Source of the DNA: Geodermatophilus tzadiensis
GTDB lineage: Bacteria > Actinomycetota > Actinomycetes > Mycobacteriales > Geodermatophilaceae
Direction of reading: 5' to 3'
NCBI RefSeq assembly: GCF_003002915.1
Contig: NZ_PVTG01000002.1
Coordinates: forward strand, 186,001-250,000
Length of the DNA: 64,000 nucleotides
Shown piece by piece: positions 1 to 64,000 of this stretch (position 1 is the first letter of the stretch; each line of letters opens with the position of its first letter). A program made the translations under genes and the position numbers. The notes beneath the pieces were generated by a model. That model had not been told where the DNA came from and ran no database searches. It saw only the letters and a program-made list of their open reading frames with translations.

Positions 1-107
1 CCTACGCCGAGCAGCTCGCCGCGCTGGCGCGGCTGGACCTCGGTGACGACTGGCTGCGCGCGGTGCTGTGGCACAACGGCGCCCGGCTGTTCGGGGTGGC
101 CGCGTGA
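1..107 (+). CDS. C-terminal end of an amidohydrolase-like protein (partial)
   Basis: Only the last 34 codons are present; the gene starts left of the window. The visible tail ends LWHNGARLFGVAA, which resembles the C-terminus of TIM-barrel amidohydrolases, where an N-A-x-R-L-F-G-L type motif closes the protein. The stop at 105-107 overlaps a GTG at 104, the same GTGA coupling used elsewhere in this window. No metal ligands are in view, so the family call rests on the tail alone and is tentative. Confidence 0.5.
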   Translation, partial: YAEQLAALARLDLGDDWLRAVLWHNGARLFGVAA

Positions 108-346
108 GGCTCGCCGCCGGTCCGGCCCGCGGAGCCGGGCCCCAGCAGGTGCAGACCCACCTCGACCTCGAGGTCGACGACCTCGACGCGACCGGCGCGC
201 TGGCCGAGGAGACCGGCGCCCGGCGGCTCGTCGGCTGCACCGAGCCGCACGAGGACGTCCGCGTCCACGCCGACCCGGACGGCCACCCGTTCCGCCTGCT
301 CGTGCGACCGGAAAACGGGTCGCCGCCGTCCGGGGACGCCGCCTAG
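104..346 (+). pseudogene. Truncated VOC (glyoxalase-like) domain fragment
   Basis: From the GTG overlapping the previous stop, the frame gives 80 residues. Residues from about 15 onward read like the second half of a vicinal-oxygen-chelate domain: HLDLEVDDLDATGALAEETG, then HADPDGHPFRLLVRP. A normal single-domain VOC protein is about 115-130 residues, and the first beta-alpha-beta-beta module is missing. The opening residues are Gly/Ala/Pro-rich with no domain character. The simplest reading is a gene that lost its 5' half by deletion, possibly still translated by coupling to the upstream gene. An uncharacterised short VOC-like protein is the alternative. Confidence 0.6.
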
Positions 347-357
347 CGTGTCCCGCC

Positions 358-1374
358 GTGCCCGACGTGCTGCCCGCCGACGTGACCGGCCTCCCCGACG
401 GGCTGACCGCCCGCCCGCTCACCCTCGACGACGCCGCGGCCGCGGCCGACCTGCTCGCGGCCGCCGAGGCGGTCGACGACACCGGTGAGCACGAGGACGC
501 CGGCGACCTGGCCGAGTGGTGGGGCCGCGAGCTCGTCGACCTGCCCCGCGACGGCCGCGCCGTGGTCACCGGCGACGGCACGCTGGTGGCCTGGGCGACG
601 TCGATCTCCCAGCGGTCGGGCCGGGAGGCGCTGCGGGTCTGGGCCGAGGGCCGGGTGCACCCCGGCCGGCGCGGGCGCGGCATCGGGACGGCGCTGGTGG
701 ACTGGCAGGTGCGCCGCGGCACCGAGCAGCACGCGGAGCTCGCCCCGCCCGGGCTGCCGGGCCGGCTGGTGGCCAGCGCCTGGCCGTCGATGACCCCGCT
801 GGCGCGGCTGCTGGAGCGCCGCGGCTTCGCGGTCGAGCGGCTGTTCGCCTCGATGCAGCGCCCGCTCCACGACCTGCCCGCCGCCGGAGCGCCCGCGGGG
901 ATCGAGCTGGTGCCCTTCACTTGGGACCGCGACGACGAGGTGCGCCGCGCGCACAACGCGGCGTTCACCGAGCACCACGGCTCCACCGAGCGCGACGAGA
1001 CGGCCTGGCGCACCTGGTTCACCGGCGTGAGGGCGTTCCGGCCCGACCTGTCGGTGCTGGCCCTGGCCGACGGCGCCGTCGCGGGGTACGCCCTCGGCTA
1101 CGTGTATGACGCCGACACCCGCGCGACCGGGGTCCGCACCCTCCACCTCGGCCAGATCGGCGTGCTGCCCGGCTCCCGCGGGCGGGGCGTGGCGGGCGCG
1201 ACCATCGCCGCCGCGCTGGCCGCGGCCGCGGCCGACGGCTGCGGGCGGGCCGCGCTCGACGTCGACACGGAGAACACCACCGGTGCGTTCGCGCTCTACG
1301 AGCGGGTCGGCTTCCGGGTGGCCCGCACCCACCACTCCTGGGCGTACCCGGTCCCGGCGCGGGGTGCTCGCTAG
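358..1374 (+). CDS. Tandem GNAT-family N-acetyltransferase
   Basis: The 338-residue protein has two GNAT folds in tandem. The N-terminal copy has the acetyl-CoA loop VHPGRRGRGIGTALVDW and the C-terminal copy has IGVLPGSRGRGVAGATIAAAL, followed by the usual NTTGAFALYERVGF ending. Tandem GNAT proteins of this length include mycothiol synthase MshD, but the sequence gives no specific reason to choose MshD, so the substrate is left open. GTG at 358 is chosen because family-like sequence begins there; the frame stays open upstream but reads Arg/Pro-rich shadow. It is followed 9 bases later by the SCO6745-family gene. Confidence 0.8.
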   Translation: MPDVLPADVTGLPDGLTARPLTLDDAAAAADLLAAAEAVDDTGEHEDAGDLAEWWGRELVDLPRDGRAVVTGDGTLVAWATSISQRSGREALRVWAEGRVHPGRRGRGIGTALVDWQVRRGTEQHAELAPPGLPGRLVASAWPSMTPLARLLERRGFAVERLFASMQRPLHDLPAAGAPAGIELVPFTWDRDDEVRRAHNAAFTEHHGSTERDETAWRTWFTGVRAFRPDLSVLALADGAVAGYALGYVYDADTRATGVRTLHLGQIGVLPGSRGRGVAGATIAAALAAAAADGCGRAALDVDTENTTGAFALYERVGFRVARTHHSWAYPVPARGAR

Positions 1375-1383
1375 GGTCCCGGC

Positions 1384-2265
1384 ATGGTCAGCGTCGATCG
1401 GCCCGCGTCCCTGGACCCCGCCCTGGTCGGGCGCGTGCACCGCGCCGTCGAGCCGCTGCACAACCACGTGTACTTCGTGCCGGAGACCGAGGAGCACCTC
1501 ACCGCGGTCGGCCTGCGGCCGGGGCGGATGGTCTACTTCGCCGGCCGGGCGGCCGCCATGGGCGCGGTCGGCCCGGGCGTGGTGACGGCGACCTTCTCGA
1601 ACTTCTCCCCGGCGGTCGTCGCCCGGCACGTCCCGCGGGCGTGGACGCTGGCCGCCCCGGAGCAGGTGGTCACCGCGCGAGCCGCCGCCGCCCACGCCTC
1701 GCTGACCCGGCTGCTCGGCGGGGAGCGGGCCGCGGCCGCGCCGGAGGTGGCCGAGCTCGGCGACCTGCTCGCCGACGCCTGCTCGGTGCTGACCGCCGAG
1801 GGCCGCCCGCTCTACGCCGGCCACGCCGACCTGCCCTGGCCCGAGGACCCGGTCACCCGGCTCTGGCACGCCGCCACGCTGCTGCGCGAGTGGCGCGGCG
1901 ACGCGCACGTCGCCGTCCTGGTGCGGCACGGCCTGTCGGGCATGGAGGCGCTGCAGACCCACGTCGCCACCGGCCGGGCCTTCCTCGAGCCGGTCGCCCA
2001 GACGCTGCGCGGGTGGACCGACGAGGAGTGGGCCGCCGGCTGGACCGGGCTGGCCGACCGCGGGCTGGTCGCCGGGCGCGCGCTCACCGACGCCGGGCAG
2101 CGGCTGCGCGCCGGGATCGAGGCCGAGACCGACGCGCTGTCGACCGCCCCGTGGCAGCACCTCGGGCCCGAGCGGACCGCCCGCGCCGTCCAGCTGGGCA
2201 AGCAGCTGTCGGGCACGATCGTCGCGGCCGGCGCCTACCCGGCCGGGGTCTTCGCCGGCCGGTGA
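1384..2265 (+). CDS. SCO6745-family protein
   Basis: This 293-residue protein resembles the actinobacterial SCO6745 family. Near the N-terminus it has the diagnostic run GRMVYFAGRAAAMGAVGPGV followed by FSNFSPAVVARHVPRAW. The C-terminal half has WHAATLLREWRGDAHVAVL, which in this family precedes a helix-turn-helix-like region, and a W-T-D-E-E-W segment. No enzymatic activity is established for the family to my knowledge. Its stop overlaps the start of the next gene (GTGA), so the two are probably co-translated. Confidence 0.75.
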   Translation: MVSVDRPASLDPALVGRVHRAVEPLHNHVYFVPETEEHLTAVGLRPGRMVYFAGRAAAMGAVGPGVVTATFSNFSPAVVARHVPRAWTLAAPEQVVTARAAAAHASLTRLLGGERAAAAPEVAELGDLLADACSVLTAEGRPLYAGHADLPWPEDPVTRLWHAATLLREWRGDAHVAVLVRHGLSGMEALQTHVATGRAFLEPVAQTLRGWTDEEWAAGWTGLADRGLVAGRALTDAGQRLRAGIEAETDALSTAPWQHLGPERTARAVQLGKQLSGTIVAAGAYPAGVFAGR

Positions 2266-2795
2266 CCGCCCGGCTGCCCGACGGACCCGACGACGGGCCG
2301 GCCGCCGAGCTGCTGCGCGCCCGCCGCGGTGGCGTGCTGACCACCCTCGACCGGCTGCTGCTGCACAGCCCGCCGGTGGCCGAGGGCTGGAACGCGCTGC
2401 TGGGCGCGCTGCGCGGGGCCACCACGCTGCCCGCCGACCTGCGCGAGCTCGTCGTCCTGCGGGTCGCGGTCCTCAACGCGGCGGAGTTCGAGTGGACCTC
2501 CCACGAGCCCATCGCCCGCCGCGCCGGGCTCACCGACCTGCACCTGCGGGTGCTGCGCCGTGCCGACGCGACCGGCCAACCGGTGTGGTCCCCGGTGCAG
2601 GCCGCCGTCCTCGCCTTCACCGACGCCTCCACCCGGGACGTCGTCGTGCCCGACCCCGTCTTCGCGGCGGTGCGGGAGCACCTCGACGACCGGCAGGTCG
2701 TGGAGCTCGCGGTGCTCGTGGGCGGCTACGGGATGGTGTCGCGGTTCCTCGTCGCCCTCGACGTCCCGCCGTCGAACGGGGAGGTTCCCGGCTGA
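2262..2795 (+). CDS. Carboxymuconolactone decarboxylase (AhpD-like) family protein
   Basis: This 177-residue all-helical protein matches the CMD/AhpD family: SPPVAEGWNALLGALRG, then LPADLRELVVLRVAVLNAAEFEWTSH, where the ELVxLRVA...EWxxH signature sits. AhpD proteins use CxxC in this helix, but here the cysteines are absent (NAAEFEW), so a peroxidase-reductant role is unlikely. It is closer to the non-thiol carboxymuconolactone-decarboxylase-like group. The GTG start overlaps the preceding stop by 4 bases. The true substrate cannot be read from sequence. Confidence 0.8.
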   Translation: MTARLPDGPDDGPAAELLRARRGGVLTTLDRLLLHSPPVAEGWNALLGALRGATTLPADLRELVVLRVAVLNAAEFEWTSHEPIARRAGLTDLHLRVLRRADATGQPVWSPVQAAVLAFTDASTRDVVVPDPVFAAVREHLDDRQVVELAVLVGGYGMVSRFLVALDVPPSNGEVPG

Positions 2796-2839
2796 GTCGT
2801 TCCTCCCTATGGTCGGGACCACAGTCCTGGGGAGGCGTC

Positions 2840-4453
2840 ATGACCACGACCGACCGCCGGCCCGGTTCTGGGCAGCCCACCGACGTCGACGCCGCGTTCC
2901 GCGGCTCCGCCACCTACCGCAGCCTGGGCGAGCAGCAGCTCAGCCCGGCCGAGGAGCGCTTCGAGAAGGGACGGCGCACCGTCGGGCTGTTCCTCGCCCC
3001 GGTCGTCACCGTCGTCTTCGCCCTCCTGCCGCTGGACCTGCCTCGCGCCCAGCACCTGCTGGCCGCCGTCCTGCTCGGCGTCATCGTCCTGTGGATCACC
3101 GAGCCGGTGCCCATCCCGGTGGGCGGGCTCATCGGCGTCGGCGCCATCGCCGTGCTCGGCGTGGTGCCGGCCGACGACGCCGTGGCCCCGCTCGGGTCGA
3201 CCACGGTGTTCACCTTCATCGGCGCGTTCATCCTCGCCGCGGCGATGCTCAAGCACGGCGTCGCCCGGCGCTTCGCCATGGTGATCCTGTCGATGCGGTG
3301 GGTGGGCGGCTCGACGGCGCGGGTGGTCATCGCGTTCGGGCTCATCACCTGCGTGCTGTCGGCGTTCGTCTCCAACACCGCCACCGTCGCGATGCTGCTG
3401 CCCACGGCGATCGGCATCCTGTCGGTGATCGCCAAGCTGCTGCAGGACGAGCAGCTGGTGGCGCCGGACTTCGACCCGCTGCGGCTGCGGGTGGGTGTCG
3501 CGCTGATGCTGATGCTGGCCTACGGCGCGAGCGTGGGTGGGTTGATCACCCCCGTGGGCACGCCGCCCAACCTGATCGGCCGCGGGCTGATCGAGGAGGC
3601 GACGGGGGAGCGGATCGGGTTCCTCCAGTGGATGCTCATGGCGCTGCCGATCTGCGCGCTGATGTTCGTCGCGCTGGCCGCGGTCCTGCTGCTGCTCAAC
3701 CGCCCCGAGATCAGGCGGATCGAGGGCGTGCACGAGTACGTGGCCCGCGAGCGCGCCGAGCTCGGCCCGGTCTCCCGGGCGGAGAAGAACACGCTGGTCG
3801 CCTTCGGCGTGACGGTGGCGCTGTGGATCTTCCCCGGGGTCATCGCGCTGACCGCCGGCACCGAGTCCGACCTCTACACGACGGTCAGCGACCGCATCGA
3901 CGAGGGCATCGTCGCCGTCCTCGGGGCCTCGCTGCTCTTCCTGATCCCCACGGACTGGAAGCGCCGCGAGTTCACCCTGAACTGGTCCGACGCCGCGACG
4001 ATCGACTGGGGCACGATCCTGCTCTTCGGCACCGGGATCATCTTCGGCTCGCTGCTGGCCGACACCGGCCTGGCCGAGACCATCGGCAACGCCTCGGCCG
4101 ACACCCTCGGCCTGAGCAGCACCTTCGCCATCACGGTGTTCGCGGTGATCCTGGCGATCATCATCTCGGAGACGACGTCGAACACCGCCTCGGCGGCGGT
4201 CGTGGTGCCGATCATCATCCCGGTCGCGGTGGCCGCGGGGATCAACCCGTTCGTGCCCGCGCTCGCGGCGACGTTCGCGGCGTCCTTCGGGTTCATGCTG
4301 CCGGTGTCGACGCCGCAGAACGCGATCGTCTACGGCTCCGGCGTCGTGCCGATCACCAAGATGATCCGCTCGGGGATCTCCTTCGACGTCCTCGGGGCGC
4401 TGCTCATCGTCCTGCTGCTGCCGCTGATGGTGGGTCTCGTCCTCGACGTGTGA
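2840..4453 (+). CDS. DASS-family (SLC13) anion:sodium symporter
   Basis: A 537-residue multi-pass membrane protein of the divalent anion:Na+ symporter family, predicted to import dicarboxylates or similar anions. Both halves carry the family's SNT-type motif: VSNTATVAMLLPT around residue 180 and SETTSNTASAAVVVPI around residue 455. Re-entrant hairpin sequences TPVGTPPNLIGRG and LPVSTPQNAIVYGSG follow them. The N-terminal 50 residues are hydrophilic and cytoplasmic. GGAGG 8 bases upstream supports ATG 2840. Sulfate versus dicarboxylate specificity cannot be decided. The gene is followed by an intergenic stem-loop repeat. Confidence 0.9.
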   Translation: MTTTDRRPGSGQPTDVDAAFRGSATYRSLGEQQLSPAEERFEKGRRTVGLFLAPVVTVVFALLPLDLPRAQHLLAAVLLGVIVLWITEPVPIPVGGLIGVGAIAVLGVVPADDAVAPLGSTTVFTFIGAFILAAAMLKHGVARRFAMVILSMRWVGGSTARVVIAFGLITCVLSAFVSNTATVAMLLPTAIGILSVIAKLLQDEQLVAPDFDPLRLRVGVALMLMLAYGASVGGLITPVGTPPNLIGRGLIEEATGERIGFLQWMLMALPICALMFVALAAVLLLLNRPEIRRIEGVHEYVARERAELGPVSRAEKNTLVAFGVTVALWIFPGVIALTAGTESDLYTTVSDRIDEGIVAVLGASLLFLIPTDWKRREFTLNWSDAATIDWGTILLFGTGIIFGSLLADTGLAETIGNASADTLGLSSTFAITVFAVILAIIISETTSNTASAAVVVPIIIPVAVAAGINPFVPALAATFAASFGFMLPVSTPQNAIVYGSGVVPITKMIRSGISFDVLGALLIVLLLPLMVGLVLDV

Positions 4454-4610
4454 ACGAGGGGTGGACGGAGAGGGAAGTCATCCCCTCCGGGGAGGCCGCG
4501 GCCGGGCCCGCGTGTCACGATGGACGACGGCCCGCGGGATGCCGGCCGCCACCGACGGGAGGGAGGGCGAGCGCCGTGCGCAGCGAACCCCCCAGTCCCA
4601 GTCCCGCGTA

Positions 4611-4672
4611 GAAGGACCCCGCTGCCCCCCGCCACTCGCAGGCTCGCGGCGGGACCCTGCAGCGGGGCCGCC
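4611..4672. repeat. Intergenic stem-loop repeat, copy A
   Basis: A nested hairpin: the outer stem CCCCGCTGC pairs with GCAGCGGGG and encloses an inner stem CCCGCC...GGCGGG with an ACTCGCAGGCTCGC loop. A near-identical inner core occurs at 57726-57786 and a variant at 23141-23200. It lies between the DASS transporter and corA. A terminator-like or REP-like role is inferred. Confidence 0.7.
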
Positions 4673-4726
4673 GGAAGCGATGGCCACTGCTGTGCCCTCG
4701 CCGTCCAGCGTCCCCGGGAGCCCGTC

Positions 4727-5863
4727 ATGGCCGACCGTCGCCTCGCGCCCCTCACCGCCCTCACCCTCGGGCGCCGTCCCCGCCCGGCCCCGCCCCGCCG
4801 GGTCGTCGTCCCCCCGCCGCCGCCCGAGCCGGAGCGCCAGTCGCGGCTGGTCGACAACGCCGTCTACGCCGGCGGCCGCCGGGTGGCCACGCCGGAGTCG
4901 GCCGCCGAGAGCCACGACTGGCTGACCGAGGGCTTCGACGACCGGATGGTGTGGCTGGGCCTCTACCGGCCCGAGCCCGCCGAGCTGGGGGAGCTGGCCG
5001 AGCGGTACGGCCTGCCCGACCTCGCCGTCGAGGACGCCATCCAGGCCCACCAGCGGCCGAAGTTCGAGCGCTACGGCGACACGCTGTTCGTCGTCCTCAA
5101 GGCCGCGCGCTACCTCGACGCCGTCGAGCAGGTCGAGTTCGGCGAGCTGCACCTGTTCCTCGGCCGCCAGTTCGCGATCACCGTCCGGCACAGTGAGTCG
5201 CCCGACCTCGCCCGCGTGCGGCGGCGGCTGGAGAGCGAGCCGGCGCTGCTGGCCAAGGGCAGCGAGGCGGTGCTGTACGCGATCCTCGACGCCGTCGTCG
5301 ACGGGTACACGCCGGTCGTCCTGGGGCTGGCCAACGACATCGAGCAGATCGAGACCGAGGTCTTCCGCGGCGACCCGGGCGTCTCGCGGCGCATCTACGA
5401 GCTGTCGCAGGAGGTGCTGGAGTTCCAGCGGGCCGCGCGGCCGCTGACCGGCATCCTCGCCGCGATCACCGCCGGGTTCGACAAGTACGGCGTCGACGAG
5501 GACCTGCGCAGCTACCTGCGCGACGTCGCCGACCACGTCGTGCAGGTCAACGAGCGGGTGGAGGGCTTCCGCCAGCAGCTGCGCGACATCCTCACCGTGA
5601 ACGCGACGCTGGTCGCGCAGCGGCAGAACGAGGAGATCCGCGAGCTCACCGAGGCCTCGATCGCGCAGGGCGAGGAGGTCAAGAAGATCTCCGCCTGGGC
5701 GGCCATCCTGTTCGCGCCGACGCTGGTGGGCACCGTCTACGGGATGAACTTCGAGGACATGCCCGAGCTGTCGTGGCACCTGGGCTACCCGTTCGCGCTG
5801 GTGCTGATGCTGGGCGTGAGCCTGACGCTGTACGCCGTCTTCAAGCGCCGCGACTGGATCTAG
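4727..5863 (+). CDS. corA: CorA-family magnesium/cobalt transporter
   Basis: This 378-residue protein is the CorA type Mg2+ channel. It has a basic, Pro-rich N-terminus, a cytoplasmic alpha/beta domain, a long helical stalk (residues about 190-320), then two C-terminal transmembrane helices. The first helix ends in the invariant YGMNF selectivity motif (VGTVYGMNFEDMPEL), and the protein closes with the usual basic tail KRRDWI. ATG 4727 is chosen because the upstream in-frame sequence is low-complexity. It is a single gene with a repeat element upstream and a strong hairpin downstream, before tmRNA. Confidence 0.95.
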   Translation: MADRRLAPLTALTLGRRPRPAPPRRVVVPPPPPEPERQSRLVDNAVYAGGRRVATPESAAESHDWLTEGFDDRMVWLGLYRPEPAELGELAERYGLPDLAVEDAIQAHQRPKFERYGDTLFVVLKAARYLDAVEQVEFGELHLFLGRQFAITVRHSESPDLARVRRRLESEPALLAKGSEAVLYAILDAVVDGYTPVVLGLANDIEQIETEVFRGDPGVSRRIYELSQEVLEFQRAARPLTGILAAITAGFDKYGVDEDLRSYLRDVADHVVQVNERVEGFRQQLRDILTVNATLVAQRQNEEIRELTEASIAQGEEVKKISAWAAILFAPTLVGTVYGMNFEDMPELSWHLGYPFALVLMLGVSLTLYAVFKRRDWI

Positions 5864-5871
5864 CGGCGTCG

Positions 5872-5940
5872 CCTCCGGGGGCGTTCCTCGTCCACCGGGG
5901 TCCTGCAGCACCCCCACGGCACGAGGAACACCCCCGGAGG
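5872..5940 (+). terminator. Long inverted repeat, probable corA terminator
   Basis: Arms of 20 bases (5872-5891 and 5921-5940) pair at 19 of 20 positions: CCTCCGGGGGCGTTCCTCGT against ACGAGGAACACCCCCGGAGG, with a 29-base loop that itself contains CCGGGG/ACCCCC complementarity. It lies just after the corA stop and before the tmRNA promoter. There is no U tract, typical of high-GC actinobacteria. Confidence 0.7.
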
Positions 5941-5999
5941 AGCGCGGCGGGGGAACAACCCGCTGGTCGGGCCGGTTAGGATGGGTGCACAACTACACA

Positions 6000-6372
6000 G
6001 GGGGTGAATGGTCTCGACTGCGGTCGGGTGACCAGGGGAAGCGAGCCGAGGAAGCCGACGATGAGCTCGTTAACCACGCGTCGGAAAACACACAAGCGCC
6101 GACAAGAGTCAGCGCGCGTTCGCCCTCGCTGCCTGATCAGCGAGTGTGACGCTGTCAGCCCGGGTTCGGTCATCGACCCGGTGTCTGGCATCAGCTAGAT
6201 GACTCACCGTGCGTGCCGGTCGCGGGCGTGCACGGGACACCTCACAGCGACTGGGCCTGCCATCTCGACGTGTTCGCGCGATCGGGAGGGCCGAGCAGAG
6301 GCAGAGCGGACTGCGCTCGGAGAAGCCCTGGTGATGCGTCGCAGGACGCGGGTTCGATTCCCGCCACCTCCA
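6000..6372 (+). ncRNA. ssrA: Transfer-messenger RNA (tmRNA)
   Basis: Trans-translation RNA that rescues stalled ribosomes. The 5' GGGGGTG pairs with 3' CACCTCC to form the alanine-type acceptor stem, and the 3' end has the T-arm GGTTCGATTCC. CCA is not encoded. The tag reading frame ends in codons for KHTSADKSQRAFALAA followed by TGA at 6134-6136; ALAA is the ClpXP degron, and SQ(R/Q)AFALAA resembles streptomycete tags. The exact resume codon is uncertain (GGA 6083 or AAA 6086). A TAGGAT -10-like box lies at 5977-5982. Confidence 0.95.
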
Positions 6373-6380
6373 CCCCTGAC

Positions 6381-6415
6381 GGGAGCCCGCACGGACGTCG
6401 TCCGTGCGGGCTCCC
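6381..6415 (+). terminator. tmRNA terminator
   Basis: A perfect 16-bp hairpin, GGGAGCCCGCACGGAC / GTCCGTGCGGGCTCCC, with a 3-base loop, starting 8 bases after the tmRNA acceptor stem. It has no U tract. Confidence 0.9.
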
Positions 6416-6649
6416 GTGCGTCCGGGGGCTGTTCAGCCCTCGAGCAGCCGCGTCGTCCGGTGGGGACGGCACGGCCGTGCGCGACGTCGTCGGGGCGCCG
6501 AACGGCCGCCGGACGCTGACCACCGCTGGTGTGGGCGCGGCACACAGCCGGCGCCGGTGGCTGTGACGGGGGCACCTGGCGCGCCTCCCCGGGCGACCGC
6601 AGCATGGGATCCGGAACTCGGCCGGACAGTCGCGGACAAGGGAGTCCTC

Positions 6650-8077
6650 GTGTCACACCGCAGACGCACCACCCTGACCCTCACCACCCTCGGCGTCACC
6701 GCGGCGCTCGCGCTGCAGGCGTCGCCGGCCGCGGCCGGACCGGGAGGCCCCGGCGCGGGCCCCGGATCGCGGCCGTGCGCGGGTGGCGACGCGGTCGAGG
6801 TCCCCGGCGCGGAGCACAGCGTGACCGCCTGCCTGGACGACCTGACCACGGCCGGCCTGCTGCTGCACCCCGCCGGGCAGTACACCGACGCCGCGGACTG
6901 GACGGGTCTGCACGTGCCGGGCACGGTGAACCCGACCGGCGTGCGGGGACTGCAGGTCGACGGCTACTTCCCCGACACGTCCACCTCCAACACCCTCCAC
7001 GGCTGGGACCACGACAGTCAGTTCGTCCTCCGGATCCCGGACGACTGGAACGGGGGCCTCGTCGTCGCCGGCGCACCAGGCACCCGCAAGCAGTACGCCT
7101 CGGACTTCCTGGTCTCCGACGCCGTGCTGGCCCAGGGCTTCGCCTACGCCTCGACGGACAAGGGCAACAACGGGGTCGACTTCTACCGGGACGGCGTGGC
7201 GCCCGGCGACGCCGTCGCCGAGTGGCACGAGCGGGTCACCGAGCTCGCGGTCGCGGCCAAGGGCGCCCTGCGCCGGCACCTCGGCCAGGACCCGGAGCGC
7301 ACCTACGTGGCCGGGATCAGCAACGGCGGCTACCTGGTGCGGTGGCAGCTGGAGAACCAGGCGCACCTCTACGACGGCGGCGTCGACTGGGAGGGCACCC
7401 TGTTCACCCCGGACGGGCCCAACCTCTTCACCTACCTGCCGACCGCGGTGCGCTACACCCTCGGCGAGGCGGACGCCGAGGACATGTACGCCGCCGGCTT
7501 CGCGCACGGCTCCGAGCCGCTGTGGGACTACCACGAGCAGGTCTACTGGGGACTGACGCAGAAGACCTACCGGGCCGAGTTCGACCCGGAGTACGACCCG
7601 GAGTGCCCCGGGCCGACGGCCGGCACGACCCTGCCGGCCATCCTGGCGCCCTGTCCGAGCGACGCGGACTACGACGAGTGGTTCGCCGACCGGGACTCCC
7701 AGGAGGTGCACGACGCCCTGGCCCGGATCAGCCTGACCGGGGAGATCCGGAAGCCGCTGCTCACCCTGCACGGCACGCTGGACACGCTGCTGCCCATCAG
7801 CACGGACAGCGACGTCTACGCCGAGATGATCGCGGACCAGCACCGCGACCGGCTGCACCGGTACTACCGCATCGAGGGCGGCAACCACGTCGACAGCCTG
7901 GTTCCCCTCGACCCGCTGCACCTGCGGCCGATGCTGCCCTGCTTCCGGACCGTCTTCGACGCGCTCACCGCGTGGGTGGAGGAGGGGGCACGGCCGCCGG
8001 CCAGCACGACGGTCCCGCGCCCCACGGGGGTGACCGCGACCGACCCGGCGCTGCTGCAGACCTGCTCGCTGGGCTGA
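6650..8077 (+). CDS. Secreted alpha/beta hydrolase (tannase/feruloyl-esterase or hydroxybutyrate-oligomer-hydrolase-like)
   Basis: A 475-residue exported serine hydrolase. The N-terminus is a signal peptide: RRR, then a hydrophobic stretch ending ASPAAA, cleavage near residue 26. The nucleophile elbow is GISNGG (around residue 222), the acid probably D in LHGTLDTLLP, and the base H in GGNHVDS, in the usual order. Several Cys residues suggest disulfides. Fold and length fit the tannase/feruloyl esterase group or the 3-hydroxybutyrate oligomer hydrolases; sequence alone does not separate them. AAGGGAG 5-10 bases upstream supports GTG 6650. A shared terminator separates it from the convergent EthD gene. 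Confidence 0.75.
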   Translation: MSHRRRTTLTLTTLGVTAALALQASPAAAGPGGPGAGPGSRPCAGGDAVEVPGAEHSVTACLDDLTTAGLLLHPAGQYTDAADWTGLHVPGTVNPTGVRGLQVDGYFPDTSTSNTLHGWDHDSQFVLRIPDDWNGGLVVAGAPGTRKQYASDFLVSDAVLAQGFAYASTDKGNNGVDFYRDGVAPGDAVAEWHERVTELAVAAKGALRRHLGQDPERTYVAGISNGGYLVRWQLENQAHLYDGGVDWEGTLFTPDGPNLFTYLPTAVRYTLGEADAEDMYAAGFAHGSEPLWDYHEQVYWGLTQKTYRAEFDPEYDPECPGPTAGTTLPAILAPCPSDADYDEWFADRDSQEVHDALARISLTGEIRKPLLTLHGTLDTLLPISTDSDVYAEMIADQHRDRLHRYYRIEGGNHVDSLVPLDPLHLRPMLPCFRTVFDALTAWVEEGARPPASTTVPRPTGVTATDPALLQTCSLG

Positions 8078-8096
8078 GCGGCTCGGCCGGGGCGAC

Positions 8097-8135
8097 GCGG
8101 GCCCCGGGGCGGACGACGTCCGCCCCGGGGCCCGC
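8097..8135. terminator. Bidirectional terminator between convergent genes
   Basis: A perfect 18-bp inverted repeat (8097-8114 with 8118-8135; arm GCGGGCCCCGGGGCGGAC) with a 3-base loop sits between the convergent esterase and EthD genes and can serve both. Confidence 0.85.
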
Positions 8136-8144
8136 GGCCTCCGC

Positions 8145-8462
8145 TCAGCCGACGACGACCACGTCCTCGGTGAACGCCGTGACCAGCGCCGGGTCGGCGA
8201 AGTTGTCCACGTCCGCGACGGCCGCCGCGAACTCGGCGGACTGCGTGGCGGCGGCGAAGGCGTCCTGGTCGTCGAAGTACATGCTGGCCACGCCCAGGAA
8301 CGGCGGGTCGCCCTCGGGCGCGCCCACGGCGTGCTGCTGCACGTACCGCCGGACACCGGGCACCTCGCCGGCGATCGGGCCGTGCGTCTCCCGCCAGTAG
8401 CGGAGCGCCTCGGTGCGGTCCGTGCCGGGCTTCTCGTGGAGCACGAAGGTGACCGTGAACAT
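8145..8462 (-). CDS. EthD-domain protein
   Basis: A 105-residue dimeric alpha+beta-barrel domain of the EthD type. It shows KPGTDRTEALRYWRETHGPI near the N-terminus, the conserved WRxxHxP-like signature, and YFDDQDAFAAATQSAEFAA, the strand-helix typical of these proteins. EthD proteins are small companions of degradative pathways with poorly defined chemistry. It stands alone, convergent with the esterase; its 5' side faces the divergent hydrolase gene at 8645, so the 180-base gap holds both promoters. Confidence 0.85.
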   Translation of the reverse strand: MFTVTFVLHEKPGTDRTEALRYWRETHGPIAGEVPGVRRYVQQHAVGAPEGDPPFLGVASMYFDDQDAFAAATQSAEFAAAVADVDNFADPALVTAFTEDVVVVG

Positions 8463-8607
8463 CGTCGTCCTGCCTCTCCGGCGGCCGCCGCAGCAGCGCG
8501 CGGCGGCCAGGGTCGTCGGTCCGGGAGGCCGACGCTAGACCCGCCGTCCACCTCGAGTCCGCCGACCGACGGGGACGACTGGTCCCGGAACCGCCGGGTC
8601 CGGCAGA

Positions 8608-8621
8608 GTGACCCGCGTCAC
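8608..8621. promoter_or_regulatory. Palindromic GTGACCCGCGTCAC site (CRP/FNR-like)
   Basis: GTGAC-CCGC-GTCAC is a perfect inverted repeat with half-sites of the CRP form (GTGA-N6-TCAC). It lies 23 bases before the GTG of the hydrolase at 8645. The same core, with one base changed at the end, occurs upstream of the acyl-CoA ligase at 18009-18022. Binding by a CRP/FNR-type regulator is inference. Confidence 0.45.
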
Positions 8622-8644
8622 CCCGCCTGAGCAGAGGAGCCGCC

Positions 8645-9712
8645 GTGATCGACAACGCCTTCTACACGCCCGAGGTGCAGGGCGCCTACCAGCTGCACTC
8701 GCTGGGCGGCTTCGACCTCGAGGAGGGTGGGCGCATCCCCGACCTCCGGCTGGCCTACGCCACCTACGGCGAGCTGAACGCGGCGAAGGACAACGCGATC
8801 CTGATCCCCACCTGGTTCAGCGGCACCCACGCCACCTGGGAGCAGGTCTACATCGGCCCCGGCCGGGCGCTGGACCCCACGCGCTGGTTCATCGTGGTGG
8901 TCAACCAGATCGGCAACGGGCTGTCGACCTCGCCGCACAACACCGACGGCGACATCGCGATGTCACGCTTCCCGCAGGTGCGCATCGGCGACGACGTCCG
9001 CGCCCAGCAGCAGCTCGCCGCCGAGCTGTTCGGCATCGAGCGGTGGGCGCTGGTGGTCGGCGGCTCGATGGGCGCGCAGCAGACCTACGAGTGGGCGGTC
9101 CGCTTCCCCGAGCAGGTGCTGCGCGCGGCCCCGATCGCCGGCACCGCGCAGAACACCCCGCACGACTTCCTGTTCACCCGCACGCTGATGGACGCGATCA
9201 CCTCCGACCCCGGCTGGAACGGCGGCGAGTACCGCTCGCACACCGAGGTCGCCGAGGGCCTGCGCCGGCACGCCGACATCTGGGCGGTGCTCGGCCTGTC
9301 CACGGAGTTCTGGCGCACGGAGTTCTGGCGCGGGGTCGAGCTGCCCGACGTCACCTGGTCGACCTACGACGAGTTCCAGGAGCGCTTCCTGCACGCCACC
9401 TTCCTCGCCATGGACCCCAACGCCCTGCTCACGATGGGCTGGAAGTGGCAGCGCGGCGACGTCACCCGGCACACCGACGGCGACCTGGCCGCGGCGCTGG
9501 GCCGGATCACCGCCCGGACCTTCGTCATGCCGATCGACGAGGACATGTTCTTCCCGCCCCGCGACTGCGCCGCCGAGCAGGCGCTGATCAAGGACAGCGA
9601 GCTGCGCGTGCTGCCCTCCATCGCGGGGCACTTCGGGTTGTTCGGCTTCGAGCCGGCCTACCTCGCCGAGGTGGACCGCAACCTCGGCGAGCTCCTCGAC
9701 ACGGAGGTCTGA
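8645..9712 (+). CDS. Alpha/beta hydrolase of the homoserine O-acetyltransferase (MetX-like) family
   Basis: This 355-residue protein has the MetX-type fold: LAYATYGELNAAKDNAILIP at the N-terminus, the nucleophile elbow VVGGSMGAQQTYEWA (Ser around 140), the acid in MPIDEDMFFP and the base in IAGHFGLFGFEP. MetX enzymes carry GGSMGGMQ and a longer lid; here the elbow is GGSMGAQQ. No other methionine gene is nearby, so it is more likely a MetX-like hydrolase or acyltransferase of unknown substrate than true homoserine acetyltransferase. GTG 8645 is preceded by GAGGAG. The next gene on the other strand is convergent. Confidence 0.8.
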   Translation: MIDNAFYTPEVQGAYQLHSLGGFDLEEGGRIPDLRLAYATYGELNAAKDNAILIPTWFSGTHATWEQVYIGPGRALDPTRWFIVVVNQIGNGLSTSPHNTDGDIAMSRFPQVRIGDDVRAQQQLAAELFGIERWALVVGGSMGAQQTYEWAVRFPEQVLRAAPIAGTAQNTPHDFLFTRTLMDAITSDPGWNGGEYRSHTEVAEGLRRHADIWAVLGLSTEFWRTEFWRGVELPDVTWSTYDEFQERFLHATFLAMDPNALLTMGWKWQRGDVTRHTDGDLAAALGRITARTFVMPIDEDMFFPPRDCAAEQALIKDSELRVLPSIAGHFGLFGFEPAYLAEVDRNLGELLDTEV

Positions 9713-9716
9713 GCGC

Positions 9717-9911
9717 TCAGCTGCCGCCGCCGGGCGGGGCCGGTACCGACCCGCCCGGCGCGTTCGGCGCCGCGCCCTGGGCCTGCACGTCGTCGGCGTC
9801 GGCGGTGCCCACCAGCTCGCTGACCGCGGCGGTGTCCTCGCCGTCGTGCCGGTCGCGGCCCTTGGTGTCGTCACTGCGGGGGTGGTCGACGGCGCTCTGT
9901 CGCTCGGTCAC
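9717..9911 (-). CDS. Small hydrophilic hypothetical protein
   Basis: A 64-residue highly charged, probably disordered protein: Asp/Arg/His-rich in the first half (HPRSDDTKGRDRHDGED) and Ala/Gly/Pro-rich at the end (GGSVPAPPGGGS). I do not recognise a family. A good Shine-Dalgarno (GGGAGGA, 4 bases before GTG 9911) makes it a credible gene. It is convergent with the MetX-like gene, with 4 bases between stops, and divergent from the QorB-like gene. Confidence 0.6.
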   Translation of the reverse strand: MTERQSAVDHPRSDDTKGRDRHDGEDTAAVSELVGTADADDVQAQGAAPNAPGGSVPAPPGGGS

Positions 9912-10024
9912 GGGGTCCTCCCGGTGGGGTCGGGGACGTCACCGTCCCTCCTACCCGCGGAATGGCCGGCCGTCCCCTCCAGTTGGCCCCCGCGAGACCC
10001 CCGCCGCACCCGAGGAGCCACTGC

Positions 10025-10882
10025 ATGACCACGTACGCCGTCACCGGAGCCACCGGCGGCCTGGGCCGACGCGCCGTCGAGGAGCTGCTCGACCGCGGCG
10101 TCCCCGCGCGAGACGTCGTCGCCGTCGTCCGCCGTCCCGACGCCGCCGCCGACCTGGCCGCCCGCGGCGTGCAGGTCCGCGAGGGCGACTACTCGCGGCC
10201 CGAGACGCTGCCCGGCGCGCTGGCCGGCGTCACGCGGCTGCTGCTGGTCTCGGGCAACGAGCCCGGCGCGCGGGTGGCCCAGCACCGCGCGGTCGCCGAG
10301 GCGGCGGCCGCGGCCGGCGTGCAGCGGCTCGTCTACACCTCGATCGCGCACGCCGACACCTCGGGCAACCCGCTGGCCGGCGAGCACCGGGAGACCGAGG
10401 AGGTGCTGCGCGAGGTCGGTGTCCCGACGACGGTCCTGCGCAACAGCTGGTACGTCGAGAACTACACCGCCCAGCTCGGCCAGTACCTGGCCACCGGCGA
10501 GATCCTGGGTGCCGCGGGGGAGGGGCGGGTGTCGGTCGCCCCGCGCGCCGACTACGCCGTCGCGGCCGCGACCGCCCTGCTCGCCGACCAGGAGGGCAGC
10601 GGCGTGCTGGAGCTCGGCGGTCCCGGGGTCACCCTGGCCGAGCTCGCCGCCGCCGTCACCGAGGCCACCGGCACGCCCGTGCGCTACCGCGACCTGCCGG
10701 CCGAGGAGTTGACCGCCGCGCTGCAGGAGGCCGGCCTCGATGCCGGCACCGCCGGGTTCGTCACCGCGATCGACACCTCCATCGCCCGCGGCGAGCTCGA
10801 CACCGGCGAGGAGACCCTCACCGCGCTGCTCGGCCGGCAGGTGACCCCGCTGGTCGACGCCGTCCGCGCCGCGCAGGGCTGA
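10025..10882 (+). CDS. qorB: NAD(P)H:quinone oxidoreductase, QorB type (atypical SDR)
   Basis: The 285-residue protein matches Escherichia coli QorB closely in length and motif order. The Rossmann motif GATGGLG is at residues 8-14, followed by a DY(S) pair after strand 3, YTSIAHADTS near residue 115, and TVLRNSWYVENY around 140. These residues place it with NmrA-like atypical short-chain dehydrogenases that reduce quinones using NADPH. It is a single gene divergent from the small hydrophilic protein, with a perfect hairpin terminator right after the stop. Confidence 0.88.
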   Translation: MTTYAVTGATGGLGRRAVEELLDRGVPARDVVAVVRRPDAAADLAARGVQVREGDYSRPETLPGALAGVTRLLLVSGNEPGARVAQHRAVAEAAAAAGVQRLVYTSIAHADTSGNPLAGEHRETEEVLREVGVPTTVLRNSWYVENYTAQLGQYLATGEILGAAGEGRVSVAPRADYAVAAATALLADQEGSGVLELGGPGVTLAELAAAVTEATGTPVRYRDLPAEELTAALQEAGLDAGTAGFVTAIDTSIARGELDTGEETLTALLGRQVTPLVDAVRAAQG

Positions 10883-10889
10883 CCGGGCC

Positions 10890-10921
10890 GGCGGACCTCA
10901 TCCCCCGGGGTGAGGTCCGCC
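10890..10921 (+). terminator. Terminator after qorB
   Basis: Perfect 11-bp arms GGCGGACCTCA / TGAGGTCCGCC enclose a self-complementary CCCCGGGG, 8 bases after the stop codon. Confidence 0.8.
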
Positions 10922-10963
10922 GCCGGGCTCCAGTGCGGCGCCGCCCGTGCCGATCCCCGGAGC

Positions 10964-11140
10964 ATGAACCCCATCGCGTGCCGCGCCGTCGCGCAGGCCG
11001 GCCTCGTCGCCGCCACCGCCTCGGCCGACGACGAGACCCCCTGGCCGCTGCTGCTCGTGGCCGGCTGGCACACCACCGCCGCCGACCTGGTGCTCGCCGA
11101 CGTCCGGCTGGCCGACGACCTGGCCGCGCTGCCGGTCTGA
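10964..11140 (+). CDS. Possible small hypothetical protein
   Basis: A 58-residue frame with ATG 10964: a Cys/Ala-rich N-terminus then TPWPLLLVAGWHTTAADLVLADV. GGAG lies only 1-4 bases before ATG, too close for a normal ribosome site, and no family is recognised. Codon third positions are as GC-rich as real neighbours. It ends 4 bases from the convergent potassium-channel stop. It may be a real small gene or chance. Confidence 0.35.
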   Translation: MNPIACRAVAQAGLVAATASADDETPWPLLLVAGWHTTAADLVLADVRLADDLAALPV

Positions 11141-11144
11141 GCGT

Positions 11145-12200
11145 CTACTGGGCGCGCGCGAAGGCGTGACCGTCGGGTCCGTGCGAGCGGACCACGACCA
11201 GCACGTCCTCGCTCTGCAGCGTGCCGATCAGCGGGTCGTCGTAGCGCAGCGTGCGCCCTCCGCGGGTGACCGACAGGACGATGTCGCGCAGGTCGCGCGG
11301 GCCCAGCCCGACCTCCCCGGAGCTGACCGTGCGCTGGGAGATGTCGAGCCCCTGGCCGCCGGTGAGCAGGTCCTCCACCACCGAGACCACCCGCGGGCTG
11401 TCGGTGGACAGGCCCAGCAGCCGGCCCGACGTCGCCGAGGTGGTGATGACCGTGTCGGCGCCGGACTGGCGCAGCAGGCTCGCGTTCTCCTCCTCGCGGA
11501 CGCTGGTGGTGATCGGCACGCTCGGGTTGAGCTGGCGCACGGTGAGGGTGATGAGCACCGCGGCGTCGTCCCGGTTGGCCGCCACGATCACCGCGCGGGC
11601 GCGCTCGACGTGCGCCCGGCGCAGCACGTCGGTGCGCCCGGCGTCGCCGACGATGCCGGTCAGCCCGATGGAGTTGGCCTCGTCCATCGCGCGCTGGTCG
11701 GAGTCGACGACGACGATGTCCTCCAGCCGGGTGCCGGTGGCCCGCAGGGACCGGACGGCGCTGCGGCCCTTGGTGCCGTAGCCGCACACGATGACGTGCT
11801 GGCGCACGCGGGACCTCCAGCGTCGGATGCGGAACTCCTCGCGCGAGCGCGCGGTGAGCGCCTCGAGCGTGGTGCCGATGAGCACGATCAGGAACAGCAC
11901 GCGCAGCGGCGTGATGAACAGGATGTTGACCAGCCGCGCGCCCTCGGTGATCGGCGTGATGTCGCCGTAGCCGGTGGTGGAGAGCGTGACGGTGGCGTAG
12001 TAGACGGCGTCGAGCAGCGAGATGCCGACCTCGTCGCCGTCGCGGTAGGAGTCGCGGTCGAGCCAGACGATGAGCACCGTCAGCGCCAGGAAGAAGCCCG
12101 CGAACAGGACCCGGCGCCCCACCTGGCGGGTCGGCGACTCCTCGACGTGGGCGAGCTGGACACCGGTGTGCGGGTCGTCCGCCGCCTGTCCGCTCATCAC
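11145..12200 (-). CDS. Potassium channel with RCK (TrkA-N/TrkA-C) domain
   Basis: A 351-residue two-transmembrane K+ channel. After a hydrophilic N-terminus come TM1 (about residues 31-47), the pore loop with selectivity filter TTGYGD (75-80), and TM2 rich in Leu/Ile. The cytoplasmic RCK domain then starts with the nucleotide-binding CGYGTKGRS (about 140), acidic VVVDSD at the end of strand 2 and VVGDAGRTDVL. The last 70 residues are a TrkA-C-like lobe. This is the MthK/Kch-type layout. The gene follows the acyl-CoA ligase on the same strand with a 66-base gap. A second in-frame ATG three bases into the gene is an equally good start. Confidence 0.92.
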   Translation of the reverse strand: MMSGQAADDPHTGVQLAHVEESPTRQVGRRVLFAGFFLALTVLIVWLDRDSYRDGDEVGISLLDAVYYATVTLSTTGYGDITPITEGARLVNILFITPLRVLFLIVLIGTTLEALTARSREEFRIRRWRSRVRQHVIVCGYGTKGRSAVRSLRATGTRLEDIVVVDSDQRAMDEANSIGLTGIVGDAGRTDVLRRAHVERARAVIVAANRDDAAVLITLTVRQLNPSVPITTSVREEENASLLRQSGADTVITTSATSGRLLGLSTDSPRVVSVVEDLLTGGQGLDISQRTVSSGEVGLGPRDLRDIVLSVTRGGRTLRYDDPLIGTLQSEDVLVVVRSHGPDGHAFARAQ

Positions 12201-12266
12201 GTCAGCGGACGATAGCGAGCGGGGGCTGTGCGCACCGGGATGCCGGCGCGCACCGCCCCGAACGGG

Positions 12267-14009
12267 TCAGCCCGATACGGCCTCGCGCTCCCGCGCGGCC
12301 AGCTCGCGCTTGAGCACCTTGCCCGCGGCCGACACCGGGATGGCGTCGATGAAGACGACGTCGCGCAGCCGCTTGTAGGGGGTGACCCGGTCGTTGACCG
12401 CGGCCATGACCGACCCGGCGGTCAGCGCCCGCCCGGCGTCGTCGTCGCGGCGGACGACGTAGGCCACCGGCAGCTCCCCGGCCTCCTCGTCGGGCCGGCC
12501 GACCACCGCCGCGCCGGCCACCCCCGGCACGCCGAAGAGCAGCTCCTCCAGTTCGCGCGGGAACACGTTGTAGCCCTTGTAGAGCAGCATGTCCTTGGTG
12601 CGGTCGACGATCGAGAGGTAGCCGTCCTCGTCCAGGACGCCGACGTCGCCGGTGTGGAACCAGCCGTCGGGGTCGATCGACTCCGCCGTCGCCTCGGGCC
12701 GGTGGGCGTAGCCGCGCATGACCTGGGGGCCGCGGATGCACACCTCGCCGCGCTCGCCCACCGGCAGCGGGTCCCCGCCGCCCAGGGGCCGGACGGTGAT
12801 CTCGGTGTCGAAGACCGGCACCCCCACCGAGCCGGCCTTGCGGGTGCCGGAGCGGAACGAGGGGTTGCCGGTGGCCATCATCGTCACCTCGGTCAGGCCG
12901 TAGCCCTCGCCGATGACCGCGTTGGGCAGCACCGCCTGCAGCCGCTCGATCAGCGGGACCGGCAGCGGCGCGGCGCCGCTGGACACACCGCGGACGTGCG
13001 ACCAGTCGGCCTCCGCGAAGCCGGGCACCTGCAGCAGCGCGACGAACACCGGCGGGGCGCCGCCGATGCTGGTCACCCGGTACCGCTGGGCGTCCTCCAC
13101 GTACCGCACCGGGTCGAACCGCATGTGGACGACGGTCGTGGTGCCCGCCACGACCATGCCGTTGAGGTAGCCGATCGCGCCCATGGCGTGGAACCACGGG
13201 GTCAGGTTGACCAGCGTGGCCCTGCCCAGCCGGATCGGGTGCTCGTCCTCGCCGAGCACCTGGCGGATCGTGACGTCGCCGGCCTCGTCGAGCTCGGGCA
13301 GCGAGCCCGACGTCCAGCACGCCGACTGCAGCACGTTGGTGACGACGGCGCGGTGCGGCAGCTCGACGCCCTTGCTCACGCCGGTGGTGCCGCCGGTGTA
13401 GGCCAGGTGGGCGAGGTCGGCGGCCGGGTCGAGGGCGGCGTCGAGGTGCCGGTCGGTCGGGTCGGCGGCCAGCAGGTCGGCGAGGTCGACGTCGGTCGCC
13501 TCCAGCCCGTCGAGGCGGGCGGCGAGGTCGAGGGTGTGCGCCTCGCCGGTGACCACGACGGTCCGCACCGGGGTGGCGGCCAGCGCGGGGCGCACGAAGG
13601 GCAGCACCTGGTCCCAGGTGACCAGGACCTTCGCACCGGCGTCGGTGAGCTGCGCGGCGAGGTCGGCGGCCGGCAGCAGCGGGTTGGTGGGGGAGAAGAC
13701 CGCCCCGGCCATGACCACGCCGTAGTAGACCGCCGGGTACTGGCGGCAGTTCGGGATGTGCACGGCCACGACGTCGCCGCGGCCCACCCCGTGGTCGGCC
13801 AGCCAGTTGGCGACGGCGCAGGCGCGGCGGCCCAGCTCCTCGAAGGTCAGCTCGACGTCGTGGTCGACGAACGCCGTCCGCGTCCCCCAGCGGCGCACCG
13901 CCGCACGCAGGACCGACCCGACCGGCACCAGCGGGTAGTCCAGGGAGCGCGGCAACCCGGGCGGCCAGCTGGCGGCGGTGGGGGTGGGCGCGTCCTGCGT
14001 GGCGGTCAT
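12267..14009 (-). CDS. Long-chain fatty-acid--CoA ligase
   Basis: A 580-residue class I adenylate-forming enzyme that activates fatty acids to acyl-CoA via acyl-AMP. Motifs in order: the P-loop YTGGTTGVSKG (204-214), WFHAMG, the adenine motif GEGYGLTE, GWFHTGD (the Asp that binds ribose), a DRTKDMLLYKGYN hinge, and the C-terminal catalytic Lys in SAAGKVLKREL. Length and motif order match FadD-type ligases. The P-loop has Gly instead of the commoner Ser as third residue. The promoter region (14010-14114) is shared with the divergent patatin-like lipase, which suits joint lipid handling. Confidence 0.92.
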   Translation of the reverse strand: MTATQDAPTPTAASWPPGLPRSLDYPLVPVGSVLRAAVRRWGTRTAFVDHDVELTFEELGRRACAVANWLADHGVGRGDVVAVHIPNCRQYPAVYYGVVMAGAVFSPTNPLLPAADLAAQLTDAGAKVLVTWDQVLPFVRPALAATPVRTVVVTGEAHTLDLAARLDGLEATDVDLADLLAADPTDRHLDAALDPAADLAHLAYTGGTTGVSKGVELPHRAVVTNVLQSACWTSGSLPELDEAGDVTIRQVLGEDEHPIRLGRATLVNLTPWFHAMGAIGYLNGMVVAGTTTVVHMRFDPVRYVEDAQRYRVTSIGGAPPVFVALLQVPGFAEADWSHVRGVSSGAAPLPVPLIERLQAVLPNAVIGEGYGLTEVTMMATGNPSFRSGTRKAGSVGVPVFDTEITVRPLGGGDPLPVGERGEVCIRGPQVMRGYAHRPEATAESIDPDGWFHTGDVGVLDEDGYLSIVDRTKDMLLYKGYNVFPRELEELLFGVPGVAGAAVVGRPDEEAGELPVAYVVRRDDDAGRALTAGSVMAAVNDRVTPYKRLRDVVFIDAIPVSAAGKVLKRELAAREREAVSG

Positions 14010-14114
14010 GCGGGTCCTTCCGTCCGGGGTGGTTCCACGACAGCGTGGCCCAGCTCACAGCGCCTGTCGAGCACCCTCCGGTGCCGGGCGACCGCGGCTT
14101 GCGACGATGGCCGG

Positions 14115-14966
14115 GTGAGCGACCAGCGCAGGGCCCTCGTCCTCGGCGGGGGCGGCATCACCGGCATCGCGTGGGAGGTCGGCCTGCTGGCGGGGCTGGC
14201 CGAGGCCGGCGTCGACCTGACCGGTGCCGACCTCGTCGTCGGCACCTCCGCCGGCAGCGTCGTCGGCGCCCAGGTGACCAGCGGGGCGGACCTGGAGGAG
14301 CTGTACGGCCGCCAGCTCGAGCCCCCGACGTCGGAGCGCGCGGCCCGGATGGGACGGCGGGCGCTGGCGGCCTTCGCCTGGGCGGTGCTGCGCAGCCGCG
14401 GCAGCGGCACCGCGTTCCGCCGGCGGATGGGGGCGCTGGCGCTCCGCGCCGAGGCCGCCGGCGCGACCCCGTCGGAGCAGGAGCGGCTCGACGTCATCGG
14501 CTCCCGGCTGGTCTCGCGGGAGTGGCCCGAGCGGGCGCTCACCGTCACCGCCGTCGACGCGGTCACCGGCGGGTTCCGCCCCCTCGACCGCGACTCCGGC
14601 GTGCCGCTGGTACACGCGGTCGCGGCCAGCTGCGCCGTCCCCGGCGTCTACCCGCCGGTGACGATCGACGGTCGCCGCTACGTCGACGGCGGGGTGCGCT
14701 CGGCGGCCAACGCCGACCTCGCGGCCGGGTACGAGCGGGTCGTCGTGCTGGCGCCGATCGCGCGCGGCGCCGGGCCGATGACCAGCGTGGACGCCCAGGT
14801 CAGCGGCATGGGAGCGCGGGCCGCCGTCGTCTCGCCGGACGAGGCCGCCCGCCGGGCCATCGGCCGCAACGTGCTCGACCCGGCGGCCCGCCGTCCCTCG
14901 GCCGAGGCCGGCCGGGCGCAGGCGGCCTCGGTGGCCGGGCAGGTCGCCGACGTCTGGTCCGGGTGA
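14115..14966 (+). CDS. Patatin-like phospholipase
   Basis: A 283-residue patatin-fold lipid acyl hydrolase with a Ser-Asp dyad. The oxyanion hole is GGGGITG (residues 11-17), the nucleophile elbow GTSAGS (around 49-54), and the catalytic Asp sits in the DGG of VDGGVRSAANADLA. No signal peptide is visible, so it is probably cytoplasmic. GTG 14115 is used because the GGGG motif follows at the normal distance. It is divergent from an acyl-CoA ligase that could activate the released fatty acids. Confidence 0.9.
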   Translation: MSDQRRALVLGGGGITGIAWEVGLLAGLAEAGVDLTGADLVVGTSAGSVVGAQVTSGADLEELYGRQLEPPTSERAARMGRRALAAFAWAVLRSRGSGTAFRRRMGALALRAEAAGATPSEQERLDVIGSRLVSREWPERALTVTAVDAVTGGFRPLDRDSGVPLVHAVAASCAVPGVYPPVTIDGRRYVDGGVRSAANADLAAGYERVVVLAPIARGAGPMTSVDAQVSGMGARAAVVSPDEAARRAIGRNVLDPAARRPSAEAGRAQAASVAGQVADVWSG

Positions 14967-15025
14967 GGGCAGGGGCCGCCGGCCGGCCCGGAATGGAGCC
15001 GGCCGGGGCCGTGGTTGGTCCCGGC

Positions 15026-15751
15026 GTGAAGGTGGAGATCTGGTCCGACGTCGTCTGTCCCTGGTGCCACATCGGCAAGCGCCGCTTCGAGGCCGCGCTG
15101 GCCCGCTTCGCGCACCGGGACGCCGTCGAGGTGGAGTGGAAGGCGTTCGAGCTCGACCCGGGCGCACCCTCGGCCGCCGCCGGTGAGCCGGTGACGCCGA
15201 CGGAGTACGCCGAGCGGCTGGCGCGCAAGTACGGCACCTCGGTGGCCGGCGCGCAGCAGATGACCGACTCCATGACCCAGCAGGCCGCCGCCGAGGGCCT
15301 GGACTTCCGCTTCGACCGGGCGGTGCGCGCCAACACCTTCGACGCCCACCAGGTGCTGCACCTGGCCGCCGAGCGCGGGGTGCAGGACGGGGTGGAGGAG
15401 CGGCTGCTGACCGCCTACTTCAGCGAGGGCGAGGCCGTGGGCGACCGCGAGACCCTCGTCCGGCTGGCCGCCGAGGCCGGGCTGGACGCCGACGAGGTGC
15501 GCGCCGCACTGACCGACCAGCGGTACGCGGGTGCGGTGCGGGCCGACGAGGCCGAGGCGCAGGCGCTGGGCATCAGCGGCGTGCCGTTCTTCGTCGTCGA
15601 CCGGAAGTACGGCGTCAACGGCGCCCAGTCGGCCGACGTCCTGCTGCAGGTGCTCGAGCGGGCCTGGGCCGAGCGCACGCCGCTCATCCCGGTCATCAGC
15701 GGCGGCGAGGTCTGCGGCCCCGACGGCTGCTCGGTCCGACCGGGCGCCTAG
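15026..15751 (+). CDS. DsbA-family (FrnE-like) thiol oxidoreductase/isomerase
   Basis: A 241-residue DsbA-fold protein of the FrnE type: the CPWC active site is at residues 11-14 (DVVCPWCHIGKRR), followed by WKAFELDP, the helical insert with MTQQAAAEGL, and the cis-Pro motif GVPFFVVDRKYGVNGAQSAD. No signal peptide is present, consistent with cytosolic FrnE proteins. A C-terminal extension adds CGPDGC, an extra thiol pair. An ATG at 14993 would add 11 residues; neither start has a strong ribosome site. The 3' end overlaps the convergent vapC-like gene by 56 bases. Confidence 0.9.
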   Translation: MKVEIWSDVVCPWCHIGKRRFEAALARFAHRDAVEVEWKAFELDPGAPSAAAGEPVTPTEYAERLARKYGTSVAGAQQMTDSMTQQAAAEGLDFRFDRAVRANTFDAHQVLHLAAERGVQDGVEERLLTAYFSEGEAVGDRETLVRLAAEAGLDADEVRAALTDQRYAGAVRADEAEAQALGISGVPFFVVDRKYGVNGAQSADVLLQVLERAWAERTPLIPVISGGEVCGPDGCSVRPGA

Positions 15752-16142
15752 GGCAGGTGTCGCCGTTCGCACCGGGGACCGGGGCGGTCGCGAGTCCCCG
15801 GTCGGCGGTGAGGAGCGCACGCCCCGGCGTCTCGGCGAGGGCGGCGTAGGTGGCGTCGTAGGCGGTCAGGTCCGACCGGAGTTGCCAGATCCGGGGGAGC
15901 AGCGGGGTGTGCGGGTGGCGCTCGATCCCCAGGAGTGCCAGGTCGTCGACGGCCTCGGCGGCTCGATCGGCACCGACGGCCCCGGTGGCGGTGAGCCTGC
16001 GCAGCCCTGAGGCGACCTCCACGTCGACCAGCGCCGGTGCGTGCAGGTCGTCGGTCCGCACGAGGTCGTGGAGGTCGGCGGCGCGTCCGCCGGTCTGCAG
16101 GAGCAGGCGCAGGACCACGGAGGCGTCGAGCACGACGGACAC
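15696..16142 (-). CDS. VapC-type PIN-domain toxin
   Basis: A 148-residue PIN-domain ribonuclease. Acidic residues sit where PIN domains bind metal: VVLDASV at the N-terminus, VDVEVASGLRR near residue 40, the YDATYAALAE helix and LLTADRGLA. It is the toxin half of a VapBC module: the antitoxin is immediately upstream, with 1 base between stop and GTG. The 3' end runs 56 bases into the convergent DsbA-like gene, giving an Arg-rich tail that may result from a lost original stop. Confidence 0.88.
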   Translation of the reverse strand: MSVVLDASVVLRLLLQTGGRAADLHDLVRTDDLHAPALVDVEVASGLRRLTATGAVGADRAAEAVDDLALLGIERHPHTPLLPRIWQLRSDLTAYDATYAALAETPGRALLTADRGLATAPVPGANGDTCPRRPVGPSSRRGRRPRRR

Positions 16143-16143
16143 C

Positions 16144-16377
16144 TCAGCGCACGTCGCGCTCGGCGTGCACGGCCGCGACGATCCGCTCGGAGTCGACGGG
16201 GACGTCGGCCCGTGCCGTCACGCGCGACAGGAACTCCTCCGCGGTCGGTCGCCGGGCCAGCCCGCTGACCTCCCTGCGGAGGTACTCGGACAGCGACAGC
16301 CCGGCGCGGGCTGCGCGCACCCGCAGGACCTCGTGCACGTCGTCCGGGACGTCCCGGACCTGGACCGTCCTGGGCAT
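16144..16377 (-). CDS. VapB-type ribbon-helix-helix antitoxin
   Basis: A 77-residue protein beginning MPRTVQVRDVPDDVHEVLRV, a ribbon-helix-helix strand and helix of the FitA/VapB type, followed by AGLSLSEYLRREV and a toxin-binding C-terminus. It should repress its own operon and neutralise the PIN-domain toxin. ATG 16377 is chosen over the upstream ATG at 16416 because the RHH strand normally starts within a few residues of the N-terminus. Confidence 0.88.
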   Translation of the reverse strand: MPRTVQVRDVPDDVHEVLRVRAARAGLSLSEYLRREVSGLARRPTAEEFLSRVTARADVPVDSERIVAAVHAERDVR

Positions 16378-16423
16378 GCAGGCAGTCTGCGTGCGGTGCA
16401 TGCGACGTGCACCCACCGACGCG

Positions 16424-17989
<1,566 letters not shown>

Positions 17990-18008
17990 GGGGCCTCCTC
18001 GGTCGGGT

Positions 18009-18022
18009 GTGACCCGCGTCAT
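18009..18022. promoter_or_regulatory. GTGACCCGCGTCAT site upstream of acyl-CoA ligase
   Basis: Matches the palindrome at 8608-8621 in 13 of 14 bases and lies about 20 bases before the ligase GTG, a similar distance as in the other case. With its flanks it fits TGTGA-N6-TCA(T/C), a CRP/FNR-like pattern. Regulator identity is inference. Confidence 0.4.
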
Positions 18023-18046
18023 GCTGGTGGGGGCGGGCGAGGGCGG

Positions 18047-18706
18047 TCAAGCCTGACCGTTGCCGTCCTCCCCGGCCACCAGCAGCCGGGCGGCGAGGCC
18101 CTTCCACAGCGCCACGTGGGGGTCCGTGGCCGCCGGGCGCTCGGCGAAGGCGTAGACGCAGGCGACCCCGCGCATGCTGGTGAACAGCAGCTCGCACACC
18201 TCCGCGTAGCGCGGTGCGGCCGCGACCTCCGGCCCCCAGATGCCGTCGGCCACCCGCCGGATCGCCGCGCGCAGCCGCCGCTCCTCGGTCCGCAGCGCCG
18301 CCCGCAGCCCCGGGTCGGTGCGGGCCGCCGTCCACAGCTCCATCGCCGCCCAGAACGGCGGCTCCTGGAACGTCGCCCACATGAGGTCGATCGCCCGGTC
18401 GACCCGCTCGGGGCCGGGGGGCTGGTCGGCCATCACCGCCGCGGCCCGCGCCTCCACCTCGGCCAGCAGCGTGGTCGACAGGTGCCCGGCCGCGGCGACG
18501 AGCAGCTCGGCGCGGGACGGGAAGTGGTGCAGCAGGCGCCCGCGGGACACCCCGGCCCGGGCCTGGACGGCGAGGGTGGAGGCGCCGGCGTAGCCGTCCT
18601 CGACCAGGCAGGCCACGGCGGCGTCGAGGATCAGCGCCCGGCTGCCGGCCGTGCGCGCCGAGCGGCTGCGCCGCGGCGCGCCGGACGGGACGGGGTCGGC
18701 GGTCAC
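18047..18706 (-). CDS. TetR/AcrR-family regulator
   Basis: A 219-residue one-domain-plus-ligand-domain regulator. The N-terminal helix-turn-helix reads ILDAAVACLVEDGYAGASTLAVQARAG then VSRGRLLHHFPSRAELLVAA, the classic TetR recognition region. The helical C-terminus has no assignable ligand site. It lies between the ligase (same strand, 57 bases downstream) and the divergent acyl-CoA dehydrogenase operon, so it probably senses an acyl-CoA and controls both. GTG 18706 is chosen because the upstream extension overlaps the intergenic operator region. Confidence 0.88.
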   Translation of the reverse strand: MTADPVPSGAPRRSRSARTAGSRALILDAAVACLVEDGYAGASTLAVQARAGVSRGRLLHHFPSRAELLVAAAGHLSTTLLAEVEARAAAVMADQPPGPERVDRAIDLMWATFQEPPFWAAMELWTAARTDPGLRAALRTEERRLRAAIRRVADGIWGPEVAAAPRYAEVCELLFTSMRGVACVYAFAERPAATDPHVALWKGLAARLLVAGEDGNGQA

Positions 18707-18742
18707 CCGCGGCAGGGTAGGCCCCGGCCGGGCCCAGGAACA

Positions 18743-18754
18743 GTCACCGTTGAC
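18743..18754. promoter_or_regulatory. Candidate TetR operator GTCACCGTTGAC
   Basis: An inverted repeat GTCA-N4-TGAC in the 107-base gap between the TetR gene and the divergent acyl-CoA dehydrogenase. Position suits autoregulation and control of the fad operon; the assignment is inference from location. Confidence 0.35.
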
Positions 18755-18813
18755 CGTCGTGGGGGAGCGCTGCCACGCTGCCGCCGGACCGCTCGACGAC
18801 GGAAGGCGCACCC

Positions 18814-20022
18814 GTGGACTTCGACGACACCCCCGACGAGGCCGCCTACCGGGCGCGTGTCCGGGCCACGCTGGAGGAGCACGACGCCGAGCTGCTGCAC
18901 GTGCGGCCGGGGGAGTCGGCGGACGCCCGCCTGCGCGAGGCCGAGCTGCGCACCACCCAGCGGGTACTGGCCGAGGCCGGCCTGGTCGGCGTCACCTGGC
19001 CGCGGGAGTACGGCGGGCAGGGCGGCACGCTGGTGCAGCAGGCGATCGTGGTGCAGGAGCTGGCCCGCGCCCGGGTGCCCACGCTCATCAACCACATCGG
19101 CCTCGGCATGTGCGGGCCCACCGTCATCGCGCACGGCAGCGACGACCAGCGCGCCCGCTACCTGACCCGGCTGCTGCGCGCCGACGACGTCTGGTGCCAG
19201 CTGTTCAGCGAGCCGGCCTCGGGCTCGGACCTGGCGGCGCTGCGCACCTCGGCCGTCCGCGACGGCGAGGACTGGGTGGTCAACGGCCAGAAGGTGTGGA
19301 CGACGCTCGCGCACGTCGCCGACTTCGGCATCCTGCTCACCCGCACCGACCCGGCGAAGCCCAAGCACGCCGGGCTGACGATGTTCGTCGTCGACATGCA
19401 CGCCCCCGGCGTGACCGTCCGGCCGCTGCGGCAGATGACCGGCGGCGCCGACTTCAACGAGGTCTTCTTCGACGACGTCCGCATCCCCGACGCCGAGCGG
19501 CTCGGCGAGCCGGGGGAGGGGTGGCGGGTCGCGCTGACCACGCTGATGAACGAGCGGGTGGCCATCGGCGGGGCCGGCAGCGACATCGGCCAGTCCGCCG
19601 AGGCGCTGGCCGCGCACGCCCGTGACCGGCTGCCCGCGCTCGGCGCCGACCAGCAGGCGCTCGCCCGCCAGGCGGTGGGCCGGGCGCTGGTGGCCGCACT
19701 GGCCAGCCGCTACACCGGCTACCGCCGGTTCACCGCGCTGAGCAAGGGCGGCGTGCCCGGCCCGGAGGCAAGCGCCGGCAAGCTCGGCGGCACCGCCGCG
19801 GCGCGGCTGGTGTCCGATGCCGGCGTGCGCCTGCTCGGCGACGAGGCGGTGCTCGGCGCCACCGCCGACGGCGACGAGACCTGGCAGAGGGCGCAGGCCC
19901 ACGTGCCGGGCATCGCCATCGCCGGCGGCACCGACCAGGTGCTGCGCAACATCCTCGGCGAGCGGGTGCTGGGCCTGCCGCCGGAGCCCCGGACCGACAA
20001 GACCGCCCCCTTCGCGAGGTGA
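18814..20022 (+). CDS. Acyl-CoA dehydrogenase, alpha-type subunit
   Basis: A 402-residue FAD-dependent acyl-CoA dehydrogenase. Visible family features are GVTWPREYGGQGG, QLFSEPASGSDLAALRTSA (flavin-binding region), DDVRIPDAERLGEPGEGW and the C-terminal GTDQVLRNILGERVLGLP. There is no Glu at the usual late catalytic position (AIAGGTDQ in place of xYEGT). Its stop overlaps the start of a second, shorter dehydrogenase, as in the actinobacterial heteromeric FadE pairs acting on CoA esters such as steroid side chains. The native substrate is not evident. Confidence 0.9.
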   Translation: MDFDDTPDEAAYRARVRATLEEHDAELLHVRPGESADARLREAELRTTQRVLAEAGLVGVTWPREYGGQGGTLVQQAIVVQELARARVPTLINHIGLGMCGPTVIAHGSDDQRARYLTRLLRADDVWCQLFSEPASGSDLAALRTSAVRDGEDWVVNGQKVWTTLAHVADFGILLTRTDPAKPKHAGLTMFVVDMHAPGVTVRPLRQMTGGADFNEVFFDDVRIPDAERLGEPGEGWRVALTTLMNERVAIGGAGSDIGQSAEALAAHARDRLPALGADQQALARQAVGRALVAALASRYTGYRRFTALSKGGVPGPEASAGKLGGTAAARLVSDAGVRLLGDEAVLGATADGDETWQRAQAHVPGIAIAGGTDQVLRNILGERVLGLPPEPRTDKTAPFAR

Positions 20023-21020
20023 CGACGGTGGACTTCGACCTCTCCGACGACCAGCGCGACGCCGCCGCCGGCGCCCGCGCGTTCTTCACCGGCTCGGTGT
20101 CCACGGCGGCCGCGCGCGCCGCGCTCGAGGGCACCGGGGCTCCCGCGCCGGGCCGCAAGGCGCTGGCCGACATCGGCTTCCTCGGCATCACCGTGCCCGA
20201 GTCGGCCGGCGGCGCGGGCGGCAGCGTGCTCGACCTCGCCGTCGTCGCCGAGCAGGCCGGTGCGGTGCTGGCCGCGCCGTCCCTGGTGACGGCGGCCCGC
20301 GCCGCGGTGCTGCTGGAGTCCGCGCCCGACCTGGCCGCCCAGCTCGCCGACGGGTCCACCGCGCTCGCCGTCCTCGACGGGCCGGTGACCGGGTCGGCGC
20401 CCTCGATCGACGCCGCCGACGCCACCCTCTTCCTCGGCCTCGACGGCGGCACCCTCGTCGCCGGCGAGGGCGAGGTGGTGCCCGGGCGGCCGCTGGACGC
20501 CACCCGCGGCCTGGCCTCGGTGCGGCTGACCAGCCGCCGGGTGCTGGCCGAGGACGCCGGTGAGCTGTGGGCCCGGGCGCGCGCGGTCGGCGCGGTGGCG
20601 CTGGCCGCCGAGGACCTCGGCGCGGCCGACCGGGCGGTGCAGCTGGGCGTGGCCTACGCCAAGGAGCGCGAGGCGTTCGGCCGGCTGATCGGCTCCTACC
20701 AGGCGGTCAAGCACATGCTCGTCGACGCGTGGGTCGGCGTGGAGCAGTTGCGCTCGCTGGTGTGGTGGGCGGCGTGGGCCGCCGACGCCTCGCCCGCCGA
20801 GCTGCCACTGGCCGCCGCGGCCGCCAAGGCCTACGCCGCCGAGGCCTTCGAGCGGGCCGCGGAGACCCTCGTGCAGGTGCACGGCGGGATCGGCTTCACC
20901 TGGGAGCACGACGCGCACCTGTACTGGCGGCGGGCCAAGGTCGACCGGCTGCTGCTCGGCGACGCCGGCGAGCACCACGACGCCGTCGCCCGCCTGGCCC
21001 TCGCCGGCGCCCTGGGGTGA
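20019..21020 (+). CDS. Acyl-CoA dehydrogenase, beta-type subunit
   Basis: This 333-residue protein is a short acyl-CoA dehydrogenase-like subunit: DFDLSDDQRDAAAGARAFF, GITVPESAGGAGGS in the N-terminal helical domain, a weak middle barrel, and C-terminal helices with YAKEREAFGRLIGSYQAVKHML and QVHGGIGFTWEHDAHLYWRR. The FGxxIGxYQAVKH and QxHGGIGFTWE motifs are intact. It overlaps the previous dehydrogenase by GTGA and the next gene by GTGA, implying stoichiometric synthesis of an alpha-beta enzyme. The shorter middle domain fits a partner subunit in which the FAD site is shared. Confidence 0.9.
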   Translation: MTTVDFDLSDDQRDAAAGARAFFTGSVSTAAARAALEGTGAPAPGRKALADIGFLGITVPESAGGAGGSVLDLAVVAEQAGAVLAAPSLVTAARAAVLLESAPDLAAQLADGSTALAVLDGPVTGSAPSIDAADATLFLGLDGGTLVAGEGEVVPGRPLDATRGLASVRLTSRRVLAEDAGELWARARAVGAVALAAEDLGAADRAVQLGVAYAKEREAFGRLIGSYQAVKHMLVDAWVGVEQLRSLVWWAAWAADASPAELPLAAAAAKAYAAEAFERAAETLVQVHGGIGFTWEHDAHLYWRRAKVDRLLLGDAGEHHDAVARLALAGALG

Positions 21021-21943
21021 CCCCCACCCAGCTGCGCTACGAGGTGGCCGACCGGGTCGCGACGATCACGCTGTCGCGGCCCGACCGGCTCAACGCCTTC
21101 ACCGCGGTCATGGCCGCCGAGCTGGCCGAGGCCGCGGCCGCCGCTGACGCCGACGACGCGGTCCGGGTGGTCGTCGTCACCGGGGAGGGCCGGGCGTTCT
21201 GCGCCGGCGCCGACCTCACCGCCGGCTCCGGCGGCCTGGGCGACCGCGCCCGCGGCGCGGCCTTCGACGACCCCGCCGGCCGCGGCACCGTGGGCGGCCT
21301 GCCCCGCGACTGGGGCGGGGTGGCCTCGCTGCCCTTCGCCGCGCTGCGCAAGCCGGTGATCGCCGCGGTCAACGGCCCGGCGGTGGGCATCGGCGCCACG
21401 CTGACCCTGCCGATGGACGTCCGGATCGCCGCGGAGTCGGCCCGCTTCGGCTTCGTCTTCACCCGCCGCGGCATCGTCCCGGAGGCCGCCTCGTCGTGGT
21501 TCCTGCCACGGGTGGTCGGCATCAGCCAGGCGATGGAGTGGGTGGCCACCGGCCGGGTGTTCGACGCCGCGGAGGCGCTGCGCGGACGGCTGGTGTCGCG
21601 GGTGGTGCCCGACGCCGAGCTGCTGCCCGCCGCGCACGCGCTGGCCGCCGAGATCGCGGACAACACCAGCGGGGTCGCCGTCGGCGCGGCCCGCCAGCTG
21701 CTCTGGTCGATGCTCGGCGCGCCCTCGCCCTGGGACGCCCACCGCGCCGAGACCCGGGCGCTCGCCGAGCTCGCCACCGGCCCCGACGTGGCCGAGGGCG
21801 TCGCCGCCTTCCTCGCCAGGCGGGCGCCGGACTTCACCGCCCCGCTCGGCGACGGCGACGTCGCCGGGGTCCCGCGCTGGCCCGTGCCGCCGGGCGACGC
21901 CGAGCCACCCCCGGGGGAGGCGGGGTGGCCGGGGCCGGCCTGA
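21017..21943 (+). CDS. Enoyl-CoA hydratase/isomerase
   Basis: A 308-residue crotonase-fold protein. LSRPDRLNAFTAVM contributes to CoA binding, FCAGADLT supplies the first oxyanion-hole residue, and AVNGPAVGIGATLTLPMDVRIA the second. Glu residues that catalyse water addition would sit near RRGIVPEAASSWFLP, where one Glu is visible. Third gene of the acyl-CoA dehydrogenase operon, joined by a GTGA overlap. The C-terminal 40 residues are Pro/Gly-rich and may be disordered. It fits the second step of beta-oxidation after the dehydrogenase pair. Confidence 0.9.
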   Translation: MTPTQLRYEVADRVATITLSRPDRLNAFTAVMAAELAEAAAAADADDAVRVVVVTGEGRAFCAGADLTAGSGGLGDRARGAAFDDPAGRGTVGGLPRDWGGVASLPFAALRKPVIAAVNGPAVGIGATLTLPMDVRIAAESARFGFVFTRRGIVPEAASSWFLPRVVGISQAMEWVATGRVFDAAEALRGRLVSRVVPDAELLPAAHALAAEIADNTSGVAVGAARQLLWSMLGAPSPWDAHRAETRALAELATGPDVAEGVAAFLARRAPDFTAPLGDGDVAGVPRWPVPPGDAEPPPGEAGWPGPA

Positions 21944-21989
21944 CGGCGACCCTGGGCGAGTGCAGTCCGTGAGCCCCGTCCGGGCGTGT

Positions 21990-22490
21990 TCAGTCGGGGT
22001 CGAGGTGGCGCAGCAGGGTCCGCCCGATGTCCTCCATCGCGGCCACCTGCCCGGGGGAGAGCTGGTCGAACAGGTGCGTGCGCACGCTCTCCACGTGCAC
22101 CGGGGCGGCGGCCTCCAGCGCGGCGAAGCCCTCGTCGGTGAGCACGGCGAGCAGTCCGCGGCCGTCCTCGGGGCAGACCTGCCGGCGCACCCAGCCGCGC
22201 TCCTCCAGCCGGGAGACGGCGTGCGAGAGGCGGCTGCGGGAGGACAGGCAGCGGTCGGCCAGCTCGCTCATCCGCATCTGCCGGTCCGGCGCCTCCGACA
22301 GCTGCACCAGGATCTCGTAGTAGGCCTGCGGGATGCCGGTGGCGCGCATCAGGTCGCGCTCGAGCCGCTCCTGCAGCAGCTGGGTGCTGTAGAGCCAGGC
22401 CCGCCAGGCGCGCTGCTCCCCGGCGTCGAGCCAGCGCGTGCCGTCGTCCGCCGCGCCCGGGACGGTGCCCGGCGACACCTCCGTCGTCAT
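21990..22490 (-). CDS. MarR-family regulator
   Basis: A 166-residue winged-helix regulator: helices up to YEILVQLSEAPDRQMRMSELADRCLSSRSRLSHAVSRLEERGWVRR are the MarR recognition region, followed by the wing with CPEDGRGLLAVLTDEG. The final helices form the dimer interface. It has Cys residues in the recognition and wing regions (DRCLSS, QVCPED), which could sense oxidants. It is divergent from the YceI gene, its probable target. ATG 22490 is used; an upstream ATG (22526) would run through the shared promoter. Confidence 0.9.
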   Translation of the reverse strand: MTTEVSPGTVPGAADDGTRWLDAGEQRAWRAWLYSTQLLQERLERDLMRATGIPQAYYEILVQLSEAPDRQMRMSELADRCLSSRSRLSHAVSRLEERGWVRRQVCPEDGRGLLAVLTDEGFAALEAAAPVHVESVRTHLFDQLSPGQVAAMEDIGRTLLRHLDPD

Positions 22491-22515
22491 GTCCTCAGGG
22501 TACTGGCGGAATAGA

Positions 22516-22563
22516 TGAGCCCTCAACTACGCTTCGTCGGCAGAAGGTCAAACGCTCAACCAC
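22516..22563. promoter_or_regulatory. Putative MarR operator region
   Basis: The 84-base gap between the MarR gene and yceI has TGAG-CC-CTCA (22516-22525) and a twofold CTCAAC direct repeat (within 22519-22530 and 22552-22563). Location suggests MarR control of both genes; this is inference. Confidence 0.35.
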
Positions 22564-22574
22564 CTGGAGTCCCC

Positions 22575-23138
22575 ATGACCAGCACCACCGCCGTCCAGAT
22601 CCCCGGCTACGTCGCCGGCACCTGGGACATCGACGCCGCGCACTCGACCGTCGGCTTCTCCGTGCGCCACATGATGGTCAGCAAGGTCCGCGGCTACTTC
22701 ACCCGCTTCTCCGGCGAGCTCGTCACCGCCGAGGACCCGTCGCAGTCGGCGGTCACCGCCACGATCGACATGGACTCGATCGACACCCGCCAGGAGCAGC
22801 GCGACGCGCACATCCGCTCCGCCGACTTCTTCGACGTGGGCAACCACACCGAGATGACCTTCCGCTCGACCGCCGTCGTCGCCGACGGTGAGGACTGGAC
22901 CGTCCAGGGCGACCTGACCATCAAGGGCACCACCAAGCCGGTGACCCTCGCGCTCGAGCTCAACGGCTTCGGCCCGGACGCCTACGGCGGCTACCGCGCC
23001 GGCTTCAGCGCCAAGACCTCCATCTCCCGCAAGGCCTACGGCGTCGACATCGACATGCCGATGGACGGCGGCGGCGTCGTCGTCGGCGACAAGATCGACG
23101 TCGAGCTCGAGATCGAGGCCGTGCTCCGCACCGCCTGA
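22575..23138 (+). CDS. YceI-family lipid-binding (lipocalin-like) protein
   Basis: A 187-residue YceI-family protein, a beta-barrel that binds polyisoprenoid or similar lipids. It begins GTWDIDAAHSTVGFSVRHMM, the strongest family signature, with FSGELVTAED, IRSADFFDVGNHTEMTFRST and GDLTIKGTTKPVTL following in order. Many YceI proteins are periplasmic, but here no signal peptide is visible, as is usual for the actinobacterial cytosolic type. GGAG 5 bases before ATG 22575. The divergent MarR gene probably controls it. Confidence 0.92.
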   Translation: MTSTTAVQIPGYVAGTWDIDAAHSTVGFSVRHMMVSKVRGYFTRFSGELVTAEDPSQSAVTATIDMDSIDTRQEQRDAHIRSADFFDVGNHTEMTFRSTAVVADGEDWTVQGDLTIKGTTKPVTLALELNGFGPDAYGGYRAGFSAKTSISRKAYGVDIDMPMDGGGVVVGDKIDVELEIEAVLRTA

Positions 23139-23140
23139 AC

Positions 23141-23200
23141 AAGGACCACCCCTCCCCCCACGCCTCGCTCCGCTCGGCGCGGGCCCTTGGAGGGTGGGGC
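23141..23200. repeat. Intergenic stem-loop repeat, copy B (variant)
   Basis: Starts 3 bases after the yceI stop. The outer stem CCACCCCTCC pairs with GGAGGGTGGGG, and the inner stem is CCCACGCC...GGCGCGGG. It shares AAGGACC, the C-run and the GCTCG...GGCGCGGG core with copies at 4611 and 57726 but is more diverged. Confidence 0.6.
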
Positions 23201-23217
23201 GTTCCAGCACGTCACCG

Positions 23218-23248
23218 GGGCCCCGGACGACCCGGTCGTCCGGGGCCC
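23218..23248 (+). terminator. Hairpin terminator after yceI
   Basis: A perfect 14-bp stem, GGGCCCCGGACGAC / GTCGTCCGGGGCCC, with a 3-base loop, 80 bases past yceI and just after repeat copy B. Confidence 0.7.
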
Positions 23249-23296
23249 TCGCGCGTCCTGGCCCACCCCTCCACCGCGAGCCAGGGCGCCGCACGA

Positions 23297-23313
23297 CCCG
23301 GTCACCTGATCGT
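23297..23313. promoter_or_regulatory. 17-base palindrome-like site GACCCGGTCACCTGATC
   Basis: Differs by one base from the site at 26510-26526 and is closely related to the perfect palindrome at 26447-26463. It lies 28 bases upstream of the small membrane protein start, a promoter position. The binding factor is unknown. Confidence 0.4.
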
Positions 23314-23341
23314 CCCCCGGCGACCCGGGGACACTGGGGGC

Positions 23342-23695
23342 ATGACGACGTCCGTGCTGACCCGCGCCCGCGCCCGGCTGTCCTCCGCCGCCCTCGTCGC
23401 CGTGGGGCTGGCGGCCGGCTTCGGCGTCGCGCAGGGCACCGGCGTCCGCGCGCTGGGCGGGGCGGTCTTCGCCGGCGCCGGGCTGGCCGCCGCATACCTG
23501 TGGGTGCAGCGCCGCGGGTGGGCCGTCGCCCTCGGCCTGGGCGCGCTCTACGTCGGTGCCTTCGTCCTTGCCCACGTGCTGGCCCTCGGCGTGGGCCTGC
23601 CCGCCTGGCTGGCCGTGAGTCTGGTCACGATCGCCGCCGCCGGGGTGGCGTACGCGGTGGCCGACCGCCCGCGGGAGCCGGTCGCCGTCCGCTGA
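23342..23695 (+). CDS. Small membrane protein of unknown function
   Basis: A 117-residue protein with about four hydrophobic segments (approximately residues 15-32, 38-52, 58-80 and 84-104) separated by short basic loops and a basic Pro tail ([11 protein letters not shown]). Composition and GC codon use are like real membrane genes. No family is recognised. It is preceded by a site shared with the 26.4 kb palindrome cluster and followed 99 bases later by typA on the same strand. Confidence 0.6.
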
Positions 23696-23794
23696 GCACC
23701 TAGCATGGGAAGGTCGCCGGGCCGGCGGCCGTTACTCGTGATGCCGCGTGGCGCACTGCCGCGGCGTCCCCGAACCCCCGAGGTGCCCTTCCGC

Positions 23795-25684
<1,890 letters not shown>

Positions 25685-25703
25685 GCCCCACGGCCCCGCC
25701 TCG

Positions 25704-25737
25704 ACGGCCCCCGCCCGGTCTCCCGGACGGGGGCCGT
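25704..25737 (+). terminator. Terminator after typA
   Basis: Hairpin ACGGCCCCCGCCCGG / CCGGACGGGGGCCGT with one mismatch, 20 bases after the stop codon. Confidence 0.75.
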
Positions 25738-25912
25738 CGTGCTGTCCGGGACGGTGTCGTCGTGACCGCGCGGTGACCGGTCGTGATGACGAGCCGGATG
25801 GAGCCGACAGGCCCGGCCGCCGTGCACCGGGGCGCGCCGACACGCCGACCTACCGTCGGCGGACGGACCCGGACGCGGGCCCGCGGTACCGCGAGCGGGA
25901 GGCCACGAGCTG

Positions 25913-26410
25913 ATGACGACGACCCTGGCAGCAGACGGACGCGAGGGCTTCCGCGGTGGCATCGACGTCCGGGTGAGTCTGCGGGCCGACGTCGGGTCGG
26001 GGACCAACGCCTTCGACGGGGCCTGGTTCCCCCGCAGCCGCGACCTCGCCGCCGAGGTCCCCGAGCTGATCGCGGCCCTCGACCGGCGGGGCCTGCGCAT
26101 CGAGCGGTTCACCTACCCCCTCGACGCCTGGCAGCCGGCGCCGCGCAAGGTCGTCGTCGACGGCCGGGTGGTGCGCACCGGCGGGTTCCGCAGCATGGAC
26201 CCCGGGGTGGTCTGCCTCAGCTGGGCCGGCGGCAACCGGCGCGCGGACCTGCTCGTCGTCCCGCCGGAGACCGACGTCATCACCGGCGTGCGGGCCCTGC
26301 GGCTGTGCACCCGGCGGGGCCTGCCGCGCTCGCCGCAGATGGTGCTGGCCGCGGCCCGCTCGCAGCCGCTGCCCCAGGTGCCCGACCTGCCGGTGACCCG
26401 CGCCGTCTGA
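25913..26410 (+). CDS. DUF5994-family protein
   Basis: A 165-residue actinobacterial protein of the DUF5994 type. Recognisable blocks are FDGAWFPRSRDLAAEVPELIAAL, RIERFTYPLDAWQPAPRKVVVDGRVVRTGGFRSMDP and DLLVVPPETD. The function of the family is not known to me. GGGAGG about 11 bases before ATG 25913 supports the start. Standing alone, convergent with the sulfite-exporter-like gene, it is followed by the palindrome cluster and an imperfect terminator. Confidence 0.75.
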   Translation: MTTTLAADGREGFRGGIDVRVSLRADVGSGTNAFDGAWFPRSRDLAAEVPELIAALDRRGLRIERFTYPLDAWQPAPRKVVVDGRVVRTGGFRSMDPGVVCLSWAGGNRRADLLVVPPETDVITGVRALRLCTRRGLPRSPQMVLAAARSQPLPQVPDLPVTRAV

Positions 26411-26446
26411 GAGCCGCCCCGAGGGCAGCCCTGCCCGCCGCGCGAT

Positions 26447-26526
26447 GATCAGGTGACCTGATCGTGCAGCGTCCTACCTGACGTCCCACGGTCGGGTAGG
26501 ACGCGTTATGACCAGGTCACCTGATC
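26447..26526. repeat. Palindrome cluster: two 17-base palindromes flanking a hairpin
   Basis: GATCAGGTGACCTGATC (26447-26463) is a perfect odd-centred palindrome. GACCAGGTCACCTGATC (26510-26526) is its near copy. Between them a 10-bp hairpin GCGTCCTACC (26469-26478) / GGTAGGACGC (26495-26504) is centred. The two palindrome centres are 63 bp apart, about six helical turns. A third related site lies at 23297. It sits between convergent genes, so a REP-like or protein-binding role is possible. Confidence 0.65.
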
Positions 26527-26549
26527 GTCGCCGGCCCCCCGGGACGACG

Positions 26550-26583
26550 AGGGCCCCGCCCGGCGGTCGCCGGACGGGCCCCT
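26550..26583. terminator. Imperfect GC hairpin at the tauE 3' end
   Basis: GGGCCCCGCCCGGCG pairs with CGCCGGACGGGCCC with one bulge and one mismatch around a GTCG loop, 10 bases beyond the TauE/SafE stop. Confidence 0.6.
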
Positions 26584-26593
26584 GACGCGTGCG

Positions 26594-27598
26594 TCAGTCG
26601 CGCGGGTCGCTCGGGCGGCCGGCCCGGAGGCTCCGCTCGTAGTCCGCGACGTCGGCGGCGTCCGGAGCGTGCAGTCGCTGCTCCTCCGCCAGGCGGGCGG
26701 CCTCGGCGGCCAGGGCGTCGGCGGACTCCTGCGCCCGGTCCTTGCGGTACTGGCGGTAGGAGTGGACGACGGCGGCGGCCCAGATCGCGTAGATCACCGC
26801 GTAGACGGCGTAGCGCACCGGGTCGGAGGCGTCGATCCAGTCGCTGCGCAGGAGCGTGCGGGTGTTGGTCAGCACGATCATCCCGCCGACCAGCGAGCCG
26901 AGCAGCCGCGGCGGCACGTGCCGGACCAGCCAGGCGGCGATCGGGGCGGCCACCAGGCCACCGGCCAGCAGGCCGAGGGCCCACAGCCAGTTGATGCCCT
27001 GCGACCCGAGCGCGAGCAGGAAGCCCAGGCTCGCCGCCAGCGCCACGAGGAACTCGGAGGTGTCGATCGAGCCGATCACCTTGCGCGGCTCCATCCGGCC
27101 GCTGGCCAGCAGCGCCGGCGTGCCGACCGGGCCCCAGCCGCCGCCACCGGTGGCGTCGACGAAGCCGGCCACCAGGCCGAGCGGGCCGAGGAACCGCTTG
27201 CGCACCGGCTTGCCGATGTTGCGCCGGTCGATGCCGCGGAGGGTGAAGCGGACGAGCAGGTAGACGCCGAGCGCGAGCAGGATCAGCGACATCACCGGGG
27301 CGGCGACCTCGGTGGAGAGGCTGGACAGCACGTGGGCGCCGGCGAAGGCGCCGACGGCACCGGGCAGGCCGACCTTGGCGACGACCTTCCAGTCGACGTT
27401 GCCGAACTTCCAGTGCGACAGGCCCGACATCAGGCTGGTGCCGATCTCGGCGAAGTGCACGGTCGCCGAGGCGGCGGCCGGGTTGGTGCCGAAGGCCAGC
27501 AGCAGCGTCGTCGAGGTGACGCCGTAGGCCATGCCCAGGCTGCCGTCGACGAGTTGAGCGCCGAGGCCCGCGAGGGCGAGCACGATCAGGGTCTTCAC
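26594..27598 (-). CDS. TauE/SafE-family exporter (probable sulfite/organosulfur exporter)
   Basis: A 334-residue membrane protein of the TauE/SafE (UPF0721) family with about eight transmembrane helices. The two-fold repeat shows as GLGAQLVDGSLGMAYGVTS near the N-terminus and GLVAGFVDATGGGGWGPVG in the middle (about residue 140). The family exports sulfite, sulfoacetate or related anions. A charged C-terminal tail of about 55 residues (AAEAARLAEEQRLH...) is cytoplasmic. GTG 27598 is preceded by GGAG. A Cys-rich leader peptide 121 bases upstream ties expression to sulfur supply. Confidence 0.88.
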   Translation of the reverse strand: MKTLIVLALAGLGAQLVDGSLGMAYGVTSTTLLLAFGTNPAAASATVHFAEIGTSLMSGLSHWKFGNVDWKVVAKVGLPGAVGAFAGAHVLSSLSTEVAAPVMSLILLALGVYLLVRFTLRGIDRRNIGKPVRKRFLGPLGLVAGFVDATGGGGWGPVGTPALLASGRMEPRKVIGSIDTSEFLVALAASLGFLLALGSQGINWLWALGLLAGGLVAAPIAAWLVRHVPPRLLGSLVGGMIVLTNTRTLLRSDWIDASDPVRYAVYAVIYAIWAAAVVHSYRQYRKDRAQESADALAAEAARLAEEQRLHAPDAADVADYERSLRAGRPSDPRD

Positions 27599-27719
27599 GG
27601 GGCTGACTCCGAGGAGGAGGCGCCGGGCGCGCGACGGCGCGCCGCACGGCGGTGGTGAACGGGGGCTGGGCGCGCCGACGAGGCGCGGGGGACCGGGGGC
27701 GCCGCGGACGGCGCGTGGC

Positions 27720-27803
27720 TCAGCAGCCCGGACAGGCGGCGGTGCAGACGCGCAGCAGGTCGACGTGGATGCGTCCCACCAGGAGCACCGTCGCCGCCGT
27801 CAC
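27720..27803 (-). CDS. Cys-containing leader peptide (putative sulfur-responsive attenuator)
   Basis: A 27-residue GTG-started peptide with the typical actinobacterial leader core GRIHVDLLRV followed by a Cys-rich end RVCTAACPGC. Similar H-V-D-L-L-R-V peptides precede sulfate and cysteine genes in streptomycetes and mycobacteria, where Cys codons are read as a cysteine sensor. Three of the last eight codons are Cys. A TAGACAT box ends 7 bases before GTG, so the transcript is probably leaderless. The 121 bases between this stop and the TauE/SafE start contain GC hairpins (such as GGCGCGC/GCGCGCC) suitable for attenuation. The peptide is evident from sequence; the mechanism is inferred. Confidence 0.8.
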   Translation of the reverse strand: MTAATVLLVGRIHVDLLRVCTAACPGC

Positions 27804-27810
27804 GGGGGTT

Positions 27811-27817
27811 ATGTCTA
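27811..27817 (-). promoter_or_regulatory. -10 box TAGACAT for the leader peptide/tauE transcript
   Basis: On the minus strand TAGACAT ends 7 bases before the GTG of the leader peptide, giving a start site at or next to that GTG (leaderless). No clear -35 element is visible. Confidence 0.5.
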
Positions 27818-27840
27818 CCAGATCGATCGGGATTGGCAGA

Positions 27841-27864
27841 ACCGGGGCCCGGAGTGGCCCCGGT
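27841..27864. terminator. Terminator after pit
   Basis: A perfect 9-bp hairpin ACCGGGGCC / GGCCCCGGT, loop 6 bases, between the pit stop and the leader-peptide promoter. Confidence 0.7.
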
Positions 27865-27880
27865 CACCCACCGGCGCGGC

Positions 27881-28882
27881 TCAGCCGACGACGAGGTGGG
27901 TGACCAGGTAGGCCAGCGCGGCGACGGCACCCGCGGCCGGCAGGGTCACCACCCAGGCGACGACGATGTTGCCGGCCACGCCCCAGCGCACCGCCGACAG
28001 CCGCCGGGTGGACCCGACGCCCATGATCGACGTCGTCGTGATGTGCGTGGTGGAGACCGGGACCGCGAACACCGTGGCGGTGGTGACCATGACGCCGGAG
28101 GCGACCGTCTGGGCGGCGAACCCGCCGGCCGGGGTCAGCTGGATGATCCGCCGGCCCAGTGTGCGCATGATGCGGAACCCGCCGGCGTAGGTGCCCGCGC
28201 TGATCGCCAGGGCCGCGGCGAGCACCACCCACAGCGGCACCTCGAAGGTGTCGATCTCGCCGGCGGTGAACAGCGCGAGCGTGATGATGCCCATCGTCTT
28301 CTGCGCGTCCTGCAGCCCGTGACCGAGGGCCATGGTCGCCGAGCTGGCGATCTGCGCGTAGCGGAAGCCGCGGTTGGCGCGGGTGACGTTGGCCGAGCGG
28401 AAGGTCCAGAGGATGAGCAGCATGAACAGGTAGCCCAGCGCGAAGCCGACCAGCGGCGAGAGCACCATCGGGACGACGACCTTGTCGACGACGCCGCCCC
28501 ACTGCACGGTGTGGGCCGCCGCCAGCGCCGCGCCCACCAGTCCGCCGATCAGCGCGTGCGACGACGACGAGGGCAACCCGAAGTACCAGGTGATCAGGTT
28601 CCAGGTGATCGCCCCGATGAGCGCGGCGAAGACGATCTCCAGGCCGCCGCCGCCCTCGGGCGGGTCGATGATCCCGGCGCCGACGGTCTTGGCCACCTCG
28701 GTCGACAGCAGCGCACCGACCAGGTTCATCACCGCCGCCAGGGCCAGGGCGACGCGCGGCGTGAGCGCCTTGGTCGAGACGGCGACGGCGATGGCGTTGG
28801 CGGCGTCGTGGAAGCCGTTGGTGTAGTCGAAGGCCAGTGCGACGGCGACGATGACGACCAGCGCGACGAAGGCCGCGTCCAT
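27881..28882 (-). CDS. pit: Low-affinity inorganic phosphate transporter, PiT family
   Basis: A 333-residue PiT-family phosphate:cation symporter with ten or so membrane helices. The duplicated signature is present: FDYTNGFHDAANAIAVAVST near residue 18 and GHGLQDAQKTMGIITLAL near 190. Other conserved loops are FGLPSSSSHALIGGL and VPVSTTHITTTSIMGVG. The upstream gene, on the same strand 6 bases away, encodes the DUF47/PhoU-like partner that usually accompanies Pit. The product imports metal-phosphate across the membrane. Confidence 0.95.
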   Translation of the reverse strand: MDAAFVALVVIVAVALAFDYTNGFHDAANAIAVAVSTKALTPRVALALAAVMNLVGALLSTEVAKTVGAGIIDPPEGGGGLEIVFAALIGAITWNLITWYFGLPSSSSHALIGGLVGAALAAAHTVQWGGVVDKVVVPMVLSPLVGFALGYLFMLLILWTFRSANVTRANRGFRYAQIASSATMALGHGLQDAQKTMGIITLALFTAGEIDTFEVPLWVVLAAALAISAGTYAGGFRIMRTLGRRIIQLTPAGGFAAQTVASGVMVTTATVFAVPVSTTHITTTSIMGVGSTRRLSAVRWGVAGNIVVAWVVTLPAAGAVAALAYLVTHLVVG

Positions 28883-28888
28883 GCCGGG

Positions 28889-29506
28889 TCAGGACTCCTT
28901 GACCGAGATCGTCTCGACCACGTTGGCCACGTGCTCGAAGGCGTCGGCGGCCTCCTCGAGCTGGTCGGCCACCTCCTTGAGCTTGAGGATCTCCAGTGCG
29001 TCGAACTCGCCGCTGTAGAGACGCGAGAGCAGCCGCCGGTAGAGCTTGTCGGCCTCGTTCTCGATGCGGTTGACCTCGATCCAGTACTCGGAGAGGTCCT
29101 TGAGGGTGCGCAGCCGGGGCATCGCCTCGGCGGTGGTCTGCGCGGCGCGCTGCAGCAGGGCCGTCTGCTGGCTCATCTCGGCCGGCAGGGTGCCCAGGCC
29201 GGTGAGGACCACCAGGTCGGCCGCGGCCTCGACGAAGTCCATGACGTCGTCGAGGTCGCTGGCCAGGTTGTAGATGTCCTCCCGGTCGAACGGCGTCACG
29301 AAGCTGGAGTTCAGCTGCCGGAAGATCGCGTGCGTGGACTGGTCGCCGACGTGCTCGAGCTCCCGCAGCCGCGCCGCCAGCTCGTCGCGCCGGGCGTGGT
29401 CGTGGATGAACTCGCTCAGGACGTCGGTGGCGGTCACCAGGTTCTCCGCCGAGGCGGTGAACAGCGGGTAGAAGCTCTGGTCCTTGGGGGTCAGGCTGAA
29501 GGGCAC
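28889..29506 (-). CDS. DUF47 (PhoU-like) Pit accessory protein
   Basis: A 205-residue all-helical protein of the DUF47 family, which resembles PhoU and regulates or assembles Pit. FSLTPKDQSFYPLFTASAENL is the standard start, then ELEHVGDQSTHAIFRQLNSSFVTPFDREDIYNLASDLDDVMDF in the first bundle and EVNRIENEADKLYRRLLSRLY in the second; the E/D-rich helices bind metal in PhoU relatives. GTG 29506 (GGAG 7 bases upstream) is chosen over 29545 because the family begins there. First gene of the pit operon. Confidence 0.93.
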   Translation of the reverse strand: MPFSLTPKDQSFYPLFTASAENLVTATDVLSEFIHDHARRDELAARLRELEHVGDQSTHAIFRQLNSSFVTPFDREDIYNLASDLDDVMDFVEAAADLVVLTGLGTLPAEMSQQTALLQRAAQTTAEAMPRLRTLKDLSEYWIEVNRIENEADKLYRRLLSRLYSGEFDALEILKLKEVADQLEEAADAFEHVANVVETISVKES

Positions 29507-29588
29507 ACGAGGCTCCGGGTCGGCTGGCTGGGTGCGGTCGCCCACCGCCGGGGCGGTCGTGCGTCCGTCGAGCAGCGTAGGTACCCCT

Positions 29589-30170
29589 TCACCGGTGGTT
29601 CAGCTCCCGGTTCCCCGTGCGGGCTCCGGTGCCCGTCGCGCCCGCCGCCGCACCGAGCGCCTCGACGAGGTCGGCGCGGGCGCGCGCCACCCGGGAGCGG
29701 ATGGTCCCCACCGGGCAGCCGGCCACCTCGGCGGCCTCCGCGTAGGACAGCCCCAGCAGCTGGGTGAGCGCGAAGGCCTCGCGGCGCTCGGGGTCCAGCC
29801 GGGCGAGCAGGTCGGTGACGGCGGCGCCCTCGCCCACCCGGTCGGCGCCGTCGGCGCGGCCCAGGGCCTCCAGGTCGGCGTCGTCCCGGACCAGGGTCAG
29901 CCGGCGCCGGCGGCGCGACCGGACGGCGTCGGCGCACACCCGCCGGGCGATGGACAGCAGCCAGGTGCGCAGCGAGGAGCGGCCCGCGAAGCGGTGCAGC
30001 GAGGCGAACGCCCGCGCGTACGTCTCCTGGGTGAGGTCGTCGGCCGACTGGCGGTCGCCGAGCGCGGCGCACAGCCGCCACACGTCGGACTGGGTGGCCC
30101 GGACGAGGGTGGCGGCGGCCAGCGGGTCGCCGTCGACGGCCGCCGCCGCGGCGCGTTCCAGCTCGTCCAC
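29589..30170 (-). CDS. sigC: ECF sigma factor, SigC type
   Basis: A 193-residue ECF sigma factor close to mycobacterial SigC. Sigma region 2 contains ATQSDVWRLCAALGDRQSADDLTQETYARAF and RSSLRTWLLSIARRVCADAVRSRRRRR, and region 4 has LTQLLGLSYAEAAEVAGCPVGTIRSRVARARADLVEAL. The shared blocks with SigC are long and in the same order. GTG 30170 is preceded by GGAGG. It diverges over 68 bases from a zinc-finger anti-sigma gene heading a copper operon, so the two are likely a pair. In Mycobacterium, SigC has been linked to copper acquisition, which this context supports. Confidence 0.88.
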   Translation of the reverse strand: MDELERAAAAAVDGDPLAAATLVRATQSDVWRLCAALGDRQSADDLTQETYARAFASLHRFAGRSSLRTWLLSIARRVCADAVRSRRRRRLTLVRDDADLEALGRADGADRVGEGAAVTDLLARLDPERREAFALTQLLGLSYAEAAEVAGCPVGTIRSRVARARADLVEALGAAAGATGTGARTGNRELNHR

Positions 30171-30202
30171 GTCACCCCTCCGTCGCACGAGTCCATCCGG
30201 TC

Positions 30203-30231
30203 GGGAACCGGACGGCCCTCCGCGACGACTA
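30203..30231 (+). promoter_or_regulatory. Candidate ECF promoter for the anti-sigma/copper operon
   Basis: GGGAAC (30203-30208), 17 bases, then CGACTA (30226-30231), resembling ECF -35/-10 boxes. A start site about 7 bases later falls on the ATG at 30239, and no Shine-Dalgarno precedes that ATG, so a leaderless transcript is predicted. Autoregulation by the SigC-like factor is inferred. Confidence 0.4.
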
Positions 30232-30238
30232 CTGCTGT

Positions 30239-30886
30239 ATGCAGTGTGCACCGTTCCGCGAAGCGGCCTCGGCGCGACTCGACGGCGAGCCGCTGGGCAT
30301 CCCCGCCGCCGACCTCGACCGGCACCTGGCCGCGTGCCCCGACTGCGCCGGCTGGGCGGCCGCCGCCGGGCAGGTCACCCGCCGGGCGCGGCTGGCGGCG
30401 GCGCCGGAGGTGCCCGATCTCACAGCTGCCGTGCTGGCCGCCCTGCCGCGCTCGCTCCCGGGCGCGGCCGCCGCCGCGCGCGCCCGGCTGGTCCGGACGG
30501 CGCTGCGGCTGGCGCTGCTGGCCGCGGCCGTCGCGCAGGCGGGGCTGGCGCTGCCCTCGCTGGTCACCGGCACCGCGGCGATGAGCGCCCCGGTGCACGT
30601 GGCGCACGAGACCGGCGCCTGGAACCTCGCCGCCGCGGCCGCCTTCCTCGCCGTCGCCGCCGCACCGCGGCTGGCTGCCGGCGCGCTGCCGTTCCTCGCC
30701 ACGTTCACCGTGCTGCTCACCGTCACCACCGTCCGCGACCTGCAGGCCGGGCACGTGCACGCCGACCGCGCCGCCGCCCACCTCCTGCTGCTGGCCGGGG
30801 TGCTGCTCATCGCGGCCGTCGCCTGGCGGCAGCGCCCCCGCCGCCGGACCTCCGCGGTGCTCGGCGGCGAGCGGGTGGTCGCGTGA
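30239..30886 (+). CDS. Zinc-finger (zf-HC2) transmembrane anti-sigma factor
   Basis: A 215-residue protein with an N-terminal zinc-binding anti-sigma domain (Cys3, then His29-x3-Cys33-x2-Cys36 in DRHLAACPDC) and about four membrane helices (roughly residues 77-100, 124-142, 148-163 and 178-197). It would hold the divergent SigC-like factor at the membrane. The helical part is larger than in RsrA-type soluble anti-sigmas. It overlaps the CopC-CopD gene (GTGA), which suggests that the signal released is related to copper. It lacks a ribosome site and is probably translated leaderless. Confidence 0.85.
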   Translation: MQCAPFREAASARLDGEPLGIPAADLDRHLAACPDCAGWAAAAGQVTRRARLAAAPEVPDLTAAVLAALPRSLPGAAAAARARLVRTALRLALLAAAVAQAGLALPSLVTGTAAMSAPVHVAHETGAWNLAAAAAFLAVAAAPRLAAGALPFLATFTVLLTVTTVRDLQAGHVHADRAAAHLLLLAGVLLIAAVAWRQRPRRRTSAVLGGERVVA

Positions 30887-32691
30887 CCGCCCTCGCCGTG
30901 CGGCGCCGTCCCGCGCTGCTGCTGCTCGTGCTGCTGGCCGGCTGGTTGGCGCTCGGCGTGGCGACCGCGGGCCCCGCCGCCGCGCACGCCGAGCTGGTGT
31001 CCACCGACCCGGGGGAGGGCGCGCGGCTCGACGCGGTGCCCGGCCAGGTCACCCTGCGGTTCACCGAGGGCGTGTCGCTGGGCGCGGGCTACGCGCGCGT
31101 GCTCGGCGCGGGCGGCGAGCGGGTGGACACCGGGGCGCCCCGCGTGGACGGCGACACGGTCACCGTGCCCCTGCGCGGCGACCTGCCCGACACCAGCTAC
31201 GTGGTCACCTACCGGATCGTCTCGGCCGACTCGCACCCGGTCAGCGGCGCCTTCGCGTTCGTCGTCGGCGACGGCGAGCTGGCCGACGCGGGCGCCGTCG
31301 CCGGGGACCCCGCCGTCGACCCGGTGGTGGCCGTGGCGCTGCCGGCGGCGCGCACCCTCGGGTTCGCCGGGCTGGCCGTCGGCCTGGGCGTCCCGGCGTT
31401 CCTGGCGCTGTGCTGGCCGGCCGGGTGGGCCTCGACGCGCGTGCGCCGGCTGACCACCGCCGGCCTGGGTGCCGTCGCCGCCGGCGCGGTGCTCACCTTC
31501 CTCCTCCAGGGTCCCTACGCCGACGGCGCCGGGCTCGGCTCGGTGCTCGACCCGGCGCTGCTGGCCGCCACCGGCTCCTCCTCGTTCGGGCTGACCACGC
31601 TCGGCCGCGGGCTGCTGGCCCTGCTGCTGGCCGGCCTGCTCGTGCCGCTGTGGCACCGGGCGGCGCCGCCGCAGCCGCAGGAGGCGGCCGGCCTGGCCGT
31701 GGTGGCCGGCGGGGTCGTGCTCACCACCGCCGCCGTCGGCCACCCGGTCGCCGGGGCCCTGCCGGTGTTCGCCACCGCCGTCACCGCCGTGCACGTCGCG
31801 GCCATGGCCCTGTGGCTGGGCGGGCTGGCCGCGCTGATGGCCGGCCTGGTCCGGCCCGGCGCCGACGCCGGCGAGCTGGCCGGCGCGCTGCCGCGCTGGT
31901 CGCGGGTCGCCTCGGGGGCGGTGGCCGCGCTCGTGGTCACCGGCGTCGTCCAGTCGGTGCGCGAGGTCGGCTCGCCGGCGGCCCTGGTGTCGACGACGTA
32001 CGGCTGGCTGCTGCTGGCCAAGCTCGCGCTGGTGCTGCTCCTGCTGGCCGCCGCCGGGGTCTCCCGCGTGTGGGTGCAGCAGCACCTCGGCGTCGCCCGG
32101 CCGCGCCCCGGCGGACGCCGCCGGGTGACCGCGCACGCGTTCGCCGCGACCGCCCCGGGCGACGGCCCCGGGAGCGAGGACGGGAGCGCCGTGGCCGCGG
32201 CCCGGGAGCGGGCGGCCGTCCAGGCGCGCGGCGCGGTGGAGGACGTCGCGCCGCTGCGCCGCTCGGTGCTGGTGGAGGCCGCCGTCGCCGCCGTCGTCCT
32301 GGCGCTGTCGGCGGTGCTGGTCGGCACGCCGCCTGCGCGGGCGACGCTGGCCGAGCCGGTCGACGTCACACTCCCGCTGCAGTCGGCGGCGGGGGAGTCC
32401 GGCAGCGTCCAGCTCTCGGTCGACCCCGCCCGGCCCGGCGCCAACACGCTGCACCTGTACCTCTTCGACGACGCCGGCCGCCTCGCCCAGCCCGAGGACC
32501 TGCGGGTGACGCTCACCGAGGCCGAGCAGGAGATCGGCCCGCTCGAGGTCGACCTCGAGCCCGCCGGCCCCGGCCACTGGGTGGCCGACGGGATGAGCAT
32601 CCCGGGCGCCGGCACCTGGACCCTCGCGGTCAGCGTCCGCCTGGACGAGTTCACCGCGACCACCGCCAGCACCGACTTCCCGGTGCGCTGA
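30883..32691 (+). CDS. CopC-CopD fusion copper-handling protein
   Basis: A 602-residue fusion. After a signal peptide (cleaved near AAA-HAELVS, leaving His as the new N-terminus) the CopC domain spans about residues 29-125, with HAELVSTDPGEGARL and SADSHPVSGAFAFVVGDGEL. CopD-like membrane helices follow (about 150-400) with the conserved VTAVHVAAMALWLGGLAAL. A long cytosolic or periplasmic linker with RRVTAHAFAATAPG and a last helix leads to a C-terminal beta domain (about 490-602) like a second YtkA/CopC-type fold. It imports or delivers copper at the cell surface. GTGA overlap with the anti-sigma gene. Confidence 0.9.
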   Translation: MTALAVRRRPALLLLVLLAGWLALGVATAGPAAAHAELVSTDPGEGARLDAVPGQVTLRFTEGVSLGAGYARVLGAGGERVDTGAPRVDGDTVTVPLRGDLPDTSYVVTYRIVSADSHPVSGAFAFVVGDGELADAGAVAGDPAVDPVVAVALPAARTLGFAGLAVGLGVPAFLALCWPAGWASTRVRRLTTAGLGAVAAGAVLTFLLQGPYADGAGLGSVLDPALLAATGSSSFGLTTLGRGLLALLLAGLLVPLWHRAAPPQPQEAAGLAVVAGGVVLTTAAVGHPVAGALPVFATAVTAVHVAAMALWLGGLAALMAGLVRPGADAGELAGALPRWSRVASGAVAALVVTGVVQSVREVGSPAALVSTTYGWLLLAKLALVLLLLAAAGVSRVWVQQHLGVARPRPGGRRRVTAHAFAATAPGDGPGSEDGSAVAAARERAAVQARGAVEDVAPLRRSVLVEAAVAAVVLALSAVLVGTPPARATLAEPVDVTLPLQSAAGESGSVQLSVDPARPGANTLHLYLFDDAGRLAQPEDLRVTLTEAEQEIGPLEVDLEPAGPGHWVADGMSIPGAGTWTLAVSVRLDEFTATTASTDFPVR

Positions 32692-32704
32692 GAGAAGGAG
32701 AACC

Positions 32705-33454
32705 GTGTCCCTCACCGTCCTGCGACCGCTGGCCCGCGCCGGCGTCGTCCTGGCCGCCGTGCTCGCCGCCCTGGTCGCGTCCGTCGTGGTCGCGAGCAGC
32801 GCGTCGGCGCACGTGACGGTCTCGTCGGCCGACGCGGCCGCCGGCGGCTACGGGAAGCTGGTCTTCCGGGTGCCCAACGAGAGCGACACCGCCAGCACCG
32901 TCGCGCTGCGCATCTCGATCCCCCCGGACGCCGCGATGGCCTCGGTGCAGACCCAGCCGCTGCCCGGCTGGACGGTGTCGACGACCTCGGCGACGCTCGA
33001 CGAGCCGGTGACCGTGCACGGGCAGGAGATCACCGACCACGTGTCGGTGGTGGAGTTCCGCGCCGACGCCGGCGGCGGCATCGCGCCAGGCCAGTTCCAG
33101 GAGTTCGCGCTCTCGGGCGGCCCCTTCCCCGACGCCGACCGGCTGAGCTACCCCGTGGTGCAGACCTACAGCGACGGCACGGAGTCGGCCTGGATCGAGC
33201 CGACCGTCGACGGCGAGGCCGAGCCGGAGAGCCCCGCCCCGGTGCTGTCGCTGACCGCCGCGGCCGACGGCGCCACGGCCACCGCGACGGGCACCGCCAC
33301 GGACACCGCCGCGGCCGACGGGCACGGACACGGCGGCGAGACCAGCAACGAGCCGGCCGGCCTGGCGCTGTTCCTGTCCCTGCTGGCCCTGGCCGTGGGC
33401 CTCGCGGGCGTCGTCCTCGGCTACCGCGCCGGCCGACGTACCGTGTCCTCGTGA
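32705..33454 (+). CDS. YcnI-family copper-binding protein (DUF1775)
   Basis: A 249-residue exported and anchored protein. The signal peptide ends at SSASA, and the mature protein starts HVTVSSADAAAGGYGKLVFRVPNES, where the N-terminal His is the copper ligand known for YcnI. The DUF1775 beta domain runs to about residue 155. A Thr/Ala linker with HGHGGE precedes a C-terminal membrane helix (about 220-240) and a short basic tail. AGAAGGAG precedes GTG 32705. Third gene of the copper operon; its stop overlaps the SCO gene. Confidence 0.92.
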   Translation: MSLTVLRPLARAGVVLAAVLAALVASVVVASSASAHVTVSSADAAAGGYGKLVFRVPNESDTASTVALRISIPPDAAMASVQTQPLPGWTVSTTSATLDEPVTVHGQEITDHVSVVEFRADAGGGIAPGQFQEFALSGGPFPDADRLSYPVVQTYSDGTESAWIEPTVDGEAEPESPAPVLSLTAAADGATATATGTATDTAAADGHGHGGETSNEPAGLALFLSLLALAVGLAGVVLGYRAGRRTVSS

Positions 33455-34116
33455 CCGCTCCCGCGCGCGGCCGGCTCGCCGCGCTGCTCCTCTCCGCCGG
33501 ACTGGTCCTGTCCGCCTGCGGCTCCGGCGAGGACACCGCCGCGGCCGACGAGGGGCACGACCACTCCGGCGGGGCGGCCGCCTCCCTGGAGGGGCCCGGC
33601 GACGAGTACGCCGGCATCGACCTGCGCGATCCCTACCAGCGGCCGTCGTTCACCCTCACCGACACGACCGGGGCGAGCTACGACTTCGCCGCGGCGACGG
33701 CGGGGCGGCCGACGCTGCTGTTCTTCGGCTACACCGACTGCCCCGACATCTGCCCGACGACGATGGCCGACGTCGCGCTCGCGCTGCGCGACGTCGACCC
33801 GGCGCTGGCCGGGCAGGTGCAGGTGGTCTTCGTCACCACCGACCCCGCCACCGACACCCCCGAGGTGCTCGCCGAGTACCTCGACCGGTTCGACGCCGAC
33901 CTGCCCACGCAGTTCGTCGGGCTGACCGGGCCCCAGGACGTCATCGACCAGGCCCAGCTCTCCGCCGGGGTCCCGCTGGCCGAGGACGCCGGGCGGCTGC
34001 ACAGCTCGCTGCTGCTGCTCTACGGGGCCGACGACCAGGCGCACGTCGCGTTCGACGCGGGCAACACCGCGCGGGACATCGCCGGCGACCTGGACGCGGT
34101 CGCCGGCGCCGCCTGA
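33451..34116 (+). CDS. SCO1/SenC-family copper chaperone lipoprotein
   Basis: A 221-residue lipoprotein with a thioredoxin-like fold. The lipobox is LSAC at residue 22-25 (acylated Cys). A His-rich spacer GHDHSGG follows. The copper site is CPDIC within GYTDCPDICPTTMADV, and a downstream His in RLHSSLLLLYG completes the CxxxC...H ligand set. SCO proteins load copper into the CuA centre of cytochrome oxidase. GTGA overlap with ycnI; fourth in the operon. Confidence 0.92.
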   Translation: MTAPARGRLAALLLSAGLVLSACGSGEDTAAADEGHDHSGGAAASLEGPGDEYAGIDLRDPYQRPSFTLTDTTGASYDFAAATAGRPTLLFFGYTDCPDICPTTMADVALALRDVDPALAGQVQVVFVTTDPATDTPEVLAEYLDRFDADLPTQFVGLTGPQDVIDQAQLSAGVPLAEDAGRLHSSLLLLYGADDQAHVAFDAGNTARDIAGDLDAVAGAA

Positions 34117-34118
34117 CC

Positions 34119-35186
34119 GTGGGCGCCGGGGCCGCGCGGCTGCTCGTCGTCCTCCTCGGGGTGCTGGCCTGGCTGGCGCTCGCGGGGCCGGCCGCGGCGC
34201 ACGTCGGCGGCGGAGCGGCCGGCAGCGACTTCGACGGCCGGGTGACCGCCGTGCAGCCGGCCGTGCCCGGCGTCAGCGTGCGGGTGCTGCAGTTCGGCGA
34301 CGAGCTCGAGCTGGTCAACACCACGGCCACCGAGGTGACCGTGCCCGGCTACTCCGACGAGCCCTACCTGCGGATCGGCCCGGACGGCGTCTGGCGCAAC
34401 GAGCACAGCCCGGCCACCTACATCAACCTCGACCGCTTCGGCCGGGTCACCCTCCCCGCCGGTGCCGACCCCGCGGCCGAGCCCGAGTGGGTGCAGGTGT
34501 CCACCGAGCCGCAGTACGTGTGGCACGACCACCGCACCCACTGGATGAGCGAGAGCCAGCTGCCGCCGGCGGTCGCGGCCGACCCGACGCGGGGACACAC
34601 CGTCTTCGAGTGGACCGTGCCGATGGCCCACGGGACGACGCCGGTGACCGTGCGGGGCGTGCTCACCTGGAGCCCGCCGCCGGCGCCCGCGCTCACCTGG
34701 ACGCTGCACCTCGCGCTGTTCGCCGCCGTCGCCGCCACCGGCCTGCTGGCGCGCACGCCGCGGGCGCTGGCGGTGGCGCTGGCCGTCGGCGGGACCGCGG
34801 CGCTGTGGCACGCCGCGAGCACACCCGAGCCGCCGGCCACGGTCTCCTCGCACGCGGCGGCACTGGTGTCGGCGCTGCTGCCGGCGGCGACCGCGGCCGC
34901 GGTCGCGGCGGCGGGCGTCGTCGCCGCCCGCCGCGGCCGGGGGGTCGTGGCCGGCCTGCTCGCGGTCGTCCTGGGCTGGCTGCTGCTGGTGCAGGGCCTG
35001 CCCGACGTCGACGTGCTGTGGAGCGCCCACGTGCTCAGCGGCGGGCCGGCCCCGGCGGCCCGCCTGGCCGTCGGCGTCCTGGTGGCCGGGGGAGCGGGCC
35101 TGGTCGTCGGCGGGCTGGCCGCGGCGCGCCGCTTCCGCGACCCCGAGCGCGCCCGGCCGACCCCCGAGCCCCTGCCCGTCTCCTAG
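34119..35186 (+). CDS. Membrane protein with His-rich extracytoplasmic domain, copper-operon partner
   Basis: A 355-residue protein: signal peptide (to AAAHVGGG), an extracytoplasmic domain of about 170 residues with YVWHDHRTHWMSESQLPP near residue 127 (three His and a Trp in a cluster, a likely metal site), then about five membrane helices. Homologous proteins occur beside copper genes in actinobacteria, but I know no biochemical role. It begins 2 bases after the SCO stop and ends with its stop directly against the convergent nucleotidyltransferase stop (zero spacing). Confidence 0.7.
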   Translation: MGAGAARLLVVLLGVLAWLALAGPAAAHVGGGAAGSDFDGRVTAVQPAVPGVSVRVLQFGDELELVNTTATEVTVPGYSDEPYLRIGPDGVWRNEHSPATYINLDRFGRVTLPAGADPAAEPEWVQVSTEPQYVWHDHRTHWMSESQLPPAVAADPTRGHTVFEWTVPMAHGTTPVTVRGVLTWSPPPAPALTWTLHLALFAAVAATGLLARTPRALAVALAVGGTAALWHAASTPEPPATVSSHAAALVSALLPAATAAAVAAAGVVAARRGRGVVAGLLAVVLGWLLLVQGLPDVDVLWSAHVLSGGPAPAARLAVGVLVAGGAGLVVGGLAAARRFRDPERARPTPEPLPVS

Positions 35187-35999
35187 TCAGTCGGTGCCGT
35201 TGGGCACCGTGTGCAGGCGCGGGGCGCCGGCCAGCAGGGCGTTGGCCCGGTCGAGGTCGGCCTCGAAGTCGACCTCGACGGCGGTCCACCGGGAGATGTC
35301 CAGCGGCCGGAACCGCAGGCCGGCGTCGGCGATCGCCGTCTCCATGCCGCGCTCGAAGTAGTCCTGGTCGCCGCAGGCCTCGAGGTGCTCGACGAGGACG
35401 GCCTTGTCCTCCGACGAGACGTAGTTGATGCCCACCGCCTCGCCGAGGCCGCCGGTCACCGTCTTGGACAGCCCGGCGACGTAGCCGTCGGCGTCGAGGG
35501 TGTACTTGACCTCCTCGTCGGCGACGGTGGAGGTGTCCACGCAGACGAAGCTCTCGTCGGCGGCCAGCGCGGGCAGCACCGACTCGAGCACGGCGGCGTC
35601 GAAGACCACGTCGCCGTTGAGCCACAGCACCCCGCCCGCGCGCGTCGTCCGCAGACCGCGCAGCAGGCTCTTGGAGGTGTTGGTCCGCGCGAAGTGCGGG
35701 TTGTAGGCGAAGCGCAGGTCGGGCGCGGCCTGCATGAGCAGCTCGCACTGGAAGCCGACCACGGCGGTGACGTCGACGTCGGGGCCGAGCACCTCCGCCA
35801 GGGTGTCGAGCTGGCGGTGCAGGATGCTGCGGCCGTCGAGCAGCGGGGTCAGCGGCTTGGGCAGCGGGCGGCCCAGGCGGGTGCCCATGCCGGCGGCCAG
35901 GACGACGACCTGCACGGGGAGCGGCTGTCGGCGAGCGGCCTTGCGGCCGGCTGTCCGGGTCTGCAGCCCGGTGGTCGACACGAGGTCAGCGATGCGCAC
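35187..35999 (-). CDS. Nucleotidyltransferase (sugar/alditol-phosphate cytidylyltransferase-like)
   Basis: A 270-residue NTP-transferase with a 30-residue basic N-terminus. The nucleotide-binding signature is VVLAAGMGTRLGRPLPKPLTPLLDGRS (about 31-57), with WLNGDVVFD as the metal-binding Asp motif and VEVDFEADLDRANALL closing the fold. It resembles LicC-type phosphocholine and alditol-phosphate cytidylyltransferases. GAGGAGGGG precedes GTG 35999, which lies inside the 3' end of the upstream TagF-like gene (14-base overlap). It is the last gene of the four-gene operon and probably makes the activated donor. Confidence 0.85.
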   Translation of the reverse strand: MRIADLVSTTGLQTRTAGRKAARRQPLPVQVVVLAAGMGTRLGRPLPKPLTPLLDGRSILHRQLDTLAEVLGPDVDVTAVVGFQCELLMQAAPDLRFAYNPHFARTNTSKSLLRGLRTTRAGGVLWLNGDVVFDAAVLESVLPALAADESFVCVDTSTVADEEVKYTLDADGYVAGLSKTVTGGLGEAVGINYVSSEDKAVLVEHLEACGDQDYFERGMETAIADAGLRFRPLDISRWTAVEVDFEADLDRANALLAGAPRLHTVPNGTD

Positions 36000-37116
36000 G
36001 AGAGTCCCCTCCTCGGGTGGTGGCGACCGCGTCGGCGGAGGATCCGCCGGGCGGGAAGAACAGGTCGAGGACACGCTCGGTGGCGTGCCCGTCCTCCAGG
36101 GAGGTGTAGGTCTCCCGGAAGTCGCGGTAGCGGTCGGCGTGCGCGGCGGTGACGCCGTCGAGGTCGGCGATCGCGTCGAGCAGCTCGCCGCTGGTCGTCA
36201 GCAGCGGCCCGGGGGCGATCTCCTCGAGGTCGACGTAGAAGCCGCGCAGCCGGTCGCGGTAGTCGGCGAGGTCGTAGGGGAAGAGCAGGATCGGCTTCCC
36301 GGTGACCGCGAAGTCGAACATCGTCGAGGAGTAGTCGGTGACCAGCAGGTCGGCGGCCAGGTACAGGTCGCGGATGTCCGGGTAGGACGAGACGTCGCGC
36401 ACCGGCAGGCCCTCGATCGACTCCAGCCGGTCGGAGACCATGTTGTGCAGCCGCAGCAGGAGCACGTGGTCCCCGCCGAGCCGGTCGGTGAAGTCGGCGA
36501 GGTCCACCGGGAACTCGAAGTCGCGCTCGCCGCTGCCCTCGAAGACCAGGTCGTCGCGCCAGGTGGGGGTGTAGAGGACCACCCGGGCGCCCTCGTCGAT
36601 GCCCAGCCCCGAGCGCACCCGTGCCCGCACCTCGTCCCGCTGCGGGCTGGAGAGCAGGTCGTTGCGGGGGTAGCCGGTCTCGTGCACCGGCCCGCGGAAG
36701 CCGAAGGCCTGCCGGAACCGGCCGGTGCTGTACGGGTTGGGCGAGAGCATCGCGTCCCAGCGGGCGATGTCGTGTTCGAGGTAGGCCAGCCGGCCCTCGG
36801 GCGCCCACAGCACGTCGTTGTGGATGCGCTTGAGCGGCGTGCCGTGCCAGGTCTGCAGGTAGAGGGCGTCGGGACGCTTCTCCCAGTCCAGCGGCACGTG
36901 GTCGTTGGAGACGACGACGTCGGCGGCCTCGAGCGCCGCGGTGCTCTCCGGGCTGCCGAAGTGGATCGTCTCGACGCCGGCCGGGAACGCGCCCTCGGCC
37001 GCGGCGGAGGACAGCCAGGTGTGCTGCACGTCGTCGCCGCGGGCGACGAGCGCCTCGTAGATCGCGCGCGGGCTGTCGGAGAACAGGCCGCGGAAGCTGG
37101 TGTAGACGATCCTCAT
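35986..37116 (-). CDS. CDP-glycerol glycerophosphotransferase family protein (TagF/TagB-like)
   Basis: A 376-residue GT-B-fold phosphotransferase of the teichoic-acid type. Conserved blocks are LQTWHGTPLKRIHNDV (around 87-102), with the catalytic His, GYPRND, YTPTWRDD, LRLHNMV, and VTDYSSTMFDFAVTGKPILLFPYD. These proteins add glycerol-phosphate or ribitol-phosphate units from CDP-alditols. Only one transferase domain is present and there is no N-terminal membrane segment. Start ATG overlaps the HAD stop (ATGA). It should use the activated product of the adjacent nucleotidyltransferase. Confidence 0.9.
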   Translation of the reverse strand: MRIVYTSFRGLFSDSPRAIYEALVARGDDVQHTWLSSAAAEGAFPAGVETIHFGSPESTAALEAADVVVSNDHVPLDWEKRPDALYLQTWHGTPLKRIHNDVLWAPEGRLAYLEHDIARWDAMLSPNPYSTGRFRQAFGFRGPVHETGYPRNDLLSSPQRDEVRARVRSGLGIDEGARVVLYTPTWRDDLVFEGSGERDFEFPVDLADFTDRLGGDHVLLLRLHNMVSDRLESIEGLPVRDVSSYPDIRDLYLAADLLVTDYSSTMFDFAVTGKPILLFPYDLADYRDRLRGFYVDLEEIAPGPLLTTSGELLDAIADLDGVTAAHADRYRDFRETYTSLEDGHATERVLDLFFPPGGSSADAVATTRGGDSRAHR

Positions 37117-37886
37117 CGACCACCTCCGGTCAGGACGGGCAGCAGCAGGTCGGCGAGCTCCTGCCAGGACGAGACGACGGTCAGCACGCCGGCCTCGCGC
37201 AGGGCGGCCGCGCGGTCGGCGCGCTCCGCCTCCTGGACGAAGAGCAGGTTGCCCACGGTCGGGCAGCCGGCGCGCACCGCCGAGAGGGCGCCGGGCACGG
37301 AGTCCTCGACGGCGAGCCCCTCCGCCGGCGCGATGCCCAGGGTCTCACAGGCGTGCAGGTACACGGCCGGGTCGGGCTTGCTGGTCGGCGCCGGGAGCGA
37401 GTCCTCGGCGCTGAAGCGGGCCGCCGGCGGGATCAGCTCGTCCAGGCCGGTGGCGGTGAAGCAGGCCGCCAGGCGGGCCAGGGCGCTGGAGCTGACCGCG
37501 GCCAGGCGCAGGTGCGGCGCCAGCGCGGCCAGGGCGGCGGAGGTGGGCCCGTGCGGGCGCAGGTGCTCGCCGAGGTACGCGGTCACCGCGCGCTTCTCCT
37601 CGGCCACCCACGGCTCGACGTCGACCTCCGGGCGGCCGGCCTCGGCGGCCAGCCGCCGCGACGTCGTCCGGAAGTTCATGCCGGTGGTGGCCAGGCGCAG
37701 CTCCTCCGGCGTGAAGCGCCGGTCGTCGCCGAGCTCGGCCAGCAAGCGGTTGGTGACCTCGGCGGAGGCGACGAAGGCGGGCTCCTCGGAGGGGAAGAGG
37801 TTGCCGTCGGCGTCGCAGAGCAGCGCGGTCAGGCCCGCGACGACGTCGCGGGGGAGTGCCGCCGCGCCGGTGACGGCCGCGCTCAC
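37113..37886 (-). CDS. HAD-superfamily hydrolase
   Basis: A 257-residue HAD protein with the beta-phosphoglucomutase-like cap: motif I LLCDADGNLFPSEE (the nucleophile Asp followed by Asp two residues on, but Asn where most have Thr/Val), motif II VSSSALAR, the Lys of motif III in TSKPDPAVYLHA, and acidic EDSVPGALSAVRAG as motif IV. It is a probable sugar- or alditol-phosphate phosphatase or mutase. The GTG start overlaps the dehydrogenase stop (GTGA), and its stop overlaps the TagF start, so all are coupled. Confidence 0.88.
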   Translation of the reverse strand: MSAAVTGAAALPRDVVAGLTALLCDADGNLFPSEEPAFVASAEVTNRLLAELGDDRRFTPEELRLATTGMNFRTTSRRLAAEAGRPEVDVEPWVAEEKRAVTAYLGEHLRPHGPTSAALAALAPHLRLAAVSSSALARLAACFTATGLDELIPPAARFSAEDSLPAPTSKPDPAVYLHACETLGIAPAEGLAVEDSVPGALSAVRAGCPTVGNLLFVQEAERADRAAALREAGVLTVVSSWQELADLLLPVLTGGGR

Positions 37887-39466
37887 CGGGCGTCCAGGGG
37901 CAGGGCGGGGGCCAGCGGGACGGCGGGGCGCGCGGCCACGGTGGCGGCCACGGCGGACGCGACGGTCGCCCGGAGGCCGTCGCGCGCCATCCGGCGCAGC
38001 ACGCCCTCGAGCTCGTCGGCGAAGCCCGGGACGGTGCCGAGGTCGCCGAAGACGGAGGTGTCGGAGAGCAGCGGGCGCGGGTCGGTGCCGCCGGCCAGCG
38101 CGAGCGCCTGCAGCGTCGGGCCGCGGTCGTCCTCGACGGGCAGCGGCCGGCCGAGGTCGTCGGCCCGCTGCAGGTAGCGCACCCAGCCCGCCACGGCGAG
38201 GGTCAGCAGCGCGTGCGGCCGCCCCTCGGCCAGCGCCTGGCGCAGCGAGGGCAGCAGGTGGTGGGGCAGCTTGGTGGAGCCGCGGCGGCACAGCCGGGAC
38301 AGCCGGTCGGCGATCGCCGGGTTGGCGAAGCGCTGCATCAGCGTGGCCTTGTACTCGTCGAGGTCGATGCCCTCGGGGCAGGGGATGAGCGGGGTGACCT
38401 CGTCGTCCATGAGCACGGTGGCGTAGCCGGCGAACACCGGGTCGGCGACGAGCTCGTCGATGCGCTCGTGGCCGGCCAGCGTGCCCAGGTAGCCCAGGGC
38501 GGAGTGGGTGGCGTTGAGCAGCCGGGTCTTCATCAGCTCGTGCTCGGTGACGTCGCGGACGAACCGCACGCCCACCCGGTCCAGTGGCGGCCGGCCGTGG
38601 CAGAAGGTGTCCTCGATGACCCACTGGGAGAACGGCTCGGTGACGACCGGCCAGCGGTCGTCGACGCCGTGCCGCTCCGCTACGGCCGCGCGCTCCTCGG
38701 GCGTCGTCTGCGGGGTGATCCGGTCGACCATGCTGCTCGGGAAGGCGACCCGGTCGGCGATCCAGCGGGCGAGCACCTCGTCGCGCCCGGCCGCGAACCC
38801 GACGACGGCGGCGCGGGTCGCGTCGCCGTTGCGGTGCAGGTTGTCGCAGGAGACGACGGTGAACGGCGGGGTGCCGGCGCGCCGGCGGCGGTCGAGCGCC
38901 TCGACGAGGAAGCCGAACACGGTGCGCGGCGCGTCGGGGCGGTCGAGGTCGTGCCGGACGTCGTCGTCGGGGGTGAAGGCGCCGGTGGAGGGGTCGAGCA
39001 GGTAGCCCGCGCCGGTGATGGTCATGGTGACCAGGCGGGTGCGCGGGTCGGCGAGCCGGTCGAGCACCGCGGTGGGGTCGTCGGGGGCGAACAGGTAGTC
39101 GGTGAGCACGCCGACCACGCGGGCGCGCTCGCCGTCGGGGCTGCGCTCGACGACGGTGTAGAGGTTGTCCTGCGGCGCGAGGGCCTCCTGCAGGAGGCGG
39201 TGCCGCAGGCCGACGCCGACCACGCCCCACCCGGTGGAGATCCGCCGCTCGGCGACCTCGTCGAAGTAGATGAGCTGGTGGGCGCGCGAGAAGCCGCCGA
39301 CGCTCAGGTGGACGACGGCCGGCACCAGCGCCGACCGGTCGTACGTGGGGACCGTCAGCCGGGTGCCGTGCTGCCCGAGCGTCGCCGTCGTCAGCGGGCG
39401 GATGGAGACGACGGGGGCCACCGCCGCTGCCGCGGGGCCCCGTGCGGGGCGCTCGGGCTCTGCCAT
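37883..39466 (-). CDS. Mannitol/polyol dehydrogenase (long-chain, mannitol 2-dehydrogenase type)
   Basis: A 527-residue NAD(P)-dependent polyol dehydrogenase of the long-chain family. VHLSVGGFSRAHQLIYFDEV carries the Rossmann-type GxFxRAH signature, with GVGLR and NLYTVVER following, CDNLHRNGD as a conserved block, and KTRLLNATHSALGYLG with the catalytic Lys, Asn and His. The length fits mannitol 2-dehydrogenase or fructuronate reductase rather than mannitol-1-phosphate dehydrogenase. AAGGA about 11 bases before ATG 39466. First gene of the operon, it could supply mannitol or arabinitol from a ketose. Confidence 0.88.
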   Translation of the reverse strand: MAEPERPARGPAAAAVAPVVSIRPLTTATLGQHGTRLTVPTYDRSALVPAVVHLSVGGFSRAHQLIYFDEVAERRISTGWGVVGVGLRHRLLQEALAPQDNLYTVVERSPDGERARVVGVLTDYLFAPDDPTAVLDRLADPRTRLVTMTITGAGYLLDPSTGAFTPDDDVRHDLDRPDAPRTVFGFLVEALDRRRRAGTPPFTVVSCDNLHRNGDATRAAVVGFAAGRDEVLARWIADRVAFPSSMVDRITPQTTPEERAAVAERHGVDDRWPVVTEPFSQWVIEDTFCHGRPPLDRVGVRFVRDVTEHELMKTRLLNATHSALGYLGTLAGHERIDELVADPVFAGYATVLMDDEVTPLIPCPEGIDLDEYKATLMQRFANPAIADRLSRLCRRGSTKLPHHLLPSLRQALAEGRPHALLTLAVAGWVRYLQRADDLGRPLPVEDDRGPTLQALALAGGTDPRPLLSDTSVFGDLGTVPGFADELEGVLRRMARDGLRATVASAVAATVAARPAVPLAPALPLDAR

Positions 39467-39896
39467 GAGGCATCGGTCCTTCCTGTCAGGGCCGGGGTGG
39501 CCGGAGCGCTGCACCCGTGGGGGAGCGCGTCCTGGGCCGCACCGGATGATCATGTGATCACGTGCGGGCTCCTGTGCGCACATCGGTCTCGTGTGCGCGG
39601 AGCGCCGGGTTCCGCGGTGGGCGGTCCACGGCCGGTCGGTGGCGTCCTGGGGGAGCGGACGGGTGCCCGCGTCCGGCGCACACCGGACCGGCGCGCGCTG
39701 TTCGACGCCGGGAGGACGAGCGTGCCCTACGACCCGGCCCCGCAAACACGGGGGCGGCGCGTCGTGATCGAGGACACACGGGCGTGTCCCCGGCGACGCG
39801 CCGCACAGATGGTCACGAAGCAATCACGATGTGTTTGGATGCGTGCGACCGAATCGGGACTCTGCGGAGTCCGCTTCCCACGAGACGGGCAGGTGC
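39467..39896. other. 430-base divergent intergenic region
   Basis: Lies between the polyol dehydrogenase operon and the M23 peptidase gene, so it should hold both promoters. Visible are TGATCATGTGATCACGTG (39544-39561 area) with two TGATCA boxes near the dehydrogenase start, a GGACTCTGCGGAGTCC hairpin shortly before the peptidase gene, and lower GC near 39820-39845. I looked for a c-di-AMP (ydaO) riboswitch and could not support one. Confidence 0.5.
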
Positions 39897-40940
39897 ATGG
39901 GCAACCACCGGAGGTCCGCGGACGTCCTCGTCCGTCCCCCCAGCGGCTCCCACTGGGCGGTCCCCGCCCCCCGGACGCCGCAGTCCGGTCGTCCGGCCCC
40001 CGCCGCCCCCCGTGCCACGGCCGTCCCGACCGGCGTCGGTGGCTTCCCGGCGGTGCCCGCGCCGCGCGCCGCGGCGGACGCGGTCGCTGCCTGCCCCACC
40101 GACGTCCTGGTGGCCGACGTCCTCACCGGCACGCCGGCCGACGTCGAACTCGGCACCGCCCCCGGGATCGACCTCGGCACCGAGCTCGGCCCCGCTCCCG
40201 ACCTCGGCACCGACCTCGCGGTGGTCCCGGTGACCCCCCGCCGGGCCGCCGGGCGTCCCGCCGCCCGTCGCCGCCCGTCCCTGCTGCTCGCGGCGCTGGT
40301 GGCCGGCGCGCTCGGTGCCGGCGTCCTCGGCCTGCACGGCACCCCCGACGCCGTGGCCGAGCCGACCTCCGTGCTCGACGCCCAGATGGAGCTGGCCACC
40401 GGGGACGAGGCGGTGGAGGTCATGCCGATGGCCTCCATCACCGAGGCCGCGGCCCAGGCCCGGCTGCAGGAGGTCGCGGCCTCCCGCGCCGAGCGGGCCG
40501 CTGCGGAGGCCGCCGCCGCCGAGGCCGCGGCGGAGGCGGCACGGCCGAAGTTCGTGCTCCCGGTGGCCGGAGCGCGCTTCACCAGCGGCTACGGCGGGCG
40601 GTGGGGCACCTTCCACTACGGCATCGACCTCGCCGCGCCCATGCGCACGCCGGAGGTGTCGGTGGCCGACGGCGTCATCGTCCGGGCCGGTGCGGCCAGC
40701 GGGTTCGGCCTGGCCGTCTACATCCTCCACGAGAACGGCGACGTCACCGTCTACGGCCACATGGACGAGATCCTCGTCGAGCCGGGCCAGTACGTGGAGG
40801 CTGGCGAGACCATCGCGCTGCTGGGCAACCGCGGCCAGTCGACCGGTCCGCACCTGCACTTCGAGGTGCACGAGGGCGGCATGAACGGCACGCGGATCGA
40901 CCCCGTGCCGTGGCTGGCCGAGCGCGGCGTCGAGCTCTGA
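39897..40940 (+). CDS. M23-family (LytM/peptidase) cell-wall endopeptidase
   Basis: A 347-residue protein anchored by one transmembrane helix (about residues 128-146) after a long Ala/Pro-rich cytoplasmic part of about 120 residues. A coiled-coil-like Ala/Glu helix (182-216) precedes the M23 domain: SGYGGRWGTFHYGIDLAAP (His240, Asp244 zinc ligands), YGHMDEI and GPHLHFEVH (final zinc His). All catalytic residues are intact, so it should cleave peptidoglycan cross-bridges. ATG 39897 has only a weak ribosome site. The tRNA-Ala gene follows after 89 bases. Confidence 0.88.
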   Translation: MGNHRRSADVLVRPPSGSHWAVPAPRTPQSGRPAPAAPRATAVPTGVGGFPAVPAPRAAADAVAACPTDVLVADVLTGTPADVELGTAPGIDLGTELGPAPDLGTDLAVVPVTPRRAAGRPAARRRPSLLLAALVAGALGAGVLGLHGTPDAVAEPTSVLDAQMELATGDEAVEVMPMASITEAAAQARLQEVAASRAERAAAEAAAAEAAAEAARPKFVLPVAGARFTSGYGGRWGTFHYGIDLAAPMRTPEVSVADGVIVRAGAASGFGLAVYILHENGDVTVYGHMDEILVEPGQYVEAGETIALLGNRGQSTGPHLHFEVHEGGMNGTRIDPVPWLAERGVEL

Positions 40941-41029
40941 GGGGCGGCACGCCGGGACCCGGCCGCGGCGACCGGCGGGCGGCGAGGTAGAGTTCTCCCC
41001 GGCCCGAGCGAGACCGGCGGGCCGGGCAC

Positions 41030-41102
41030 GGGGCTGTGGCGCAGCTGGTAGCGCACCACACTGGCAGTGTGGGGGTCAGGGGTTCGAGTCCCCTCAGCTC
41101 CA
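41030..41102 (+). tRNA. tRNA-Ala (anticodon GGC)
   Basis: A 73-base cloverleaf: acceptor GGGGCTG / CAGCTCC, D-arm GCGCAGCTGGTAGCGC, anticodon stem CCACA/TGTGG with loop CTGGCAG (anticodon GGC), T-arm GGGGTTCGAGTCCCC, discriminator A. CCA is not encoded. Its 3' half is duplicated at 46353, so it is the integration site of the island that follows. Confidence 0.97.
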
Positions 41103-41154
41103 CCCTGATGACCAGGCCGTTCTCCTTCGGGAGAGCGGCCTGAGTCGTCTCTGG
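41061..41154. repeat. attL: 94-base direct repeat, left copy
   Basis: From the anticodon loop of tRNA-Ala through its terminator. The first 46 bases (41061-41106) are identical to 46353-46398, and the rest differ at a few positions, several compensatory in the terminator stem. Integration in a tRNA 3' end is standard for tyrosine recombinases. Confidence 0.9.
41114..41141 (+). terminator. tRNA-Ala terminator
   Basis: Hairpin AGGCCGTTCTCC / GGAGAGCGGCCT with a TTCG tetraloop and one T-G wobble, 12 bases past the tRNA. A perfectly paired variant occurs in the right repeat. Confidence 0.8.
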
Positions 41155-41193
41155 TGCCAGCGTGGTGGCCACTGGTGCCGACCCGGGATCGGC

Positions 41194-41905
41194 TCAGTCC
41201 CACAGCGCTCGTCCCATCCGGTCCGCCGCATCGCGTCCCAGCGCCGGCATCACGTGGCGGTAGGTGTCCGTAGTCGTCCGCATCTGTGCGTGGCCGAGCA
41301 CCTCCATGACGACTCGGGGGTGCACCCCCTCGGCCAGCAGCAGGGTCGCCGCGGTGTGCCGGCCGTCGTGCAGGCGCACCTCGCGCACGTCGGCCTCGCG
41401 GAGGAGGGCCTTCCGAGTGCGCCAGTCCGACTTGCGCTCGATCGGCCGACCGTTGGGCTGAGCGAAGACCAGGTCGTGGTCCTCCCAGAGCGGGCCCGCA
41501 AGCTTGCGCTCCTCGAGTTGAGCGGCGCGGTGGGCTCGTAGTGCCTCGACGAGGGGATCCGGTAGCGCCAGAGTGCGGCGGCTGCGGTCGGCCTTGGGTT
41601 CCTCGTAGACCGAGCCCTGCCCGCCGACGCGGTGCAGGCCGCGCCGGACGGTCAGCGCGCCGTTTCCAAGTCGACGTCTGCCCACCGCAGGCCGAGGGCT
41701 TCGGACTGCCGCAGTCCTACCGCCAGCGCAGCGGTCCACCGAGCCGCGTTGCGATGCGCTTGGGCGGCCGCGATCACCCTCCGGGCCTCGGTAGCGGCGA
41801 GCGGCAACGCCGTCTGCGGTCGCTTCACGCTGGGCGGATCCACCAGGGTGGCGACGTTGCGCGCGATCCTGCCGCGCTGGGTGGCGACACGGAGAGCGCG
41901 GGACG
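41194..41905 (-). pseudogene. Tyrosine recombinase (integrase), frameshifted and 5'-truncated
   Basis: The catalytic half of a phage/ICE-type integrase. The 3' frame holds VRLHDGRHTAATLLLAEGV (Arg and His of the active site) and VMEVLGHAQMRTTTDTYRHV with the nucleophile Tyr. The upstream part, RNVATLVDPPSVKRPQTALP then AALAVGLRQSEALGLRWADVDLETA (first catalytic Arg region), is in another frame; a single-base indel near 41661-41668 joins them. The N-terminal core-binding domain is absent beyond about 41905. The gene ends 39 bases from the tRNA repeat, as integrases of tRNA islands do. It is almost certainly inactive. Confidence 0.88.
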
Positions 41906-42036
41906 GCGGCCGAGACGACTCCCGGTGCCCGTCGTGGTGCCGCGGTGGCTGAACGTTCTCCAGGTCATCCGTGCCCGGTGGAGCGCAGGTGCCGCGCTGC
42001 GGCTACGGCTCTTGCCAAGAGAGAAGCGCTCCGCCA

Positions 42037-42052
42037 CATTGGTTAGGCAACC
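42037..42052. promoter_or_regulatory. Candidate TetR operator TTGGTTAGGCAACCAA
   Basis: Inverted repeat with 6-base arms TTGGTT / AACCAA, 15 bases before the TetR start and just upstream of AGGAGG. Position fits autorepression; AT-rich compared with surroundings. Confidence 0.5.
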
Positions 42053-42067
42053 AACCAGGAGGCCCAC

Positions 42068-42619
42068 GTGGCAGCCAGGCGGGAGGCGATCGTGGCGGCA
42101 GCGCTCGACGTCATCCAGGAGGAGGGGCTCAGCGGCTTCACCCAGCCGCGGGTCGCCCGGCGTGCCGGGCTGCGACAGAGCCATCTCACGTACTACTTCC
42201 CCACGCGAGCCGACCTTCTGCTCGCCGTCGCCGACGAGGCGGTGCGCCGACGGATCGAGGCCCTGCGCAAGGCGGTGTCGGCCGAGGACCCGGCGATGAA
42301 GGTCACCGGCCTCGTAGACGTGCTCGTCGACCCCCGTCAGACGCGGATCCTGACGGCGCTCACACAGAGCGCCGACGCCGACCCGGGAGTACGCCGTGCC
42401 TTTTCGGCGCTGGGCGCCGGGATCGCTCCACTCGGTGCCGCGCTGATCACCTCCTTCGGCGCCGAGCCGACCGAGGCCTCACTCGCCCTGCTGCAGGCGA
42501 CCTCCACCGGCATCGCCGTCCTCGCCCTGGCCACCGGCGCAGAGGCGGTACGCGACCGTGCTGAGCAGGTCCTCACCCAGCTGCTCACCAGCCTGCGCAC
42601 CGAACGGGACTGCACCTGA
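42068..42619 (+). CDS. TetR/AcrR-family regulator (island-borne)
   Basis: A 183-residue regulator with the helix-turn-helix IVAAALDVIQEEGLSGFTQPRVARRAGLRQSHLTYYFPTRADLLLAV at the N-terminus. The recognition helix ends in the typical LTYYFPTRADLL. The C-terminal domain is helical with no recognisable ligand pocket. AGGAGG 7 bases before GTG 42068, and a strong inverted repeat sits just upstream. It lies within the tRNA-Ala island, 44 bases ahead of the CocE-like gene on the same strand, so it probably controls that gene. Confidence 0.88.
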   Translation: MAARREAIVAAALDVIQEEGLSGFTQPRVARRAGLRQSHLTYYFPTRADLLLAVADEAVRRRIEALRKAVSAEDPAMKVTGLVDVLVDPRQTRILTALTQSADADPGVRRAFSALGAGIAPLGAALITSFGAEPTEASLALLQATSTGIAVLALATGAEAVRDRAEQVLTQLLTSLRTERDCT

Positions 42620-42663
42620 ACCCACCCCACCCACCGGAGAACTGACCCACGGGAGGCACCGGC

Positions 42664-44433
42664 ATGAGCACGCACATCCCCCTCAGGGGCTCGACCGCCG
42701 GCCGGCAGTACGCCGGATGGGAACCACACGCCGTCGCGATGGAGGGACTGGGGAACCGGGTGCTGGCCGACCAGCGCGTCCCGGTCGCCGGCGGTGCCGA
42801 GCTGCATGCCGACGTCTACACCCCGAGCACACCGGGCCGCTATCCGGCCGTCGTCTCCTTCGGGGGGTACGCCACTGAGAAGGCCACGGCGGGCATCCCG
42901 GCCGGCTCGAACGAGATCGGCTCACCGCCGGTGTTCACCGACCGCGGCTACTGCCCCGTCATCGTCGAGCGCCGGGGGATGGGCCGCTCGACCGGCGAGC
43001 AGGTGATGTTCTTTGATCCGCAGGACGTCGACGACCACGAGGCGGTCATCGCCTGGGCGGCCGAGCAGCCGTGGTGCAACGGGGAGGTGGTGCTCTTCGG
43101 CACCTCCTACTACGCCGTGTCCCAGCTCAGCGTCGCCGCGCGCAAGCCTTCGGCGCTCAGGGCGCTGTTCTGCAACGAGGTCTCGACCGACCTGTGGCGC
43201 CACCTGGTCCACTTCGCCGGCGTGCCCGCCTGGTTCTTCGTCGCCGTCTGGATGGGCGCGAATTACACCCAGGAGAACTACGACCAGCGCCTGTCGCCGG
43301 ACCGTCGCGCGCTCCTCAGCCAGGTCACCAACGGGCCGCTGCACCCGCTGCTCGAGCAGCTGGTGCACCGCCGGGTGTCGGGGATGTTCACGTCCTTCGA
43401 GACCGCCACACCCGTGGAGTTCATGCGCCGCATCTACGCGGCCTGGATGTTCGACGAGAAGACGCGCGCGCAGGCGACGATCCCCGAGGGCCCCACGGCC
43501 ACGCTCGGCGACGTCGAGGTGCCCTTCACGGTCGTGCAGAACCTCGGCTACTTCAACCTGCACCAGTTCGGCTGCTACGACCTGGTCGCCAACGCGGGGA
43601 CACCTGCCGACTCCCGGTGGCTCGTCCTCGCCCCGCCGGCCTACGACCTGCCGGTCTACTCCTGGCAGGGTGAGGCGCTGGCCTTCTTCGACCACGTCCT
43701 GCGGGGCACCGACAACGGCTACGCCGAGCAGCCGCATGTGCGCTACTGGGTCGAGGGCGCCGAGCGCTTCGACACCGCCACCACCTTCCCGCCCGCCGAC
43801 GGGGAGGTCCGGCGTCTGCACCTCGGGCCCCCGGACGGAGATGCCGTCACCCACCGGCTGAGCCGGGAGGCGACGGCCGAGGGCTCCGGGTCCTGGGTCG
43901 CCGTCCCCCTGGGGTTGCCGCAGCTCGGCGGCCTGGACGACGTGGCCAACCAGGTCCTCGCCTTCGACCTGCCGGTCGAGGAGGACACCCGGCTCGCCGG
44001 TCCGGTCACCGCCCGACTCACCTACAGCTGCAACGAGATCGACTCCTACGTCGTGGCCCGACTGTCCCGGCTCGACGCTGCGGGAGAACGTCACCAGCTC
44101 TCCCTCGGCGCGATCCGTCCCGTGTCCCGCACCGAAGAGGAGGAACGCAGCACGCCACTGGAGATCGCCATCGACGCCGGCCGCCGCAAACCCCTCGTCC
44201 CGGACGAGCCGGTCGCCCTGCGCTTCAGCCTCACGCCCGGGCCGACGCTGCTGCGCCGCGGGGACACCCTGCGGCTCGAGCTCGCAAGCCGGATCGACCT
44301 GCTCCGCATGGACCCCCGCGAGGGCTACGCGCAGTTCGACATGCCCGTGCCGCCCTACCCCTGCCGCAACACCGTGCACTTCGGCGGTGACAGCTGGATC
44401 GAGGTCACCGAGGTGCCCCTCCCGGCGCCCTGA
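42664..44433 (+). CDS. CocE/NonD (X-Pro dipeptidyl-peptidase S15-like) family protein with altered catalytic motifs
   Basis: A 589-residue protein with the S15 alpha/beta-hydrolase domain, lid and C-terminal jelly roll (from about residue 385; SCNEIDSYVVARLSRLD, LRRGDTLRLELASRIDLL). The N-terminal entry VLADQRVPVAGGAELHADVYTP and MGRSTGE match CocE proteins. The nucleophile motif is FGTSYYAVSQ (Ser148), with Ala where GxSYxG has Gly. Where CocE has the Asp motif GGWYD, this has VQNLGYFNLH, and where it has GPWxH it has APPAYDLP, so the Asp and His are not recognisable. It may be a divergent hydrolase or a non-catalytic relative. Downstream of the island TetR gene. Confidence 0.8.
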   Translation: MSTHIPLRGSTAGRQYAGWEPHAVAMEGLGNRVLADQRVPVAGGAELHADVYTPSTPGRYPAVVSFGGYATEKATAGIPAGSNEIGSPPVFTDRGYCPVIVERRGMGRSTGEQVMFFDPQDVDDHEAVIAWAAEQPWCNGEVVLFGTSYYAVSQLSVAARKPSALRALFCNEVSTDLWRHLVHFAGVPAWFFVAVWMGANYTQENYDQRLSPDRRALLSQVTNGPLHPLLEQLVHRRVSGMFTSFETATPVEFMRRIYAAWMFDEKTRAQATIPEGPTATLGDVEVPFTVVQNLGYFNLHQFGCYDLVANAGTPADSRWLVLAPPAYDLPVYSWQGEALAFFDHVLRGTDNGYAEQPHVRYWVEGAERFDTATTFPPADGEVRRLHLGPPDGDAVTHRLSREATAEGSGSWVAVPLGLPQLGGLDDVANQVLAFDLPVEEDTRLAGPVTARLTYSCNEIDSYVVARLSRLDAAGERHQLSLGAIRPVSRTEEEERSTPLEIAIDAGRRKPLVPDEPVALRFSLTPGPTLLRRGDTLRLELASRIDLLRMDPREGYAQFDMPVPPYPCRNTVHFGGDSWIEVTEVPLPAP

Positions 44434-44445
44434 TCCGGCGGCCGG

Positions 44446-44589
44446 TCACGGGCACGTGGCCATGCCCGGGCGGGCCTCGTCGACGTGCCCGAGCAGGGCC
44501 GGTCCACCCGGCGTGGGCACCCGGCTGGTGATCTCGCACCGGTCGCCGGGGGAGATCCACATCCGGGCTGCGGCCCATGCCACCGACAT
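44446..44589 (-). CDS. Possible small ORF or gene remnant between island genes
   Basis: A 47-residue frame (MSVAWAAARMWISPGDRCEI, then SRVPTPGGPALLGHVDEARP) on the strand of the LLM gene, 47 bases after it. The composition is protein-like and differs from the surrounding shadow frames, but I recognise no family and no good ribosome site. It may be the tail of a lost gene. Confidence 0.25.
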   Translation of the reverse strand: MSVAWAAARMWISPGDRCEITSRVPTPGGPALLGHVDEARPGMATCP

Positions 44590-44636
44590 GCGCTGGCCGG
44601 TGCCGATGTGCGTTGGCCTCCGTTTGCGGATGGGTC

Positions 44637-45668
44637 TCAGGGCCGTCCCGCATCGGCCGGCGTCCCGGTCCGGAGCCTTGGCAGCACCTCGGCGGCGAAG
44701 AGCTCGTTGGAGACGGCCAGGACGTCCGGGTCGGCGTCCCGGGAGCCGGGGACCACGATGATCCGGTCGAGTCCCAGGTCGATCAGCTCACGGAGCCGGG
44801 TGGTGCAGTGCTCGGGGGAGCCCACGACGGTGAAGCGGTCGAGGAAGGCGTCGGGGAGCAGTGTCGCCTGGTCTGCCGTGGTGAGCCCGTGTGCCTCCTC
44901 GTCATAGGCCGCGCGCACCCGCTCCACCACCGCACGGTCGTCGTCCGGGACGACGTCGTGCGGACCTTCGCTGACGAAGTGCGCGAAGATCGCCGCGCTG
45001 CCGCGGACTAGGTCCCGCGCCACCGCGGTGTCCGGGTGGACGGCGACGTTGACGAAGGCCCCCAGCGACAGCGGAGCTCCTCGGTCCTCGACGGCGTGCC
45101 GAGCTTCGGCGATTGCCCACGCCACCCGCCGCGGATCGGCCCCCACGGTGAAGTCGACCCGTCCACAGCGGCGGGCTCCGATCGCGATGGTCGTGGGACC
45201 CGTCGCGGCCACCGACACCGGGACCTCATCCACGTGGAAGGGCTCGACCCACCCCATGCGGGCGGCGATACCGCGGGTGGCCACGGTGCGCCCGCCGATG
45301 AAGCCCTGCAGCTGGTCGAGCCCCCGTTCCAGTTGCCCCGTGGTGGCCGGGTGCAGGCCCAGCTGCCGGACTGCCGAGTCACCCCGGCCGAGGACGACCA
45401 CGGCCCGCCCGTCGGACTCGATCTGCAGCGTCGCGAGGGCCGACGCGGTGACGGCCGGATGGCGGGTCACCGGGTTGGTGACAGCGGGACCGAGCCGCAA
45501 GCGCCGCGTCGACTGAGCGGCGAGGGCCAGCTCCACGTACGGATCGCCCACGAGGTTCTCGCTGTCGGCGAGCAAGAGACCGTCGAAACCCCAGGCCTCC
45601 GCCTGCACCGCCAGGGCGGTGGCCCGGCGCGGGACGGGGAACCCGTGCAGCCAGAACTCAGTGCTCAT
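44637..45668 (-). CDS. LLM-class flavin-dependent oxidoreductase (F420-type)
   Basis: A 343-residue luciferase-like monooxygenase-fold protein resembling F420-dependent 5,10-methylenetetrahydromethanopterin reductase relatives. LAVQAEAWGFDGLLLADSENLVGDPYVELALAAQST is the N-terminal barrel signature, RLRLGPAVTNPVTRHP the conserved strand/loop, VVLGRGDSAVRQLGL the cofactor-binding turn, and RFTVVGSPEHCTTRLRELIDLGLDRIIVVPGSRD the C-terminal phosphate-binding end. Such enzymes use F420 or FMN; sequence cannot fix which. It is the right-hand cargo gene of the tRNA-Ala island, convergent with the CocE-like gene. ATG 45668 has a poor ribosome site. Confidence 0.88.
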   Translation of the reverse strand: MSTEFWLHGFPVPRRATALAVQAEAWGFDGLLLADSENLVGDPYVELALAAQSTRRLRLGPAVTNPVTRHPAVTASALATLQIESDGRAVVVLGRGDSAVRQLGLHPATTGQLERGLDQLQGFIGGRTVATRGIAARMGWVEPFHVDEVPVSVAATGPTTIAIGARRCGRVDFTVGADPRRVAWAIAEARHAVEDRGAPLSLGAFVNVAVHPDTAVARDLVRGSAAIFAHFVSEGPHDVVPDDDRAVVERVRAAYDEEAHGLTTADQATLLPDAFLDRFTVVGSPEHCTTRLRELIDLGLDRIIVVPGSRDADPDVLAVSNELFAAEVLPRLRTGTPADAGRP

Positions 45669-46352
45669 CAGGCGCCGCCGGCCCGGTGACCGGCTCCGGT
45701 GGCGGACGGGCGCTCCGGTCCCGGTCGCGGTTCCGTCGGGGACAGGGTCGTCCCACTCCTCGTCGCGGCACCTCCTCGGCGGATGGACACGACACCCCCA
45801 CCTGGCACAGTCGATGCCGACGCGCGGCAACGTAGCGGTCGCCGGGTCCTCTGTCGACGATCCTGGCTCGTGACGAGACCGGCGGACGGTCGTGCAGCCG
45901 TCAGGAGCGCTCCGGATCGACGGCGCCTGGCAGTCGCACCCCAACCTGCCGGATGCGCCGCGACGGGGACGGCGGGCAGGGTCCCGAGGATCCCGCTCGT
46001 CCGGACCCGCGACCGGTACAGCAGTGCGGTCCGGACGAGCCGGTACCCGGTCGAACGACGGCGGACGCTGCAGCGCTGTGACCAGCGCAGACGGCATGAC
46101 GGCGGACGATGGGCAACCCCCGAACGTGACCGGGGCCAGGAGGTCCCGCCTTCGCCCGATCTCATGTCACGGAGCCGCCGTCGCGGTACGTCGGTCAGGT
46201 GACGCGTCGTTCAAGAAGCCTGCGCGTGGTGCCACGACGGTGGCCAGAGTGCGGCGTTCAGGGTTGTTCGCGAGCGTCCGTCGCCGACCACACAGCGACC
46301 TGACCTGCATGGACGGACCTTGGTGGACCCCTCCGAGCATCCACCGGCCTCC
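45669..46352. other. 684-base gene-poor stretch at the right end of the island
   Basis: I see no credible gene on either strand. An inverted repeat CTCGTCCGGACC (from 45996) / GGTCCGGACGAG (46028-46039) with 14-base arms allowing one bulge lies in the middle. The remaining sequence is less GC-rich at codon-like spacing than the flanks and may be decayed island DNA. Confidence 0.5.
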
Positions 46353-46446
46353 CTGGCAGTGTGGGGGTCAGGGGTTCGAGTCCCCTCAGCTCCACCCTCA
46401 TGACCAGGCCGTCCTCCTCCGGGAGGACGGCCTGAGTCGTCTCTGG
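46353..46446. repeat. attR: 94-base direct repeat, right copy
   Basis: Repeats the 3' half of tRNA-Ala (46 identical bases), then a diverged copy of its terminator in which AGGCCGTCCTCC / GGAGGACGGCCT is perfectly paired. It defines the right boundary of the island. It is not a functional tRNA. Confidence 0.88.
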
Positions 46447-46500
46447 TTGCGGTCGAGGTTGCCGTCGTCGCGCGCATCTGGCTGTGGCCCAGCAGGTCCT
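46447..46500 (-). pseudogene. Remnant of a second integrase C-terminus
   Basis: Immediately beyond the right repeat, the minus strand reads DLLGHSQMRATTAT, the LGHxxxxTT box that precedes the catalytic Tyr of tyrosine recombinases. Only about 18 codons survive. It mirrors the position of the first integrase beside the left repeat, suggesting tandem insertion of two elements in the same tRNA. Confidence 0.6.
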
Positions 46501-46566
46501 GCTCAGGAGCAGTGCGGGAGGCCCGGCTCCTGACCCCGATGATGGTCAGGCCGGCACCTGGCCGGC

Positions 46567-47889
46567 TCAGTACGGTGCGGGAGCCGCCCGAGGTGGTGGC
46601 GCGGCGGTGACGTCGGCCCCCGACCCGATGCCCTCGGTGTCCGGGGTGAGCGCTGCGACGACGTCCTCCTCGTCCTCGTGGGCGCGCCGGACGGCGGCGT
46701 CCAGCAGCCTGAGCTGGCGGTCCAGCGGCTCCTGCCGGTCCGGCGGTGCCACGCCCTGGAGGTCGGCCAGCGCCGCGCACAGCTTCCGGGTCACCTGTGG
46801 CTCCGACGCCCCGGCCAGGCGGATCTCGTCGAAGGCCAGCCGGACGTAGCCGTCCCAGCTGACGGTCCGCTCGGTCAGGCGCACCACGCCGTCCTCGTCG
46901 CGGTGTTCACCGCAGGGCAGGGGGCGGGCGGCCATCTGGCGCAGCAGGTCGTGCAGTCGGTGCAGCGCCTGGACCGCCGTCGTGGGGTCGTTGAACGGCT
47001 GTGCGATCGACCGCACGGCGATGTCGACGAGCTTGCGGAAGCCGTAGGCGAGGTCCTCGGTGTGCACGCGCTCCGGGCCGAGCAGGACGTGACGGGTGAC
47101 GTCGGCGGCCCGGAGTCGACCGGCCGGGCGGCCGTCGGCGCTGGCCCCCGACCGGGTGTCCGGGTGCACCCGGAGGAGCGGCGCGCCGCCGACGACGAAG
47201 TCCCCGACGACGGGGACCAGTTCCAGCACGCAGTCCGCCTGCCGGGCCGCTGCGACCAGCGCCGGCCGGTCGACGCGGACCACGTTGCCGGGCTGCGCGG
47301 CGACCATCTCGTCCGCGCCGCCGGTGACGACGGGCAGCTCACCGTGCTGGCGGACGATGAACTCGCGGCTCCGGTCGCCGACGAGGTCGATCAGCCCCGC
47401 GACCCGCAGGCCCTGGGCGGCGTGGTGCACGAACAGGACGAGCACGACGATGCTGGCGAGCATCAGGACGTAGGACAACAGCATCGACAGCCCGGGCACG
47501 GTGCCGGTGTCGGAGCCGCGGATCTCGCGGAGGGTCAGCACCGCGACCAGGAACGTCGCGCCGAACAGCCCGATCGCCACCTGGCTGAACCGGTCGTTGA
47601 GCAGCGCCCCCACGATGCGGGGGGAGAACTGGCCCATCGCCAGCTGGACCGCGACCAGGGTGACCGTCAGGACGAGGCTGGTCAGCGACACCATGGCGGT
47701 GGCGAAGGAGGACAGGATCGTCTGGGCGTCGGACGGCGTCCCGGTCAGGCTCTGCGGGACGAGCCGGTAGCCCGCCGCCCGGTCCACGGCGAGCGTTCCG
47801 ACGGCGAGGAGGGCGCCCGCGGCCAGGCAGCCGACCGGCAGCAGCCACAGGCTGGTGCGGACGAGGCGCTGGAGCCGCAGCCAACTCAT
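46567..47889 (-). CDS. DUF2254-family membrane protein
   Basis: A 440-residue predicted membrane protein of the DUF2254 type. Four membrane helices lie in the first 165 residues (about 10-33, 57-88, 101-122 and 132-155), with LSSFATAMVSLTSLVLTVTLVAVQLAMGQFSPRIVGALLNDRFSQVAIGLFGATF the best conserved region. A large soluble domain follows (AYGFRKLVDIAVRSIAQPFNDPTTAVQALHRL, the family's second block). The role is unknown. A Pro/Ala-rich tail ends the protein. It is the first intact gene right of the island. Confidence 0.88.
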   Translation of the reverse strand: MSWLRLQRLVRTSLWLLPVGCLAAGALLAVGTLAVDRAAGYRLVPQSLTGTPSDAQTILSSFATAMVSLTSLVLTVTLVAVQLAMGQFSPRIVGALLNDRFSQVAIGLFGATFLVAVLTLREIRGSDTGTVPGLSMLLSYVLMLASIVVLVLFVHHAAQGLRVAGLIDLVGDRSREFIVRQHGELPVVTGGADEMVAAQPGNVVRVDRPALVAAARQADCVLELVPVVGDFVVGGAPLLRVHPDTRSGASADGRPAGRLRAADVTRHVLLGPERVHTEDLAYGFRKLVDIAVRSIAQPFNDPTTAVQALHRLHDLLRQMAARPLPCGEHRDEDGVVRLTERTVSWDGYVRLAFDEIRLAGASEPQVTRKLCAALADLQGVAPPDRQEPLDRQLRLLDAAVRRAHEDEEDVVAALTPDTEGIGSGADVTAAPPPRAAPAPY

Positions 47890-48057
47890 GCGCTGGAGAC
47901 CTGCGGGCCCGCCGCCTGGGTGGACGACTCGTACGCGGTCATGGTCTCCCTCCGAGTGGGCGGATGCGGACGTGCTCGACCCGGCGATTTCGCGGACCGC
48001 CCGGTCCTCCCAGGGAACCGAGGCAGACGGGAGAGCACCATCGGCAGAACGCCCGAT

Positions 48058-48820
48058 TCAGGCCCGGCAGGGCGACGGGACCAGGGGCACGTAGAGGCCC
48101 TCGCGCTCGGCCCGCACCGCAGCGAGCGTCCTCGTGGGTGCATCGAGCTTGACGAGGACGTGCTCGAGGTGGGCAGCGACCGTACGCGGGGCCACGACCA
48201 GCGCGCGGGCGATCTGCTGGTTGGAACACCCGTCGACCAGCAGCCCGAGCACCTCCAGCTCGCGCGGCGTCAGCCCCCGCAGGTGGGTCACGGGGGAGAG
48301 GACGACCGTTCCGAGCAGGCGTGCCGATGCTTCACCGGGAGCGGCCAGGACGGTCACGCGGACGTGCCCGTCCGGGGCATGGCGTCCTCCGCGGGGCCAC
48401 AGGAAGGACGCGAACACCCGGCCGTCGTCGATGCACGAGCGCGCGATGCTGACGACGGGCGACCCCTCGGCGAGCAGTGCGTCGCCGTCGAGGCCGGGCA
48501 GTGGCCGGGTGGCACGATCGCGGCAGAGCACCATGCCTGCGGTCGCCCCCCGCACCAGCCGCGCTGCCGCGGCCATCGAGCGCAACGGGTCGATCCCGTG
48601 TGCCAGAACGGGAGTGAGCTGGTGCAACCGACGCCGCATGACCGGGGACGGCGGCTCCTTGCTGCTGAAGAGCAGCGCCAGGTGTCCGACGTGACGCTGC
48701 CCTCCGTCGAAAAGGGTGACGCCCAGGGCCTCGTGGAGGCCGGCCGGGATGAAGCACTCCGCCCACGTCGGCAGCTCTGCGGCCGGGTAGGGCAGGTCGG
48801 ACGGACTCAGCGGTGCGCCG
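48058..48820 (-). pseudogene. LuxR-family regulator, 5'-truncated
   Basis: About 254 codons of a LuxR C-terminal-type regulator. The sensor part runs from PLSPSDLPYPAAELPTWAECFIPAGLHEALGVTLFDGG, and the GerE helix-turn-helix is intact at the end: LTPRELEVLGLLVDGCSNQQIARALVVAPRTVAAHLEHVLVKLDA. No start codon or ribosome site precedes the conserved sequence. Instead, near 48820 the opposite strand begins a PP2C phosphatase tail, so the 5' part was replaced by a rearrangement. A GTG around 48928 could give an in-frame chimeric start but would read through antisense phosphatase sequence. Confidence 0.65.
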
Positions 48821-48822
48821 CG

Positions 48823-48975
48823 ATGCTCCGGGCGACCGGGGGTGACCTGCGCGACGACGCCACCCTGGTGTGCCTGGACTGGTACGGGGGTCCTCCGCGG
48901 CGCCGCGACAGCGCGCACGGCGCGGACGCCGGCATCGCCTCCCCTGCGCGGTCCCTGCCGCACGAGCGCGGGTGA
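48823..48975 (+). pseudogene. C-terminal remnant of a PP2C/SpoIIE (RsbU-like) phosphatase
   Basis: The plus strand encodes GGDLRDDATLVCLDWYGG, the terminal metal-binding DD motif and last strand of SpoIIE/RsbU phosphatases, followed by a 28-residue tail. Everything upstream of about 48823 belongs to the antisense LuxR remnant, so the catalytic domain is missing. The adjacent RsbW-like gene would be its normal functional partner. Confidence 0.65.
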
Positions 48976-48989
48976 CGGCGGCCCCGGCG

Positions 48990-49421
48990 TCAGGTGGTGG
49001 GGAACCGGGCCCACACGTGCTTGCGGTCGCCGGCGACGGTCCAGCCGCGGTCGGTGGTCAGGTGGGCCACCATGCGCAGGCCCATGCCGCCCAGCGCGGG
49101 GTCGCGGCCGACGGCGGGCTCGGGGCCGTGGTGCGGGTCGCCGTCGCTGACGTCGAGCAGGAGCCATCGATCGGTCCGGACGGCCAGCACCCGCACCGGC
49201 GCCCGGCCGTGCCGGAGTCCGTTGGAGGCCAGCTCGTCGACGGCGACGACCAGGTCGTCGACGACCGCCCCGTCCGGGGCGGACTCCCCGGCCCCGTCCG
49301 ACACCCAGGCCCGCAGCCGCGCGCGCACGGTCCGCAGCTCCGCCGGACGGGTGACCTCCGACTCGTAGTGGGGTCCCGTGGTCTCGGGACGCGGCCGTCG
49401 AGGCCAGAGCTCTCGGTCCAT
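48990..49421 (-). CDS. RsbW-like anti-sigma/ATP-binding protein (HATPase_c)
   Basis: A 143-residue GHKL-fold ATPase like anti-sigma kinase RsbW/SpoIIAB. It begins with a short Arg/Pro tail, then LRTVRARLRAWVS, the N-box VDDLVVAVDELASNGLRHGRA (Glu and Asn for Mg-ATP), VSDGDPHHGP (G1 box) and GGMGLRMVAHL (G2). All ATP-site boxes are visible. It sits next to a broken RsbU-like phosphatase, so it may be an orphan switch kinase now. ATG 49421 follows GGGGAG closely. It is divergent from the phospholipase D gene. Confidence 0.88.
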   Translation of the reverse strand: MDRELWPRRPRPETTGPHYESEVTRPAELRTVRARLRAWVSDGAGESAPDGAVVDDLVVAVDELASNGLRHGRAPVRVLAVRTDRWLLLDVSDGDPHHGPEPAVGRDPALGGMGLRMVAHLTTDRGWTVAGDRKHVWARFPTT

Positions 49422-49583
49422 CTCCCCGTCCCGTCCGACTGTGTCGCGGGGACGGTTCCCCGTCCTCGGCCCCGCGAACCGGCCGGTTCCTCCTCGCACC
49501 CGGCGGCCCCTCACCGGAGCGCCGGGACACCCGCGAGGGGGAGAGGTGCCGCAGGTGCTTGCGCGGGTCGGCACACTCGCGGG

Positions 49584-51146
49584 GTGATCGAGAGCGCCGA
49601 CGCCGCCGGGACGACCGCCCGCGTCCCCCCCGTGCCGGTGCCCCACGGGTCGGACGGCAGGGGACCCGTGCCCGCGCCGTCCGACGACGCCCTGCTGGTG
49701 CCCGGCGAGACCTGCTGGCGCATCGAGCGCGCCGACCGGCACGCCGTCTTCGTCGACGCCGCCGACTACTTCGCCACGCTCAAGCGGGCCGTGCTCCGGG
49801 CCGAGCGCCGGGTGCTGTTCATCGGGTGGGACTTCGACCCGCGCATCCGGCTGGACCCGCGCGCCCCCGGTCCCGCCCGCGAGGACCGCCTCGGACGGGT
49901 CCTCGAGCGCGCGGTGGCCGCCAACCCGCGGCTGGAGATCGGCGTGCTGCAGTGGGACCTCGGCATGGTCGTCGCCCTGACCCGGCGGATGGCCCCGCTC
50001 GTGCTGCTCGACCGCCGCACGCCCGACCGGCTGCGTCTCACCGTCGACACCCACCACCCGATCGGCGGCGCGCACCACCAGAAGATCGTCGTCATCGACG
50101 ACTGCCTGGCCTTCGCCGGCGGCATCGACGTCACCGCCGACCGCTGGGACACCCCCGAGCACCGCACCCGGCACCCGCTGCGCCACCGGCCGCACTCGAC
50201 CCGGCTGCGCGGCCCGTGGCACGACGTCACCAGCCTGGTGTCCGGGCCGGCGGCGCGGGCCATCGGCGACCTCGCCCGGGAGCGGTGGGAGAGCGGCACC
50301 GGCGACCACCTGGAGCCGGTCACCGACGTCGAGGCGTGCTGGCCGGACGACGTCGAGCCGTTCCTCACCGACGTCGACGTCGCCGTCTCCCGGACCCGCC
50401 CCGAGCACGGCGGCACCGAGCTGGTGCACGAGATCGAGCTGCTGTGGCTCGCCGTCATCGCCGCCGCCCGGCGGACCGTCTACATCGAGACCCAGTACTT
50501 CGCCAACCGCCGCATCGCCGAGGCCATCGCCGAGCGGCTGCAGGAGGAGGACGGGCCGGAGTTCGTCGTCCTCAACCCCCGGACGGCCGCCGCCTGGCTC
50601 GAGGTCAAGGCGATGGACACCGCCCGCGCCAAGCTGCTCGACCTGGTGCGCCGCGCCGACCGGTACGACCGGTTCCGGCTGATGGTCCCCGTCACCGAGG
50701 AGCGCCGGCCGGTGTACGTGCACGCCAAGGTGACCTGCCTGGACGACCGGCTGCTGCGGATCGGCTCGTCCAACCTCAACAACCGGTCGATGGGCCTGGA
50801 CACCGAGTGCGACGTGTCGATCGAGGCCCGCACCGGCGACCCGCGCGAGCACGAGGTCCGGGCCGCGGTGCTCGCGCTGCGCCACCGGCTGCTCGGCGAG
50901 CACCTGGGCGTGGACGCCGACGAGGTGGCCGCCGCCGTCGAGCGCTGCGACGGGTCGCTGGTGCGCGCGATCGACTCTCTGGTGCGGCCGGTCGGGCGCT
51001 CGCTGGTGCCCTTCGAGCCGCCCGAGCTCGACCCGGTCGAGCGACTGCTCGCCGAGACCGAGCTGCTCGACGCCGAGCACACCCCCGACCGCTGGCGCCG
51101 GGTCAAGCAGGCCTTCGCCGGCCGCCGCCGTCGCCAGCGGGGCTGA
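49584..51146 (+). CDS. Phospholipase D-like protein (two HKD motifs)
   Basis: A 520-residue phospholipase D-superfamily protein. First HKD: GAHHQKIVVIDDCLAFAGGID (His165, Lys167, Asp172). Second HKD: YVHAKVTCLDDRLLRIGSSNLNNRS (about residue 385). Both are complete, so a phosphatidyl-transferase/hydrolase activity is expected. There is no signal peptide and only a Pro-rich N-terminus, so it is probably cytosolic or membrane-associated. The family includes cardiolipin-synthase-like and PLD enzymes; this length and lack of membrane helices fit the PLD group. Followed 50 bases later by the arginase-like gene. Confidence 0.92.
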   Translation: MIESADAAGTTARVPPVPVPHGSDGRGPVPAPSDDALLVPGETCWRIERADRHAVFVDAADYFATLKRAVLRAERRVLFIGWDFDPRIRLDPRAPGPAREDRLGRVLERAVAANPRLEIGVLQWDLGMVVALTRRMAPLVLLDRRTPDRLRLTVDTHHPIGGAHHQKIVVIDDCLAFAGGIDVTADRWDTPEHRTRHPLRHRPHSTRLRGPWHDVTSLVSGPAARAIGDLARERWESGTGDHLEPVTDVEACWPDDVEPFLTDVDVAVSRTRPEHGGTELVHEIELLWLAVIAAARRTVYIETQYFANRRIAEAIAERLQEEDGPEFVVLNPRTAAAWLEVKAMDTARAKLLDLVRRADRYDRFRLMVPVTEERRPVYVHAKVTCLDDRLLRIGSSNLNNRSMGLDTECDVSIEARTGDPREHEVRAAVLALRHRLLGEHLGVDADEVAAAVERCDGSLVRAIDSLVRPVGRSLVPFEPPELDPVERLLAETELLDAEHTPDRWRRVKQAFAGRRRRQRG

Positions 51147-51196
51147 GGCCGCCCCGCAGGACGACAGGGCCGAGGTCGGTGCGGTAGGACGAGGGG

Positions 51197-52084
51197 GTGG
51201 ACGGCGGCAGGCCCCTCCTCGACCTCCTCGCGGCGCCCTCCAGCGCGGCCGCGCACTGGCCGGGCCAGGAGCGGGCCTGGGCGGCGCTGGAGGCGGCCGG
51301 CCTGCCCGGCGCGCTGGGGCGGGGGGTCCGCGTGCGGGAGCTCTTCGCACCCGCCCGGTGGACGGCGGGTCGCGCGCCCGCGGGCCGGGTGCGGGACGCC
51401 GCGCGGGTGGCCGCGGGCCTGGCCGCCGTCCGCGACGCCGCCGGTGCTGCGCTGCGGGAGGGCCGGCTGCCGGTGGTGGTCGGCGGCGAGTGCACCACCA
51501 CCGTCGGGCTCGTCGCCGGCGCCCGTGCCGCGGGGCTCCGGCCGGGGCTGGTCTACGTCGACGGCGGGGTCGACCTGCGCACCCCGGCCGACAACCCCAC
51601 CGGCGTCGGCGACTCCATGGCGCTCGCCCACGTGCTCGCGCTGCCCGGGTGCGAGGAGGACCTGCTCGCCGTCGGGCCGGTGCGGCCGCTGCTCGAGGCG
51701 GCGGAGGTGCGCGCGGTGGGCGTCCGCCCGGTCGAGCCGGACGCCACGACCGCGGCACGGATCGGCCTGGTGTGCACCCCGGCCGACCGGGTGGCCGCCG
51801 ACCCGGAGGGCGCGGCGGCCGCGGCGGTGGCGGCCGTCTCCGGCGGCGACGGCCACCTCGTCCACCTCGACGTCGACGTCGTCGAGTTCCTCGACCTGCC
51901 GCTGGCCGACGTCCCCGACCACGGGCAGGGGCTGGCGCTCGACGTCGTCGCCCGGCTGCTGCGCCGGCTGTGCGCGGACCCGGGGCTCCGCGGGCTGTGC
52001 GTCACCGAGGTCAACCCCGACCACGCCGCGGGGCCGGGCGACGTCGGCCAGCTCGTCCGGGTGCTCGCCGACGCCCTCGCCTGA
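51197..52084 (+). CDS. Arginase/ureohydrolase-fold protein with divergent metal motifs
   Basis: A 295-residue protein with the arginase fold order: GGECTTTVG (96-104) where arginases have GGDHS, YVDGGVDLRTP (120-130) where they have DAHxD, and HLDVDVVEF (223-231) where they have SxDxDxxDP. The pattern of strands and helices is right, but the His of the first motif is Cys, the DAH is DGG and the last Asp is Glu. It may bind different metal or no metal. Sequence in front is Ala-rich. The start is GTG 51197; a weak ribosome site. Confidence 0.7.
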   Translation: MDGGRPLLDLLAAPSSAAAHWPGQERAWAALEAAGLPGALGRGVRVRELFAPARWTAGRAPAGRVRDAARVAAGLAAVRDAAGAALREGRLPVVVGGECTTTVGLVAGARAAGLRPGLVYVDGGVDLRTPADNPTGVGDSMALAHVLALPGCEEDLLAVGPVRPLLEAAEVRAVGVRPVEPDATTAARIGLVCTPADRVAADPEGAAAAAVAAVSGGDGHLVHLDVDVVEFLDLPLADVPDHGQGLALDVVARLLRRLCADPGLRGLCVTEVNPDHAAGPGDVGQLVRVLADALA

Positions 52085-52133
52085 CGTCGCCGACGTCTCG
52101 TTCCCGCGGCAGCGCGCCGGGTAGGTGCCGCCC

Positions 52134-52907
<774 letters not shown>

Positions 52908-53079
52908 GCGTGGGCGTCCGACCGGCCGGTGGCCGGGCTCGCCCACCTCGCCCGCGGCCTGGTCGTGTCCGCGACGGGGTCGACGGCGGTCACCCGCCCC
53001 CCACCCGACGGCCGCGGTCGAGTTGCGCCGCGCCGCGGGCGGGTAGGGGAGGTCGCACCCACCGACGGGAGGACCTGCG

Positions 53080-54255
53080 ATGACCGACGAGCTGCCCGGC
53101 GACCTCTACGACTACGAGTCCCTGCTGGGTGAGGACGAGCGCAAGGAGCTGCTGGGCATCCGGCGCTTCCTGCACGAGGAGGTCCGGCCGCGGGTCAACG
53201 AGTCGTGGGAGACCGCCACCTTCCCGATGGACCTCATCCCGCGGTTCGCCGAGGAGGGGATGGTCGGGCGCAGCTACGACCTGGAGCACCGGCCGCGGGC
53301 CTCCCGCCTGTTCACCGGCTTCATCTCGCTGGAGGCCTCCCGGGTCGACCCGTCGATGGCGACCTTCCTCGGGGTGCACAACGGCCTGTCGATGGGGTCG
53401 ATCGTGCTGCTGGGCTCCGACGAGCAGCGGGCGCGTTGGGTGCCCGACATGGTGTCGCTGCAGAAGATCGGCGCCTTCGCGCTGACCGAGCCGCACGGCG
53501 GGTCCGACGTCGCCCAGGGCCTGGAGACCACCTGCCGCCGCGACGGCGACGAGTGGGTCGTCGACGGCGCGAAGCGGTGGATCGGCAACGGGACCTTCGC
53601 CGACGTCGTCGTGGTCTTCGCCCGCGACGTGGCCGACGACCAGGTGAAGACCCTGGTCGTGGAGAAGGGCACCCCCGGCTTCACCGCGACCAAGATGGAG
53701 GGCAAGTACGCCCTGCGCACGGTGCAGAACGCCGACCTGGTGTTCGAGGGCTGCCGCGTGCCGGCGGAGAACAAGCTCGCCGAGGGCAACTCCTTCCGCG
53801 ACGTCAACCGGGTGCTCAAGCTGACCCGCGGCGGCGTCGCGTGGAACGCGGTCGGCTGCCAGATGGGCGCCTTCGAGGCGGCGATCGCCTACGCGAGGGA
53901 GCGGCGGCAGTTCGGCCGGCAGATCGCCGGCTTCCAGCTGATCCAGGACCTGCTCGCCCGCATGGCCGGCAACGTGACCGCCAGCCTGGGCATGGCGGTG
54001 CGGGTGTCGCAGCTGCAGGAGGAGGGCGTCTTCCGCGACGAGCAGGCGGCGCTGGCCAAGGCCTTCGTCACCGGCCGCGCGCGCGAGACCGTGGCGCTGG
54101 CCCGCGAGCTGTTCGGCGGCAACGGGATCCTGCTGGAGAACGACGTGGTGCGGTACTTCGCCGACGCCGAGGCGCTGTACTCCTACGAGGGCACCCGCGA
54201 GATCAACAGCCTGATCGTGGGCCGCGCGCTCACCGGCGTGAGCGCCTTCGTCTGA
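53080..54255 (+). CDS. Acyl-CoA dehydrogenase (glutaryl-CoA dehydrogenase-like)
   Basis: A 391-residue FAD acyl-CoA dehydrogenase: GVHNGLSMGSIVLLGSDEQR and ALTEPHGGSDVAQGLETTCR (flavin region), WIGNGTFADVVVVFAR, the ERRQFGRQIAGFQLIQ motif, and the catalytic Glu in YSYEGTREINSLIVGRALTG. The YEGTxEIN...GR.LTG.SAF ending and general pattern resemble glutaryl-CoA dehydrogenases. Conserved residues are complete. GGGAGG ahead of ATG 53080. It may work with the SDR gene but they are 172 bases apart. A strong terminator follows. Confidence 0.9.
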   Translation: MTDELPGDLYDYESLLGEDERKELLGIRRFLHEEVRPRVNESWETATFPMDLIPRFAEEGMVGRSYDLEHRPRASRLFTGFISLEASRVDPSMATFLGVHNGLSMGSIVLLGSDEQRARWVPDMVSLQKIGAFALTEPHGGSDVAQGLETTCRRDGDEWVVDGAKRWIGNGTFADVVVVFARDVADDQVKTLVVEKGTPGFTATKMEGKYALRTVQNADLVFEGCRVPAENKLAEGNSFRDVNRVLKLTRGGVAWNAVGCQMGAFEAAIAYARERRQFGRQIAGFQLIQDLLARMAGNVTASLGMAVRVSQLQEEGVFRDEQAALAKAFVTGRARETVALARELFGGNGILLENDVVRYFADAEALYSYEGTREINSLIVGRALTGVSAFV

Positions 54256-54288
54256 GGGCCGCCGACCGGCGGACGGCGTCCCCGGACG

Positions 54289-54328
54289 CCACCGCGCCCC
54301 GCCGGGAGTTCCCGGCGGGGCGCGGTGG
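54289..54328 (+). terminator. Strong terminator after acyl-CoA dehydrogenase
   Basis: A perfect 19-bp hairpin, CCACCGCGCCCCGCCGGGA paired with TCCCGGCGGGGCGCGGTGG, loop of 2 bases, between two convergent operons; serves both. Confidence 0.85.
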
Positions 54329-54358
54329 GTGGTGTCCTCCCGGGCGGGAGGGCCGTGC

Positions 54359-55096
54359 TCAGTAGGTGCTGCTCGTGCCGGACGTGCTGCTGGAGCTGCT
54401 GCCGGTCTGGCTCTGCACGGTGTCGCGGGACTGCTGGGCCTGGCCCTGCACGTCCTGCGCGGCCGACTGGCCCTCCTGCTTGACCGTCTGGGCGGCGTCC
54501 TGGGCGGTGCCCTTGACCTCCTGGACGGCCTGCTCGGCGGCCGGCCGGAGCTGCTCGCCGACCTCCTGCGCGGCCTGCTTGGCCGGCTGCAGCAGCTCGT
54601 CCTTGTGCTCGCGCACGGCGGCCTCGGCCTGCTGGGCCAGCTGCTTCTCCCGCTCGGAGGCGGGCAGCAGGCTGGAGACCAGCCAGCCGACGCCGAAGGC
54701 GATCAGCCCGGCGGCCAGGGGGTTGCCCTGCGTCTGGCGGACCACCGCGTCGGGGGCCTGCTGGACGGCGTGGGCGGCCTGCGAGGCGGCGTCCTGCACG
54801 GTGCCGGCCGCGTTGCTCGCCGCGCCCTGCACCGAGCCGACCGCGTTCTGCGCGGTGCCCTGCACCGAGCTCATCGCGCCCTGCGTGGTGCCGCGGGCCG
54901 AGGAGCGCGTGTCGTGGGCCGAGCCCATGACACGGTCCTTGACGTTGGCGAAGCGGCCCTTGGCCGAGGCCATGCGCCGGTCGACCACGCGGGCGGGGTT
55001 GACCTTCTCGTTGAGGGCGTCGACGTCGTAGCTGAGCTCGCGCCGAGTGTCCTCGATCTGTCGCCGGATGACGTCCGGGTCACTGCTGCTGGTCAT
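54359..55096 (-). CDS. DUF3618-domain membrane-associated protein
   Basis: A 245-residue protein. The DUF3618 start (IRRQIEDTRRELSYDVDALNEKVNPARVVDRRMASAKG, residues about 10-48) is clear, followed by a long low-complexity region of repeated Q-G-A-(A/S)-N and a single hydrophobic segment (NPLAAGLIAFGVGWLVSSLLP, about 125-145). The rest is Gln/Ala/Glu coiled-coil (QQAEAAVREHKDELLQPAK) and ends in a Ser/Thr run. It is the third gene of an operon with a holin-like and a YtxH-like gene, a common actinobacterial set linked to envelope stress. Confidence 0.88.
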   Translation of the reverse strand: MTSSSDPDVIRRQIEDTRRELSYDVDALNEKVNPARVVDRRMASAKGRFANVKDRVMGSAHDTRSSARGTTQGAMSSVQGTAQNAVGSVQGAASNAAGTVQDAASQAAHAVQQAPDAVVRQTQGNPLAAGLIAFGVGWLVSSLLPASEREKQLAQQAEAAVREHKDELLQPAKQAAQEVGEQLRPAAEQAVQEVKGTAQDAAQTVKQEGQSAAQDVQGQAQQSRDTVQSQTGSSSSSTSGTSSTY

Positions 55097-55134
55097 GTCT
55101 GCTCCAGGGAGGGGAGGCGGCCGCAGCCGCGGGG

Positions 55135-55731
55135 TCAGTTGGGCTTGAGGGCGCCGGGGACCTGCTGGAGGGTGTCCACGGTCCGCTCGGGCTTGGGGTT
55201 GACCTGCCGGAACTTCTTGCGCCCGATCACGAAGGCGATGGCGCCGATGACGCCCCAGAGGACCGCCACGATGAGCGCGGCCAGGCCGGCGTCCATGACG
55301 TTCTCCAGCGCCCACCACAGGGCGAAGGAGAGGAACAGCAGCACCATGTAGCCGGCGAAGCCCGCCGCACCGAACGCGCCCGCGCCCTGGCCCGCCTTCT
55401 TGGCCTCGACCGTGAGCTCGGCCTTGGCCAGCGCGAGCTCCTGGCGCATGAGCACCGAGAGGTCCGTGGTGACCTCGCTGATGAGCTGGCCCACCGAGGT
55501 GCCCTCGACGTCGGGGCGACCGGTCTCGGTCATCGGGGTGCCGCGCTCACCGGCGTGGGCGCCGTAGCCCTGGTCGTAGGCCGAGGACTGCTCGTAGCCC
55601 GTGGTCTGCTCGTAGCCGGCGTAGCCCTGTTCGGCGGTCGGCGGCACGGCGTAGTTGGCCTGCGGCGGCTCGGGCGGGTAGCCGGAGCCGGAGCCGCCCA
55701 CCGGCGTGGCGCCGGAGTAGGGGGAGCTCAC
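55135..55731 (-). CDS. Holin-like DUF1469 (phage holin family) membrane protein
   Basis: A 198-residue protein with a 70-residue Gly/Tyr/Pro-rich N-terminus (GYEQTTGYEQSSAYDQGYGA) and the DUF1469 core: SVGQLISEVTTDLSVLMRQELALAKAELTVEAKK, two hydrophobic hairpins (about 115-135 and 145-165) and the end GRKKFRQ. In spite of the name it is a normal chromosomal membrane protein in actinobacteria, not a phage gene. It lies between the DUF3618 and YtxH-like genes with short gaps. GTG 55731. Confidence 0.88.
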   Translation of the reverse strand: MSSPYSGATPVGGSGSGYPPEPPQANYAVPPTAEQGYAGYEQTTGYEQSSAYDQGYGAHAGERGTPMTETGRPDVEGTSVGQLISEVTTDLSVLMRQELALAKAELTVEAKKAGQGAGAFGAAGFAGYMVLLFLSFALWWALENVMDAGLAALIVAVLWGVIGAIAFVIGRKKFRQVNPKPERTVDTLQQVPGALKPN

Positions 55732-55733
55732 GG

Positions 55734-56579
55734 TCAGACCCCCGTCCCCGGGCGGCGGGTCGGGTCGTCCCAGCCGGCGGGCGCGGCCGGCGGCACGACG
55801 CTGCCCTCGGGCGGGACCGTGCCGTACGGCGGCGGGGGCAGCGGGGCGCCGGTGGTGGCCGCCGACTGGCCGTAGCCGCTCGTCGTGGTCTCGTAGCCGG
55901 TGGTGGTGGTCTCGTAGCCGGAGTAGCTCGGCGCCGGGTCCACGTAGTTGCCCTGCGGGTAGGTGTTCTGCGCCTGCGCCAGGTGGGCCGCGGAGTGCCG
56001 CGACGAGCCGGTGTCGTCGGTGTGCGCGGCCTTGACGCCACTGGTCAGCCGGCCGGCGAGCACGCCGGCGAGGGCGGCGCCGAGCAGGAAGGTGCCCGGC
56101 TTGCGGCGGGCGAAGGAGCGGACCTCGTCGAGCAGGTCGGCCGGCTCGCGGTTCTGCAGGAAGGAGGCGAACTCCTCGACCCTGCCGGCGCCCTGCTCGA
56201 TCAGGTCACGGGCCGGGCCGGGGGCCGGGGCGTTGCCGGCGACCATGCCGCGCAGCTGCTCGGCCAGGCTCGACAGGCTCTGGCCGGCCTTCTGCTGCTG
56301 CGTGACGGCCTGCTGGCGCACCTGGGTGCGGCCCTGCTCGACCAGGCTCCGTGCCTGGTAGCGGGTCTCGGCGACGACGTTCTTCGCCTGGTCCGCGGCG
56401 GTCGAGGCGACCTGGCTGCCGGCCTCCTTGGCCGTCTGGCCGACGTTGCGGGCCTCGTCCTTGGCCACGTCGGTGGTCGAGGGGGAGCCGGTGCTGGTCG
56501 AGGTCGTACTCGTGTCCCCGTAGCCGGTCGCGCCCGAGGAGGGCGGCGGCGGGAGGGGGGCGTCGATGGAGTGGGTCAT
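55734..56579 (-). CDS. Low-complexity hydrophilic protein with one membrane helix (operon first gene)
   Basis: A 281-residue protein: Ser/Thr-rich N-terminus (TSTTSTSTGSPSTTD), a helical LEA-like region of Lys/Ala/Gln-rich repeats (VAKDEARNVGQTAKEAGSQVASTAADQAKNVVAETRYQARSLVEQGRTQVRQQAVTQQQ), a moderately hydrophobic segment FLLGAALAGVLAGRLTSGVKAA (about 175-196), then a repeat-rich tail YETTTTGYETTTSGYGQS and Pro-rich end. No enzyme motif. AGGAGG 4 bases before ATG 56579. Similar YtxH/LEA-like proteins are seen with DUF3618/holin genes. Confidence 0.8.
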   Translation of the reverse strand: MTHSIDAPLPPPPSSGATGYGDTSTTSTSTGSPSTTDVAKDEARNVGQTAKEAGSQVASTAADQAKNVVAETRYQARSLVEQGRTQVRQQAVTQQQKAGQSLSSLAEQLRGMVAGNAPAPGPARDLIEQGAGRVEEFASFLQNREPADLLDEVRSFARRKPGTFLLGAALAGVLAGRLTSGVKAAHTDDTGSSRHSAAHLAQAQNTYPQGNYVDPAPSYSGYETTTTGYETTTSGYGQSAATTGAPLPPPPYGTVPPEGSVVPPAAPAGWDDPTRRPGTGV

Positions 56580-56881
56580 CGTTCCTCCTGAGTGGATCTC
56601 GGTCGGGGCTGGCGCTACCCAGTTGGCGATCACCCACACATCCCGGCGACGGTCGTCGCCGGTTCGTGTGCAGGTCAGCGCGGGTCCGGGGGAGCGGGCG
56701 CAGCCGGTCGGGCGCGGTGCGGAGAGGTGGCCGGGCGGCTGGTCCGGGGACCGTCCGCGGCGCCGGCCACGCTGCCGTTCCCGCTGGCCAGCGCCTACCC
56801 GGACGGTCGGGTCCGGAAACGGCACCGGAGCTCCCGGTCGTGACGAGTAAGGTGAGCCTTCCCTGATCTCGAGGAGCAGCC
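56580..56881. other. 302-base divergent control region
   Basis: Between the LEA-like operon (left) and the siderophore-interacting gene (right). The right side has the iron box (56848-56866) and GAGGAG. The left side has the AGGAGG of the LEA-like gene. I see no gene inside. Confidence 0.5.
56848..56866 (+). promoter_or_regulatory. Putative iron box (IdeR/DtxR/DmdR type)
   Basis: TAAGGTGAGCCTTCCCTGA matches the consensus TTAGGTTAGGCTAACCTAA at about 13 of 19 positions, with a strong left half (AAGGT.AG.CT) and a weaker right half. It stands 16 bases before the ATG of the siderophore-interacting protein, where an iron repressor would block transcription. Confidence 0.7.
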
Positions 56882-57727
56882 ATGGCCGACGACCGCCCCC
56901 GCCGCAGGCGGACGCCCCGCACCGGGACCGTCCTGCGCACCACCCGGGTGACGCCGCACACCGTCCGCGTCGTCCTCGGCGGCGACGGGCTGGCCGGGTT
57001 CGCCCCCGAGCACGCCGACTCCTACGTCAAGCTGCTCTTCCCGCCGCCCGGCGCGCCCTACGGCGCGCCCTTCGACGTCGACGACGTCCAGGCACGGTTG
57101 CCGCGCGAGCAGTGGCCGGTCACCCGCACCTACACGGTGCGCTCCTGGGACGCCGACGCCGGCGAGCTGACCGTCGACGTCGTCCTGCACGGTGACGAGG
57201 GCGTCGCCGGCCCCTGGGCCGCGGCGGCCCGGCCGGGGGAGACGCTGCAGCTGTTCGGACCCGGTGGTGCCTACTCGCCGGCCGCCGACGCCGACTGGCA
57301 CCTGCTCGCCGGCGACGAGACGGCGCTGCCGGCCATCGCCGCCGCGCTCGAGGCCCTGCCCGCCGGCGCCCGGGCCGAGGCGTTCGTCGAGGTCGACGGC
57401 CCCGAGGAGGAGCAGGACCTCGCCACCGGCCCCGGCGTGACGCTCACCTGGGTGCACCGCGGCGCGGCGCCGGGCGTGGCGCTGGTCGCCGCCGTCTGCG
57501 GCGCGGACCTGCCCGCGGGCGACGTCCACGCGTTCGTGCACGGCGAGGCCGGCGCGGTCCGCGAGCTGCGGCGCTTCCTGCGCACCGGCCTGGGCGTGCG
57601 GCCGGAGCGGATGTCGGTGTCGGGCTACTGGCGGCTGGGCCGCACCGAGGACCGGTGGCAGGCCGAGAAGCGCGAGTGGAACGCCGCGGTCGAGGCCGAG
57701 GAGCAGGGCCTGACCGTCGCCTGGTGA
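56882..57727 (+). CDS. Siderophore-interacting protein (SIP, flavin reductase-like)
   Basis: A 281-residue SIP-family flavoprotein that reduces ferric siderophores. The FAD-binding domain has HADSYVKLLFPPPG and the RTYTVRSWD motif (RxYTxR) around residue 80, then VDVVLHGDEGVAGPWAAAARPGETLQLFGPGG. The C-terminal SIP domain has WHLLAGDETALPAIAAALEALP, VHGEAGAVRELRRFLR and VSGYWRLGRTEDRW. All conserved blocks are present. An iron box lies just upstream, which predicts expression under iron limitation. GAGGAG before ATG 56882. A repeat copy starts on its stop codon. Confidence 0.93.
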   Translation: MADDRPRRRRTPRTGTVLRTTRVTPHTVRVVLGGDGLAGFAPEHADSYVKLLFPPPGAPYGAPFDVDDVQARLPREQWPVTRTYTVRSWDADAGELTVDVVLHGDEGVAGPWAAAARPGETLQLFGPGGAYSPAADADWHLLAGDETALPAIAAALEALPAGARAEAFVEVDGPEEEQDLATGPGVTLTWVHRGAAPGVALVAAVCGADLPAGDVHAFVHGEAGAVRELRRFLRTGLGVRPERMSVSGYWRLGRTEDRWQAEKREWNAAVEAEEQGLTVAW

Positions 57728-57786
57728 AGGATCCTCCTGCCCCCCGCCACTCGCAGGCTCGCGGCGGGCCCCTGCAGGAGGGCCGC
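57726..57786. repeat. Intergenic stem-loop repeat, copy C
   Basis: Starts inside the stop codon of the siderophore-interacting gene. The inner core CCCCCCGCCACTCGCAGG then CTCGCGGCGGG is the same as copy A; the outer stem is CCTCCTGC / GCAGGAGG rather than CCCCGCTGC / GCAGCGGGG, so both strands changed together. Probably serves as terminator between convergent genes. Confidence 0.75.
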
Positions 57787-57789
57787 GCC

Positions 57790-58578
57790 TCAGGGGGACC
57801 AGGGGAACCGCGGCGGGCGGCGCTCGGTGAACGCGGCCACGCCCTCGGCGAGCTCGCCGCTGGCCGCCGTCTCCCGGTACCAGCGCGCCGCCAGCTCCTC
57901 GACGGCGTCGTCGTCCCGGCCGGCGGCCAGCGCCGCGACGACCTCCTTGGCCGCCCGCTGGCTCAGCGCGGAGCGGGAGGCGAGCACCTCGGCGAACCGG
58001 CGCACCTCCCCGGCCAGGTCGCCGGCGGGCAGCAGCCGGTCGACCAGGCCGGTGCGCAGCGCGGCCTCGGCGTCGAGCAGCTCGCCGGAGTACAGCAGGT
58101 AGCGGGCCGTCGCCGGGCCCACCAGTTGCACCAGCTGCCGCACCGAGGTCGGGGTGAAGACGATGCCGACCCGGGCCGGGGTGACGCCGAAGACGCCGGT
58201 CGGGTCGGTGAAGCGCAGGTCGCAGCAGGTGGCCAGCTCGACGCCGCCGCCGATGCAGTGCCCGCGCACCATGGCGATGGTCGGGCGGGGGAAGTCGCGC
58301 AGCGCCGCCTGCGCGGCGAGGTTGTCCCGCCGCAGCTGGGCCATGGGGTCCGCGCTGTCGGGCCCGCCGAGCAGGTCGCCGATGTCGGCGCCGGCGCAGA
58401 AGGTCGGGCCGGCGCCGGTCACCACCAGCACCCGCACGGCCGGGTCCTCGGCCAGCCCGGCCAGCACGCCGGGCAGCGCGGCCCACATGCCGGCGGTGAG
58501 CGCGTTGCGCTTCTCCGAGCGGTCGATCGTGAGGACGGCGACCGCGCCGTCGCGGGTGACCTTCAGGTGCTCCGGCAC
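57790..58578 (-). CDS. Enoyl-CoA hydratase/isomerase family protein
   Basis: A 262-residue crotonase-fold protein: LTIDRSEKRNALTAGMW for CoA binding, FCAGADIGDL as the first oxyanion-hole element and VRGHCIGGGVELATCCDLRF as the second. In the active site region GVTPARVGIVFTPTSVRQL there is no Glu pair, so hydration may be replaced by isomerase or another activity. Convergent with the siderophore gene through repeat C, and 3 bases downstream of the zinc metallopeptidase stop on the same strand. Confidence 0.9.
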   Translation of the reverse strand: MPEHLKVTRDGAVAVLTIDRSEKRNALTAGMWAALPGVLAGLAEDPAVRVLVVTGAGPTFCAGADIGDLLGGPDSADPMAQLRRDNLAAQAALRDFPRPTIAMVRGHCIGGGVELATCCDLRFTDPTGVFGVTPARVGIVFTPTSVRQLVQLVGPATARYLLYSGELLDAEAALRTGLVDRLLPAGDLAGEVRRFAEVLASRSALSQRAAKEVVAALAAGRDDDAVEELAARWYRETAASGELAEGVAAFTERRPPRFPWSP

Positions 58579-58581
58579 GGC

Positions 58582-59493
58582 TCAGCCCAGGTCGTCGGTG
58601 GCGAAGGTGTCGCACTGCGCCGGGTCACCGGTCTCGTACCCGGTGAGGAACCAGCGCTGGCGCTGCTCCGACGAGCCGTGCGTGAAGGTGTCCTGGTCCA
58701 CGGTGCCTCCGCCGAGGTTCGCCTGGATGAAGTCGTCGCCGATCCGGCCGGCGGTGTCCAGGGCGCGGTCGACGTCGTCCTGGGTGATCTCCTCGATCAG
58801 CGGTGCGCCCGAGGCGTCGGGCACGGTCTCCGCGTGGTGGGCCCAGGCGCCGGCGTAGCAGTCGGCCTGCAGCTCCAGCCGCACGGTGCCGCTGGTCGGG
58901 CCGGTCTCACCGGGCGTCACCAGCCGGTTGGCGCCCAGCAAGTTCTGCACGTGGTGGCCGTACTCGTGGGCGAGCACGTAGGCGTTGGGGAACGCCCCGC
59001 CCTCGGCGCCGAACTGCGAGCGCAGCGTGTCGAAGAACGACAGGTCGATGTACACCAGCGAGTCGGCCGGGCAGTAGAACGGGCCCGAGCCGCTGGTGGC
59101 GCCGCCGCAGCCGGTGGGCGTCTGGCCGGAGAAGTAGATGGTGTCGGTGGGCACGTACTGCGCGCCGAGCTCCTGCGACCAGTAGTCCTGGATGGAGTCG
59201 ATGTCGGCGACCACGGCGCACTCGACCGAGTCGTTGGCGTCACCGGTCTCGTCGCAGGACTGCTCGAGCGCGGCGTTGTCGGCCGTCTCGCCCTCGCGCA
59301 GCCCGGCCAGCGCCCCGAGGGCCGCGCCGCTGCCGCCCCCGCCGAGGACCTGGAACAGCACGACGACGAGGACGCCGACCAGCCCGAGCCCGCCGCCGCC
59401 GACGGCCAGCCCCCGGCCGCCGCCCAGGCCGCCCCCGCGCCGACGGTCCTGGACGTGCGACGTGTCGAGCCGCCCGCCCTCCCTGTACCGCAT
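58582..59493 (-). CDS. Neutral zinc metallopeptidase (YpfJ-type)
   Basis: A 303-residue protein of the putative neutral zinc metallopeptidase family. An N-terminal Gly-rich cytosolic part is followed by one transmembrane helix (about 30-50; VGGGGLGLVGVLVVVLFQVL). The extracytoplasmic domain has ECAVVADIDSIQDYW, the zinc site AHEYGHHVQNL (about residue 180) and the downstream LELQADCYAGAW motif with the third ligand. GSSEQRQRWFLTGYETGD ends the family domain. All catalytic residues are present; the natural substrate is unknown. Confidence 0.93.
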   Translation of the reverse strand: MRYREGGRLDTSHVQDRRRGGGLGGGRGLAVGGGGLGLVGVLVVVLFQVLGGGGSGAALGALAGLREGETADNAALEQSCDETGDANDSVECAVVADIDSIQDYWSQELGAQYVPTDTIYFSGQTPTGCGGATSGSGPFYCPADSLVYIDLSFFDTLRSQFGAEGGAFPNAYVLAHEYGHHVQNLLGANRLVTPGETGPTSGTVRLELQADCYAGAWAHHAETVPDASGAPLIEEITQDDVDRALDTAGRIGDDFIQANLGGGTVDQDTFTHGSSEQRQRWFLTGYETGDPAQCDTFATDDLG

Positions 59494-59584
59494 GGTGTCG
59501 CCGTCCTCCCCGCTCCGGTCCGCGGACCGACGGTGCCACCGGCTCCGCGGCGCCGCGACCCGGGCCCGCCCGGACCCCGGGGGC

Positions 59585-61183
59585 TCAGCGGCGCCGGCGG
59601 CGGGTGCCGAACAGGCCGCGGGTGAGCTCGCGGCCCAGCGCCGAGGCCGCCGAGCGCGCGAAGGAGCGGAACACCGGGGAGCCCATGACGTCGGCGAGCA
59701 CGCCGCCGTCCTCGGGCTCCTCGGCTCGCCCGCGCCGTCGCCGGGGCGCCGGCTCCTCCCGCGGGACCGGCTCCGCCCGCGGTGCCGCCGGCGGGGGCGC
59801 GAGCCGGGCGGCGAGCAGCTCGCGCGCCGACTCGCGGTCGACGGCGGTGCCGTAGCGCGGCTGCAGCGGCGAGGCGGCCACGGCCGCGGCCATCTCCCCC
59901 GCCGGCACGGCGCCCATGCCGGCCCGCGGCGCCCGGAGCACCGTCCACGCCAGCGGGGTGGGTGCGCCGCGCTCGGACAGCACGGTGACCGCCGCCTCGC
60001 CGGTGCCCAGCGACGTGAGCAGGCCGGCCACGTCGTCGTAGACGTCGCTGCGGGGGAACGTCCGGACCGTCTTCTTCAGCGCGTCGGCGTCCTCGGGCGT
60101 GAAGGCGCGCAGCGCGTGCTGCACCCGGTTGCCCAGCTGGCCGAGCACGTCGGAGGGGACGTCGGTGGGCTGCTGGGTGACGAGGAAGACGCCGACGCCC
60201 TTGGACCGGATCAGCCGCACGGTCTGGGTGACCGCGGTGAGGAAGGCCTTGCTCGCGCCGCGGAAGAGCAGGTGCGCCTCGTCGAGGAAGAAGACCACCT
60301 TCGGCCGGTCGAGGTCGCCCACCTCGGGCAGCTGCTCGAACAGCTCGGCGAGCAGCCACACCAGGAAGGTGGAGAACAGCGCCGGCCGGTCGGCGACGGC
60401 CGGCAGCTCGATGGCGCTGATGACGCCGCGGCCGTCGGGCGCGGTGCGGATGAGGTCGTCGGGGTCGAAGGCGGGCTCGCCGAAGAACACGTCGCCGCCG
60501 AGGTCCTCCAGCGCCACGAGCTCGCGCAGGACCACCCCGGCCGTCGCCTTGGACAGCCCGCCGAGGCCGGCCAGCTCCTCCTTGCCCTCGGGGCTGGTCA
60601 GCCAGGTGAGCAGCGCGCGCAGGTCGGCCAGGTCGAGCAGCGGCAGGCCGGCGGCGTCGGCGTGGTGGAAGACCAGGCCCAGCGAGCTCTCCTGGGTGGC
60701 GTTGAGGTCGAGCACCTTGCTGAGCAGCACCGGGCCGAAGTCGGTGACCGTGGCCCGCACCGGCACGCCGGTGCCCAGGCCGCCGAGGGCCAGGTACTCG
60801 ACGGGGAACCCGGTGGGCTGCCAGGGGTCGCCGGTGTCGGCCGCGCGCCGGCTCACCCGCTCGCCGGCCTCCCCGGGCCGGGCCAGGCCCGCCAGGTCGC
60901 CCTTGAGGTCGGCCAGCACGACCGGCACCCCGGCCGCCGACAGCTGCTCGGCCATGAGCTGCAGCGTCCGGGTCTTGCCGGTGCCGGTGGCCCCGGCGAT
61001 GAGGCCGTGCCGGTTGAGCACCGACAGCGGCAGCCGCACCTGCGCGTCCGGGTGGGTCCGCCCGCCGGCGTGCACGGCGCCGAGGTCGAGGGCCGGGCCC
61101 TCCACGGCGTAGCCGGCCGCGATGCGGGCCGCGGCGGCCGCGGCGTCGTCGTCGGGTGTCGGGGTGGCACTGGGCTGGCTCAC
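59585..61183 (-). CDS. HerA-like ATPase (DUF853)
   Basis: A 532-residue P-loop ATPase. Walker A is GATGTGKTRTL (about residue 58), Walker B is VVFFLDEAHLLF (around 248), and the DUF853 N-terminal block RLPLSVLNRHGLIAG precedes it. The sensor and Arg-finger region GVFLVTQQPTDVPSDVLGQLGNRVQHALRAFTPEDADALKK is typical. HerA relatives process DNA ends, but DUF853 members are poorly characterised. The C-terminal 80 residues are Pro/Arg/Ala-rich with RRRGRAEE. GTG 61183 is chosen because upstream residues read as intergenic. Confidence 0.9.
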   Translation of the reverse strand: MSQPSATPTPDDDAAAAAARIAAGYAVEGPALDLGAVHAGGRTHPDAQVRLPLSVLNRHGLIAGATGTGKTRTLQLMAEQLSAAGVPVVLADLKGDLAGLARPGEAGERVSRRAADTGDPWQPTGFPVEYLALGGLGTGVPVRATVTDFGPVLLSKVLDLNATQESSLGLVFHHADAAGLPLLDLADLRALLTWLTSPEGKEELAGLGGLSKATAGVVLRELVALEDLGGDVFFGEPAFDPDDLIRTAPDGRGVISAIELPAVADRPALFSTFLVWLLAELFEQLPEVGDLDRPKVVFFLDEAHLLFRGASKAFLTAVTQTVRLIRSKGVGVFLVTQQPTDVPSDVLGQLGNRVQHALRAFTPEDADALKKTVRTFPRSDVYDDVAGLLTSLGTGEAAVTVLSERGAPTPLAWTVLRAPRAGMGAVPAGEMAAAVAASPLQPRYGTAVDRESARELLAARLAPPPAAPRAEPVPREEPAPRRRRGRAEEPEDGGVLADVMGSPVFRSFARSAASALGRELTRGLFGTRRRRR

Positions 61184-61209
61184 GCCGGCGACCGTAGCGA
61201 CGGTGGGTC

Positions 61210-62055
61210 TCAGGCGCGCTCCGCCGGCTCCGCGGCGGTGTGCGGGTCGGCGTCGGGCTGGTCGCGCAGGAACAGGTACCAGTACGACGTGCCGACGAAC
61301 ACGACCGCGCCGACCAGGTTGCCGGCACCGGCCAGCAGCCAGTTGGTCAGGGTGTCGCCCCAGTTCGCGCCCTCGACGCCGGCGAACACCGCCGCGGGCA
61401 GGAAGAACATGTTGGCGACGACGTGGTCGAAGCCCATCGCGACGAAGGCCATGACCGGGAAGAAGACCGCCAGGATCTTGCCCGAGACGCTCGAGGACGC
61501 CAGCGACATCCACACCGCCAGGCAGACCAGCCAGTTGCACCCGACGCCCCGCAGGAACGTCTCCCACGCGGTGTGGTGGGTCTTGCCGTCGGCGATCTCC
61601 GCCAGCCGGGCGAAGGTCAGTCCCGCACTGCCGGTGCTCTCCGGGTCCCCGATCACGCCGGTGGAGACGGCGAGGAAGTAGGCGACGAACAGCGCGCCGA
61701 GCAGGTTGCCCAGCAGCACCAGCGTGAGGTTGCGGACGACGTCGCCGAGGCCGAGCTTGCCGTTCATCGCCCCCAGCGGGACCAGCATCATGTTGCCGGT
61801 GGCCAGGTCGGACCCGGCGATCAGCACGAGCACCAGGCCGAGGGTGAAGGCCGCGCCCATGAACAGCGTGGGCAGCGTGCCCCAGGTCTCGGCGGCCAGC
61901 CCCGAGGACACGGTGATCGCGACCAGCGCCCCGAAGGAGATGTAGGCGCCGGCGAGGAAGGCGCTCACCAGCACCCGGTCCCAGGTGCGGTGCACCTTCT
62001 TGGCGCCGGTGGAGCTGGCGACCCGTGCGATCTCGGCGGGCTCCTTGGCGGTCAT
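61210..62055 (-). CDS. Formate/nitrite transporter (FNT) family channel
   Basis: A 281-residue FNT channel with six helices: WDRVLVSAFLAGAYISFGALVAI as TM1, GSDLATGNMMLVPLGAMNGKLGLGDVVRNL with the conserved omega-loop region (TxNM) near residue 95, GVGCNWLVCLAVWMSLAS (TM5 start) and the gating-related His in MGFDHVVANMFFLP. Length and motifs fit FocA/NirC. The ion could be formate, nitrite or hydrosulfide. ATG 62055 begins the family sequence. No partner pyruvate-formate lyase or nitrite-reductase gene is in view. Confidence 0.92.
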   Translation of the reverse strand: MTAKEPAEIARVASSTGAKKVHRTWDRVLVSAFLAGAYISFGALVAITVSSGLAAETWGTLPTLFMGAAFTLGLVLVLIAGSDLATGNMMLVPLGAMNGKLGLGDVVRNLTLVLLGNLLGALFVAYFLAVSTGVIGDPESTGSAGLTFARLAEIADGKTHHTAWETFLRGVGCNWLVCLAVWMSLASSSVSGKILAVFFPVMAFVAMGFDHVVANMFFLPAAVFAGVEGANWGDTLTNWLLAGAGNLVGAVVFVGTSYWYLFLRDQPDADPHTAAEPAERA

Positions 62056-62182
62056 CGCGCCTCCCCGGGGACTCGGCGTCGCCCCGGACGCTAGCGGTAC
62101 GGGATCGTCCGCGCCGCCCGGGGACGATCGCGGGGCGGGCATGGCCCTAGGGTCGGGGCGTCCACCGAGCCGGGAGGGGTCC

Positions 62183-62566
62183 ATGGCGTTCTCGAACCGG
62201 GTGCGCGGCGCCCTGACCACGACGGTCCTGGCGACCGCCGCCACCGGCTTCCTCGCCGGCTGCGGCACCGAGGACGAGGAGGAGCAGGTCGCCTACTGCA
62301 CCAACGAGGACGGCGAGATCGTCGACGACGACTACTGCGACGACGACTACCGCGGCGGCGGCGGGCTGTTCTTCCTCTACCTCGGCGCCTTCCGCCCCGG
62401 CCTGCCGGTCGGCACCGTGCTGCCCGCCGGCGGCACCCGCGTGAACCCCGCGGACACCGCGGCCCGGCAGCGCTACGGGCTGCCCGGCACCGGCAAGGTC
62501 ACCGGCGGCCAGCGGGTGACCGGCGGGATCGGCTCGGGCGCCGGCGGCTCGGGCTCCGGCTCCTGA
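62183..62566 (+). CDS. Acidic lipoprotein of unknown function
   Basis: A 127-residue protein with a lipoprotein signal: basic start, hydrophobic VLATAATGFLAGC (lipobox LAGC, Cys27). The mature part is acidic (GTEDEEEQVAYCTNEDGEIVDDDYCDDDY) then Gly-rich, with two further Cys that may pair. A conserved FLYLGAFRPGLPVGTVLPAGG segment follows. GGGAGGGG about 9 bases before ATG 62183. It is 3 bases upstream of the ATP-grasp gene, probably one operon. Short proteins of this type often sit beside glutathionylspermidine-synthase-like genes. Confidence 0.75.
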   Translation: MAFSNRVRGALTTTVLATAATGFLAGCGTEDEEEQVAYCTNEDGEIVDDDYCDDDYRGGGGLFFLYLGAFRPGLPVGTVLPAGGTRVNPADTAARQRYGLPGTGKVTGGQRVTGGIGSGAGGSGSGS

Positions 62567-62569
62567 GCC

Positions 62570-63799
62570 GTGCGGCGCGTCGAGGGCGGTGTCGTCCGGC
62601 CCGGGTGGGAGGCCGAGGTCGAGGCCCAGGGGCTGGTCTACAACCGGACCCACCTGCCCGGCGGTGAGGTGCGCAGCTACTGGCGCGAGGGCCCCTTCTA
62701 CGACTTCACCTCCGCCGAGGTCGCCCGGCTGGAGGGCTGGGTGGCCCAGCTCTTCGAGATGTGCGTGGCCGCGGGCGACCACGTCGTCGAGCACGACCTG
62801 TTCGACCGGATGGGCATCCCGCTCATCGCCCGCTCGGGCATCCGCACCACCTGGGAGACCGAGCCGCCCAGCGTCTACGGCCGCTTCGACCTGCGCTACG
62901 ACGGCTCCGGCCCGCCGAGGCTGCTGGAGTTCAACGCCGACACCCCGACCGGGCTGGTCGAGTCGGCGGTCACCCAGTGGAACTGGCACCTGTTCACCGG
63001 GCAGGGCCGCGACCAGTGGAACGCACTGCACGAGAAGCTGGTCGCCGCCTGGCAGCGCAACCTCACCCGGTGGGAGCGGCGCACCGGCGTCCGCCCGCGG
63101 GTGCACCTGGCGTGGACCAGCGAGGAGACCTCCGGCGAGGACCGGATGACCGTCGCCTACCTCATGGACACCGTCGTGCAGGCCGGGTACGAGGCGGTCG
63201 AGCTGGTGGTCGAGGACATCGCGCTCGACGACGGCGACGGCCGCTTCTACGACCCGCAGGGCCGCCACCTCGACGTCGTCTTCAAGCTCTACCCCTGGGA
63301 GTGGCTGATCGAGGACGAGTTCGGCGCCGCCGTCCTCGCCGACGCCGCCCGGCCCGGCGGCACCACCTGGGTCGAGCCGGTCTACAAGATGCTGTGGAGC
63401 ACCAAGGCGCTGCTGCCGGTGCTGTGGCGGCTCTTCGGCGGCGACCCGGTGCTCTCCCCGCTGCTGCTGCCCGCCTACTTCGCCGACGAGATGCCGTCCA
63501 GCTGGCGGGACTACGTGCGCAAGCCGCTGTGGGGCCGCGAGGGCGCCAACGTCGAGATCGTCCGCGACGGCCAGGTGGTCACCGCGATGCCGGGCCGGTA
63601 CGGCACCGAGGGGTTCGTCGTCCAGGAGCTCGCGGAGCTGCCGGACTTCGCCGGCGTCGACGGGCCGCACCACCCGGTGCTGGGCGCCTGGGTGGTCGAC
63701 GGCGAGCCGGCCGGCCTCGGCATCCGCGAGAGCGACGGCCTGATCACCGACAACCTCAGCTTCTTCGTGCCGCACACCATCGACCACTCCGGCCGGTAG
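62570..63799 (+). CDS. Glutathionylspermidine synthase-like ATP-grasp ligase (YgiC/YjfC type)
   Basis: A 409-residue ATP-grasp protein of the glutathionylspermidine synthase C-terminal family. VYGRFDLRYDGSGPPRLLEFNADTPTGLVESAVTQWNWH is the diagnostic run, then VFKLYPWEWLIEDEFG, and KMLWSTKALLPVLW with KPLWGREGANV, where the ATP-binding Lys residues are placed. YgiC/YjfC proteins lack the amidase domain and their substrates are unknown; actinobacteria do not make glutathione, so a mycothiol or peptide substrate is possible. GTG 62570, coupled to the lipoprotein gene. Confidence 0.9.
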   Translation: MRRVEGGVVRPGWEAEVEAQGLVYNRTHLPGGEVRSYWREGPFYDFTSAEVARLEGWVAQLFEMCVAAGDHVVEHDLFDRMGIPLIARSGIRTTWETEPPSVYGRFDLRYDGSGPPRLLEFNADTPTGLVESAVTQWNWHLFTGQGRDQWNALHEKLVAAWQRNLTRWERRTGVRPRVHLAWTSEETSGEDRMTVAYLMDTVVQAGYEAVELVVEDIALDDGDGRFYDPQGRHLDVVFKLYPWEWLIEDEFGAAVLADAARPGGTTWVEPVYKMLWSTKALLPVLWRLFGGDPVLSPLLLPAYFADEMPSSWRDYVRKPLWGREGANVEIVRDGQVVTAMPGRYGTEGFVVQELAELPDFAGVDGPHHPVLGAWVVDGEPAGLGIRESDGLITDNLSFFVPHTIDHSGR

Positions 63800-64000
63800 G
63801 TCAGCAGCGAGATCCCGGAGCGGAAGGTGCGGCTCCCGGTGGCGCGCAGCCGCACGTCGACGCCGTCGGGGAACAGGCGCCGGCCGCGACCGAGCACCCG
63901 CGGGAAGACGAACAGCCGGTACTCGTCGACCAGTCCCGCGCCGATCAGCGCGTGGCACAGCCGGATGCTGCCGGTCACCCCCACCTCGCCGTCCCGGGCG
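63511..64000 (-). CDS. RibD C-terminal/dihydrofolate-reductase-like protein, partial
   Basis: The 5' end lies beyond the window. The visible sequence has VTGSIRLCHALIGAGLVDEYRLFVFPRVLGRGRRLFPDGV, the RibD_C/DHFR-like core ending in a TGSRTFRSGISLLTYRP strand typical of the final residues of this family. A stop is expected a few codons later, near 63797, but the frame continues antisense to the ligase gene to 63511. The family-like part ends at about 63800, so a lost stop or short indel is suspected. Such proteins reduce deaminated riboflavin precursors or related pyrimidines. Confidence 0.75.
   Translation of the reverse strand, partial: ARDGEVGVTGSIRLCHALIGAGLVDEYRLFVFPRVLGRGRRLFPDGVDVRLRATGSRTFRSGISLLTYRPEWSMVCGTKKLRLSVIRPSLSRMPRPAGSPSTTQAPSTGWCGPSTPAKSGSSASSWTTNPSVPYRPGIAVTTWPSRTISTLAPSRPHSGLRT

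Follow-up and report, generated by a model that had tools for sequence, protein, structure and literature searches.

Two decayed integrative elements, probably in tandem, at a tRNA-Ala(GGC) gene of a Geodermatophilus genome

The 3' end of a tRNA-Ala(GGC) gene in a genome of the genus Geodermatophilus very likely carries two decayed tyrosine-recombinase integrative elements arranged in tandem. The locus lies in the window, by which we mean the whole 64,000-nt stretch analysed (G000:C2:186001-250000), and belongs to a draft genome of 4.87 Mb in 36 contigs. Comparisons were made among 26 genomes at the level of the genus and 112 at the level of the family Geodermatophilaceae, which are given handles (G000 for the genome of the window). 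Over a 4.9 kb core stretch, the closest to G000 among seven relatives were G006 (93%) and G025 (91-92%, in two pieces). Integrases are assigned to class A or class B, labels coined in the present analysis. The features to which the argument refers are listed here by position in the window, strand and source.

41030-41104, plus strand: tRNA-Ala(GGC), the integration target (ARAGORN)
41056-41155, plus strand: left repeat (attL), consisting of the tRNA 3' part and terminator hairpin (repeat search)
41152-41179, plus strand: class B arm-like repeats TGGTGCCAGCGTGGTGGCCACTGGTGCC (motif also beside the class B integrases of G004, G019 and G024)
41194-41903, minus strand: broken class B tyrosine integrase (PF00589; tblastn)
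41898-46014, plus strand: cargo block, with homologous counterparts at other places in G002 and G008
42068-42619, plus strand: TetR-family regulator, 183 aa (PF00440)
42664-44433, plus strand: CocE/NonD-family (S15-like) hydrolase, 589 aa (PF02129, PF08530, TIGR00976)
44637-45668, minus strand: LLM-class (luciferase-like) oxidoreductase, 343 aa (PF00296)
46015-46222, no strand: stretch between cargo and right end, matchless in the loci compared
46223-46352, plus strand: class B element right end (74-78% identity to right ends elsewhere)
46348-46447, plus strand: right repeat, read as class B attR and, most likely, at the same time the left att copy of a second element (repeat search, alignment)
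46449-46517, minus strand: putative remains of another integrase gene, most similar to class A (local alignment)
46567-47889, minus strand: DUF2254 membrane protein, chromosomal right flank (PF10011)

The class B element and its integration site

The longest direct repeat within the 7 kb examined pairs 41056-41155 with 46348-46447. The two copies are 100 nt long and 93% identical, with an exact core of 46 nt (41061-41106 and 46353-46398), so that the 94-base repeats with 46 identical bases described in an earlier note on this DNA are borne out. The hairpin that follows the tRNA, as read from the letters, is unlike in sequence between the two copies and pairable in both. The type of this terminator was considered as a marker of element DNA and rejected. 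A GAGGGCCTGACC-type terminator is found after the tRNA in G007 and G008 and at the middle copy of G002, in those three genomes only, and this distribution had first hinted at the GACCAGGCC-type being element-borne. Since the GACCAGGCC-type adjoins tRNA-Ala in most of the family genomes matched, terminator type is unusable for this purpose.

Beside the left repeat lie the TGGTGCCAGCGTGGTGGCCACTGGTGCC repeats, which may act as integrase arm sites, followed by an integrase remnant with a Phage_integrase domain (PF00589, 58.2 bits vs a cut-off of 27.1). The remnant holds the C-terminal ~236 of 398 residues, split over two frames. When the 398-aa integrase of G019 was used as a tblastn query, residues 163-241 and 241-398 matched in different minus-strand frames, the break falling at about 41667-41670, and residues 241-398 were 83% identical to class B; residues 1-162 had no match at the locus. 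The frameshift reported in the earlier note is thus present, and the damage goes beyond it, the N-terminal ~162 residues being absent. In comparisons with the integrase genes of G004, G018, G019, G021 and G024, homology at the DNA level ends at 41903-41904. With the same query at E<=1e-80, no further match to the class B integrase was found in G000.

On the right side, the segment 46223-46352 through the repeat is 74-78% identical to the corresponding DNA of G004, G015 (two right ends), G019 and G024, and it contains the motif GGTGCCACGACGGTGGCCA at 46228-46246, present before the G022 copy too. The att copy, arm-like repeats and integrase of the left end have counterparts in other elements at tRNA-Ala, and so does the right end. 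Because a class B motif at the left end, a class B integrase and a class B right end occur together, we read 41061-46352 as one class B unit of about 5.3 kb with both ends. Inside it, 46015-46222 had no match in the other genomes' loci compared at E 1e-4. The terminal repeats, the adjoining though broken Phage_integrase gene and the presence/absence variation are those of a tyrosine-recombinase element at a tRNA 3' end, and the earlier proposal of an immobile element of this kind is supported by the matching ends, the broken integrase and the hotspot described below. The integration gene is lost and attL and attR are retained, as in a cis-mobilizable element. An FtsK-like transfer protein and a replication gene, which would mark an AICE, are absent from the gene list for 41-46.4 kb, where the integrase piece and three cargo genes are the only convincing frames.

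A query of the 141-bp tRNA region matched in 26 of 26 genus genomes and, at E<=1e-25, in 105 of the 112 family genomes. Among the matches listed, 32 of the 112 have one or more copies that begin within the tRNA and lack its 5' half (a query start of 29-36); in some, G102 and G009 among them, this copy lies on another contig or at a distance. The additional copies are tRNA 3' parts only, and the widespread tandem tRNA duplication that the earlier note had considered does not apply. The 398-aa integrase of G019, which is the query and also a member of class B, matched in 52 of the 112 family genomes at E<=1e-80. Near-complete class B integrases, with 83-100% identity, number nine (G004, G019, G024, G040, G044, G048, G064, G084 and G110), each less than 1.2 kb from a tRNA-Ala match on the same contig; partial class B matches occur in G000 (83%) and G060 (84%). 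Near-complete class A integrases form a larger group at 57-68% identity to the query, and one further full-length match (49%) was found in G100. After the repeat, class B left ends bear GGTGCCAGC-TGGTGGCC motifs and class A left ends bear GGTTGCAGTTGTGGTTGC. Right ends bear motifs corresponding to those at the left, and both sets are plausibly integrase arm sites.

Several genomes carry pieces of both classes at this site. Class B is followed by class A in G024 (one contig) and G019 (two contigs), class A by class B in G010 (two contigs), and G015 has A-B-A pieces on one contig. A fixed order of B then A is ruled out by G010 and G015. The order A then B was also seen in G001 (arm motif only) and in G009 (second copy 580 kb away). 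In G044, G048 and G064, class B occupies the tRNA, and a further copy, in each case on another contig, has an intact class A integrase beside it. The earlier note had proposed a comparison with relatives for an empty site. The unoccupied state is seen in G008, where the tRNA is followed by its terminator and then chromosome. In G002, some 10.3 kb that include another integrase separate the tRNA from an additional copy of its 3' part, beyond which the sequence is again G008-like chromosome. This is an occupied/unoccupied pair for a different integrase, and a relative with both the right flank of G000 and a truly empty tRNA-Ala site was not found. These loci mark tRNA-Ala(GGC) as an integration hotspot used across the Geodermatophilaceae genomes searched. 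Chance, or duplication of the tRNA gene with no mobile element involved, is an exceedingly improbable source of the repeats at our locus: we found no point in its support, and the 46-nt exact repeat, the adjoining integrase remnant, the matching right ends and the hotspot in other genomes all speak against it.

The right repeat and a second element

If the locus had arisen by a single integration, then the right repeat would represent the original tRNA 3' end and terminator of the host, now displaced, with only chromosome beyond it. The window has one repeat pair, the class B element has both its ends, and the right copy's terminator is of the type common in the family, all of which fit such a history. 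However, integrase-gene DNA can be aligned to 46449-46517 where and in the direction that a second element would have it, with scores above all 500 shuffles for each of eleven left ends, which leaves a single integration improbable. This 69-bp stretch, aligned with gaps, scored 28.9-34.5 against seven class A left ends and 20.0-26.0 against four class B left ends, and the largest score in the shuffle control (500 shuffles per comparison, eleven left ends) was 19.3. Chromosome homology with G007 begins at 46519. Since integrase DNA is aligned at 46449-46517 and chromosome runs from 46519, the right repeat most likely marks the left end of a second element that has been erased almost completely, and the scores suggest that this element probably belongs to class A. 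The island bounded by repeats stands as the earlier note had it; its right copy is most likely more than the displaced host site.

Two observations weigh against a second element: the stub is only 69 bp long and gapped, and class B left ends also align above the shuffles, though below class A. Among the relatives, G025 has the tRNA, then a class B-like stub, then DUF2254, and in G007 the tRNA and DUF2254 are 7.7 kb apart.

Origin and maintenance of the cargo

The TetR and CocE-like genes named in the earlier note are open frames with the expected domains, and their adjacency suggests a regulated hydrolase. The oxidoreductase, likewise an open frame with the expected domain, is LLM-class; the F420 character given in the earlier note is a family resemblance only, since the best NCBIfam models are F420 ones and all 23 listed fall below their cut-offs. 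Among proteins of solved structure, those nearest in sequence are CocE/NonD hydrolases and F420-dependent Mer-type reductases.

Homology of the cargo to G002 starts at 41898 and overlaps the end of the integrase homology by about 6 bp. With integrase homology ending at 41903-41904, the joint lies inside the integrase gene, and cargo takes the place of the first ~162 codons. At the other side, the match to G002 runs as far as 46014, close to where the WS/DGAT gene located next in G002 and G008 has its 5' end; the WS/DGAT relative of G000 itself is on another contig, C7.

Only one of the 26 genus genomes, G000, has this cargo at tRNA-Ala; in others the site has different contents. Cargo blocks with 88-93% DNA identity are found away from tRNA-Ala in four Geodermatophilus genomes (G002, G008, G012 and G017). 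TetR is present in five of the 26 (those four and G000), and CocE at no less than 91% in the same five; weaker or broken CocE relatives occur in G017 and G019. The LLM gene at 91% is confined to G002; its relatives in G017 and G019 reach 46-48%, and that in G015 is broken. G008 is without the LLM stretch, exactly 44546-45851. Neither CocE nor TetR had a match, at the thresholds used, in G006 and G025, the two closest relatives sampled.

The surroundings of the module differ between genomes. It is at tRNA-Ala in G000; in G002 the block sits with an integrase-like gene between 40-nt tRNA-Met 3'-end repeats 8.65 kb apart; in G008 it adjoins a tRNA-Met 3'-end repeat; in G012 a tyrosine integrase match is about 15 kb away; and in G017 it lies 0.4 kb after tRNA-Gly(CCC). 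A tRNA-Gly island in G017 was rejected, there being no second tRNA 3' copy or integrase in 37 kb. A native chromosomal origin of the cargo, for which synteny around the block in G002 and G008 was considered, is weakened by the tRNA-Met 3' repeats and integrase there. In four Methylocystis loci with tRNA-Met upstream of CocE, no tRNA 3'-end repeat was found, and we leave that adjacency as coincidence or a single event.

Synonymous distances were calculated by the Nei-Gojobori method with our own script, comparing cargo with core genes of the window at 1.4-21 kb. Eleven core genes were listed and kept if their tblastn match exceeded 60% of length and 50% identity, which left 7 in G002, 8 in G008, 9 in G017, 5 in G012, 10 in G006 and 10 in G025. 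To G002, dS was 0.163-0.186 for cargo vs 0.264-0.295 for core (7 genes); to G008 it was 0.178-0.182 vs 0.187-0.307 (8 genes), the lowest core value being barely above cargo. There was no difference for G012 (0.316-0.365 vs 0.246-0.391) or G017 (0.290-0.317 vs 0.188-0.392). Because cargo dS to G002 and G008 lies below every core gene, and G006 and G025 are without CocE and TetR, the distances support horizontal transfer of the cargo; since cargo dS to G012 and G017 is not below core, this support is for the G002/G008 pair only. The dN/dS of the cargo to G002 and G008 is 0.15-0.31, which indicates selective maintenance of the cargo beside a dead integrase.

The cargo could have arrived with the class B element, a later deletion fusing it to the integrase remnant. 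One deletion at a joint with a few bases in common would be a simple event, the cargo lies between the two element ends, and the same block rides an island bounded by tRNA-Met repeats in G002. Against this, CocE is at tRNA-Ala in no other of the 26 genus genomes, though several hold class A or B there, and the block breaks off close to the start of the WS/DGAT gene next in G002 and G008. We regard joint arrival as a serious possibility that falls somewhat short of an even chance. That these genes are kept cargo, as the earlier note had it, is not demonstrated, given a joint inside the integrase gene, presence at tRNA-Ala in no other genus genome searched and presence elsewhere in four.

Proposed history and related systems

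In the history that we propose for the tandem array, a class A element would have integrated first, of which little more than the left end (46353-46517) later remained. The class B element would then have entered between the tRNA and the class A stub, and, judging from the repeats, its own tRNA 3' copy would have restored the tRNA; such restoration is standard for this family of integrations. In the class B element the integrase gene is without its front part, and the remnant borders directly on a TetR-CocE-LLM block that also occurs in other islands of the genus; the element can no longer move itself. As both class B ends survive, an external class B integrase might in principle excise it. 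The class B element is best read, from its sequence, as a relic of the cis-mobilizable type, and its mobilizability is likewise a prediction. At present it carries a hydrolase, putatively TetR-controlled, and an oxidoreductase under purifying selection.

Cis-mobilizable elements (CIMEs) are defined, and accretion at att sites is described, in PMC5704250. Like the streptococcal CIMEs, ICEs and IMEs treated there, our element has att sites at both ends, a dead integration gene and no transfer genes seen, and, as in their tandem accretion, it adjoins another element at the same tRNA. Unlike those cases, the target is an actinobacterial tRNA-Ala, no intact partner was found in G000 and mobilization is a prediction. 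AICEs at tRNA genes include tandem pairs, one with integrases of different subfamilies, according to PMC3218068; they share with our locus a tyrosine integrase beside an att site in the tRNA 3' end and the tandem arrangement, and differ in that no transfer or replication gene was recognised in the 5.3 kb element here. PMC3146451 describes Dehalococcoides ssrA islands, tandem islands at an RNA gene without integrases. These resemble our locus in their RNA-gene 3' repeats, tandem islands and cargo-only islands proposed to be cis-mobilizable, and differ in using a serine recombinase and a tmRNA target. A limited literature search found no paper on Geodermatophilus genomic islands with a tRNA and integrase, and we claim no wider absence.

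It is conceivable, although we hold it doubtful, that TetR and CocE form a module, in some cases joined by LLM and WS/DGAT genes, which travels between islands of different tRNA specificity. If this is true, then the module would have been captured repeatedly by unrelated integrative elements via illegitimate joints inside integrase genes. For specialists in integrative elements the locus is a useful and fairly ordinary example that holds no surprise. It illustrates accretion and decay, clearly and in datable form, at a tRNA-Ala(GGC) hotspot used across the Geodermatophilaceae genomes searched, with two integrase classes using one site, in which a small metabolic module may have outlived its carrier.

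Composition and relatives of the cargo block

The cargo block of the window includes two genes that were compared with homologous blocks near tRNA-Met 3'-end repeats in two of the other genomes, G002 and G008.

42664-44433 (+), CocE, a CocE/NonD-family hydrolase
44637-45668 (-), LLM-class oxidoreductase

The G008 block precisely lacks the LLM gene (locus position L060:7888 versus window 44546-45851). Approximately 9 bp flank the G002 copy on both sides, while the same ~9 bp are found singly in G008, and the sequences suggest that the two blocks differ by either an insertion or a clean deletion.

When 23 relatives of CocE were aligned, Ser148 was invariant to at least 95%. The catalytic Asp and His motifs typical of cocaine esterase were not found at the expected places. 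The active site may be unusual. A CocE relative (55-57%) begins ~0.3-0.9 kb past tRNA-Met in four Methylocystis loci (L085, L087, L088, L090).

Other features of the window

Homology with several relatives (G006, G007, G008, G025) breaks off at one and the same position, marking an apparent rearrangement boundary.

6000-6374, tmRNA gene, tag ADKSQRAFALAA
48813-48815, position where homology stops

Integrases at tRNA-Ala

On the tRNA-Ala side of G002:C44 (locus L111) lies a further, distinct tyrosine integrase of 370 aa, the third to use this tRNA-Ala. It shares 48% identity with another G002 integrase, the one that lies close to the tRNA-Met repeats.

The open frames of the class A tyrosine integrase run across the att copy, that is the repeated tRNA-Ala 3' part and terminator, into tRNA-Ala antisense at three loci (L109:1250-3463, minus strand; L104:1868-3406; L107), where the frame lists give 495-737 aa. 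Since the frame continues past the att copy, the C-terminus of the protein would differ between integrated and excised forms.
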